Source: JBDRCC01 sp043822065 [NCBI: archaeon] (GTDB taxonomy: Archaea > Undinarchaeota > CAZHTU01). Taken from it: a stretch of 38,334 nucleotides of DNA. This document shows, piece after piece, positions 1 to 38,334 of the stretch. The notes beneath the pieces were generated by a model. The model was not told the DNA's origin. It saw only the letters and a list, made by a program, of their open reading frames with translations, and did no database searches. How positions within the stretch are numbered: the stretch's first letter is position 1; the number at the start of each line of letters is the position of its first letter. The stretch lies in NCBI GenBank assembly GCA_043822065.1, contig JBDRCC010000016.1, positions 1-38,334 of the forward strand. Reading direction: 5' to 3'. The translations under genes and the position numbers were made by a program.

Positions 1-976
1 CTCCCTGTCCTCTGTACCATTTTACAGTCCTCCCTATTCCTTCTTTAAGGTCAACCTTAGGATTGTATCCTAATTCGTTTTTCGCCTTTGAGATATCATA
101 TTCAAGATTCATAAGGATATTGCTGAGCCTTGACCTTGAAAGCGGCGGCTCGAATCCGAAAATCTTTGAAACGATTTCGAACCCAATGCCTGCGCTGTAT
201 GCAACTGCTACTGGGATGCGCATTTTCGGGAGCTTTACACCCATAGCATCTGCCACGGTCTGTGCAGCTTCCGTTTGGCTGTAAGATCTGTTGTCTGACA
301 AAATATACTTCTCGCCCCCCTTACCCTTCTTCTCTGCAAGAATAGCTCCACTAACAATGTCATCGACGTAAACAAAACACATCTTGTTCTTTCCGCTCCC
401 TATAACGCGATACGTTCCATCCTTTATTGCAAGGAACAGGCCCTTCATATTTGATAGATCATAAGGCCCGTAAACTAAGGCAGGCCGCACACTCATGGTG
501 TTGAACCCGTTTTCCTCGAAGTATTTCTTTGCAACTGCCTCTCCTTCGCCCTTACTCCTGCCGTAGTTATTGGTCGGCAGTAGGGGTGACTTCTCATTCA
601 AAGGCAGGGGCATTTTCCCGAAGCCAATTGCCGCGATGCTGCTGAAGTTTACAATTTTCTTGACACCTGCATTCATTGACACGCGGATTAGCCTTTCCAG
701 CCCTTCAACGTTAACCCCATGGTACTCTGCATAGGGAACGTTCGGTTCGTCCCTTATAGTGACTAAATGGTAGATAACATCAACGCCCTTGACCGCCTCC
801 TTTAGCGAATTTTCATCGAGTACATCGCCATAGCAGGTTTTCACACCCCATTTATCCAAGTACTTAGTATCACTCGTCTTTCTAATCATGGCTTTGACGT
901 CTCTTTTATCATCTAATAGCCTTCGCACAAGATTGGTTCCAATAAATCCGGATGCACCGGTGACAAGGACGTTCAT
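1..976 (-). CDS. NAD(P)-dependent epimerase/dehydratase (extended SDR), 3' end cut by window edge
   Basis: Extended short-chain dehydrogenase/reductase, probably acting on a nucleotide sugar in the cytoplasm; the substrate cannot be told. The minus strand is open for 325 codons and runs off the left edge. I translated it by hand: nucleotide-binding TGASGFIG at residues 6-13, catalytic Ser region FSSIAAIG at 111-118, and YGRSK with catalytic Tyr138 and Lys142. The last visible residues include GIGRTVKWYRG, the usual C-terminal helix of the family, so only a few residues are missing. The ATG at 976 overlaps the stop of the radical SAM gene in an ATGA, which fixes the start and indicates translational coupling. 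It is the last visible gene of the operon starting at 6108. Confidence 0.85.
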   Translation of the reverse strand, partial: MNVLVTGASGFIGTNLVRRLLDDKRDVKAMIRKTSDTKYLDKWGVKTCYGDVLDENSLKEAVKGVDVIYHLVTIRDEPNVPYAEYHGVNVEGLERLIRVSMNAGVKKIVNFSSIAAIGFGKMPLPLNEKSPLLPTNNYGRSKGEGEAVAKKYFEENGFNTMSVRPALVYGPYDLSNMKGLFLAIKDGTYRVIGSGKNKMCFVYVDDIVSGAILAEKKGKGGEKYILSDNRSYSQTEAAQTVADAMGVKLPKMRIPVAVAYSAGIGFEIVSKIFGFEPPLSRSRLSNILMNLEYDISKAKNELGYNPKVDLKEGIGRTVKWYRGQG

Positions 977-2082
977 CTCATGCCTCCAAAGACCTTTAAC
1001 ATGGTTAGAGGACTACAAAGCACGTTGGTGTAGTTGGCATTTGCAAGCGGGCAGTAGCAGTTTTTGTGCTTAATGAACCTGCGTATCTCGTCTGCTTTCT
1101 CTGAGAACCAGACCCTGCGGAGATCATAGTCATTCTCTCGCAGGTTCCCCATGGACTTGGCTGAAATGCAGCATGCCCAGACATTTCCGAAGGGATCTAC
1201 GTGTCCAGACGCAATTCCAGCATAGCAGGGCAATATCTGCCTTTTTTCTGCTAAAACTTTCTTAACACTGTTATAGTACTCAAGCCGCAATGCTTTTATC
1301 ATCTTGTGAAAGCCCTTTGTCTTTTTCATTTCAGTAAGCATGCCATTCTCAACGGGATAAATGGCTTTCGCATACTCTTCTGCAGAGGGTGTGATGTCCA
1401 TGTTCATGGTATCCAGCTCAACCCTATTTTCTGCTGTTTCAGTTATGTACGAGTCAGGCTTTAGTTCCGTCATTACGAACTCGTAGATGTTCTTGATCTC
1501 CGGCAGATTCATCTTTGAGATTACAGTGTGGATCCCAAGCGTAAAATTGTCATGCCCCCCCTTGAGACTTTTCAGCCTGCCGTAAGTGTCTATCAGCTTG
1601 TCGAAGTTTCCGTTGATCCCCCTCATCTCGTCGTGCTTCTTTCCAATTCCATCAAGGGACAAATTGATGACGACCTTCGTGTCCTTGCATTCTTCCAGAA
1701 TCTGCGCGACTTTATCTTCAGTTCTCTTCGGCAACAGGCCGTTCGTCGGTATGTTAATGACTTCTGGATTAGTTCGTGTCGCGTAACTGCAGATGTCGAC
1801 AATATCCTTTCTCAAAAACGGTTCACCACCACTCAGAGTAAACCAGACCGTGGACTTGCCTAATTTATCAATTATCTCTTCATATTCGTCCGTCCGTAGC
1901 TCCTTTCCAGCCCTTTTAGTGTCTTTCTTGTAAAATTGCCAGATGTTACATGTCCTGCACTTGGAGTTGCAAGCAAAGGTCAGAGACAAGGTCAAATTGA
2001 CAGGGAGGAGTCTTGGCGACTTAAAACTTCTGTACGTCTTGTAGCCGAGACAATAAAGTCCAAGCATTGGTCCAAATCTCAT
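973..2082 (-). CDS. Radical SAM enzyme with SPASM-like cysteine-rich C-terminus
   Basis: Predicted SAM-cleaving iron-sulfur enzyme of 369 residues. The cluster motif CxxxCxxC is at Cys38, Cys42 and Cys45, and GGEP, which contacts SAM, is at 85-88. The last ~90 residues carry further cysteines (CYAG, WACC, NCYCP and one more near the end) like a SPASM or twitch domain that binds auxiliary Fe-S clusters. Known relatives in polysaccharide loci are poorly characterised; possible roles are sugar dehydration, epimerisation, or modification of a peptide or lipid. It sits between a GT2 and an SDR with 4-nt ATGA overlaps on both sides, so a role in the same glycan pathway is inferred. The enzyme class is certain; the substrate is unknown. 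Confidence 0.85.
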   Translation of the reverse strand: MRFGPMLGLYCLGYKTYRSFKSPRLLPVNLTLSLTFACNSKCRTCNIWQFYKKDTKRAGKELRTDEYEEIIDKLGKSTVWFTLSGGEPFLRKDIVDICSYATRTNPEVINIPTNGLLPKRTEDKVAQILEECKDTKVVINLSLDGIGKKHDEMRGINGNFDKLIDTYGRLKSLKGGHDNFTLGIHTVISKMNLPEIKNIYEFVMTELKPDSYITETAENRVELDTMNMDITPSAEEYAKAIYPVENGMLTEMKKTKGFHKMIKALRLEYYNSVKKVLAEKRQILPCYAGIASGHVDPFGNVWACCISAKSMGNLRENDYDLRRVWFSEKADEIRRFIKHKNCYCPLANANYTNVLCSPLTMLKVFGGMR

Positions 2083-2969
2083 TTCTTTTTAAGGTCCTTA
2101 GTTGTTTTTGATATCTCCCAGTTGTATGGGTTTCTCTTGAAGATATAAAAATCAATATCTGCAAGAAGTCGTATGTATACGTCGAGTGCAACGGCAAAAA
2201 CAGTCCACACTAACCTCTTAGGGCTAATCTCAGAATGTTTTATCAAATTTCTAACCACTCGAGTCTTTTTTTCAGTAGATGGCGAATAACCCTGCGTGTG
2301 CTTCAAATGCATATGGCCCAAATATATTCTTTTCCTTTGTTTGATAAAATCTCGAATTGTTTCAGGACCCTTGTTGTATATTTCAGAATCCTTGGCATAA
2401 GCAAGTTCATATCCCTTCTGAGTTATTATCGCCTCAATTGAAGCCTCATCGACTGCAGTTGTCATTGGAATATCCTTTACGAGATTTTTGAATGCTACAA
2501 TTTCTCCGAGTTTTGGATTCTCAAGTGCAACTAAGTGATGCAAGCCCCATACTAAATGAACCACGAACCCCATAAATGTCTCTTTATCATTCAGGGGAAT
2601 AGATTTTCCTCCGGTCATTCCGATATTCTCACGCTTCAATGGAGAAACAAGATTAGCAATCGTTTTCTTGTTCGCAGGGAGCGTGTCTGCACTTTGTAAT
2701 ACAAGTACGTCCCCCGTAGCCTTTTTCAGAAATAGATTAATTGCAGACGCTTTCCCTTCTTTCTTTTTCTGGCTAATCAGCTTGACTTTATTACTCTTTA
2801 TCATGAATTTTTTTATTATATCCTCCGTCCTATCTGTACTTCCGCTCGATACGACATAAATATCTTGGATTGTATCCCCTCTCTGCATTTTCTGTTCAAG
2901 AAGCCCACCTAATAGCTTTCCTATGTTCTTTTCTTCATTATAAGCACAAATCCCAATACTGACTCTCAT
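2079..2969 (-). CDS. Family 2 glycosyltransferase, AT-rich, atypical DxD site
   Basis: GT-A fold glycosyltransferase of 296 residues. The start is the ATG at 2969, giving MRVSIGICAYNEEKN, a normal GT2 N-terminus; it overlaps the upstream TGA as ATGA. An in-frame start at 3029 would run deep into the previous gene and add non-homologous residues. Visible: CAYNEEKN near residue 8, SSGSTDRTED near 41, QSAD where GT2 enzymes usually have DxD, and KQRKRIYLG resembling the QxxRW region of processive GT2s. A weakly hydrophobic segment lies near the C-terminus (WTVFAVALDVYIRLL). The gene is clearly more AT-rich than most of the window, suggesting recent acquisition. Donor and acceptor are unknown. 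Confidence 0.85.
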   Translation of the reverse strand: MRVSIGICAYNEEKNIGKLLGGLLEQKMQRGDTIQDIYVVSSGSTDRTEDIIKKFMIKSNKVKLISQKKKEGKASAINLFLKKATGDVLVLQSADTLPANKKTIANLVSPLKRENIGMTGGKSIPLNDKETFMGFVVHLVWGLHHLVALENPKLGEIVAFKNLVKDIPMTTAVDEASIEAIITQKGYELAYAKDSEIYNKGPETIRDFIKQRKRIYLGHMHLKHTQGYSPSTEKKTRVVRNLIKHSEISPKRLVWTVFAVALDVYIRLLADIDFYIFKRNPYNWEISKTTKDLKKK

Positions 2970-4600
2970 TTTTTGAAATACTCCAGCGTCCTCCCAAGAC
3001 CTTTTTCCAAAGGAACAGTCGGTATCCAATTTAGCATTTCTTTTGCTTTTGAAACATCTGGCTGTCTCTTTGTCGGATCATTTTCTGGGAGTGGACGGTA
3101 CATAAGTCGTGATTTTGATTTAGTCATCTTCTTTACCATCAAAGCCACATTCTTTACAGAAAATTCATCACAATTACCCATGTTGAAAACTTCGCCAGAA
3201 TATCTCGAATACATTAATCTCTTTATACCATCTACTAAGTCAGTAACATAACAAAAACTTCTAGTCTGGGTGCCTTTGCCGTATATTGTAATCGGCTTGT
3301 TCGTCAGCGCCTGGTTCACTATGTTCGGGATGAGCCTGCCGTCGTCCTTCTGCATCCGCGGACCGTATGTGTTGAAAATCCTTACTATCCTAACGTCAAG
3401 CCCGTACTTCCGCTCGTATGACTTGACCAGCGCCTCCGAAAACCTCTTGCCCTCATCGTAGCAGCTTCTTACTCCGATTGAGTTGACATTTCCCCAGTAT
3501 TCCTCCCTCTGCGGGTGCTGCAGCGGCTCGCCGTATACCTCCGACGTCGAGGCCTCAAGGAACCTCGCGCCCTTCTTCCTGGCAAGCTCAAGGAAGTTTA
3601 GGGTGCCTACTGAGTTAGTCAGCATAATGTCAATCGGGTACTTGTAGAAGTCCACGGGGCTCGCCCTTGACGCCATGTGGAAAACATAATCTACCGTACC
3701 TGGGTAATCGAACTTCTCCTTGACATCGTGCTTTACGAACTCGAAGTTTTTGTTCCTAAGGAGATGCCTTATGTTCTTCTTTCGCCCCGTGCTCAGATTG
3801 TCGACGCAGACGACTTTGAGCCCGTCGTCTAGAAGCATCTCGCAGAGGAATGAGCCTATGAACCCCGCCCCTCCGGTCACTACTGCAGTCCCGCCCCTCA
3901 GAAGCGCCTCTGCAATGTCAAGGTCTATGAAATTTCCTGTGTCCTTCCACCAGCCAGTTATCCGAATCGGATTAATCCTCTTGCCGGCTGAGACCATCAT
4001 CTGGAGGGTGTCCGTTATCTCGTACTCCCCTCTCTTGGACGGCTTAAGCCTGCCTATGAACCTAAACACATCTGGTCCGGAAAAAAAGTATATGCCCGTT
4101 ATCGCGAGGTTTGAAGGCGGGACACTTGGTTTCTCCACGAGCCGCTTAATTCTCCCCTTTTGTATCTCGGCTACTCCGAGTTCCTTCGGGTTGTCGACCT
4201 CCTTGAGGACAATGCTAGAAACTGCGCCAGACTTTTCATGCTCCACCTTGAGCCGCTTTATACTGTCCTGGAAGATGTTGTCCGAAAGGAGAAGCACAAA
4301 AGGCGACTCACCGACGAAACTTTTTGCATACGAAAGTGCGTGTGCTATGCCCAACGGTTTTGGCTGCCGGGCATACGTTATCCTTACTCCAAACTTGGAG
4401 CCGTCACCGAAATATGCGCGTATCTTCTCCCCATATCTTCCAGTTACGATGCATATCTCGCGGATTCCAGCCCGCTTCAGCTTTTGCACGGAATACCAGA
4501 GAAGCGGCTTCCCGTTTATCTCGACCAAAGCCTTCGGCTTGTTAAGCGTAAGTGGCCTGAGCCTTTTCCCAAGGCCCGCCGCAAGTACAACACCTTTCAT
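2966..4600 (-). CDS. Fusion: sugar-phosphate nucleotidyltransferase + UDP-glucuronate-decarboxylase-like SDR
   Basis: A 544-residue two-domain cytoplasmic enzyme. Residues 1-235 are a nucleotidyltransferase: AGLGKRLRPLT at 8-18, LLLSDN at 103-108, EKP at 157-159 and GWWKDTGN at 216-223, ending where the catalytic domain normally ends and lacking a left-handed beta-helix tail. Residues 237-544 are an extended SDR: TGGAGFIGS at 242-250, ASTSEVYGEP near 350-359, REEYWGNVN, and RSCYDEGKR with Tyr381 and Lys385. These signatures match UDP-xylose synthase most closely. No stop separates the domains and no plausible start lies at the junction near 3893. Inference: sugar-1-phosphate activation coupled to 4-keto chemistry, possibly UDP-pentose synthesis with the adjacent dehydrogenase. 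It overlaps that gene by 1 nt (TAATG). Base composition changes sharply inside the SDR domain near 3280. Confidence 0.88.
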   Translation of the reverse strand: MKGVVLAAGLGKRLRPLTLNKPKALVEINGKPLLWYSVQKLKRAGIREICIVTGRYGEKIRAYFGDGSKFGVRITYARQPKPLGIAHALSYAKSFVGESPFVLLLSDNIFQDSIKRLKVEHEKSGAVSSIVLKEVDNPKELGVAEIQKGRIKRLVEKPSVPPSNLAITGIYFFSGPDVFRFIGRLKPSKRGEYEITDTLQMMVSAGKRINPIRITGWWKDTGNFIDLDIAEALLRGGTAVVTGGAGFIGSFLCEMLLDDGLKVVCVDNLSTGRKKNIRHLLRNKNFEFVKHDVKEKFDYPGTVDYVFHMASRASPVDFYKYPIDIMLTNSVGTLNFLELARKKGARFLEASTSEVYGEPLQHPQREEYWGNVNSIGVRSCYDEGKRFSEALVKSYERKYGLDVRIVRIFNTYGPRMQKDDGRLIPNIVNQALTNKPITIYGKGTQTRSFCYVTDLVDGIKRLMYSRYSGEVFNMGNCDEFSVKNVALMVKKMTKSKSRLMYRPLPENDPTKRQPDVSKAKEMLNWIPTVPLEKGLGRTLEYFKK

Positions 4601-6108
4601 TATCCAACACCATACTTAAGGACCGTCTTTCCAGAATCTCTTATGGATTTCAGGTCCTCAGTTATGTTTCTCATGTCTACAAGAATTTTATACTTTCCTC
4701 TTGTGAAATCCACCGAGTAAAACTCAGTATGGTCTGAGACGATTATTATTGCGTCAACGTCAAGGCTCTCGCCGAACTCCAAATGCGCCCCAAACTTCTC
4801 CTGGTCCTCTGCCGGAACCCACGGATCGTAAACATAGACCTCGGCGCCGTTCCTCTTAAGCTCTTCCGAGATAAACTTTGCTCCGGTAAGCCGCGTGTCG
4901 TCAGTGTTCCCCTTGAACGCTACCCCATACAGGCAGACCCGCATACCCTTTACCTCTTTACCCAGCTTCTTCGCGCCTTTCTTGAGGAGCTCTATGGAGT
5001 GGAATGGGACGTATTCGTTGAGCTTCCTGCCAGCCATTATGACGTTCTTTTCCTTAAGCTCGTCTTTCATTGGCTCGGCTACGTAATACGTATCCTCCGG
5101 CAGGCAGTGGCCGCCGACCATCCCTGGCTGGAATATCCTGGTCTTTGGCAGGGTGTTCGCCGCGTTTATCACCTGGTATACGTCCAAGCCGTGCTTCTCG
5201 CAGAACATTGCGAAATCATTCGCTATCCCTATGTTGCAGTCCCTGTACGAATTCTCGAAAACCTTGGATGCCTCAGTTATCCTAGGGCTGTCGAACATGA
5301 AAACCGGCGCGCCAAGGGTGTCGAACAATGCCTTGGCAATAATGTTAGCATCTTTGCTCTTCGACCCGACAGTCCGCGGGAGCTCCTTGAAGTCCTTTAT
5401 TGCGCGGCCCTCTGCAATCCGCTCCTGCATGTGGCACATGCCAAACTTCCGCTTCGTTAGCTTTTTCATAAGCTCTTCAGCCTCGTCAGTCGCGCCGACC
5501 GGGACCGTTGACTTGTTTATTATGACATCCCCGTCCTTTTCAAGGGCCTTAGCTATGTCCTCGCAAACCTTCAGTACTATGGAATAGTCGTCGGCATACG
5601 TGGGCACGGTTATCACGTGGATGTCCGTCTTCTTGGTCGCCTCAATGTTATCCTCAGTTATCTCGTAATTTCCGCTCTTCAGGGCTTCCTTGAGGTAATC
5701 TTGGAGGGTTTTGAGCTTTCCTTTTACGTCCACAGTCTCATGCTTTATCATGGGTATGCCTTCTACGATGTCAAAGCACCGGAGGCACATTGGGCAGAAA
5801 ACGTGCTTTTTGTACTTAAACAGGTTAACGCTGTCTATGGTGCACTTCTGGGGAATCTCCTTTGCACCCTGCTTCAAAAGGGAGTTCGGGTCAGTCTCAT
5901 CTATCGGGCATATGCCCTTCCTTATCCTCTCAATCGCCTTTTTGTCCTTCGTCACGCCGACAACCTTAATCCCTTCTATGGCAAACAGGATAGAAAGGGG
6001 CAGCCCTACGTAGCCCTGTCCATGAACCGAGACAGATATGTCTCCTTTCTTGAGCTTTTCAATAAACTTTTTTGGATTATCAGCTAATTCCATCACATCT
6101 ATTGGCAT
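4600..6108 (-). CDS. UDP-glucose/UDP-ManNAc 6-dehydrogenase family with four-cysteine insertion
   Basis: NAD-dependent nucleotide-sugar 6-dehydrogenase (four-electron oxidation of a UDP-hexose to a UDP-uronate), 502 residues, long for the family (about 420-440). Visible: GQGYVGLP at 30-37, KSTVPVGAT at 199-207, EASKVFENSYRD with catalytic Lys282, GGHCLPED with catalytic Cys335, and AFKGNTDDTR in the C-terminal domain. The extra length is mostly an insertion at about 88-150 carrying Cys89, Cys105, Cys108 and Cys111 (CPMCLRC), a likely metal site. The WecC-like N-terminus favours UDP-ManNAc, but the following UDP-xylose-synthase-like gene would make UDP-glucose logical; specificity is unresolved. 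It is the first gene of a minus-strand operon, with a TATA-like box 24 nt upstream of the ATG, so the mRNA is probably almost leaderless. Confidence 0.9.
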   Translation of the reverse strand: MPIDVMELADNPKKFIEKLKKGDISVSVHGQGYVGLPLSILFAIEGIKVVGVTKDKKAIERIRKGICPIDETDPNSLLKQGAKEIPQKCTIDSVNLFKYKKHVFCPMCLRCFDIVEGIPMIKHETVDVKGKLKTLQDYLKEALKSGNYEITEDNIEATKKTDIHVITVPTYADDYSIVLKVCEDIAKALEKDGDVIINKSTVPVGATDEAEELMKKLTKRKFGMCHMQERIAEGRAIKDFKELPRTVGSKSKDANIIAKALFDTLGAPVFMFDSPRITEASKVFENSYRDCNIGIANDFAMFCEKHGLDVYQVINAANTLPKTRIFQPGMVGGHCLPEDTYYVAEPMKDELKEKNVIMAGRKLNEYVPFHSIELLKKGAKKLGKEVKGMRVCLYGVAFKGNTDDTRLTGAKFISEELKRNGAEVYVYDPWVPAEDQEKFGAHLEFGESLDVDAIIIVSDHTEFYSVDFTRGKYKILVDMRNITEDLKSIRDSGKTVLKYGVG

Positions 6109-6132
6109 TGGTTTAAAAAGTAGCTTCTGAGG

Positions 6133-6144
6133 CTATATATAATT
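6133..6144 (-). promoter_or_regulatory. TATA-like box for the dehydrogenase operon
   Basis: On the minus strand AATTATATATAG ends 24 nt before the ATG at 6108. With archaeal spacing of about 25 nt from TATA centre to transcription start, the start falls within a few nt of the ATG. The box overlaps the stop of the frameshifted GT2 gene. Inferred from sequence and spacing only. Confidence 0.65.
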
Positions 6145-6848
6145 AACGTACTTGGCAGAGGGTATAGCTAATCCTCAGTGAAAGCAGTTCTAAAAATATG
6201 CCTATTACCGTATGCGCCTTTATCTTGCTCCCTCCAACATGCCTCCAAGTTATTGGCAGTACGCTCACCTTGTAACCAAACTTCTTTGCAAGGTAGAGGA
6301 CCTCAACATCGAAAACCCATCTTTTGCTCCGCAGGCTGCCGAAAATTCTTTTGCCGGCGTCCCTCCTGAATCCCTTAAACCCGCAAAGCGAGTCGTACAT
6401 CTCTATCCTGAACATCGAGTTCGCAAGGAAATTAAATATCCTCCCCACAAATATCCTGCTTGCTGGCTGCCTTTTTGGTACTGTGCTCTTTTCGTGTATC
6501 TTGCTCGAGACGACCACGTCTGACTTATCCAGCTCCTTTGACATCCTATCAATCTCCGGCGGCTTTATCGAGCCGTCAGCGTCTATGAACATTATCTTCT
6601 TCCCGGAAGCGATGCCAACGCCGGTTTTTACCGCCGCGCCCCTTCCCCTTGTTCTGCCCATGCTTTGCGACTTTCTTCCCCCCATACTTAAAACCCTCTA
6701 TTACCTTTAAGGTCCCGTCTGTGGAGCCGTCATCGACGAAAATTACCTCTATCGATCTCCCCGTTAGGAACCTAGAAAGCTCTTCCAGAAATGGGGGAAG
6801 CCGCTTCTCCTCGTTATAGCAAGGCACTATCAAAGAAATCTCAGCCAT
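6143..6848 (-). pseudogene. Polyprenyl-phosphate GT2 (Dol-P-glucose/mannose synthase-like), split by a one-base frameshift
   Basis: Two overlapping frames together encode one complete GT2 of the Dol-P-sugar synthase type. The N-terminal part (6848 to about 6645) has LIVPCYNEEKRLPPF and VIFVDDGSTDGTLKVIEGF. The C-terminal part (about 6640 to 6143) has GAAVKTGV, IMFIDADGS (the DxD site), DSLCGFKGFRRDA and RWVFDVEVLYLAKK. The normal family sequence NKGKGAAVKTG is restored by removing one G from the G-runs on the minus strand within 6639-6650. This could be a real inactivating mutation, a homopolymer sequencing error, or a slippage site. As written, the frames would give a 90-residue N-terminal product (6576-6848) and a separate C-terminal product (6143-6685). 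The conserved residues on both sides argue for recent origin or error. If functional, it charges polyprenyl phosphate on the cytoplasmic face. Confidence 0.8.
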
Positions 6849-6880
6849 CTTAGCCTAAGGGATTTTAATATCAAATCTCT

Positions 6881-6889
6881 CTTAAATAG
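6881..6889. promoter_or_regulatory. Near-symmetric TATA-like box shared by divergent genes
   Basis: CTTAAATAG on the plus strand reads CTATTTAAG on the minus strand. On the plus strand it ends 20 nt before the ATG at 6910, matching leaderless transcription of the YfhO-like gene. On the minus strand it ends 32 nt before the ATG at 6848, which would leave a leader of about 8-12 nt. No other good TATA-like candidate lies in the 61-nt divergent gap at suitable spacing. Confidence 0.5.
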
Positions 6890-6909
6890 GTTAAGTCATT
6901 CGTAACACC

Positions 6910-9279
6910 ATGGCGACCAAAGCAATAAACAGGGCCGACCTGCCGTATCTCCTTGCATTGCTGGCGGTAGCTTCCATCGTGTTTATAAAAATTTTTCTCC
7001 AAGATGGCATAATCTATGCCATTTGGTCTGATATCCCCTCGCAGTTCGCATTTTGGAAGCACTTAGCAGCCACCCACTTCTGGCAGACCGGAGAGTTCCC
7101 AAAATGGAACCCCTACGTCTTTTCCGGCGAGCCCTTTATCGGGAATGCACAGCTCGGGTTCTTCTTTCCGACAATGCTCCTGTACCTCTTTCTCGGCTCT
7201 GACCGGGCTTTCGGCTTCGTTTTCCTCATTGGGATATTCCTCGCAGGCGCGTTTACATACCTTTTCATGAAGCGGATAAGCAAGGATCGGTTTGCTTCTT
7301 TGGTATCTGCCATAGTGTTTATGTTTTCTGGTGTCATGCTTGAAAAAGTCAGCAGGGGGCACCCGCCAATTATTGATGCCATTGCAGTTTTTCCCCTCAT
7401 ATTCCTTTTCGCAGACATCTTCTTCGAAAGGCGTGACCTTAAGAGCGCTTCCGCACTGGGAATCGCCCTTGGCGTACAGATGCTCGCAGGATTCCCGGTC
7501 ATAACGGTCTATACTCTCTTAGCGCTGGCGCTTTACTACGGCTATCTTTCAATTTCAGGGAAGCCCACGCTCAAGTCAGAGCTCCAGAGGATTCCGCTTA
7601 ACCTCCTCCCGCTCATCATCATGGCCGGTCTGTCTGCAGTTGTTATCCTCCCTGGTTTGGAATTCCTTCTGAACTCCCACCGCAGCATGGGAATGTCGTT
7701 CCTTGCAAGTACCCGGCCCTTCAGCATTCTGAACCTTTCTCACCTGCTCATGCCGGAACTTCTCGGCACCCTCTTGAACGAGACCTGCTTCCTTGGTGCA
7801 ATTCTTTGCGGGGCAAATCTTTATGTTGGCGTCCTCCCACTGATATTGGCTTTAGCTGGCGCCCTTGCTTCAAAGGACAGGCGCCCGCGCTTTTTTGCAT
7901 TTTTAGCTGGATTCTCATTTCTCTACTACATCGCGCGTTTTCCGTTTCAATACTTCTTCTACTACGTAATTCCAATACTCCGCATATTCCGCGGGGCAGA
8001 CTGGATAATGTTCCTCTTCGCGTTTTCAGTTTCTGTTCTTGCAGGCTTCGGGGCGCGTACCCTCACATTAAGCTTGAATACGAAGGACAGGGCTCTCATG
8101 GGTCGGCTCTACAAGCTAACCCTCTTAGTAGCTGCTGCATCTATCCTCGCGTCCGCAGGAATACTGGCACTCAAGGGTAGCATCCTGTCAGCTGGCAGGC
8201 ATATGGTTCTGGCGCAGTACGCCCAGTATGCAAGCATTCCTGGCTATGTCCCGCTCTACAGCATCGAAGCGTACCTGGCAAAAGTTCCCCTTGTATACTC
8301 GCAGATACTCAATTCCATTCTGGTATTTTCCCTCTTGGCAGCACTCTCTGCTGCACTCATGCACCTTAGCATTGGGAAAACTGGTAAGCGGTTTGTTCTG
8401 GTTTTCATCATCGCCATACTACTAATCGACGTGTTTCTCCTCTGGCCGAAGTACATCCAAATGGCTGGCACAGATGCCCTATTCGGCCCGAACGATGTGA
8501 CAGAATTCATTTCAGCAGACAATTCGACATTTAGGGTCTTAAGCCTCGTGGATGACCAGGATCTGGGAATCCTAACCCAGCAGAGGACATCGCGGTTTGG
8601 CATCTACAAAGCCCGCGGATACAATCCCGTAGTCCTTGGCAGGTACTCCGAATACCTGGACACAATGTTCGGCAGAAATGCGACCTACAACCCCTCCATC
8701 AAACAAATCCATTATCCCGTTTTAGCTAATCTTCTCAATGCCAAGTACATCGCAACAACTGAGGATTTAACGGGCTACGAGCTTGCATATTCCGGCTCGC
8801 TGAACTTGTATGACAACATAGGATTCCTTCCGCGGGCTTTCGTCGCCCACAAGTCCAGGGTTCTTCCAAAAGGAGAAGCCCTCGCCGCCCTAACTTCCAA
8901 GGAATTCAATCCAACAGCTGAAGTTATCTTAGAGACTGGCAAATCCGAGTCTTTCACAGATTCGCCTTCAATTGTCTCAATCGTCTCTTATTCCCCTGAC
9001 TATGTTGAACTATCCGTTTCCACCGGCTCGCCTGGCTACTTGGTTCTCCTTGACACCAACTATCCTGGCTGGCGTGCAACCGTCAACGGCAAGCCGGCAC
9101 CCGTCCTTTATGCAGACTACGCCTTCCGAGCAGTTCGGGTTGACTCAGGCGAAAGCAGGGTAGCTTTTGAGTATCAACCGGCTCCCTACCGTATTGGACT
9201 ATCGCTAACTGCGTTTACGATTGCGCTCGCAATCCTCCTCCTGCTTCTTCCTGGAAAACTTTCCAATAAGCTTAAATAA
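6910..9279 (+). CDS. YfhO-like multi-pass membrane protein (GT-C fold)
   Basis: Large polytopic membrane protein of 789 residues. The first hydrophobic helix (LPYLLALLAVASIVFIKIF) is followed by an external loop with YAIWSDIPSQF and KWNPYVFSGEPFIGNAQ, the arrangement typical of YfhO and other GT-C enzymes, where an acidic residue after TM1 is catalytic. About a dozen helices follow. A C-terminal soluble domain contains DTNYPGWRATVNGK and VAFEYQPAPYRIG, the beta-rich YfhO tail, before a last helix. YfhO proteins in Gram-positive bacteria glycosylate teichoic acids using lipid-linked sugars; a similar extracytoplasmic transfer from polyprenyl-phosphate sugar is inferred. It appears to be transcribed alone from its own leaderless promoter. 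Family assignment is good; donor and acceptor are unknown. Confidence 0.85.
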   Translation: MATKAINRADLPYLLALLAVASIVFIKIFLQDGIIYAIWSDIPSQFAFWKHLAATHFWQTGEFPKWNPYVFSGEPFIGNAQLGFFFPTMLLYLFLGSDRAFGFVFLIGIFLAGAFTYLFMKRISKDRFASLVSAIVFMFSGVMLEKVSRGHPPIIDAIAVFPLIFLFADIFFERRDLKSASALGIALGVQMLAGFPVITVYTLLALALYYGYLSISGKPTLKSELQRIPLNLLPLIIMAGLSAVVILPGLEFLLNSHRSMGMSFLASTRPFSILNLSHLLMPELLGTLLNETCFLGAILCGANLYVGVLPLILALAGALASKDRRPRFFAFLAGFSFLYYIARFPFQYFFYYVIPILRIFRGADWIMFLFAFSVSVLAGFGARTLTLSLNTKDRALMGRLYKLTLLVAAASILASAGILALKGSILSAGRHMVLAQYAQYASIPGYVPLYSIEAYLAKVPLVYSQILNSILVFSLLAALSAALMHLSIGKTGKRFVLVFIIAILLIDVFLLWPKYIQMAGTDALFGPNDVTEFISADNSTFRVLSLVDDQDLGILTQQRTSRFGIYKARGYNPVVLGRYSEYLDTMFGRNATYNPSIKQIHYPVLANLLNAKYIATTEDLTGYELAYSGSLNLYDNIGFLPRAFVAHKSRVLPKGEALAALTSKEFNPTAEVILETGKSESFTDSPSIVSIVSYSPDYVELSVSTGSPGYLVLLDTNYPGWRATVNGKPAPVLYADYAFRAVRVDSGESRVAFEYQPAPYRIGLSLTAFTIALAILLLLLPGKLSNKLK

Positions 9280-9280
9280 T
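9270..9280 (+). promoter_or_regulatory. TATA-like box for the 9301 operon
   Basis: GCTTAAATAAT lies about 21 nt before the ATG at 9301, again fitting leaderless transcription. It overlaps the last codons of the upstream gene, so the short 21-nt gap still allows independent initiation. Confidence 0.6.
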
Positions 9281-9300
9281 TACCACTTCTACTACACCCT

Positions 9301-10017
9301 ATGAAGCCCTGCATAGTTCTCCCAACCTACAATGAACGGGAGAACATAACGAAGATAGTCCCTGCCATCCTAGAAGTTTACAGGAACAACAAAATCGATG
9401 GCATGATTTTAGTTGTCGACGACAACTCCCCAGATGGAACCGGCAGGCTTGCAGACCAACTCTCGACAAAAGACAGGCGCGTCAAAGTCCTCCATAGGAA
9501 GGCCAAGGAGGGCCTTGGACGGGCTTACATTGCCGGATTCAAGAAGGCGATGTCCCTCGGCGCTGACGTAATACTTGAGATGGATGCTGACTTTTCTCAT
9601 GACCCTAAATACCTCCCTGCGCTTCTGGGGGGTCTTAAGGAATACGACCTCATGCTTGGCTCGAGATACATACCTGGCGGGGGAATCCCTGACTGGGGCC
9701 CCTCCCGGCGGCTGATAAGCTGGGGCGGAAACACCTTCGCAAGGCTTCTCACTGGCCTAAAAACAAGGGACATTACGGGAGGGTACCGCGCGTACAAGCG
9801 CGAGGTTCTCGAAAAGATGGATTTGAACGCAATCCAGTCCAACGGCTACGAGTTCCAGGCAGAAATGCTGTTCAACACAAAGCGGCTCGGTTTCAAGATA
9901 GGCGAAACTCCAATCATCTTCCGCGACAGGCGCGTCGGCCAGTCCAAGATGTCTTCAAAGGACATAATCGGCTTCTTCAAGCTTTGCTTTAAGCTTTTCT
10001 TCAAGAGGCTGACATGA
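9301..10017 (+). CDS. Polyprenyl-phosphate mannosyltransferase (DPM1-like GT2)
   Basis: Soluble GT2 of 238 residues that transfers a sugar, typically mannose from GDP-mannose, to dolichyl/polyprenyl phosphate on the cytoplasmic membrane face. Motifs: LPTYNERENI at 7-16, VVDDNSPDGT at 38-47, GLGRAYIAGF at 71-80, DADFSHDP at 95-102 (metal/donor site), GSRYIPGG, and ITGGYRAYKREV. Length is that of single-domain DPM1; it lacks the C-terminal membrane domain of some archaeal DPMs. This is the best DPM1 match of the four polyprenyl-phosphate GT2s here. First gene of a four-gene operon; its TGA overlaps the next ATG (ATGA). Mannose as the sugar is inferred from family, not proven. Confidence 0.9.
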   Translation: MKPCIVLPTYNERENITKIVPAILEVYRNNKIDGMILVVDDNSPDGTGRLADQLSTKDRRVKVLHRKAKEGLGRAYIAGFKKAMSLGADVILEMDADFSHDPKYLPALLGGLKEYDLMLGSRYIPGGGIPDWGPSRRLISWGGNTFARLLTGLKTRDITGGYRAYKREVLEKMDLNAIQSNGYEFQAEMLFNTKRLGFKIGETPIIFRDRRVGQSKMSSKDIIGFFKLCFKLFFKRLT

Positions 10018-10919
10018 AAAGCAAGAAAATAATAGTCACCGGCGGCGCGGGCTTTATCGGCTCCCACCTTGTGGATGCGCTTTCAAGGGAAAACCAGGTC
10101 ACGGTTATCGACAACCTCTCAACAGGCAGGAAAGAGAACCTCAATCCAGCCGCAGAATTCATAAAAACGGACATTTCGAGGCAAAATGCTTTTAGCAGCA
10201 TAAGCTCGGCAGACGTGATATTCCATTTAGCCGCACAGACCAGCGTGATGCGCTCAATGGAGGCGCCCCACGATGACTTTCGCTCAAACGCGCTTGGAAC
10301 CATAAACGTCTTAGAGCTTGCCAAGCAGCTGAATTCCAAGGTCGTCTACACCTCCAGCTGTGCTATCTATGGCGAGCCAGCATCCCTTCCTGTCAAAGAG
10401 ACCCACGCAGTCAATCCGATATCCCCCTACGCAGTTTCCAAACTGGCTGCAGAGAAGCTATCATCGGCGTATTCCTATATCTACGGCCTCGACGCCACCT
10501 CACTTAGGCTCTTCAACGTCTACGGCCCCCGCCAATCCGGGGATTATGCCGGCGTGATCTCAATCTTCATTGAAAACGCATTGGACTGCTCCTCGCTTAA
10601 GATATTCGGGGACGGCAGCCAGTTTAGGGATTTTGTGTACGTATCTGACGTTGTCAAAGCGTTGCTAAGCGCGGCTTCCCCAAGCTTAAAAGGAAAGGTG
10701 CTGAATGTCGGAACCGGCAGGACAGTCACAATAAATGACCTTGCCAAAAAAATCATCTCGTTAGCCGGCTCAGAGTCCAAGGTGGAGCACGTAGGCGCGA
10801 GGAAGGGCGAAATCCACGGAATGTCATCGGACACAGCCCTCCTAAAAAAGGAGTTTGGCTGGGTTCCAGGCACTAATCTTGAAGACGGCCTGAAGTCGAC
10901 GATTAAGTGGTTCTCATGA
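10014..10919 (+). CDS. UDP-glucose 4-epimerase-like SDR
   Basis: NAD-dependent nucleotide-sugar epimerase, 301 residues. Motifs: TGGAGFIGSH at 9-18, DNLSTGRKEN at 33-42, HLAAQTSV at 71-78, SSCAIYGEP at 114-122, and YAVSK with Tyr139 and Lys143; FGDGSQFRDFVYVSDV is the usual nucleotide-contacting segment. This pattern matches archaeal GalE-like epimerases that interconvert UDP-glucose/UDP-galactose or their N-acetyl forms. The start overlaps the previous stop as ATGA and its own stop overlaps the methyltransferase ATG. Exact sugar unknown. Confidence 0.85.
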   Translation: MKSKKIIVTGGAGFIGSHLVDALSRENQVTVIDNLSTGRKENLNPAAEFIKTDISRQNAFSSISSADVIFHLAAQTSVMRSMEAPHDDFRSNALGTINVLELAKQLNSKVVYTSSCAIYGEPASLPVKETHAVNPISPYAVSKLAAEKLSSAYSYIYGLDATSLRLFNVYGPRQSGDYAGVISIFIENALDCSSLKIFGDGSQFRDFVYVSDVVKALLSAASPSLKGKVLNVGTGRTVTINDLAKKIISLAGSESKVEHVGARKGEIHGMSSDTALLKKEFGWVPGTNLEDGLKSTIKWFS

Positions 10920-11515
10920 ATTCAAAAGTTTATATCGTGCGCCTCGCGCCGCTACTTTACAAGCCGCTGGCAAAGAAGGTAGCCAGATGCAACCCAAAAA
11001 CTGTCCTTGACGCAGGATGTGGGATAGGAATACTCTCGCTCGAGATAAAAAAGATTCTTAGGGGCTCGGACGTAACTGGGGTCGACATCGACGCTCACTC
11101 AATCAAGGTTGCAAAAAACATGGCAATCCGAAACGACATGCAGATAAATTTCATTAGAGCGGACATCCACAAGTTTAAATTCCAGCCAACTGCTTACGAC
11201 GCTGTAGTCAGCAAGAGCGCATTTTGCTACTGGCGCGACTCCGAGATCCTGCTAAACAAATTCGTCAAATCACTCAAACGAGGAGGGCGGCTCTACGTAA
11301 TGGACGTCCGGAGGGACGCCTTATTTCCAAGGCTTATCCTGATGGTGGGGCTCTCAGACTTATTCGATGCCAAAAAAGGCGCCTTCAAGGATTATATCCA
11401 GCGCGGCAAGACCATGCCTGAGGTCAGGGAAATCCTAACGCTTGCCGGCATAGAAAAATACAAAATATCAAAAATGTTCTTTGGCATGTACTACCTGCTC
11501 GAGGTGGGAAATTGA
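10916..11515 (+). CDS. Class I SAM-dependent methyltransferase
   Basis: Methyltransferase of 199 residues with SAM-binding motif VLDAGCGIGILSLEI (about residues 30-44) and acidic VTGVDID at the end of strand 2; VVSKSAFCYW corresponds to the post-II/motif IV region, and RGGRLYVMD to strand 5. I chose the ATG at 10916, which forms ATGA with the stop of the epimerase, over an in-frame GTG at 10907. The operon context (DPM-like enzyme, epimerase, deacetylase) suggests methylation of a sugar or lipid-linked glycan, but nothing in the sequence fixes the acceptor. Confidence 0.8.
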   Translation: MNSKVYIVRLAPLLYKPLAKKVARCNPKTVLDAGCGIGILSLEIKKILRGSDVTGVDIDAHSIKVAKNMAIRNDMQINFIRADIHKFKFQPTAYDAVVSKSAFCYWRDSEILLNKFVKSLKRGGRLYVMDVRRDALFPRLILMVGLSDLFDAKKGAFKDYIQRGKTMPEVREILTLAGIEKYKISKMFFGMYYLLEVGN

Positions 11516-12279
11516 AGCTTGCTATAACAATCGACGTGGAGCCGTGGGATGCCCCATCGAACAACGGGATAAAAACTGACGAGCTTACGCCATCCCTTGA
11601 CGGTCTTGCCAGCCTACTCTCCCTGTTCAGGGAGCACAACGCCAAGTCAACCCTGTTTGTGTCTGGGAATTGCGTCAGCCGGCTCAAACCAGCCCTAAAG
11701 CAGGCAGTCGCCGACGGGCATGAAATAGCGTCCCACGGACAAAACCACATGCGCTATACTGGCCTTTCGAAAGAGAAAGTTGCCGCTGACGTATCCGCTG
11801 CCGAGAAATCATTGTCCAAGCTCGGGGTCAAACCCATTGGCTTCCGTGCCCCCGGTTGCAGGTACACAGAGGAACTGGCTGAGGTACTTACCGAACGCGG
11901 CTACAAATACGACAGCTCGCTCCACCCGACCTTTATACCTGGGCATTACAACAACATCCTCAAGCCGAACCAGCCTTTCCGGCTCAATGACTGCCTGCTG
12001 GAAATCCCGCTTTCAGTATTTCCTCTAATCCATCAGCCAATCTCCTGGTGGTGGATGCGGAATATCGGCGTATGGTGGACGCAGCTTGGCGCGAGACTGA
12101 ACTCTGCGCTCTCGAACATTCCGATCCTGTACTTCCACTCATGGGAGTTTGCAGAGCTTCCGAGGTTTGACGGAATAGGCAAATCAATGTACCGCAATAC
12201 TGGAAAACCTGCCCTGCAGATGCTCGAATCCCTGATAAAAGGAAACCAAACCGTACTTCTAAAGGATATCTCTGATTAG
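11512..12279 (+). CDS. Polysaccharide deacetylase (CE4/NodB family)
   Basis: Metal-dependent deacetylase of 255 residues. AITIDVEPW at 4-12 supplies the catalytic/metal Asp8, SHGQNH at 74-79 gives His75 and His79, and FRAPGCRY at 111-118 is motif 3. YFHSWEF near the C-terminus resembles the HPWEF segment of deacetylases in bacterial exopolysaccharide loci. It starts with TTG at 11512, kept in a TTGA overlap with the methyltransferase stop. No signal peptide is visible, so it may act on a lipid-linked or nucleotide-linked N-acetyl sugar in the cytoplasm. Its last 4 nt overlap the end of the convergent GT2. Confidence 0.87.
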   Translation: MKLAITIDVEPWDAPSNNGIKTDELTPSLDGLASLLSLFREHNAKSTLFVSGNCVSRLKPALKQAVADGHEIASHGQNHMRYTGLSKEKVAADVSAAEKSLSKLGVKPIGFRAPGCRYTEELAEVLTERGYKYDSSLHPTFIPGHYNNILKPNQPFRLNDCLLEIPLSVFPLIHQPISWWWMRNIGVWWTQLGARLNSALSNIPILYFHSWEFAELPRFDGIGKSMYRNTGKPALQMLESLIKGNQTVLLKDISD

Positions 12280-13319
12280 TCCCTGTGGGGCTTGTACTGC
12301 CCTGTGTAGCTTCTCCCCGTGAAATACCTGAATATTGAATACGCTGAAAAGAATGCTATGGTGGGCAGGAGTATGAGCCACAGCGGCAGGTAGGCGAGCG
12401 CCCGCCATTTCCTGTAGTGGGCTATGCTTGCGGTCGAGAACGCCAACACCGTAGTAAACAACAGCGCCACGAGAAGTGCGATAACATTAAGCCAAAAAAG
12501 GGTGCCGAAAGCCACGAACTCATAAACTGCCAGCACCGTGAGTGCCAGGCCGAGCGCAGGCATGCCAAGGAAAAATAGCCACACTGGAACGTATTTCAGG
12601 GCGTCCGCGGCGCTTGCTTTGCGGAAAACATCCATGTGGATGAGAAGGTGCCTGCCGATTTCCCCGAACCAGCGCTTGTATTTCGTGAAGTAGGAGCCGA
12701 AGCGCTCCGGCTCTTCGACAGTAATCAGCATCCTTGGGTTGAAGACAAGCCGCTTTCCGGTCTTCACAATCTTGAAGCTTATGTCAAGGGTGTCCGTCGT
12801 GGTCTCCTCGCTGAAGCCCACCTTGCCGAATATGGATTTTTCAAAGCCGACATTTGCGCCGGTTATCTTCGGGCAGAAATTAAATTTTGCCAGCAGTTCC
12901 GGAAGAAAATCGTGCAGAAGGAGCACAAGAAGCAAGTGCATTTTCTGCCCCATGCTCTTAGTTTCCCTTAAGAAATGGGGTCCGGTCACCGCGCCAACGC
13001 CCTCCTGCTCGAGGCTTTTGACGCCCTGCTCAATCCAGTCCTGGTTAACCTGCGAGTCCGCGTCAGTAATCAGGACATAGTCTCCCGTCGCTTTCGAGAT
13101 TCCATAGTTCAGCGCCCCAGAGCGCCCCTTTCGCTTAATGCCGAGGAGCCTTACTCTTTTGTCCGCATACTTCTTTACAATTGCAGGGGTCCTGTCTGTG
13201 GAGCCATCGTCAACGACCAGTATTTCCATGTCCGTATAGCCAGTCCTGACTATAGAATTTAATGTAGCCGTGATGTTCTTCTCCTCGTTATAAACAGGTA
13301 TGACTACGCTAACCCTCAT
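12276..13319 (-). CDS. Membrane-anchored GT2 (processive synthase-like)
   Basis: GT2 of 347 residues: IPVYNEEKNI at 7-16, VVDDGSTDRT at 35-44, KGRSGALNYG, ITDADSQ with DAD at 86-88, TTTDTLDISF in the acceptor-site region, and YKRWFGEIGRH resembling the QxxRW motif of cellulose/hyaluronan synthase-like enzymes. Residues from about 243 on (KYVPVWLFFLGMPALGLA onward) form about four transmembrane helices. It may polymerise or add a sugar while holding the glycan at the membrane. Last gene of the minus-strand operon starting at 16933; its start lies 11 nt inside the upstream GT-C gene. It converges on and overlaps the deacetylase by 4 nt. Confidence 0.85.
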   Translation of the reverse strand: MRVSVVIPVYNEEKNITATLNSIVRTGYTDMEILVVDDGSTDRTPAIVKKYADKRVRLLGIKRKGRSGALNYGISKATGDYVLITDADSQVNQDWIEQGVKSLEQEGVGAVTGPHFLRETKSMGQKMHLLLVLLLHDFLPELLAKFNFCPKITGANVGFEKSIFGKVGFSEETTTDTLDISFKIVKTGKRLVFNPRMLITVEEPERFGSYFTKYKRWFGEIGRHLLIHMDVFRKASAADALKYVPVWLFFLGMPALGLALTVLAVYEFVAFGTLFWLNVIALLVALLFTTVLAFSTASIAHYRKWRALAYLPLWLILLPTIAFFSAYSIFRYFTGRSYTGQYKPHRD

Positions 13320-14775
13320 ATGCCTCGCACAAAACCTCAGGGGTGTGCATGAAATGCGCCATTGGGTCCCTTGTGAACTCCTTGCAGTTCTTCACTGGAA
13401 TCCCAAGGTACAGTGCCGCTCTCTGGTTCACAAAAAGCTTTCCCGTTATTTGGCTTTGGTCTACTCCGCCCTGCCCTTTATAGTCCGGTTCTATATAGTT
13501 AATCTCCGGGGCAAACCACTCATAGTGGTGCGAGTCAGTGTACCCTATCACAGTTATGTTCGCGGTATCGAAATTTTCCCGCAGGTACTCTATCTGCTGC
13601 ACTGGCGGCGGGTATTCGCTATGGAGGGTGTAGCTAAGGTCAAAGCCTCTGACAAACCAGACGCCCCCAAGAAGAATCAACAGATAAAGCGCAACTCTTC
13701 CGTATTTCCTCTCTGCCTGCGAGAAGCCAGCTGCGATTATCAGGCACAGGGCTGGGATTATCGGGAGGTGGTACTTGGTCACGTTTGGCGTCTGGAACAT
13801 GAAAAGTACAATCCAGAACGGCACAAACCAGAGGAGCGGGAGCCACTTATTCTTGAAGTCCTTGAAGCTGAACAAGAAAAATGCAGCTATCACGAACCCC
13901 ACGAGCCCAATTCCCACTGACAAAAACGGCAGCACCTGCCCAACCGACACTGCCTCGTATTGCGGATTTTGCAGGAGGAATCCCGTTATGTCGAGGTTCA
14001 GCGGGTTAATCCCATTTGTATACATAAAGCTGTAAAGGAACAGCCCTGCCCGCATCGGCAGAGAATACGGCGGGTTCTCCGCAAAAACGCTCTCCCGCAT
14101 TGCCGCTGGGTTTGGCCCGAAGACTTTTGCAGGGTATACCCCAAAGCCCCCAAGCGACACGCTGAGCGGAACGTACCATACAAGGCAGAATGCCGCGGTC
14201 AGGGCGATGAACTTAAGGAGCTCCTTCTTCCGTTTCAGGACGCATAGCGGCAATATGATGAAAAAGCCAAACGTCTGCCTCGCGCCAAGCGCCATCGCAG
14301 AAAAGAATGATGCGAGCACAAGGTTCCGCTCCCTTTCCCAGTATAGCAGGAACGCAAGGCCGGTCAGCAGGAAAAAAGCAGCAGTTACGTCGCTCATGGC
14401 AATCTCGCTCTTCAGCCAAAAAAGGGGGTTCAAAAGAAGCAGGGCAGTCGCTATAAACGAATCGCGCTTGCCAAGGAACTTTCTTGAGACGTAATACATC
14501 GGCACAAGCGCAAGCGAGCCGAGGGCGGCATTCGGGAGTATCAGCGCAAGCCGGTGGCTGTCGGTAAACAGGAAGAAGAGTTTTGCAACTGCGATGTAGG
14601 TCACATAATGCGGAAAATGCGGATAATTGTGCGCCGGGTCAAACTTGTCCAGCGCGTGTGCAAAATACGTGACATCAAAGTCATCGAAGGAAGCGCTCAT
14701 GAGGGACAGCTTAAGTGCAAGCGAAACAAGTACAAGGACTGCCAAAATCCTCCTTTCGTCCTTCTGGAGCTTCAT
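13309..14775 (-). CDS. GT-C family membrane glycosyltransferase (PMT/ArnT-like)
   Basis: Polytopic protein of 488 residues with a first helix followed by an acidic external loop (SASFDDFDVTYF), the place of the catalytic Asp in GT-C enzymes of the PMT/ArnT type that use polyprenyl-phosphate sugars. About ten more helices follow, then a soluble C-terminal region from roughly 400 with YTDSHHYEWFAPEINY. I prefer the ATG at 14775, placed just after the TAA of the upstream gene, over an in-frame TTG at 14784. Inferred role: transfer of a sugar to a lipid, glycan or protein on the outer face. Specificity is unknown. Confidence 0.8.
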   Translation of the reverse strand: MKLQKDERRILAVLVLVSLALKLSLMSASFDDFDVTYFAHALDKFDPAHNYPHFPHYVTYIAVAKLFFLFTDSHRLALILPNAALGSLALVPMYYVSRKFLGKRDSFIATALLLLNPLFWLKSEIAMSDVTAAFFLLTGLAFLLYWERERNLVLASFFSAMALGARQTFGFFIILPLCVLKRKKELLKFIALTAAFCLVWYVPLSVSLGGFGVYPAKVFGPNPAAMRESVFAENPPYSLPMRAGLFLYSFMYTNGINPLNLDITGFLLQNPQYEAVSVGQVLPFLSVGIGLVGFVIAAFFLFSFKDFKNKWLPLLWFVPFWIVLFMFQTPNVTKYHLPIIPALCLIIAAGFSQAERKYGRVALYLLILLGGVWFVRGFDLSYTLHSEYPPPVQQIEYLRENFDTANITVIGYTDSHHYEWFAPEINYIEPDYKGQGGVDQSQITGKLFVNQRAALYLGIPVKNCKEFTRDPMAHFMHTPEVLCEAYEG

Positions 14776-14776
14776 T

Positions 14777-15793
14777 TTATTCAAAGAGGTTCCTGTTTTC
14801 TTCCACCCACGAGTAAAGCAGGTTCACGCCGTTCTTCGGGCTTACTTTCGGCTCCCAGCCGAAATCCCGTTTCGCTTTTGAGACATCTGAGTAGTATACC
14901 TTCTGGTCGCTCGGCCTCCACTCGCCGTAGTCAAGCCCGAACGGCTTCCCGCCGCGCTCCTCGACGTACTGTACAAGCTCAAGCAGGGACATAGCGTTCT
15001 TCGCCCCGCCGCCTATAGCATAAGCCTGTCCAGCAGTCTTCTTAATGTTCTCCGTGGCTTTGATGAACGCGTTTACCAGGTCGTCAATGTACAGCACGTC
15101 CCTTATCTGCTTCCCGTCGCCGAAAATCGTCAGGGGGCTGTTGAGTATATAGGAGTTCACAAAGTGCGCAACCCATCCCTGGTCGACGCAGCCGAACTGC
15201 CGCGTTCCGTAAATGCAGGACATCCTGAAGACGACAGTCCTCAAGCCGTAAATCCTGTTGTAGTCCAAACAATAAGAGTCAGCCGCGCCCTTGGAGCATC
15301 CGTAAGGCGTGTGGGGCTCAATAGGCCTCTCGGACGGCACCCCGTTCCGAAGGGTCTTGAACTCATACCGCCGCTCCTTTTCCATAATTTCGACATCTCC
15401 AAGGTCGCCGTAGACCTTGTTCGTCGACGTGAATATTACCACCGGCATGGTTTCAGCTTTTCTTGCCGCCTCAAGCACGTTGAACGTGCCGAGGGCGTTT
15501 ATCTCAAAGTCCTGGCGCGGGTTTGTGACTGACGTCGTAACCGCCGTCTGCCCCGCAGTGTGGAAAATCGCATCCGCGTCCTTGCAGGCGGCTTCAATCT
15601 TCCTTGCGTCGCAGACGCTCTCCTTGACGAAAGTGAACCTGTCGCCCCATTTCTGCTTAAGCCAGTCTATGTTGTGCTCAACGCCAGGCCTGAAAAGGTT
15701 GTCATAAACCACAACTTTGTGCTTCCGCTCAATCATCCGGCTTGCGAGGTTTGCACCGACGAAGCCAGCCCCACCAGTCACAACTACTTTCAT
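14777..15793 (-). CDS. rfbE: CDP-paratose 2-epimerase (tyvelose epimerase)-like SDR
   Basis: Extended SDR of 338 residues with the specific signatures of the tyvelose epimerase family: TSTNKVYGD at 122-130, an RYEF segment, HTPYGCSKGAADSYCLDY with Tyr164 and Lys168, FRMSCIYGTRQFGCVDQGW, and GDGKQIRDVLYIDD. In bacteria this enzyme inverts C2 of CDP-paratose to CDP-tyvelose. Here the CDP-glucose genes rfbF and rfbG lie about 12 kb away and no RfbH (3-dehydrase) is seen, so the true substrate may be another CDP-6-deoxyhexose. A strong SD (GAGGAGGT) precedes the ATG, overlapping the upstream stop. Family call is firm; substrate is inference. Confidence 0.82.
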   Translation of the reverse strand: MKVVVTGGAGFVGANLASRMIERKHKVVVYDNLFRPGVEHNIDWLKQKWGDRFTFVKESVCDARKIEAACKDADAIFHTAGQTAVTTSVTNPRQDFEINALGTFNVLEAARKAETMPVVIFTSTNKVYGDLGDVEIMEKERRYEFKTLRNGVPSERPIEPHTPYGCSKGAADSYCLDYNRIYGLRTVVFRMSCIYGTRQFGCVDQGWVAHFVNSYILNSPLTIFGDGKQIRDVLYIDDLVNAFIKATENIKKTAGQAYAIGGGAKNAMSLLELVQYVEERGGKPFGLDYGEWRPSDQKVYYSDVSKAKRDFGWEPKVSPKNGVNLLYSWVEENRNLFE

Positions 15794-15796
15794 TTT

Positions 15797-15804
15797 ACCT
15801 CCTC
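15797..15804 (-). promoter_or_regulatory. Strong Shine-Dalgarno site for the rfbE-like gene
   Basis: GAGGAGGT on the minus strand ends 3 nt before the ATG at 15793 and overlaps the TGA of the upstream epimerase. It is one of the best SD sequences in the window and is found at an operon-internal gene, not at a leading gene. Confidence 0.7.
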
Positions 15805-16933
15805 AAACGAGCAGCTTCTTTTCGTCGAGCTCTTTTTTTGCCTGCTCAAATCCGTCGACCGCGTTTTCGCCGCTCTGGTCTGCTACCCATCCAGCCAATT
15901 CCTTTATGCCGTCCTCGAATTTTACTCCCGGCTTGAAGCCGAGCCTCTTCTGTATCCTGCTTAGGTCAGCATAACAGTGCCGGATGTCCCCCTTCCGGAA
16001 CTTGTTCGTCAGCTCCGGCTTCAGGGTCTTTTTCTGCGCTTTGATTAGGACCTCGGCTATTTCCTTTATTGATATCGGCTTCCCGCTCCCCACGTTGAAA
16101 ACCTCATAATCCGCCTTGCTGCTGTTCATCGCCATGATGTTTGCGCGGACTATGTCGCTGACGTGTATGAAATCTCGGCTCTGGCCGCCGTCCTCAGTTA
16201 TCACTGGCGGGTTGTCGTTCTTAATCCGTGAAGAGAAAATCGCGCATACGCCCGTATATGGATTCGACAGCGCCTGCCTCGAGCCGTAGACGTTGAAATA
16301 CCTTAAGGCGACCGAAGGTATGCCATAGGTCTTCCCAAGGATTATCGACATTTCCTCCTGGTCCTTTTTGCCGAGGGCATATATCGAATTCGTAAACGGT
16401 GGCTTCATCTCGTCCGTCGGAACTGGCTTGAGCTGCTTTTTGCAGGACGGGCACTTGACCTCCCACTCTTGCTTTTTCATCTGTTCCATGCCCCTCAGCT
16501 GGGGATAAACTACTCCGCACTTTGGGCACTCGTACTTTCCCTCGCCATATAGCGACATCGATGATGCGACAATGAACTTTTTGACCGAGTTTTCCTTGTT
16601 CACCAGCCAGTCCCACATTCTAGCCGTTGCACCTGTGTTGGCGTCCATGTAATGCCCTATTTGGTACATCGACTGCGCAACGCCAACCGCAGACGCCTCA
16701 TGGAACACGACCTCGTGGTCCTTGAAGAGCCCGGTCATGACATCTTCATCTCTGACGTCCGCTTTTATGAATTCGGCTTCAGAATTGAGATAACTCGGCT
16801 TATTTCCGCCTGGGTGGACCTGCTCAACCAGGGAGTCCACTATGGTAACGTCATGCCCGTCCCTAATAAGCCCGTCCACAAGGTGGGAGCCGATAAAGCC
16901 CGCGCCGCCGGTGACTAGCACCTTATAGCTCAT
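15803..16933 (-). CDS. Nucleotide-sugar epimerase with zinc-ribbon insertion (dTDP-L-rhamnose 4-epimerase-like)
   Basis: Extended SDR of 376 residues: TGGAGFIGSH at 8-17, SSMSLYGEG at 124-132 and SIYALGKK with Tyr185 and Lys189. Between the Ser and Tyr motifs is an insertion with Cys136, Cys139 (CPKC), Cys161 and Cys164 (CPSC), a complete C2-C2 zinc-ribbon pattern. This insertion followed by a P-T-x-E-x-K segment is, to my knowledge, characteristic of a subgroup that includes dTDP-L-rhamnose 4-epimerases. Role: nucleotide-sugar epimerisation in the cytoplasm. It leads a four-gene minus-strand operon and has a TATA-like box at leaderless spacing. The exact nucleotide sugar is uncertain. Confidence 0.85.
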   Translation of the reverse strand: MSYKVLVTGGAGFIGSHLVDGLIRDGHDVTIVDSLVEQVHPGGNKPSYLNSEAEFIKADVRDEDVMTGLFKDHEVVFHEASAVGVAQSMYQIGHYMDANTGATARMWDWLVNKENSVKKFIVASSMSLYGEGKYECPKCGVVYPQLRGMEQMKKQEWEVKCPSCKKQLKPVPTDEMKPPFTNSIYALGKKDQEEMSIILGKTYGIPSVALRYFNVYGSRQALSNPYTGVCAIFSSRIKNDNPPVITEDGGQSRDFIHVSDIVRANIMAMNSSKADYEVFNVGSGKPISIKEIAEVLIKAQKKTLKPELTNKFRKGDIRHCYADLSRIQKRLGFKPGVKFEDGIKELAGWVADQSGENAVDGFEQAKKELDEKKLLV

Positions 16934-16953
16934 TTTATATCCTATAAAATACG

Positions 16954-16964
16954 CATTTAAAACC
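16954..16964 (-). promoter_or_regulatory. TATA-like box for the zinc-ribbon epimerase operon
   Basis: GGTTTTAAATG on the minus strand ends about 21 nt before the ATG at 16933, placing transcription start at the start codon. It sits in the 43-nt gap between two same-strand genes, so the downstream four-gene operon can be transcribed independently of the 17939 gene. Confidence 0.6.
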
Positions 16965-16976
16965 TTTTTCGATGAC

Positions 16977-17939
16977 TTAGGCTATCTCCCCTGACTTTAC
17001 CATCTCTATCAGGCTCTTGTCCTCTTTAGGGTCAAGAAGGCGCAGGACTATCTCCTTCTCCCTCTGCGTAAGCTGCGTCTTGCGCATGCCGTTTACAAGG
17101 TTAAGCTTCGCAATGGTTGCTATATTCGTCAGAAGCAGCTGAATCCACTCCTCCCGCCTCTTTTCAGCCTCCACAAAAGTCGGGTAGATAGTAGCCTTCC
17201 AGTCAAGCCCATGTTCCATCATGCTGAACATTACATGCACCCCTAGACGCGCCCCATAAAGGAACGAGTGGGCTATCTCGCCGCCAAGTGTGTACGAACG
17301 CATCTCGTTGAAAAACATCCGCTCGGTTTTAACCCCTCCCTGGGTGCCAGTTGGAGTGTAGTACCTGCCAGCGTCCCTGAGAAAGTCGACGCAAGCCACT
17401 GGCAGGTCATTCTCTGGGAACTTTTTTTCTGGAAACGCATATAGGAACTTTTCAGGCTTCCTGCTTATGTTTAACGAGTACATGATTCCCCGCTCGTAGT
17501 CTGTCTTCCTCTGGTACTTCTTGTTTGCAGCCTTTATCTCGGACGAAACATTATAAATCTCCTCGTCCAACCTATCTACAATATCCACTTTTTCTTCCGT
17601 CCGCTCCTCCTCCGGAAGCCTGTAATTTATCTTTCTCCTATTCGTGTTTATGAAACCGGAGAGCGCCCCAAGTGCGTAAGCCCGGTGTATGAGTATCGGG
17701 CTTGTAATCTTTGAAAACCGCCGCCTCGTCTCTTCCAGGTTAGCTATGTCTATGCCGTACCTATCACGTACTACGCCGAGCCCAAGAGACGCAACCCCAC
17801 ATAGGTTTATCTGGTTTATCCCGCTCCGCTCCTCGTCTTCAAGCTCCTGAAGATGCTTAAGGAAATACGAGTCTGTCCTCATCAAATCAGCAAGGTCTTC
17901 CTTAACTTTCTTGAGAATCCATTTAGCTCTGTATGGCAT
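16977..17939 (-). CDS. Uncharacterised soluble protein, 320 residues
   Basis: I do not recognise this protein. It is a charged, apparently cytoplasmic protein with no signal peptide or clear membrane helix. It looks mainly helical, with a lysine- and glutamate-rich middle (LPEEERTEEKVDIVDRLDEE at about 110-130). GGEIAHSFLYGARLGVHVMF, near 217-236, is the most hydrophobic stretch and could be a core. No cysteine pair, P-loop or known catalytic motif is evident. It has its own TATA-like box and forms a single-gene unit divergent from the 18023 gene, 83 nt away. Coding is supported by length, promoter spacing and gap-free packing with neighbours. Confidence 0.75.
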   Translation of the reverse strand: MPYRAKWILKKVKEDLADLMRTDSYFLKHLQELEDEERSGINQINLCGVASLGLGVVRDRYGIDIANLEETRRRFSKITSPILIHRAYALGALSGFINTNRRKINYRLPEEERTEEKVDIVDRLDEEIYNVSSEIKAANKKYQRKTDYERGIMYSLNISRKPEKFLYAFPEKKFPENDLPVACVDFLRDAGRYYTPTGTQGGVKTERMFFNEMRSYTLGGEIAHSFLYGARLGVHVMFSMMEHGLDWKATIYPTFVEAEKRREEWIQLLLTNIATIAKLNLVNGMRKTQLTQREKEIVLRLLDPKEDKSLIEMVKSGEIA

Positions 17940-17960
17940 AAAACACTTTTACCATCTTTA

Positions 17961-17970
17961 GGTTAAATAC
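17961..17970 (-). promoter_or_regulatory. TATA-like box for the 320-residue unknown protein
   Basis: GTATTTAACC on the minus strand ends about 22 nt before the ATG at 17939, consistent with leaderless transcription. Confidence 0.6.
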
Positions 17971-17990
17971 TTTTGTGCCCGCAGTTAAGG

Positions 17991-17998
17991 TTATAAAC
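17991..17998 (+). promoter_or_regulatory. TATA-like box for the 18023 gene
   Basis: TTATAAAC ends 25 nt before the ATG at 18023. Together with the minus-strand box at 17961-17970 it makes the 83-nt gap a divergent promoter pair in which the boxes are about 20 nt apart and do not overlap. Confidence 0.6.
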
Positions 17999-18022
17999 AG
18001 CTGCCGCACTAATAGACTCCGT

Positions 18023-18604
18023 ATGCCCAAAAAGCCAAACGAGACTCTCCCCCCTGATGTCTATCCCCCATTTGAATACCAGCTTGTTACTTCTGACAAG
18101 TTCGCCGAGACAGTCATTGCGTATAAGAGAGCAATGAAGCGCTATTTCACTGCAGGGCCTGTCTGGAAATTCTTCGAATCAAACAAAGGTGCGGAGGGCG
18201 TTTACGCCATTTTCACCCTCGATGGGAAATACTTGGCTGGCATAGCCACTTTCCGCAAAATCAACCACCAAACGCCGACCATCGACGGAAAGCCGCTTAA
18301 GCTTGGCTTCCTTTCTCCAAGGGAATTCTCAGCTCATGAGGTTCTCTCGCTTAATGCTACGTCGAGCCCATCCTACAACACCGGCGACCTTATACCCGGC
18401 ATCCAGCGCGCAATGCTCCTGCTTGTCGAGCAGATGGCATTACGCGAAAAGTTAGACCTGATAATTGTCCGCCCAAGGCAGGACCAGGCTGACCTGATAC
18501 AAATACTCCGGGAAAAAAACTATTCTGCAACGCACAGCGACAGTTCTAGCACCTTTTACAAGCAACTGAAAAAAAGAAAGCGCTTTGGTTTTATTGGGCT
18601 TTAA
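18023..18604 (+). CDS. Uncharacterised protein, possibly GNAT-like acetyltransferase fold
   Basis: Protein of 193 residues starting at the ATG at 18023; an in-frame GTG at 17975 would put the TATA-like box inside the gene, so I reject it. No confident family. The order of elements is compatible with a GNAT fold: YAIFTLDGKYLAGIATF (two strands), a central VLSLNAT strand, a long helix IQRAMLLLVEQMALREK, strand DLIIVRP, helix LIQILREKNYSA, then a strand with FYKQL. The acetyl-CoA P-loop (Q/RxxGxG/A) is not obvious, so activity is doubtful. The C-terminus is basic (KKRKRFG). Its last 14 nt overlap the convergent GT2. Confidence 0.65.
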   Translation: MPKKPNETLPPDVYPPFEYQLVTSDKFAETVIAYKRAMKRYFTAGPVWKFFESNKGAEGVYAIFTLDGKYLAGIATFRKINHQTPTIDGKPLKLGFLSPREFSAHEVLSLNATSSPSYNTGDLIPGIQRAMLLLVEQMALREKLDLIIVRPRQDQADLIQILREKNYSATHSDSSSTFYKQLKKRKRFGFIGL

Positions 18605-19301
18605 TCCTGCTCTTTGGAGTGAATAGCACAGCAAGCATTATCTTTCCGTACTTTAGCCCCATCCTCCCCATCTTGAACGTCGCCTTGCCTGCCTTCCGCC
18701 TCTTGTAGCCGGTCGGGACCTCGTCAAGCCTGAAGCCTGCCTTCTTCGCCTTCAGCGCGAACTCCGGGGAGATGCCAAAGTCGTTCGAGTCTATTTTCAG
18801 GCTATCAAATGCAGACTTTCTGAACCCCCTGAATGCGTTTGTTATGTCGTGGACGTTAAGCTGGAAAAGGATTTTTGCAATCCTAGAAAAGCCGCTGCTT
18901 GCGAACATCTTGGTCGTCTCAAGGTCCCCCGGGTTCCCGCCGGGCATGTACCTGGAACCAAAGACAACGTCAGCCCCACACTCTATCTTTTTGACAAACT
19001 TTGGTATGGTATCCAAATCATCAGATAGGTCGCCCATGACCCAGACAACCGCCTCGCCAGAAGCCGCTTTCGTTCCCTCCTTGAGCGCAGCGCCCATGCC
19101 TGGGTTTGAAGTCCGGTGTATGCATCTTACCTGTTTGTCTCTTGCAAACTTGTCGCACAGCTTCGGCGTAGAATCCTTTGAGTTGTCGTCCACAAGCACT
19201 ATTTCATAATCAAGCTTCGAAAGCGCCCTCTTCAGCGCAGGGACGAGCTTTGGCAGGTTGCCCTCCTCGTTATGGGCAGGGACAACGGCAGAAACTTTCA
19301 T
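18591..19301 (-). CDS. Polyprenyl-phosphate sugar synthase-like GT2
   Basis: Single-domain GT2 of 236 residues: VPAHNEEGNLPKLV at 7-20, VLVDDNSKDST at 35-45, NPGMGAALKEG, MGDLSDDLDTIP near 89-100 (acidic donor site), GSRYMPGGNPGD, and DITNAFRGFRKSAF. This is the Dol-P-sugar synthase group, and it differs from the DPM1-like gene at 9301 in the SDD motif, suggesting a different sugar. It would load a sugar onto polyprenyl phosphate for GT-C enzymes such as that encoded by the divergent 19377 gene. It is a single-gene transcription unit and overlaps the 18023 gene at its 3' end. Confidence 0.87.
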   Translation of the reverse strand: MKVSAVVPAHNEEGNLPKLVPALKRALSKLDYEIVLVDDNSKDSTPKLCDKFARDKQVRCIHRTSNPGMGAALKEGTKAASGEAVVWVMGDLSDDLDTIPKFVKKIECGADVVFGSRYMPGGNPGDLETTKMFASSGFSRIAKILFQLNVHDITNAFRGFRKSAFDSLKIDSNDFGISPEFALKAKKAGFRLDEVPTGYKRRKAGKATFKMGRMGLKYGKIMLAVLFTPKSRIKAQ

Positions 19302-19316
19302 ATTACAAAGATTGCC

Positions 19317-19328
19317 CTAAATTTGAAA
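19317..19328 (-). promoter_or_regulatory. Weak TATA-like element for the 19301 gene
   Basis: TTTCAAATTTAG on the minus strand contains two partly overlapping A/T cores that end 16-20 nt before the ATG at 19301. The match is poorer than for other leading genes, so exact position is uncertain. Confidence 0.35.
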
Positions 19329-19346
19329 TAGCTTTCGAGCCGATAG

Positions 19347-19356
19347 TTTTTAATAT
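19347..19356 (+). promoter_or_regulatory. TATA-like box for the 19377 gene
   Basis: TTTTTAATAT ends about 21 nt before the ATG at 19377. This spacing favours that ATG over the in-frame TTG at 19356, which would lie inside the box. Confidence 0.6.
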
Positions 19357-19376
19357 TGTCCCACTTTCCTACTGCC

Positions 19377-21116
19377 ATGGCAGGCAGGAAGCAGCAGATA
19401 GAATTGAACCTTAACATACACAAGGAGCATGTCTTCCTTGGCCTTGTCATACTTGTTGCAGCTATGGGGTTTATCACTATCCACCTCCCATTTACCAATG
19501 GGCAGATAGACCGCAGCTATCCTGCAATTTCGATGGCCGTAGACAACGGCTACCACGTAGTTGTCTCAAAATACATCTATGACTCCGGCGATGTTAAATA
19601 CTGGCCTGCATTCGTGGCAGACAACCAGCAGTCAGTATCCCTTCAGCCGCCGGCTTACTATGTCTTTGTAGCCTCTTTTGCCAGATTTTCTGGCTTGTCT
19701 GTCTACGATTCAGCATTCCTGCTAACGAGCATAGGGGCAGTCTCTGTTTGCCTATCAGTCTACGCCCTTACAAGAAAATATTTTGGAGAGCGGCTTGCGT
19801 TGCTGGCTTTAGTGCTTGGGGCAATACCCATCTCAGTCTACTGGTACTTTCCAATACACATTGGATTCCAGCTGAATACCTACGCCTGGATTTTTGTCCC
19901 GGCAATACTCTTCCTGACAATATGCGTTTACGAGAGGCAGGAATGGTGGGCAGCGCCGTCAATTGCCCTGATGCTCTCTGCGCAGTTTCTCAGCCACTTG
20001 CCAGAGTTCTACCTCTCATTTGCTTTTTTTGCAGGAATGAGCCTCATAGCCATCCTACTAAAAAAGGAGCGGCTGAAAATCCTTAAGGTCATAGGGCTGG
20101 CTTTTTTGCTTCTGCTCCTACTCGTGGTTTACTATGCACCGCTGCAGGCGGCAGAGTATGGGTACGGCGGGTCAAATGTCCGCCTTGGCCAGGTCTGGCC
20201 GCCCTCCGACTATTTTCCAACTGCCAAGCTAGAACTTGTCTTCTGGCCTTTTGCCCTTCTTGGCGTGCTTTTCTTCGGCGACCAAATATACCGAAAAAAG
20301 CTTGACCTCCAGCGGACTACTGTGCTTCTTTTTATCCTCTATACTCTCACATTTAGCATGAGCTATCTAATCGGATTTAACGGCACTAGGACATACAAGC
20401 AGTTCTTCCTTGGCCACCCATTTTATGTCCTCCTGCCAGCTGCCGGGGTATACCTTATCTACTATCTAACCGTAAAAACAATCCTCCCTGTCAAGGAGAT
20501 AGACCACCACCACAGCAACCTCCTCTTTGCCCTCCTAATAATCGCCATTGCGGTTGCTAGCGCTTATTCAATATACCCTCCCTTGAAATCTATAGGAGAA
20601 AACCAGCTGATGAACCCAGAGCTGTGGGAGGGGATACAATGGGTCAATGAGAACACGCCGCAGGACAGCACCGTGCTGGCATTTGTCGGCTTCCGCCAAT
20701 TCACCGAGGAGTACCTATTGAGAAAGAAAATGTCCTCAAACCTTGACAAGGGCTATACGATTTATAACATCCAGCCCCTTTGCCAGGGCCAATTTATAGA
20801 AACGTACTTAGGCACCTGGAACCTTTACGCCCAGACGAAGAACGTGCGAAAAAGCTTTTTTAACATCGAGCGAACCCCGCTCCCTGCCGTCTCTGGCGGG
20901 CAGTCAAACGACCAGCGCCAGGCGGCACTGGCTGATTTTGATTACGTCATAACCGTCTATAACCAGACTGCGACTGACCCGGCAGTCAGCATAACAGGCG
21001 TCTCAATCGACCCGTGCATGCACTTCTACCTAAATGAAATGGTAAACCGCGGCCACTACTTAGTGTTCATGAACTCAAAAGTTGCCGTAATCGAGGTGAA
21101 CAAGGATGTCCTTTGA
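19377..21116 (+). CDS. GT-C-like multi-pass membrane protein
   Basis: Polytopic protein of 579 residues. After the first helix (VFLGLVILVAAMGFITI) comes an external loop with NGQIDRSYPAISMA and PPAYYVFVASFARF, the usual layout of GT-C glycosyltransferases. About ten helices follow, including a very hydrophobic stretch (LAFLLLLLLVVYYAP). The C-terminal soluble part has WVNENTPQDSTVLAF, a motif recurrent in GT-C proteins of archaeal and bacterial glycan loci, and LADFDYVITVYN. The start at 19377 is set by the TATA-like box. The next gene starts 11 nt before this one ends, so the two products are probably made together. Confidence 0.78.
   Translation: MAGRKQQIELNLNIHKEHVFLGLVILVAAMGFITIHLPFTNGQIDRSYPAISMAVDNGYHVVVSKYIYDSGDVKYWPAFVADNQQSVSLQPPAYYVFVASFARFSGLSVYDSAFLLTSIGAVSVCLSVYALTRKYFGERLALLALVLGAIPISVYWYFPIHIGFQLNTYAWIFVPAILFLTICVYERQEWWAAPSIALMLSAQFLSHLPEFYLSFAFFAGMSLIAILLKKERLKILKVIGLAFLLLLLLVVYYAPLQAAEYGYGGSNVRLGQVWPPSDYFPTAKLELVFWPFALLGVLFFGDQIYRKKLDLQRTTVLLFILYTLTFSMSYLIGFNGTRTYKQFFLGHPFYVLLPAAGVYLIYYLTVKTILPVKEIDHHHSNLLFALLIIAIAVASAYSIYPPLKSIGENQLMNPELWEGIQWVNENTPQDSTVLAFVGFRQFTEEYLLRKKMSSNLDKGYTIYNIQPLCQGQFIETYLGTWNLYAQTKNVRKSFFNIERTPLPAVSGGQSNDQRQAALADFDYVITVYNQTATDPAVSITGVSIDPCMHFYLNEMVNRGHYLVFMNSKVAVIEVNKDVL
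21093..21099 (+). promoter_or_regulatory. Shine-Dalgarno site for the DUF1616-like gene
   Basis: GAGGTGA lies 6 nt before the ATG at 21106, inside the end of the GT-C gene, and supports that start. Confidence 0.65.
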
Positions 21117-21477
21117 AAAAGCAATCCAAAAGGAAAAGCCGCTTATCTACGTATTCGGAGTAATCCTGCTGCTGTTTCTGATAGACGCAGCATTTACCCC
21201 AACCTCAGTGGCGTCTGCCTTTAAGGCGTCGTTCGCAGTCTTTTTCTACCTAATCTTACCTGGGTACAAGCTATTATACCCATTAAAGCTGGACGACGTT
21301 GAGCGCGTCCTGCTGTCAATTCCAGTCAGCGCAGCTTCCGTGCCGGTTGTTTCGTACTACCTGGCATTGTTTGGGCTTAAGGTGTCATTTGCAAACTCGC
21401 TGGCAAGCATAATTCTGATAATCCTAGTGGCGGAGCTATTTATACACAAAAAGGAATTACTGCGGCTTCATCTTTGA
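21106..21477 (+). CDS. DUF1616-like small membrane protein
   Basis: Membrane protein of 123 residues with four predicted helices: one near 13-30, one ending in FFYLILPGYKLL, one in the LLSIPVSAASVPVVSYYLALF region and a C-terminal one. The LPGY followed by ERVLLSIPVS is the hallmark of archaeal DUF1616-type proteins; their function is unknown. The same kind of segment (PVGYVL followed by ERLLVSFPLT) lies near the N-terminus of the 818-residue protein at 25088. Its 11-nt overlap with the GT-C gene suggests the two form a complex. The 3' end overlaps the convergent UPF0104-like gene by 21 nt. Confidence 0.7.
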   Translation: MSFEKAIQKEKPLIYVFGVILLLFLIDAAFTPTSVASAFKASFAVFFYLILPGYKLLYPLKLDDVERVLLSIPVSAASVPVVSYYLALFGLKVSFANSLASIILIILVAELFIHKKELLRLHL

Positions 21478-22404
21478 AAGATAGAGGAAAGACAGCAAGC
21501 CGACAATGTAGTAAAACATCATCCCTATCCCCCTGCCTAGTAGTATGCCCGCCGCCGCAGAGCTCTTTGTTATCCCGTATACAACCATTATCGCTAAAAA
21601 TACGGCTTCGGTAGACCCCCATCCGCCGGGAAGGAAGCTCACGAGGCCGCACAGCACAGTAAACGCGGTTGCGCCGACAAAAAAAGCCCATCCGAGCCCA
21701 TGAATCCCCACTGCCAGGAAGCTAAAATAAAATATCGCCCCGTCTAAAACCCATATCGGTATGCTAATGAGAAATGCCGCAGTTAGTGTGCCCTTCCCTA
21801 CCCTAGCCGTCCTGTAGAAGCTCTTTACAAACTCTTCCGTCACGTAGTTCTTTATTACTGGGAGCCGTTCCACAAACGTCAGCATCTTGTAGCCAATTCT
21901 CTCAGAATACATCATAAGCATCACAAGTGCAACAATTGCTACGACAAAGAGGATAGCAACCCTTCCCAGAAATACAAATCCCGGCTCAAGCGTTCCAACA
22001 AAATAGGCCCCAAACGGCGCAGCAAAGGCTAAAAGAAGCATCAAGTCAAACACGCGCTCCCATATTATGGACGACAGACTAGTTGAGACTCGGATACCCT
22101 CTGATTTCTTCAGGAAAAGCGACTTAGCCGCCTCCCCGACCTTTGCAGGGGTAAGGTTGCTTATCGCAATCCCTGCCATGAAGACGGGGAATATCCTAAA
22201 AAACCTTATCCGCTTCACCGGGTCGAGCAGGACCTTCCATCTTAGCGTCCTGAGCAGTGCCGTAGCCGGCGGTATCATAAAAACCCACAGGAGGAATGCC
22301 GGGTCAGACGAAACAATCTGTGAATACACAGCAGCCGGGTCGCTAACGTAGACCACTGCCGCGAGCAGCACTACCGAAAGCACAATTAGCAGTTGCTTGT
22401 ACAT
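21457..22404 (-). CDS. Lysylphosphatidylglycerol synthetase TM-domain / UPF0104 (AglD-like) membrane protein
   Basis: Integral membrane protein of 315 residues with about eight helices. Diagnostic segments: TLRWKVLL near 53, SNLTPAKVGEAAKSLFLKK (the N-x-x-P-x-K-x-GE motif) near 83-101, IIWERVFDL, and FLPGGWGSTEAVF near the C-terminus. This fold (PF03706) occurs in MprF flippases and as the C-terminal domain of haloarchaeal AglD/AglR, where a role in moving polyprenyl-phosphate sugars across the membrane has been proposed. That role would supply the GT-C enzymes here. I use the ATG at 22404, which overlaps the upstream TGA by 1 nt; a TTG at 22407 is the alternative. Confidence 0.85.
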   Translation of the reverse strand: MYKQLLIVLSVVLLAAVVYVSDPAAVYSQIVSSDPAFLLWVFMIPPATALLRTLRWKVLLDPVKRIRFFRIFPVFMAGIAISNLTPAKVGEAAKSLFLKKSEGIRVSTSLSSIIWERVFDLMLLLAFAAPFGAYFVGTLEPGFVFLGRVAILFVVAIVALVMLMMYSERIGYKMLTFVERLPVIKNYVTEEFVKSFYRTARVGKGTLTAAFLISIPIWVLDGAIFYFSFLAVGIHGLGWAFFVGATAFTVLCGLVSFLPGGWGSTEAVFLAIMVVYGITKSSAAAGILLGRGIGMMFYYIVGLLSFLYLSKMKPQ

Positions 22405-24020
22405 CAAAACACCTCAAGTACTGCGGTGACAAGCGAGTTGTCACCTTCACCATATTCGAACACGGCTACTGGCTTATAGTGGGGGGAATTGAAGAACTTA
22501 TCTAGCCCGCCGCTCTGGGCGTAATATTGCAGCTCGTATATGTTTATCACCAGATACTGCGCGCCGTTCTCCTTCAGAAGAGCATAAGCCTCAGCTTCAT
22601 CCGTCGACATGTATATCGTATTAACCTCTGCAGTCAACCGTTCAAGCTCAGAATACGGGCTGGAATGCCCCATCTCATTAGCGACGACGCCCCGTCCCGT
22701 GAGGGCGTTTATCATAAACGCAGTAAGCGGGTTCGCAGCTATTATCGCATCCTTTGGAGTGTTCTCGCTTATCCAGTCTGCAGTATCCTTGAAAATGGGC
22801 GGCACAGGCTCCGCAGCGGACCATTCGTCCTTAAACGCATTCTCCTTGTACTTCATCGGGCCCAGGGGCGCAAGCAGGAGCATGAAAAGAAGGACAACAA
22901 AGACCACCTTATCTTGGGATATGATTTTCCTTTCAACTAGCGCGTCAGCAACCAGCTTTACCCCAACCGCAGCTGCGATTGAGAGGCCTACGCCCAAGAC
23001 AAAATAAAATTTGTGCGGCTGGAAGAGTATCCCAAGCAGCGGATACGTAACATAAAAATGGAATATCCCTGCGTATGCCGACAGCAGGAACGCGAGGCCG
23101 ATTATGTCCTGCGGCCTGCGGCTCTTGTACATGCTATACGCGCCGAGCAAGCCTAAAACAAAGAAAGCGCCCTGCCCAAATGTCGAGCCCCAGAGGTCTT
23201 TTGTAAAAACCGGCGGCGAGCCCCCTTCAAAGCCAAGTGTGGACTCGATAGACCGCGTGGGAACGAGGTGGTACTTTGCAATAAGCGGCCCCCAAAACAG
23301 CATGGAGATAATGAATCCGATTGCAAGGACAAGCCCAATTTGCTTCAGGCGCTCTATTGGTATCCTCAAGGCGGGCTTCCTAGAAAACGAGGCGAACGCC
23401 ACGAGAAGGAACGACAGCACAAACATCATCAGCCATGCTGCAACATAAGTATGTACATGGGTCAGCCCCAGGAGCCCTAGGCTTATGCCTGCGCATATGC
23501 CGTCTCTCTGCCGTTTGCCTGTGCTGTACTTATACATGAAATAAAGCACCCACGGAAGTATTACATAGGACAGGTTAACCGGGACGGGCACAAGCGAGTC
23601 TGTTCCCGGGCTTGTGAAAAAGAGTGCAAAAAATGCAGTCAGCACGCCTGCGAACTCGCCAAACAGCGCCTTTCCAAGCCGGTAATATGAATACAGAAAC
23701 GCAATTGTCAGGAAAAGCGGGAGCCATACAAGTATCCTAAAAAAATCAAAGCCGGTTATGATGTGTATAAACACCACCATGTAATGCCATAGCCAGGGGT
23801 ACCAGGCATATGTGTTCCTGTACGCGGAGTCATAAAAGGGGGAATTGCCATTATTGAGATAGTTGACTATCCCAAGCGCCTGGTATACGTCGCCACCTAT
23901 CAGCGGCCCGTTCGGCCGCTCAAACATAGAAAAAGAGGAAAACAAAACCACTGCGACAACCGCGCAGATTGCAATGAAAAGTGCCTCCTCTGCCCCGAAT
24001 TTGAGCTTAAACTTGACCAT
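22404..24020 (-). CDS. GT-C-like multi-pass membrane protein
   Basis: Polytopic protein of 538 residues. The first helix (ALFIAICAVVAVVLFSSF) leads to an external loop with PLIGGDVYQALGIV and NTYAWYPWLWHYM, where GGD is a plausible catalytic acidic site. About ten further helices follow, then a soluble tail with WISENTPKDAIIAANP and LTGRGVVANEMG, similar to other GT-C enzymes that act on lipid-linked sugars. The start is the ATG at 24020, supported by a TATA-like box 20 nt upstream; an in-frame start at 24182 would read 54 residues into the divergent GT4 gene. It is followed directly by the UPF0104 gene, which suggests a donor-flippase and transferase pair. Confidence 0.8.
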   Translation of the reverse strand: MVKFKLKFGAEEALFIAICAVVAVVLFSSFSMFERPNGPLIGGDVYQALGIVNYLNNGNSPFYDSAYRNTYAWYPWLWHYMVVFIHIITGFDFFRILVWLPLFLTIAFLYSYYRLGKALFGEFAGVLTAFFALFFTSPGTDSLVPVPVNLSYVILPWVLYFMYKYSTGKRQRDGICAGISLGLLGLTHVHTYVAAWLMMFVLSFLLVAFASFSRKPALRIPIERLKQIGLVLAIGFIISMLFWGPLIAKYHLVPTRSIESTLGFEGGSPPVFTKDLWGSTFGQGAFFVLGLLGAYSMYKSRRPQDIIGLAFLLSAYAGIFHFYVTYPLLGILFQPHKFYFVLGVGLSIAAAVGVKLVADALVERKIISQDKVVFVVLLFMLLLAPLGPMKYKENAFKDEWSAAEPVPPIFKDTADWISENTPKDAIIAANPLTAFMINALTGRGVVANEMGHSSPYSELERLTAEVNTIYMSTDEAEAYALLKENGAQYLVINIYELQYYAQSGGLDKFFNSPHYKPVAVFEYGEGDNSLVTAVLEVF

Positions 24021-24023
24021 ATC

Positions 24024-24034
24024 TTTATCAATAT
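24024..24034 (+). promoter_or_regulatory. TATA-like element for the 24055 GT4 gene
   Basis: TTTATCAATAT ends about 20 nt before the ATG at 24055. It lies immediately upstream of, and almost touching, the divergent start codon at 24020. The internal C makes it a weaker match than the opposing box. Confidence 0.45.
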
Positions 24035-24038
24035 CCGA

Positions 24039-24050
24039 CCTATATAAAAA
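24039..24050 (-). promoter_or_regulatory. TATA-like box for the 24020 GT-C gene
   Basis: TTTTTATATAGG on the minus strand ends about 19 nt before the ATG at 24020, fitting leaderless transcription. It lies 4 nt from the divergent ATG at 24055. Confidence 0.6.
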
Positions 24051-24054
24051 ACCT

Positions 24055-25068
24055 ATGAGGATTCTGGAGCTGATAACTGAAAAGCCACCTGTGAAAAGCG
24101 GCTTTGCCACCACTGCGCGCGTCCTTAAGGATGGGCTTGAGGCAAGGGGGCACACCGTCGATGTCCTTTCATTGGCCGACACAAAATTCTGGAAGCTCTA
24201 TGCATTCCGCCCGAACCTGATGTTCCTAAAGTGCCTGAAGCCATGGAAATACGACGTCATAAATGTCCATGGCAACTCGCCTTTCTTCAGCGAGCTTCTT
24301 GTTCTAAAGCTGGCGCCGTTCAGAAACAAGCTGGTCTATACGTTCCACTGCGATGCGAATTCAAAGTACTCTGCAATAAACAAGCTCTATAACTCGCTCC
24401 ACCGGCTTCTCCTGAAAATACCTGTCAAAGTAATTACCACCACTCCTGACTACAAAGCGTACTCAGGCGTCCCCTCGAAATCCGTTGCCATCCCCTTTGG
24501 GGTAGATAAAATTTCACTAAAGAAGAAGCCAGCCGGCTTTAACGTCCTCTTCGTAGGCCAGATGCGGCTCTACAAGGGGGTAGACGTTCTACTAAGGGCG
24601 TGGAAGGAAATCCAGGGAGATGGCCACCTTCATCTCGTGGGCGATGGAATAGACAAGGCGACTTGGATGGGACTAGCAAAGGAGCTTAATCTAAAGAATT
24701 TAACTTGGCATGGAAAAGTTGATGACAAGAAGCTAAGCGAGCTATACAACAAGTCGCATGTTATCGTGCTGCCGTCAGTCAACACCGGCGAGGCCTTTGG
24801 CATAGTGCTCCTTGAGGGCATGTCTCATGGATGCTTCCCAGTTTCATCCGACCTTATAGGGCTAAGGTATGTCGCAAGCCATTTCAGCTCAACATTCCCC
24901 GCCGGCAGTCACATAGGGCTCGCCAGGCTTCTTACAAAGATACGAAAGGAAAAGCAGTGGGCAACAAAAAGGGGCAACATCGGGGAGTTTCTGAAAGAGC
25001 ATACGTGGGCGAAATTCATCGACCGGTACGAAGCCGTTTACGCCTCCGTGGCAAAAAGTATAAAATAG
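24055..25068 (+). CDS. Family 4 glycosyltransferase (GT-B fold)
   Basis: Retaining GT4 of 337 residues acting on the cytoplasmic face. N-terminal half: ELITEKPPVKSGFATTAR near 5-22 (acceptor-side loop) and YTFHCDAN at about 95-102. C-terminal half: NVLFVGQMRLYKGVDVLL near 163-180 (strand and phosphate-contacting Lys), and TGEAFGIVLLEGMSHG with the EAFGIVLLE nucleotide-sugar motif at 246-254. The ATG at 24055 begins MRILELITEKP, a normal start; an earlier in-frame start at 23863 would lie inside the divergent gene. It probably adds one sugar to a lipid-linked glycan. The stop overlaps the promoter of the next gene. Confidence 0.88.
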   Translation: MRILELITEKPPVKSGFATTARVLKDGLEARGHTVDVLSLADTKFWKLYAFRPNLMFLKCLKPWKYDVINVHGNSPFFSELLVLKLAPFRNKLVYTFHCDANSKYSAINKLYNSLHRLLLKIPVKVITTTPDYKAYSGVPSKSVAIPFGVDKISLKKKPAGFNVLFVGQMRLYKGVDVLLRAWKEIQGDGHLHLVGDGIDKATWMGLAKELNLKNLTWHGKVDDKKLSELYNKSHVIVLPSVNTGEAFGIVLLEGMSHGCFPVSSDLIGLRYVASHFSSTFPAGSHIGLARLLTKIRKEKQWATKRGNIGEFLKEHTWAKFIDRYEAVYASVAKSIK

Positions 25069-25069
25069 C
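25058..25069 (+). promoter_or_regulatory. TATA-like box for the 25088 gene
   Basis: AGTATAAAATAG overlaps the last codons of the GT4 gene and ends about 19 nt before the ATG at 25088. It allows transcription separate from the upstream gene in spite of the 19-nt gap. Confidence 0.6.
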
Positions 25070-25087
25070 TGCATTTTTAGTGGAGAT

Positions 25088-27544
25088 ATGCGTTTTAGGT
25101 TGGGTGGTTTTGAAATAGCCCTTATTCTGTCTGCAGCCTGTTCCCAGCTTTTTGCAGGGGGGATAGCTATACTCCCCTTAGCCATAATTACCGCGCTCTA
25201 TCTCGCAAAAGGAAAGGCAGACGAGAGCAAGCTTATACTGATGGCACTGTTCGCAATTTTTATACCCCAGCCATCGTTCTTGCTGTACTTTGTTATCCTA
25301 TTTCCAGTTGGCTACGTCCTCACGCATTTTTTTGGCTCCGAGCTGACTTTTCTTGAGAGGCTCCTCGTTTCGTTCCCGCTTACCCTGCTATTTTTTATAC
25401 CTATCCAGCTCCTCTCCTACTTAAATTTCCCAATATCGACCGGGCTGATGCTATTTGTCGTTTCAATCGCCCCCTTGTCATTTCTCTACTTTAATCACAA
25501 AAGAGTCGCCACAGAGATTAAGCATCTCGCCAAGCTTCGGCTGAAGATTGACTCTGACCTGTTAGCCGCGCTCATCATACTGATATTTACAATCCTCGTA
25601 TGGTCTCCCCTCCTTACCGAGGCCGCCATTCCAAGGACGGCCGGGGCTGGCTACTACGCGTATGTTGCTGTTTTTGAGGAGCGGATAAACAACTTTCATT
25701 CCGTCCCCCTGTGGGACCACTACCAGAACCTCGGGTTCGCGATATTCACATTTGACAGCTTAGTTTACTTTTACACAGTCGGCTACGTGGATATGCTAAA
25801 TCCGCTCCTTAACCTCACTGGCGACTTCAATTGCCTCTTCTTCCTAAGCATGTTCCTTCTCGGCCTCAGCATATATGCCCTCTCCAAGCGGGTAGGCTTT
25901 GCAACCTATCCCTCCGTGCTTCCTGCGCTTTTTTTCCTTTCAAACCCATATCTCTCGCGCCTCGGAATATTTACCGGCTACAGCAAGACCTTCTTTGCAT
26001 TCGCCTGGGCGCCTCTCATAATCATTCTATTCATGATTGCTGCGAAAAACGCGAAATACTTCCTATTGGCTGCGCTTCTTGCAGTGACAATGTTTATGTC
26101 CCACCAGCACGTCATCATCCAGGCTGGGGCCCTTGCTTTCCTTTACTATCTCCTCACAAACCTTTCTGGAAAAAAACTAATCCCTAACTCGGACCTGAAG
26201 TACCTTCTCCCTGCTGCGGCGCTCTTTGTGGGTGTACTCTCCTTTTACATAGTCCCTGCGCTTGCCTACATGAAGGGCCACACCCTCCTTGGCGAATATC
26301 CTTACTACACCCTCAAGAATTTCCTATTGCAGTTCTTAAGAGAGTCAAAAGGAATTGACAGCAACGCAGGCATAGGGCTTACTGCGTGCGCGTTTGCTGG
26401 AATTGCGGGCTACTACTCAAAAAAGAGGGAGCGGGCTCTTGCACTCCTGTTTGCCTCCCTTCTCATTCTAACTGCGCTTTACTACCTGCCGGGGGTAAGC
26501 CAGTACTACAACAAGACAATCGACATAGAAAAGCTGGAGCTTGTCTGGCTGCTCGTATTCTCAATATCCGTCCCTGGCATATTTGCCATTACGAAAGACA
26601 AAAAGCTGCGCGGTGCAATCTTTTTCATCCTGCTCATAGTGGTGGGGTACTATGCCGCAGAAACCCAAGCAAAAAACAAGGAATGGGTGTCGGAGCAGTT
26701 CCAGAACGGCCAGATAATGACGGCTGAAATGGACTTCCTCAAGACGCTGCCCCCTGCTAGGTTCCTGACGTATGGCGTCTTTTCACCTGTGATTGACCAG
26801 ATAATCCCGCTCTTTACTGGCAAGCCTGCCGTCGGCAATGCAAACAGGATGGCTCAGCAGACAAACATCTACTTCTACAAAGTCCACAGCATAATGACGG
26901 AATCCGTGCCGGAGGGTGCAACCCTCGAATACGTCTTGAACGTCCTGAGGCAGTCTTGGGCGGGATACATCGTACTAAACGCCTGCACGCCGTCTGGCTT
27001 TGAGGTATTCAATATCTTCAAGGAAAGCACAGTCCCAGCAATATATTTCGACCAGCAGTGCATGCTCATACTAAACCCAAATCCCGGCGCATTTGCCGAA
27101 AAAGTCGCACTCTCAAAAGTAAGCCTGACCGAAAAGGAGCTCTACGACACACCGGGCGCGTATAAGGTAGCTGACTTCAGGTATCGGCAGCCCGGCGACA
27201 GTTTTGATTACCAGATAAAATTCCCTGCTGACGTCTCTTTGGTGCCTGAGCCGGTTGAGCTGCAGTTCTCCCGCCCTTCGCCAGAGGAAATCCACATCTA
27301 CGGCGATTTCAAAAAAGGCGACTGGGTCCTTGTCAAGGAGGAGGAATTCCCGCGCTGGAGGGCGTATACTGGCGGGAAAGAGCTGCGGGTTGAAATGTCC
27401 AACCTTGGCTTGATGCTAATCCAGGCGGAGACTGGCAATGAAATAACTTTGCTCCACAAACCAGCACCCTTCGAAGTGCTTTTGGCAGCCATAAGCACAA
27501 TTTTGCTCCTCTCAGTTTTTTTAGCATTGAGGGGCAAAGAATAA
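25088..27544 (+). CDS. Large GT-C-like membrane protein with DUF1616-like N-terminus
   Basis: Polytopic membrane protein of 818 residues. Residues about 1-135 resemble DUF1616 (PVGYVLTHFF, then ERLLVSFPLTLLFFIP). Next comes a GT-C-type part with external loop AGAGYYAYVAVFEERINNF and VPLWDHYQNLGFAIF, resembling the membrane family named for 6-pyruvoyl-tetrahydropterin synthase-related proteins; SNPYLSRLGIFTGY and MSHQHVIIQ follow. About 14 helices in all. The C-terminal soluble domain has WVLVKEEEFPRWRAYTGGKE, like the YfhO tail, then a last helix. Inferred role: transfer of a lipid-linked sugar or handling of surface glycan outside the cell. No oligosaccharyltransferase WWDYG motif is seen. 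Confidence 0.75.
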   Translation: MRFRLGGFEIALILSAACSQLFAGGIAILPLAIITALYLAKGKADESKLILMALFAIFIPQPSFLLYFVILFPVGYVLTHFFGSELTFLERLLVSFPLTLLFFIPIQLLSYLNFPISTGLMLFVVSIAPLSFLYFNHKRVATEIKHLAKLRLKIDSDLLAALIILIFTILVWSPLLTEAAIPRTAGAGYYAYVAVFEERINNFHSVPLWDHYQNLGFAIFTFDSLVYFYTVGYVDMLNPLLNLTGDFNCLFFLSMFLLGLSIYALSKRVGFATYPSVLPALFFLSNPYLSRLGIFTGYSKTFFAFAWAPLIIILFMIAAKNAKYFLLAALLAVTMFMSHQHVIIQAGALAFLYYLLTNLSGKKLIPNSDLKYLLPAAALFVGVLSFYIVPALAYMKGHTLLGEYPYYTLKNFLLQFLRESKGIDSNAGIGLTACAFAGIAGYYSKKRERALALLFASLLILTALYYLPGVSQYYNKTIDIEKLELVWLLVFSISVPGIFAITKDKKLRGAIFFILLIVVGYYAAETQAKNKEWVSEQFQNGQIMTAEMDFLKTLPPARFLTYGVFSPVIDQIIPLFTGKPAVGNANRMAQQTNIYFYKVHSIMTESVPEGATLEYVLNVLRQSWAGYIVLNACTPSGFEVFNIFKESTVPAIYFDQQCMLILNPNPGAFAEKVALSKVSLTEKELYDTPGAYKVADFRYRQPGDSFDYQIKFPADVSLVPEPVELQFSRPSPEEIHIYGDFKKGDWVLVKEEEFPRWRAYTGGKELRVEMSNLGLMLIQAETGNEITLLHKPAPFEVLLAAISTILLLSVFLALRGKE

Positions 27545-27553
27545 TTATATAAC
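27545..27553 (+). promoter_or_regulatory. TATA-like box for the CDP-sugar operon
   Basis: TTATATAAC ends 23 nt before the ATG at 27577, just after the stop of the preceding gene. It is the only candidate promoter for the following six overlapping genes. Confidence 0.65.
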
Positions 27554-27576
27554 GCCTAAACCTGTAAACTATCAAT

Positions 27577-28350
27577 ATGAAGGACCTGCAAGCCGTCATA
27601 CTCTGCGGGGGGAAGGGAACCCGCCTCAGGGAAGAGACTGAATACAAGCCCAAGCCAATGGTGCCAATCGGCGGAATGCCAATACTGTGGCACATAATGA
27701 AAACCTACTCCAATTACGGCGTGCGGCGATTCGTCCTCTGCCTTGGGTACAAAGGCGAGATGATTAAGGAATACTTCATGAATTTTGGCTGGATGAGCAA
27801 CGACTTTTCACTCAAGACACAGTCCAAGATGGAATACGTCACCCACAAGGACTTGGAGGACTGGGAAATAGTATTCGCTGACACCGGCATTGAAACGCCT
27901 ACCGGGGGCAGGATAAAAAAGATAGAAAAACATATCGATGGGGATAATTTCTTCGCAACCTATGGGGATGGAGTGTCAAACATTAATATCACCACCCTTA
28001 GAGACCACCACGTGAAAATGGGGAAAATAGGCACCCTTACTGCAGTCCACCCAACCTCACAGTTTGGGGTCGTAGAGCTTGAAAACGGGCTGGTGAAGTC
28101 TTTCAAGCAAAAGCCGCGCCTGGAAGGCATAATAAACGGCGGCTTCTTCGCCTTTAAGACTGATTTCTTCGACTATGTCAAGGAAGAATCCGTGCTCGAG
28201 GAGGATCCCCTGCTTTCGCTCGTCAAAAAACGCCAGCTAGCCGCTTACCACCACACAGACTTTTGGCACTGCATGGACACTTTCAAAGACGTAACTGCCC
28301 TGAACCAGATGTGGGACTCTGGCAACCGGCCATGGGTGGTGTGGAAATGA
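27577..28350 (+). CDS. rfbF: Glucose-1-phosphate cytidylyltransferase
   Basis: Makes CDP-glucose from CTP and glucose-1-phosphate, the entry step of CDP-6-deoxysugar pathways. 257 residues, the normal length. Motifs: LCGGKGTRLREET at 9-21 (nucleotide loop), KPKPMVPIG at 24-32, ATYGDGVSN at 127-135 (metal-binding Asp), QKPR at 178-181 in the EKP position, INGGFF at 186-191, and FWHCMDT near the end. The REET variant after GTRL and the YGDG motif are typical of RfbF rather than RmlA. First gene of a six-gene operon in which all junctions overlap; its stop overlaps the rfbG start (ATGA). Confidence 0.93.
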   Translation: MKDLQAVILCGGKGTRLREETEYKPKPMVPIGGMPILWHIMKTYSNYGVRRFVLCLGYKGEMIKEYFMNFGWMSNDFSLKTQSKMEYVTHKDLEDWEIVFADTGIETPTGGRIKKIEKHIDGDNFFATYGDGVSNINITTLRDHHVKMGKIGTLTAVHPTSQFGVVELENGLVKSFKQKPRLEGIINGGFFAFKTDFFDYVKEESVLEEDPLLSLVKKRQLAAYHHTDFWHCMDTFKDVTALNQMWDSGNRPWVVWK

Positions 28351-29321
28351 ACTGGCAGAACAAAAACGTCCTGATAACCGGCGCAAGCGGCATGCTTGGC
28401 TCGCAGCTAACGAGCGACCTTCTGGGCAGGCGGGCAAATGTCGTCGCCATAATGCGCGACTGGGTCCCAACCTCAGAGCTCGTTAAGTCAGACAATTTTA
28501 ACAAAGTATCAGTCGTCCATGGAAACCTTGAGGACTACCATTTAGTTGAGCGGGTCTTCAACGAATACGAGGTTGAATGCTGCTTCCATCTCGCGGCCCA
28601 GACAATAGTCGGAACAGCCAACCGCTCCCCGCTTTCTACGTTCGACTCAAACCTAAAGGGGACTTGGAACATCCTCGAAGCCGCTAGAAACAGCAGGCTG
28701 CTCGAAAAGCTTGTAGTCGCGTCAAGCGATAAGGCATACGGAACCCAGGAAAAGCTGCCCTACACTGAAGATTCCCCTTTGCGGGCAAGTCATATCTACG
28801 ACGTCTCAAAGACTTGCACCGACCTAATCGCCCAGGCATACTACAACACCTACTCCCTGCCAGTGGGGATTACGCGCTGCGGGAACATTTTCGGGCAGGG
28901 CGACCTTAACTTCAACAGGATAGTCCCGGGCACGATACGCTCAGTGCTGATGAAGGAGCGGCCAATAATACGGAGCGACGGCAAGTTCGTGCGCGACTAC
29001 TTCTACGTCAAGGACGCATCCGTTGCGTGCATGGCTCTCGCCGAGGGGCTTGAAAACAAGCGAAACTGGGGGCAAGCGTTCAACTTCAGCAATGAAGAGC
29101 CAACGGCTGTCCTAGAGATAGTTCAAAAGATACTCAAACTTATGAACTCTAAGCTAAAGCCCGTTGTACTAAACCAGGCGAGCGGGGAGATAAGGGAGCA
29201 GTACCTTTCCAGCAAAAAGGCAAGGTCTGTCCTCGGCTGGAAGCCAAAATATACTCTCGAGGCTGGAGTGAAAGAGACAATAGGATGGTATAGGGCTTTT
29301 TTCAAGGGTGCAGCAAAGTGA
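28347..29321 (+). CDS. rfbG: CDP-glucose 4,6-dehydratase
   Basis: Extended SDR that converts CDP-glucose to CDP-4-keto-6-deoxyglucose. 324 residues. Motifs: TGASGMLGSQ at 11-20, HLAAQTIVGT at 81-90, and ASSDKAYGT at 125-133, with Asp128 and Lys129 in place of the usual Thr-Asp-Glu of dTDP/GDP dehydratases; this SDK signature is typical of RfbG. HIYDVSKTCTDL has Tyr151 and Lys155; TRCGNIFGQGD follows. The ATG at 28347 overlaps the rfbF stop; an earlier in-frame start inside rfbF (28263) would add unrelated residues. Its adjacency to rfbF makes the assignment strong. Confidence 0.92.
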   Translation: MNWQNKNVLITGASGMLGSQLTSDLLGRRANVVAIMRDWVPTSELVKSDNFNKVSVVHGNLEDYHLVERVFNEYEVECCFHLAAQTIVGTANRSPLSTFDSNLKGTWNILEAARNSRLLEKLVVASSDKAYGTQEKLPYTEDSPLRASHIYDVSKTCTDLIAQAYYNTYSLPVGITRCGNIFGQGDLNFNRIVPGTIRSVLMKERPIIRSDGKFVRDYFYVKDASVACMALAEGLENKRNWGQAFNFSNEEPTAVLEIVQKILKLMNSKLKPVVLNQASGEIREQYLSSKKARSVLGWKPKYTLEAGVKETIGWYRAFFKGAAK

Positions 29322-29767
29322 TAGACGGCGTCAAGACAAAACCCCTCAAGCAGATAGTGGATGAGCGCGGCAAGGTCGGGCACATCATGCGCAAAGACGA
29401 CGAAATATTCGAGAAGTTCGGTGAGGTCTACCTTACTGTAGGGAATCCTGGCATTGTCAAGGGATGGCATTACCACAAGACGCAGACGGATAACTTTGCC
29501 GTAGTCAAAGGTCTTATGAAGCTAGTGCTCTACGACAGCAGAAAAAACTCTCCCACAAAGGGCGAACTAAATGAGTTTCTTGTCGGCGACGAAAACCATC
29601 AGCTTGTCAAGATACCTCCTGGCGTTGTGCACGGCTTCACGGCGATAGGCGCCGAGCCTGCGTATGCCATAAATGTCTGCACAGAAGTCTACAACCCAGA
29701 GGATGAGTTCCGGATTGACCCCTACAAAAACGACATACCCTACGACTGGAAGCTGGAAGAAGGATGA
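29318..29767 (+). CDS. dTDP-4-dehydrorhamnose 3,5-epimerase (RmlC)-like cupin
   Basis: Cupin of 149 residues, shorter than standard RmlC (about 180). KGWHYHK at 48-54 supplies the catalytic His; PPGVVHGFTAIG at 100-111 is the second cupin motif; VYNPEDEFRIDPYKND and IPYDW at 140-144 match the RmlC C-terminus. In my rough alignment the catalytic Tyr of RmlC (in the FLYK segment) corresponds to Asn119, so it may epimerise only one carbon or act as an isomerase. Given rfbF/rfbG upstream, its likely substrate is CDP-4-keto-6-deoxyglucose. The start codon is GTG, kept in a GTGA overlap with the rfbG stop. Confidence 0.8.
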   Translation: MIDGVKTKPLKQIVDERGKVGHIMRKDDEIFEKFGEVYLTVGNPGIVKGWHYHKTQTDNFAVVKGLMKLVLYDSRKNSPTKGELNEFLVGDENHQLVKIPPGVVHGFTAIGAEPAYAINVCTEVYNPEDEFRIDPYKNDIPYDWKLEEG

Positions 29768-30639
29768 AGCGTGTCATCGTCACTGGTGCATCTGGGTTCA
29801 TAGGCAGAAAAATTCTTGAGGCATTTGCAGGGAGGTACGAGCTGTACGGGACCTACTTTGGGTCAGCCGCTCCGAATCTCGACTTCCTCGACATTCGGGA
29901 CAAAACTGCAGTTCTTGAGTACTTTTCCAAGATAAAGCCGGCTATCGTCATACACTGCGCAGCAGTGCCAAACGTCAACTACTGCGAGACGAATCCTGAC
30001 CTCTGTCGGCAGGTTAACGTCGACGGCACGATAAACGTCGTAGAGGCGTCAAAACTCAACAGTTCCAAAATGGTCTTTATGTCAACTGATTACATCTTTG
30101 ACGGAAAGGATGGGCCGTACTCAGAGGAATCAAAGCCGAACCCCCTGAACAACTACGGGAGGATGAAGATAGACTGCGAGCAGCACATAACTGCCAAGCT
30201 TTCCGACTATCTGATAATACGGACTACCAACGTTTTTGGCTGGGGCCAAAATTCAAAAAACTTTGCTATGTTCCTCATTTCAAAGCTCAAGGCAGGGGAA
30301 AAAGTTTATGTTGCAGAGGACCAATACGGCAACCCCACTTTGGTGGACAACCTTGCCCAGGCAATCCTTGAGCTCGTAGACCGTGGCAAGCAGGGCGTAT
30401 ACAATATAGTGGGCCCAGAAAATTTGAACCGGTACGAGTTCTCTTTGAGGATTGCGAAAGCTTTTAATCTCAATGCTCGATTAGTAGTTCCACGCAAAAC
30501 TGAACAGCTGGCTCAGCCAGCGCCCAGGCCAAAGCACTCTGGCTTCATTACCGACAAAGCATCACGAGAGCTAAAAACCAAGCTGCTTAACACTGACGCC
30601 GGGCTATCTGTCATGAAACGCCAAATGGATGTGAAATGA
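29764..30639 (+). CDS. dTDP-4-dehydrorhamnose reductase (RmlD)-like SDR
   Basis: NAD(P)H-dependent 4-ketoreductase of 291 residues that would finish a 6-deoxysugar nucleotide. Motifs: TGASGFIGRK at 7-16, HCAAVPNVNYCE near 64-75, MSTDYIFDG at 106-114 (the RmlD signature), YGRMK with Tyr131 and Lys135, RTTNVFGWG, and an NPTLVDNLAQAI segment normally contacting the nucleotide sugar. Position after rfbF, rfbG and the RmlC-like gene suggests a CDP-linked 4-keto substrate rather than dTDP. ATGA overlaps join it to both neighbours. A dTDP-rhamnose role cannot be excluded if dTDP-4-keto-6-deoxyglucose is made elsewhere. Confidence 0.87.
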   Translation: MKRVIVTGASGFIGRKILEAFAGRYELYGTYFGSAAPNLDFLDIRDKTAVLEYFSKIKPAIVIHCAAVPNVNYCETNPDLCRQVNVDGTINVVEASKLNSSKMVFMSTDYIFDGKDGPYSEESKPNPLNNYGRMKIDCEQHITAKLSDYLIIRTTNVFGWGQNSKNFAMFLISKLKAGEKVYVAEDQYGNPTLVDNLAQAILELVDRGKQGVYNIVGPENLNRYEFSLRIAKAFNLNARLVVPRKTEQLAQPAPRPKHSGFITDKASRELKTKLLNTDAGLSVMKRQMDVK

Positions 30640-31511
30640 ACAAGCAAAAATGCAATATCTGCGGTTCGAGCAAGTCTGAAGTGCTTATCGACCGCGGCGA
30701 TTACAAATTCGTTAAGTGCAAGGATTGCGACCTCATATACACTTTCCCCCAGCCGTCCTCAAAAACCCTTGACAAATTGTACTGCAAGGGCTATTTCAGG
30801 CGGGCAGCGGCAGTTGGCAAGTCCTTCAGGGATTACACAGTAGGTGTTGATGAGTACCTCAAAGTATTCAGGCGGAGGGCTAAAATAATATCGAAATACA
30901 AGAAAACTGGAGACATATTGGACGTTGGCTGCGCAATCGGATGCTTTTTAGAAGTGATGAAGGACCGCGGCTGGCACGTGTCCGGTGTGGACCTCTCGAA
31001 AGATGCAGTAGACTACTGCAAACAGCGATTTGGAGTAGAGGCTTTCAATGGGCCTCTCCAGGATGCAGGATTCAAAGAAAAGCAGTTTGATGTGATAACT
31101 CTTTGGGGCATCCTTGAGCACATGCGAGATCCAAATGCCGAGCTCGAGTACATGCGCACGCTCCTTAAGGACGATGGAATCCTCTTTGTCGAGACGCCTG
31201 ACATTGAAAGCTTTATGTTCCAGCTCTTAGAGAGCAAATGGCCGCACATGAAGCCAGAACACCTTTACCACTTCTCGAACAAGACTCTCGGCCAGCTGCT
31301 GAACTCAAAGGGTTTTGACGTATTGCGCGTTACTCGGCAGCATACTGGAAAGTACGTAGACATAGATTATCTCTTACACAGGGTCAAAAGCATAAATCCC
31401 CTCCTCTACCGCCTGCTTAGCCCCCTGCGCATAATTTCCCCCCTTAGCTTTTACATAAACCTCCGCGATGAGATGCTGTTCATTGCAAAAAAGAAGGAGA
31501 GCACGACTTGA
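30636..31511 (+). CDS. SAM-dependent methyltransferase with N-terminal zinc ribbon
   Basis: Methyltransferase of 291 residues. The N-terminus carries a zinc-ribbon pattern with Cys6, Cys9, Cys28 and Cys31. The Rossmann-like domain follows: ILDVGCAIGCFLEV at about 94-107 (SAM glycine loop), VSGVDLS at 115-121, and FDVITLWGILEHMRDP, the typical strand-4 motif of Methyltransf_23-type enzymes; PEHLYHFSN is near 208-216. Such enzymes are common in O-antigen and S-layer glycan loci. Operon position suggests O- or C-methylation of the 6-deoxysugar made by the upstream genes, but the target is not proven. ATGA and TTGA overlaps join it to its neighbours. Confidence 0.85.
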   Translation: MNKQKCNICGSSKSEVLIDRGDYKFVKCKDCDLIYTFPQPSSKTLDKLYCKGYFRRAAAVGKSFRDYTVGVDEYLKVFRRRAKIISKYKKTGDILDVGCAIGCFLEVMKDRGWHVSGVDLSKDAVDYCKQRFGVEAFNGPLQDAGFKEKQFDVITLWGILEHMRDPNAELEYMRTLLKDDGILFVETPDIESFMFQLLESKWPHMKPEHLYHFSNKTLGQLLNSKGFDVLRVTRQHTGKYVDIDYLLHRVKSINPLLYRLLSPLRIISPLSFYINLRDEMLFIAKKKESTT

Positions 31512-32797
31512 AACCCACTTTAATTGTCGGAGGCGGCTTCTCCGGATTAGTCCTTGCAGACATGCTTCTTGACAAGGGGAAGAACGTAATCGTAGTGGAA
31601 AAAGAGCGCACGTTAGGCGGTCTTGGGAAGTCCTACGACTATCGCGGCTATAAGTTCGACGTCGGGCCCCATATGTTCTTTATCGCAGACGAGGCTTTTG
31701 GAAAGCTCATAAATGATGTCCTTGGTGACGGAATAATAAAATTAAAGGGCTACAGCGGAGTCTGGCTTTTTGGCAGGTACTTTGACTGGCCGCTCCGCGT
31801 TGATGTTGTTTTGAATCTCCCCCCCAGAATAATACTTGGGGTTTTAAAAGACCTCATATACCGGAAGAAATTCAGCGGAGATGATTTCAGGGCGTATATG
31901 CTTAACAAATACGGGCGAACCCTCTACGACGTCGATTTTAAGCCGTACACCGAAAAGTTTCTTGGCTTAAAGTGCGATGAGCTGCACTCTGACTGGGCTA
32001 AGGCAGGCGTCAACCGCCAGACCATAAGCAAAGCCAGGGTTGACAGCCTATTTTCCCTCATGAAAGCAACGTTCAAGCCTTCAACAATAGACTTGTATCA
32101 TGCAAAGCACGGAAACGGCGAGCTTATCGAGAAACTTGCCCTGAGAATACGCAAAAAGGGCGGCAAAATACTGACTGGTGCAACTATCTCTAAGGTGCAG
32201 TTTTCCAAAGATGCCGTGGCTGCAGTTAATCTGAAGGGCAAAACAGTCCCAGTTGAGCGCCTTGTGTGGACCGCCCCGTTTTCAGAGATTTTTCCGCTTT
32301 TTGGCATGGACACGCCGCAGCTCAGCTACTTGAACCTAATACTTTTCAACATAGAACTAAACAGCAGCCCTAAGCTAGACTATGAGTGGACCTACTACCC
32401 CCCAAGCGACATTATCTTTAACAGGGTAACAAATGTCCCTTTGTTTGGCGACAATCTTGCGCCCCCTGGCAAAGGCGCATTGTGTGTTGAGGTAAGCTGT
32501 CTCCCTACAGACCCAATTTGGAACAACCCGCAAAAAATTCTTAAGAAAGTCGTGGATGATCTCATAAAAGTCAGATTTGTAGGGGCGGCTTCGCAAATAA
32601 AAGCTGTGCATATAGAAAAGATAGAACACGCTTACCCGCTTTACAAGCTAGATTACCGAGAAACCCTCCACGCCTGCCAGGCAAAGCTTTCAAAATACAA
32701 TAACCTCCACATGGCGGGGCGCAGCGGCACATTCTGGTATGCCAATATGCACCATTTATACCCAGAGCTAAGAAAACTTGCGGAAGAGCTATCCTGA
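31508..32797 (+). CDS. FAD-dependent amine oxidase/UDP-galactopyranose-mutase-like protein
   Basis: Flavoprotein of 429 residues: LIVGGGFSGLVLADML at 5-20 binds the ADP part of FAD, followed by VVEKERTLGGLGKSY at 34-48. HGNGELIEKLALRI corresponds to the second FAD-contact helix, and the C-terminal AGRSGTFWYANMHH is the GR-x-G-x-F-x-Y-x-N-M flavin motif seen in UDP-galactopyranose mutase-like and protoporphyrinogen-oxidase-like proteins. In glycan clusters these can contract pyranose to furanose rings or act on lipid-linked sugars; which applies here is open. It starts with TTG in a TTGA overlap and is the last gene of the CDP-sugar operon. Its end overlaps the convergent SDR by 9 nt. Confidence 0.8.
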   Translation: MKPTLIVGGGFSGLVLADMLLDKGKNVIVVEKERTLGGLGKSYDYRGYKFDVGPHMFFIADEAFGKLINDVLGDGIIKLKGYSGVWLFGRYFDWPLRVDVVLNLPPRIILGVLKDLIYRKKFSGDDFRAYMLNKYGRTLYDVDFKPYTEKFLGLKCDELHSDWAKAGVNRQTISKARVDSLFSLMKATFKPSTIDLYHAKHGNGELIEKLALRIRKKGGKILTGATISKVQFSKDAVAAVNLKGKTVPVERLVWTAPFSEIFPLFGMDTPQLSYLNLILFNIELNSSPKLDYEWTYYPPSDIIFNRVTNVPLFGDNLAPPGKGALCVEVSCLPTDPIWNNPQKILKKVVDDLIKVRFVGAASQIKAVHIEKIEHAYPLYKLDYRETLHACQAKLSKYNNLHMAGRSGTFWYANMHHLYPELRKLAEELS

Positions 32798-33718
32798 CAT
32801 CCAGTCTACCATCTTCTTTATCCCAGACCCTATGTTGACCATAGGCGAGTAACCAAGCCCCTTCTGCGCTTTTGTTATGTCTGCCAGGGTCTCAGCCACG
32901 TCCCCCTTGCTTGGCGGCAGGTACTCTATCCCCGCTTTCTTGCCGAGCGCATCCATTATTACGCCGAGGAGGTCATTGACCGATATATTGCTCCCCCCGC
33001 CGATGTTGAACGCGTCCCCTGAAAACCTTTTTTTGGACGCCAGGACTGTGCCTTCAACTATGTCCGAAACATAGGTAAAATCCCGCGTTTGAGTGCCGTC
33101 CCCAAAAACAATTGGCTTCTCTGCGCGCTTAATCTGCCATATGAACTTGCGTATGGCCATATCCGGCCTCTGCCTAGGGCCATAGACTGTAAAATACCTA
33201 AGGCTGCAAACACCCATACCATATGTTCTTGCGTAAAACCTGCAATAGTGCTCCGCAACTATCTTGCTAACTCCATAGGGGGATATCGGGTTTGTGTCCT
33301 GCTCCTCCCTCATCGGAAGCGTTTTCACGTTGCCGTACACAGAAGACGACGATGCGTTCACCATTCGCTCGACATCACACTCTCTCGCAGCCTCCAGAAC
33401 ATTTAGCGTGCCCAGGGCGTTTATCTCGTTAACTTCCGCAGGATGGTCAAGAGAGTACCTTACGCCTGGCTGCGCCGCCAAATGGAATATCGTGCTGCAG
33501 CCTCTTGCGCACTTGAGGACAGATTCCGTCTTTAGTATGTCCCCCCTAAACAGCTCGCAATTTTTTTTAGAAAGGCAGTTTTCTATGTTTTTTTCTTTCC
33601 CGGAATAGTACCTGCTAAAATTATCCAGTATCCTTACATCGTGGCCTGCGTTCAGCAATTGCTCACAGAGGTGGGACCCTATAAAGCCGGCCCCGCCAGT
33701 CACCATTATCTCAGCCAT
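32789..33718 (-). CDS. UDP-glucose/UDP-glucuronate 4-epimerase-like SDR
   Basis: Extended SDR of 309 residues: TGGAGFIGSH at 7-16, LDNFSRYYSGKEKN, HLAAQPGVRYS at 79-89, ASSSSVYGN at 122-130, and SPYGVSK with Tyr148 and Lys152. LRYFTVYGPRQRPDMAIRKF is characteristic of UDP-uronate or UDP-N-acetylhexosamine 4-epimerases. I start at the ATG at 33718 (MAEIMVTGG), which overlaps the GT4 gene by 8 nt; the in-frame TTG at 33727 is less likely because its SD-like GAGGT would be too close. Last gene of the long minus-strand operon from the right edge. UDP-GlcA to UDP-GalA, or the N-acetyl equivalent, are the likeliest reactions. Confidence 0.85.
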   Translation of the reverse strand: MAEIMVTGGAGFIGSHLCEQLLNAGHDVRILDNFSRYYSGKEKNIENCLSKKNCELFRGDILKTESVLKCARGCSTIFHLAAQPGVRYSLDHPAEVNEINALGTLNVLEAARECDVERMVNASSSSVYGNVKTLPMREEQDTNPISPYGVSKIVAEHYCRFYARTYGMGVCSLRYFTVYGPRQRPDMAIRKFIWQIKRAEKPIVFGDGTQTRDFTYVSDIVEGTVLASKKRFSGDAFNIGGGSNISVNDLLGVIMDALGKKAGIEYLPPSKGDVAETLADITKAQKGLGYSPMVNIGSGIKKMVDWMSG

Positions 33719-34835
33719 TTTCTTCAATGACCTCTAAATACAACTTTTCAGTCCTTTTCGCAGCCTCTTCCCACGCGAACTTCTTGGCGGTTTTCTTTCC
33801 GTTGGCGCTAAGCATGCCCCACCTCTTCTTGTCAAGGACCTTAAGCATGCCTTGCGCGAGCGCCTCATGCCTGCCGCGGACAAGGATGCAGTTCTTTCCG
33901 CTTTCCGCAAACGCGCCATAAGCGCCAAGGTCGTATGCCACGACCGGGGTGCCTGCGCACATCGCCTCAAGCAGAGCGAGGCCGAACCCTTCCTGCCTGG
34001 ACGGGTTTATCAAAGCAGCCGCGCTTGCAATCTCCTTAACGAGCGCATTCGGTTCCATGAATCCCCTGAACTCTACCGAGTCGGACAGCCCCATGTCCCT
34101 TGCCATGCAGAGAAACTGTTTGTCGTCTTTTCCGCTCCCGGCTATGACCAGCCGAGTATCTGGCTTTTTTCCGTGGACTATCTTGAACGCCCTAAGAAGG
34201 TCTGCAATGTTTTTTTGCTCAACCACCCTGCCAACGTAAATAAATTTGCCCTCTTCACGCGTTGCCTTCATACCAGAAAACCGCTTGATGTCCACTCCGT
34301 TGTATATCACTCTTATCTTGCTTTCCGGGACTCTACTTTCAATAAGCAGCCGTTTGGTAGCGTCGCTGACGGTTATCACTCTGTCGAAGTCCAGCTTAAG
34401 CAGGGTGTTTTCGATGAACTTCCCGACCGGGCCGAGGAGGGGATGGGTGTACTCGCCCCACTTGTTTCCGTAAATGTCGTGTATCGTCAGCACTTTCGGC
34501 CTCTTCCTGTACTTCGCAATGTAAAATCCGCTCATCGCTGATACGTACGCGTTCCCGTCAAAAATGTCGAAGTCATATTTCCGCATCGCGCTGTTGAGCC
34601 GCATCATGTAGACAAGGAGGGGGAGATACTTTCTCCTGTTCAGCGGGTGCGGTATGCCAAGCCGGTGGACATGTATGCCATCGAGGACTTCTTCCTTCCG
34701 GGCTCCCTCAATCCTCATGGTGTACACGTGGACCTCGTGCTTCTTCGCCAGCCTTTTTAGAATTTCGTAGTACCGTCTCTCGCCGCCGCCTGCCAGGTAC
34801 GGCGGGAACAGCTCTGAGGCGACTGCTATCTTCAT
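33711..34835 (-). CDS. Family 4 glycosyltransferase (GT-B fold)
   Basis: Retaining GT4 of 374 residues. N-terminal: SELFPPYLAGGGERRYYEI at 7-25 (glycine-rich acceptor loop) and LTIHDIYGNKWGEY near 116-129. C-terminal: IYNGVDIKRF at 177-186, FIYVGRVVEQKNI near 198-210, and SRQEGFGLALLEAMCAGTPVVA with the catalytic/donor motif spanning Glu282 and Glu290. Typical of enzymes adding mannose, glucose or galactose to lipid-linked oligosaccharide. The ATG at 34835 follows the stop of the DUF2304 gene by 1 nt. Donor sugar cannot be read from sequence. Confidence 0.9.
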   Translation of the reverse strand: MKIAVASELFPPYLAGGGERRYYEILKRLAKKHEVHVYTMRIEGARKEEVLDGIHVHRLGIPHPLNRRKYLPLLVYMMRLNSAMRKYDFDIFDGNAYVSAMSGFYIAKYRKRPKVLTIHDIYGNKWGEYTHPLLGPVGKFIENTLLKLDFDRVITVSDATKRLLIESRVPESKIRVIYNGVDIKRFSGMKATREEGKFIYVGRVVEQKNIADLLRAFKIVHGKKPDTRLVIAGSGKDDKQFLCMARDMGLSDSVEFRGFMEPNALVKEIASAAALINPSRQEGFGLALLEAMCAGTPVVAYDLGAYGAFAESGKNCILVRGRHEALAQGMLKVLDKKRWGMLSANGKKTAKKFAWEEAAKRTEKLYLEVIEENG

Positions 34836-34836
34836 T

Positions 34837-35178
34837 TCAGCGCTTGCCCTTCTCCTTTAGCTCTATCGCAATCTTCCTTACCAGCTCGGTCAGCTGCCGG
34901 TTCGTTTCCTGTATCCTCACGTAAACCTGGAATATAAGGCCGTAGCTGCCGAGGATTGCGATGACCAGAAGCGCATCGAGCGCCCTGCCGAATTTTGTAA
35001 TCTGCTCAATGAACGAGAACAGGTCGAATGCTGAAAACAGAAGGAGCATAACCGCCACCATGGACCAAATCGCCACATCCCTTTGGCTGAACCGCCCTCT
35101 TTTGTAGAGCGAATATACGTAATAGAATATGCCTGCCGACAGCAATATGCCGAAAGCCTGTATGAAGTTCAGTTCCAT
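34837..35178 (-). CDS. DUF2304 membrane protein
   Basis: Small membrane protein of 113 residues with three helices (FIQAFGILLSAGIFYYVYSL; VAIWSMVAVMLLLFSAF; LDALLVIAILGSYGLIFQVY) and a charged C-terminal helix with LTELVRKIAIELKEK, the DUF2304 layout. DUF2304 genes usually neighbour DPM-like GT2 genes and are thought to anchor or assist them. Here the GT2 is three genes upstream in the same operon. I choose the ATG at 35178 because a strong SD (GGGAGGT) lies 9 nt upstream; the in-frame ATG at 35187 would directly abut that SD. Confidence 0.78.
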   Translation of the reverse strand: MELNFIQAFGILLSAGIFYYVYSLYKRGRFSQRDVAIWSMVAVMLLLFSAFDLFSFIEQITKFGRALDALLVIAILGSYGLIFQVYVRIQETNRQLTELVRKIAIELKEKGKR

Positions 35179-35187
35179 GAAGACCAT

Positions 35188-35194
35188 ACCTCCC
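35188..35194 (-). promoter_or_regulatory. Shine-Dalgarno site deciding the DUF2304 start
   Basis: GGGAGGT on the minus strand lies 9 nt before the ATG at 35178 and 0 nt before the in-frame ATG at 35187. Only the former spacing is workable, so it fixes the start. Confidence 0.7.
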
Positions 35195-35215
35195 TTAAAG
35201 TCTTAAGCTTTGCGA

Positions 35216-35620
35216 CTATGAATACTCCTCCGGCGGCTTTTCAAGCCTCCATTCTATTGTCACGTCATCCTTAATCTTGTAGGCGCCTGCACCGACCGGC
35301 GCAAGCTCGCCGTCAACATAATACTGCCAGTAGTATCCCTGCGCGAAGTCCTGCTCTACGCCGTTTATTCCCTCGACAAAAACGCCAAACTGTTCGTGCT
35401 CGCTTGTCTTCAGGTCTGCGACCATCCCCGTCGCCTCAAGCGCCGTAGTTCCGCAGCCGACATTCACGCCTTCCGACGTCATAAACCCTCCGCCGGGGTT
35501 TATGTTTATTGTCACCGCATATTCATTCGGGCAAATTGCGGACCCATTCTGGTTCCACATGTATGCCGAACCCAGCAGAACGGCTGCTATTGCCAGACCG
35601 GCAAAAAGGCTCCTGTTCAT
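35216..35620 (-). CDS. DUF4430 (transcobalamin C-terminal-like) anchored protein
   Basis: Secreted or membrane-anchored protein of 134 residues. The N-terminus (MNRSLFAGLAIAAVLLGSAYMW) is an uncleaved anchor or signal peptide. The rest is one DUF4430 domain, ending in GYYWQYYVDGELAPVGAGAY and DDVTIEWRLEKP, close to the consensus of this fold. DUF4430 resembles the C-terminal corrinoid-binding domain of transcobalamin and intrinsic factor. The start at 35620 is set by an ATGA overlap with the ECF-S gene and by an SD (GGAGATGA) just upstream; a longer reading to 35899 would lie inside that gene. Inference: extracellular capture of a corrinoid or similar ligand for the ECF-S protein. Confidence 0.82.
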   Translation of the reverse strand: MNRSLFAGLAIAAVLLGSAYMWNQNGSAICPNEYAVTININPGGGFMTSEGVNVGCGTTALEATGMVADLKTSEHEQFGVFVEGINGVEQDFAQGYYWQYYVDGELAPVGAGAYKIKDDVTIEWRLEKPPEEYS

Positions 35621-36162
35621 TTTATCATCTCCCCAAGCTTCTCCTTCGCAGCAGGGATGCCGAGCGAGAAGCCAGCTGTGCTTATTATGTGCGTGATTGT
35701 AAATGGAAGGCCGGTTATTAAGCTGAGCGGAGAAAAGAACGTTATCGCATACCAGCTGTCGAGTATAACATGGAATAAAATCGTAGAGAGCACGCCTGCA
35801 AAAACCGCCTTTCGCTGGGTAAGATGCCCGCGTATCATCCCGCCTAGATAGCCGGCTATCCCCATGCCAAGCGCCTGGAGGTAGGTCCATGGCCCCCATC
35901 CCAGGTAAACAAGCGAAGCCGAGGCCAGAAGCGCATTCACGCCGAAGACAAATCCCGCAACCGGCCCCAGCAGGGCGCCAGCAAGGAGCACTATCGCAGT
36001 CATTGGCTCAACATTTGGAATCATCTGGAATGCGGCCCTGCCTCCGACCGCCGCGCCGAGTAGCGCGAAATAAAGCGCGGCCTTCTTTAGGTTCTGTTTC
36101 GCAGACTGGCCCTGGAGCTGGCTCTGCACCAGTTTTTGCCGCATTATCTTTTTAATCCCCAT
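35617..36162 (-). CDS. ECF transporter S component (substrate-binding membrane subunit)
   Basis: Membrane protein of 181 residues with about six helices. AAFQMIPNVEPMTAIVLLAG, ALLGPVAGFVFGVNAL and GWGPWTYLQALGMGIAGYLGG are typical of the ECF S-component group that includes cobalamin transporters. Such subunits bind a vitamin and need EcfT and EcfA ATPase subunits, which are not in this window. With the coupled DUF4430 gene it suggests corrinoid uptake; riboflavin or another ligand remains possible. The start at 36162 overlaps the GT2 gene by 19 nt; an alternative ATG at 36144 would give a TAATG overlap and remove six residues. Confidence 0.82.
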   Translation of the reverse strand: MGIKKIMRQKLVQSQLQGQSAKQNLKKAALYFALLGAAVGGRAAFQMIPNVEPMTAIVLLAGALLGPVAGFVFGVNALLASASLVYLGWGPWTYLQALGMGIAGYLGGMIRGHLTQRKAVFAGVLSTILFHVILDSWYAITFFSPLSLITGLPFTITHIISTAGFSLGIPAAKEKLGEMIK

Positions 36163-36830
36163 CTTTTCATCAGCAGCCCGAAAAATATCTGGAATCCCGA
36201 GCCGATGTTGGTCCCCTTTATCTTACTTCTCTCATCATATATAGCTTTTATGGGCACTTCAACCACTTTCAGCCTGTGCCTGCCAAGCTCATGCACAATC
36301 TCTGACGAAACCTCATACCTGTCGCAGAGTATCATGAGCCTCTTTGCAGCTTTCCTGTCAAAAGCCCTGAGCCCGCATTGAGAGTCAGTGATATTTGTCC
36401 CCGCAAGGACATTGGTAATCCAGGTCAGCGCCCAGTTCCCAAGCCGCTTAATGTGCGGCATCAGGAGAATGTGCCTCTTTACAAGGAACCGCGAGCCGAG
36501 GACGACGTCGGCAGTTCCGTCCTGGATGGGCTTTATGAGGCGGAATATGTCCTTCGGCTCATGCTGGAGGTCTGCGTCGAATGTAACAATAATATCTGCA
36601 CCTTCTCCAATGGCGCATTGAATCCCTGTGGCGAGAGCAGCGCCGAGCCCGCGGTTTACCACGTGCCTGCAGACAGTAGCCCCTATTTTCTTTGCTATCT
36701 GCGATGTCTTGTCCTTCGAGCCGTCGTCGACCACAATAATTTCAGCGCTTCTGACCTGCCGTTTCAGGTCATTGAGCACAGCCTCGAGTGAGGCCTCCTC
36801 ATTGTATGCAGGTATGACTATTGCAAGCAT
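36144..36830 (-). CDS. Polyprenyl-phosphate sugar synthase-like GT2
   Basis: Single-domain GT2 of 228 residues: IPAYNEEASLEAVL at 6-19, IVVDDGSKDKT at 32-42, NRGLGAALATGI at 59-70, TFDADLQHEP at 83-92 with the DAD metal site, VLGSRFLVKR, and TDSQCGLRAFDRKA. This matches the DPM-like enzymes that are commonly encoded with DUF2304 proteins. It would charge polyprenyl phosphate with a sugar. The start lies 13 nt inside the end of glmM, and its stop lies within the ECF-S gene, so expression is coupled to both. Sugar unknown. Confidence 0.88.
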   Translation of the reverse strand: MLAIVIPAYNEEASLEAVLNDLKRQVRSAEIIVVDDGSKDKTSQIAKKIGATVCRHVVNRGLGAALATGIQCAIGEGADIIVTFDADLQHEPKDIFRLIKPIQDGTADVVLGSRFLVKRHILLMPHIKRLGNWALTWITNVLAGTNITDSQCGLRAFDRKAAKRLMILCDRYEVSSEIVHELGRHRLKVVEVPIKAIYDERSKIKGTNIGSGFQIFFGLLMKRWGLKR

Positions 36831-38158
36831 CCTTCAACCATCCCCACATACTTCCTGTTCTGCTGGCCGGCTTCCTTCAGCGTCTTGGCTTCCGTGAAAA
36901 TACGGATGAGCGGCTCCGTGCCGGACGGCCGTATTATCGTCCAGGAGTCCCTGCTTATTACCTTTAGCCCGTCTATGGTCACAATCTCCCCGTCAACGTT
37001 CTTCCTCACATACTCCATTATGCTCTTCCTTTTGTCCTCCGGGCAGTGCACCTTTGACTTGTGCTGGTGGTACTCCGGCAGCTCTGCATTCAGCTCCGAA
37101 AACGGCTTTCCCTCGCGGGCGAAATACTCGCACAGCTTTGCGCAGGTCATGGTCGCATCCCTGCCGAGCACGAAGTCCGGGAATATCAACCCGCCGTTCT
37201 CCTCCCCGCCGAGAACGCCGTTCCGATCCCGCAGCTCCTTCGAGACCACGAGGTCACCAACGCGGGTTTCTATATACCTCGCACCTTTTTCATCAACGAC
37301 GTCCTTCACGACGTGCGAGGTCGCCACGGTCGTTACGACCAGTTCGCCCCTCTTCAGGATGTCCTTGGCGACCATTGCAAACGTCCTGTCGCCCCAGATG
37401 AACTTTCCATTTTCGTCTATGAGTATGCACCTGTCCGCGTCCCCGTCAATTGCAAGCCCGAAATCGGCACCCTCCCGTTTCACTACCCTAAGCGTCTTTT
37501 CCAAATTCTTAGGTATCGGCTCAGGATCGCGCCCTGGGAATGTCCCGTCCGGCTCGCAGTTGAGCTCTACAACTTCGCAGCCTATCCGTTTAAGGACTTC
37601 TGGTGCGGTCAGGCATCCTGCCCCGTTTCCGCAGTCGAGGACTACTTTAGGTTTTCTCTTGGCTACGGCTTTCCTGTCGACCCTCTTCAGTATCTCCCCA
37701 ATATATATTGGGAGTATGTCCTTGTCCGCGACGGACTTGACGCCCTTCCAGCCTACCTGCAAAAATTTCTTCCCAAAAAAATTATCCTCCACTTTTGCCT
37801 CGGGCACAGGCTGCAGCCCAAGCCCGTCGGCCTCAAGGAGCTTTATCCCGTTGTACTTTGGCGGGTTGTGGGACGCCGTTATCGACGCACCGCCGTCCGC
37901 GCCGTAATGCTTGCAGGCAAACTGGATGGTTGGCGTCGGCGCGACGCCGACGTCTATGACGTCCGAGCCAGAGTTAAGATACCCTGCGATCATGGCATTC
38001 TTCAGCATAGGCCCGCTTGTCCGCGTGTCAGTCCCGACGACGACCTTTCCTCCGTGGAGGAAGCTGCCGTGCGCCTGCGCCATCGACATTGCGAAGTCAG
38101 CAGTAATCTTTTCGCCGACTACCCCCCTCACACCAAAAGTTCCGAATATCCTACCCAT
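36818..38158 (-). CDS. glmM: Phosphoglucosamine mutase / phosphohexomutase
   Basis: Alpha-D-phosphohexomutase of 446 residues interconverting hexose 6- and 1-phosphates; in archaea this type supplies glucosamine-1-phosphate or mannose-1-phosphate for nucleotide sugars. All four signatures are present: TASHNPP at 94-100 with phosphoserine Ser96, metal loop DGDADR at 238-243, sugar-binding GGEENGG at 317-323, and phosphate-binding RPSGTEP at 410-416. The N-terminal FGTFGVRGVVGE is normal. GGEENGG is typical of archaeal GlmM/ManB-like enzymes, where activity toward glucosamine, mannose or glucose phosphate cannot be separated by motif. It overlaps the upstream unknown gene by 8 nt. Confidence 0.9.
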   Translation of the reverse strand: MGRIFGTFGVRGVVGEKITADFAMSMAQAHGSFLHGGKVVVGTDTRTSGPMLKNAMIAGYLNSGSDVIDVGVAPTPTIQFACKHYGADGGASITASHNPPKYNGIKLLEADGLGLQPVPEAKVEDNFFGKKFLQVGWKGVKSVADKDILPIYIGEILKRVDRKAVAKRKPKVVLDCGNGAGCLTAPEVLKRIGCEVVELNCEPDGTFPGRDPEPIPKNLEKTLRVVKREGADFGLAIDGDADRCILIDENGKFIWGDRTFAMVAKDILKRGELVVTTVATSHVVKDVVDEKGARYIETRVGDLVVSKELRDRNGVLGGEENGGLIFPDFVLGRDATMTCAKLCEYFAREGKPFSELNAELPEYHQHKSKVHCPEDKRKSIMEYVRKNVDGEIVTIDGLKVISRDSWTIIRPSGTEPLIRIFTEAKTLKEAGQQNRKYVGMVEGCLQ

Positions 38159-38334
38159 TTGCGATTTCCCTCTTTATGATTCTGAACGGGTCGTCCATTT
38201 TTGGCACTTTCCTTTTCTTGGTTTTTTTGATGGATATCCTGCCTGTTTTGTCAGCGTCAATCCTTTCCAGGAGGCCCTTCGACACAAGGTACTGGTCAAC
38301 CGCAAGCCTGTGCGGGAAGAAACTGATGCTCCGC
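38151..38334 (-). CDS. C-terminal fragment of an unrecognised protein, 5' end beyond window
   Basis: On the minus strand one frame is open from the right edge for 60 codons and ends at a TAG (38151-38153) inside the start of glmM. The visible part begins RSISFFPHRLAVDQYLVSKG and continues with a lysine-rich segment (KKTKKRKVPK) and MDDPFRIIKREIANG. I do not recognise the family from this tail. The 8-nt overlap with glmM is like other junctions here and supports that it is coding and in the same operon. Confidence 0.6.
   Translation of the reverse strand, partial: RSISFFPHRLAVDQYLVSKGLLERIDADKTGRISIKKTKKRKVPKMDDPFRIIKREIANG

What the first reader, a model, noticed from the sequence alone, without database searches (positions are those of the whole stretch)
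2966..4600. Nucleotidyltransferase fused to a UDP-xylose-synthase-like SDR
Seen: one uninterrupted frame joins a complete nucleotidyltransferase domain (1-235) to a complete extended SDR (237-544) with almost no linker, and without an internal start codon at the junction (near 3893). Known: these activities are normally separate proteins; the SDR signatures (ASTSEVYGEP, REEYWGNVN, RSCYDEGKR) are those of UDP-glucuronate decarboxylases. Inference: with the adjacent dehydrogenase, overlapping by 1 nt, it could be a compact sugar-1-P to UDP-sugar to UDP-uronate to UDP-pentose route whose first and last steps are on one chain.
Basis: partly seen in the sequence, partly recalled or inferred. Interest (0 to 1): 0.7.

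Follow-up and report, generated by a model that had tools for sequence, protein, structure and literature searches.

The report
Sugar nucleotidyltransferase fused to xylose-donor decarboxylase
An archaeal surface-sugar gene cluster carries one protein in which a sugar-activating enzyme and an enzyme that makes the donor form of xylose are joined end to end with almost no linker, a combination not seen in the relatives checked, although the two genes often sit side by side there.

Summary
The fused frame is real: minus strand 4600-2966, 544 aa. Residues 1-235 are an RmlA-type nucleotidyltransferase core; 238-544 are a close relative of human UDP-xylose synthase (49% identity; Z 45). The model joins the last helix of the first domain to strand 1 of the second through two glycines (mean pLDDT 95.0, pTM 0.91), at the place where free-standing relatives start.

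Gene order dehydrogenase-nucleotidyltransferase-UXS occurs unfused in 25 of 163 UXS loci; none of the 163 is fused. However, the window's nucleotidyltransferase groups with RmlA-long (dTDP-glucose) enzymes, and the adjacent dehydrogenase carries GGHC and ranks nearest UDP-HexNAc dehydrogenases. Substrates are therefore open.

Verdict: a genuine new domain combination of two well-known enzymes, of moderate interest. Other nucleotide-sugar fusions occur in other genomes surveyed. Caveat: a sharp GC3 break at about 3266 points to recombination or misassembly in the last 100 codons, not at the junction.

The parts
2966..4600 (-). fused ORF, 544 aa plus stop: nucleotidyltransferase + UDP-xylose synthase-type SDR
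3896..4600 (-). nucleotidyltransferase domain, residues 1-235; RmlA-type catalytic core without the C-terminal third of RmlA-long
3890..3895 (-). junction, codons 236-237 (GGC GGG): Gly-Gly between helix 224-235 and strand 238-242, at or next to the start Met of free-standing UXS rows
2969..3889 (-). UDP-glucuronate decarboxylase (UXS)-type SDR domain, residues 238-544
3878..3880 (-). in-frame GTG (V241), the only ATG/GTG/TTG codon in codons 203-254; a poor internal start because it lies inside the first strand
4600..6108 (-). nucleotide-sugar 6-dehydrogenase, 502 aa, GGHC motif, Cys-containing insert around residues 70-132; shares base 4600 with the fused ORF
2079..3029 (-). downstream glycosyltransferase family 2 gene, listed from a TTG start that overlaps the fused ORF; the true start may lie further in
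3266..3266 (.). GC3 break inside the SDR domain (after codon 445; 0.66 before, 0.31 after); possible recombination or misassembly point

Best explanation
A bifunctional enzyme made by in-frame joining of two neighbouring genes of a glycan operon. SHOWN from sequence and model: two complete, separately folded domains with the conserved motifs of a sugar-1-phosphate nucleotidylyltransferase and of a UDP-glucuronate decarboxylase, joined through two glycines. INFERRED: the first domain makes an NDP-hexose (most likely dTDP- or UDP-glucose from glucose-1-phosphate); the second turns UDP-glucuronate into UDP-xylose by oxidation at C4, loss of CO2 and reduction on bound NAD. The fusion fixes equal amounts of the two activities and places them beside the product of the overlapping dehydrogenase gene. 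Two independent active sites are more likely than a tunnel, because the dehydrogenase step lies between them. The product would feed the glycosyltransferases of this surface-glycan cluster.
For: One uninterrupted frame. NTP_transferase and Epimerase domains. SDR: best PDB relative human UXS1, 335.8 bits over 240-544; 79 of 81 columns that are at least 95% conserved among 161 UXS rows kept; Z 45.0, rmsd 1.2 over 305 residues to 2b69. NTase: 19 of 20 columns that are at least 90% conserved in 37 rows kept; Foldseek match to thymidylyltransferase 4ecm, TMt 0.92, 40%. Model mean pLDDT 95.0, pTM 0.91. Trio gene order in 25 of 163 loci as separate genes. GC3 shows no strong break within codons 1-450 (184 of 2000 shuffles as high), so composition gives no sign of a join at the junction.
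Against: No second copy of the fusion: 0 of 163 UXS loci. The conserved Gly before the conserved Asp107 is Ser106 in the window (Gly in 35 of 37 rows, Ala in 1, gap in 1), which may weaken the first activity. NTase kin are dTDP-glucose enzymes and the dehydrogenase looks HexNAc-type, so the three need not form one route. The C-terminal 100 codons differ in composition.
Confidence: 0.6

Rival explanations
1. The two halves serve different routes: the RmlA-like half makes dTDP-glucose for a dTDP-sugar, the UXS half makes UDP-xylose, and the joining only ties their expression together.
For: NTase groups with RmlA-long in a starred set of 24 rows (100/95), apart from NTases of UXS operons; three of its 47-50% relatives were scanned and are RmlA-long over cut-off, and four SDRs near such NTases are dTDP-glucose 4,6-dehydratases over cut-off. 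The window also holds a glucose-1-phosphate cytidylyltransferase over cut-off, so it makes more than one NDP-sugar.
Against: No RmlB or RmlD model reaches its cut-off among the nine window proteins (best 190.7 of 365.1 and 206.2 of 224.05 bits). RmlA-type enzymes often also take UTP (recalled).
Confidence: 0.2
2. UDP-N-acetylxylosamine route: the adjacent HexNAc-type dehydrogenase makes UDP-GlcNAcA and the SDR half decarboxylates it to UDP-XylNAc, as in the Bacillus cereus NVH 391-98 pathway described in PMC5078965.
For: GGHC dehydrogenase whose best specific model and nearest PDB chains are HexNAc-type dehydrogenases; a two-enzyme precedent exists (passages).
Against: The SDR is an ordinary UXS by sequence: 79 of 81 conserved columns. 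UXNAcS sequences were not compared here. NTase kin are glucose-1-phosphate enzymes.
Confidence: 0.1
3. Artefact: the fusion comes from a sequencing indel or a chimeric join of two adjacent genes.
For: A frameshifted GT2 gene lies just upstream (6143-6848), and a sharp composition break lies at about 3266, so the contig is not above suspicion. Unfused neighbours often overlap by 4 nt.
Against: No ATG, GTG or TTG stands where the free-standing UXS rows start; an indel would not supply one (codons GGC GGG). The join falls at residue 1 of the UXS, composition is even across it, and the model is confident through it.
Confidence: 0.06
4. The UXS half is made separately from the internal GTG at codon 241.
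For: GTG in frame at 3880.
Against: The product would lose three of the five residues of strand 238-242 of the Rossmann fold, which the printed relatives keep.
Confidence: 0.04

Closest known systems
UDP-glucuronate decarboxylase / UDP-xylose synthase (human UXS1, PDB 2b69 and 4gll; archaeal Mth373 of PMC12820599, abstract and passages seen)
   Same: Whole SDR domain: fold, NAD motif, TSE and YxxxK residues; 49% identity to 2b69
   Different: Free-standing there; here it lacks its own start and follows an NTase domain. Mth373 is more distant (27-29% identity).
RmlA-long glucose-1-phosphate thymidylyltransferase (TIGR01208)
   Same: Catalytic core, profile positions 1-234 of 353; up to 50% identity to members from the G002 phylum
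   Different: C-terminal third of the family is missing and the UXS follows instead; family cut-off not met (267.5 of 320.25); Ser106 for Gly.
Archaeal operon dehydrogenase - NTase - UXS as separate genes (e.g. L107, L108, L117)
   Same: Gene order and strand
   Different: Genes separate; best dehydrogenase model TuaD in the two scanned, though under its cut-off (620.3 and 534.2 of 700 bits); NTases of other lineages.
Other nucleotide-sugar fusions: NTase + GalE-like SDR (L109), RmlD + RmlA type (L115, L337), GT2 + UXS (L329, L330), NTase + GT2 (L336), and ArnA (recalled as formyltransferase + UDP-GlcA decarboxylase; PDB 1z7e)
   Same: Adjacent pathway enzymes on one chain
   Different: None of these pairs an NTase with a UXS.

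Membership tests
UDP-glucuronate decarboxylase (UXS) | extended SDR fold close to solved UXS | tested here: met
   Z 45.0, rmsd 1.2, 305 residues to 2b69; 335.8 bits to 4gll
UDP-glucuronate decarboxylase (UXS) | conserved UXS columns, including TSE and YxxxK | tested here: met
   79 of 81 columns at least 95% conserved in 161 rows; alignment to 4gll
UDP-glucuronate decarboxylase (UXS) | UDP-GlcA to UDP-xylose activity | not testable with these tools
   needs assay
RmlA-long (TIGR01208) | curated cut-off for the whole protein, including the C-terminal region | tested here: not met
   267.5 of 320.25 bits; match stops at profile position 234 of 353
RmlA-type nucleotidyltransferase catalytic core | conserved columns and fold | tested here: met
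   19 of 20 columns, the exception being Gly to Ser106; 4ecm TMt 0.92
RmlA-type nucleotidyltransferase catalytic core | nucleotide and sugar specificity | not testable with these tools
   needs assay
UDP-glucose 6-dehydrogenase (neighbour 4600-6108) | curated NCBIfam cut-offs TuaD or AglM | tested here: not met
   133.9 of 700 and 130.7 of 670 bits; note that TuaD-like neighbours of other UXS genes also stay under that cut-off
UDP-glucose 6-dehydrogenase (neighbour 4600-6108) | GGSC active-site motif (class meaning recalled) | tested here: not met
   GGHCLPED in the window
UDP-N-acetylmannosamine dehydrogenase, archaeal (NF040825) | curated cut-off | tested here: not met
   218.7 of 750 bits, though the best specific model
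nucleotide sugar dehydrogenase (TIGR03026) | curated cut-off | tested here: met
   305.6 bits, cut-off 189.8
UDP-N-acetylxylosamine synthase (UXNAcS) | similarity to the Bacillus cereus UXNAcS sequence | not tested
   sequence not in hand; pathway read in passages of PMC5078965

The most novel reading that the evidence does not exclude
The fused protein and the overlapping, Cys-insert dehydrogenase form a compact three-step assembly in an unplaced archaeal lineage that makes UDP-N-acetylxylosamine (or UDP-xylose) from a sugar-1-phosphate, the first known chain to join activation and decarboxylation of a nucleotide sugar.
Probability: 0.12. Interest if true: 0.55.

Novelty: new variant of a known kind. 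Interest (0 to 1): 0.35.

Why it matters
It would be a ready-made bifunctional enzyme tying sugar activation to pentose-donor formation, useful for asking whether fusion changes flux or feedback in nucleotide-sugar supply. It also fits a picture in which the pairing of NTase and UXS genes in archaea involves several NTase lineages, with fusion as one outcome. Both halves belong to well-known families, so the surprise is moderate.

Tried and rejected
Rejected: apparent UXS fusions in nine genomes of the G002 phylum. The search tool reported open frames of 617-679 aa, but direct reading showed at least one stop between NTase and UXS in all 9 loci, so that column was not used as proof of fusion. 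L070, a 548-aa frame with the SDR from 232, has an Arg-rich leader and no NTase match. G727, with both halves matched, is two separate genes.

Placing the window's organism: GlmM identity was at best 39% in 119 genomes of the G001 phylum and 46% in 60 of the G002 phylum. The protein is the archaeal GlmM (551.3 bits, cut-off 439), so the window is most likely archaeal, but its phylum stays unknown; other archaeal phyla could not be reached. No relative of the dehydrogenase came from viral contigs; the 64 viral contigs relatives of the fusion matched the SDR half. A first alignment for folding (A1) laid the NTase rows over the SDR and was replaced by A2.

Plasmids: of 1862 plasmid records with a match, 558 have one place covering at least 80% of the fusion; all 20 listed rows were joined from two pieces, i.e. 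neighbouring genes, and the other 538 were not inspected, so a fusion among them is not excluded.

Papers: searches showed no paper on an NTase-UXS fusion among the titles and abstracts listed, in open-access full text only; some searches looked for the related pathways. Passages were read of PMC5078965, PMC12407052, PMC12820599 (abstract too) and PMC3220709; the rest as listings.

The VIA-align list was filled by the SDR half, so the NTase half was judged by Foldseek and sequence only.

Full report
WHAT IS THERE. The minus-strand frame 4600-2966 codes for 544 residues from an ATG. Pfam finds NTP_transferase at 2-227 and Epimerase / GDP_Man_Dehyd within 240-536. The best solved relatives are human UDP-glucuronate decarboxylase for 240-544 (335.8 bits) and glucose-1-phosphate thymidylyltransferases for 1-235. 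NCBIfam's best model for the first half is rmlA_long, positions 1-234 of 353, below its cut-off (267.5 of 320.25 bits). The frame shares one base with the upstream dehydrogenase (4600) and overlaps the downstream GT2 reading frame as listed.

THE JUNCTION. In an alignment with 66 relatives, Gly-Gly of the window stands at or next to the start Met of the printed free-standing UXS rows (Met-Lys exactly there in L107, L108, L213 and L214; one residue off or without a Met there in others), directly before the strand that leads to TGGAGFIG. Codons are GGC GGG; the only ATG, GTG or TTG codon in frame between codons 203 and 254 is GTG241. The AlphaFold2 model (mean pLDDT 95.0, pTM 0.91) has helix 224-235, residues 236-237, then strand 238-242. 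The join is therefore exact: complete core, two residues, complete UXS. GC3 shows no strong break in codons 1-450 (184 of 2000 shuffles as high). A sequencing indel could not easily explain this, since no good start codon is left for a separate UXS.

A CAVEAT WITHIN THE SDR. GC3 falls from 0.66 to 0.31 after codon 445, coordinate 3266 (0 of 2000 shuffles as high), and GC of the DNA falls from about 0.50 to about 0.39. The point lies just before the conserved TRSFCYV motif (residues 446-452). For residues 238-445 the ten closest of the 161 rows are all from the two archaeal phyla (up to 64%); for 454-544 nine of the ten closest are bacterial (up to 52%), though differences in the second part are small. 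Recombination inside uxs, or misassembly in a conserved stretch, would both fit. Neither touches the junction, about 600 nt away. A frameshifted GT2 gene lies at 6143-6848.

RELATIVES. I read strict open frames in 163 loci that hold a UXS: 80 from genome contigs, 63 from the phylum of a woesearchaeotal genome (G001), 20 from the phylum of a Methanoperedens genome (G002); L013 and L170 are the same place. Loci from whole genomes were taken from the top of the match lists, not at random, and 9 of the 20 in the G002 group (L218 and L223-L230) were picked because the tool reported long frames there, which favours NTase neighbours. None of the 163 joins an NTase to the UXS. In the G001 group, 34 of 63 have a dehydrogenase within 1.2 kb on the same strand, 22 of 63 an NTase within 120 nt upstream, and 20 of 63 have both in the order dehydrogenase-NTase-UXS; in the G002 group 3, 14 and 3 of 20; in genome contigs 27, 5 and 2 of 80. 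NTase and UXS often overlap by 4 nt. Wider searches with the fused protein covered 279, 246, 193 and 192 genomes of four phyla; not every match was printed, and only suspicious ones were read in detail. The only NTase-first, SDR-second strict frame that I met was L109 (565 aa), whose SDR half has galE as its best NCBIfam model (202.2 of 262.3 bits) and is 33% identical to the window's. In plasmid records, NTase and SDR side by side are common: one place covers at least 80% of the query in 558 of 1862 matched records, two pieces in all 20 listed.

OTHER FUSIONS. In the same surveys: RmlD+RmlA type (L115, L337), GT2+UXS (L329, L330), NTase+GT2 (L336), dehydrogenase+GT2 and a UXS interrupted by an intein (L334), SDR + C-methyltransferase (L110, L112). 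Fusion of neighbours in nucleotide-sugar operons is thus a known kind of event; the NTase-UXS pair is the new part.

LINEAGE OF THE FIRST HALF. In a tree of 77 NTase domains the window's falls in a starred set of 24 rows (19 of the 20 rows labelled RmlA-long, 4 others, the window; 100/95), outside the 41 NTases of UXS operons, which themselves need three label changes, at least two forced. The window's end branch is long and the RmlA rows were picked by similarity to it, so its exact place is unsure. Its nearest relatives (47-50%, seven loci) are 352-360 aa long; the three of them scanned are rmlA_long over cut-off, and the four SDRs scanned next to or within about 1.2 kb of such NTases are dTDP-glucose 4,6-dehydratases over cut-off. 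Of 20 columns at least 90% conserved in 37 NTase rows, 19 are kept; Ser106 replaces the Gly before the conserved Asp107.

THE DEHYDROGENASE. It passes the general TIGR03026 model, but its best specific model is archaeal UDP-ManNAc dehydrogenase (218.7 bits, cut-off 750), ahead of TuaD and AglM; nearest PDB chains are 4r16 and 3ojl (Cap5O). Among its matches in the G001 phylum, the one from G083 ranks first and those from G210 and G090 seventh and eighth; the same three genes score highest for the UDP-ManNAc model among the 14 genomes given. Its motif is GGHC. Of 66 UXS-adjacent dehydrogenases, 51 have GGSC, 6 GGHC, 5 GGFC, 1 GGAC and 3 gave no match to the pattern; in two of the loci with GGHC (L032, L067) a GGSC enzyme stands on the other side of the UXS. 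That GGSC marks UDP-glucose and GGHC marks UDP-HexNAc enzymes is recalled, not tested. The insert around residues 70-132 has no CxxC counterpart in residues 30-170 of any of 119 dehydrogenase frames, no convincing PDB match (best E 0.32) and no confident fold (block pLDDT 38-55 over 71-130).

INTERPRETATION. The second half is a UXS by every test run: 79 of 81 conserved columns, Z 45.0 to 2b69. Archaeal UXS is known: the Mth373 structure (PMC12820599, abstract and passages) and UXS activity reported for a Methanospirillum hungatei protein (PMC3220709, passage). The first half should be an active sugar-1-phosphate nucleotidyltransferase unless Ser106 harms it. Whether both serve one route is open: kinship points to dTDP-glucose for the first, UDP-HexNAc for the dehydrogenase and UDP-GlcA for the last. 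I hold a bifunctional enzyme with two independent sites, supplying glycan building blocks, as most likely (0.6); separate routes 0.2; UDP-XylNAc 0.1; artefact 0.06; internal start 0.04.

NOVELTY. No paper on this fusion was found (open-access library only). It is a new domain combination, not a new kind of system.

Noticed in passing
window 4600-6108 (-), residues about 70-132: Cys-containing insert (with C-x2-C-x2-C) in the N-terminal domain of the dehydrogenase; no CxxC in that region in 119 dehydrogenase frames compared and no confident fold.
   Followed up: partly
window about 3266: Sharp GC3 and GC break inside the UXS domain, at a conserved motif; possible recombination or misassembly point.
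   Followed up: partly
window 6143-6848 (-): GT2 gene split over two overlapping frames (Glycos_transf_2 positions 1-68 and 62-167): a frameshift, real or from sequencing.
   Followed up: partly
window 15803-16933 (-): Epimerase-family SDR with a zinc-ribbon-like insert (two CxxC pairs, CPKC and CPSC) that splits the Pfam match; similar inserts are recalled from other epimerases.
   Followed up: no
L334 3020-5392 (+): UXS in a genome of the phylum of G530 (a Patescibacteria record) interrupted by an intein (Intein_splicing, LAGLIDADG_3), next to a dehydrogenase fused to a GT2.
   Followed up: partly
L329 3078-4805 (-), L330 2197-3927 (+): GT2 domain fused ahead of a UXS in one chain of about 575 aa in two genomes of the phylum of G530.
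   Followed up: partly
L218 and L224: NTase ends in a single TAG in frame with the following UXS; one codon separates them from a fusion.
   Followed up: partly
L109 3930-5627 (-): Independent NTase + GalE-like SDR fusion, 565 aa, in a genome of the G001 phylum.
   Followed up: partly
window 16977-17939 (-), 19356-21116 (+), 22404-24182 (-): Large frames without any Pfam match at E 1e-5 in the glycan cluster.
   Followed up: no
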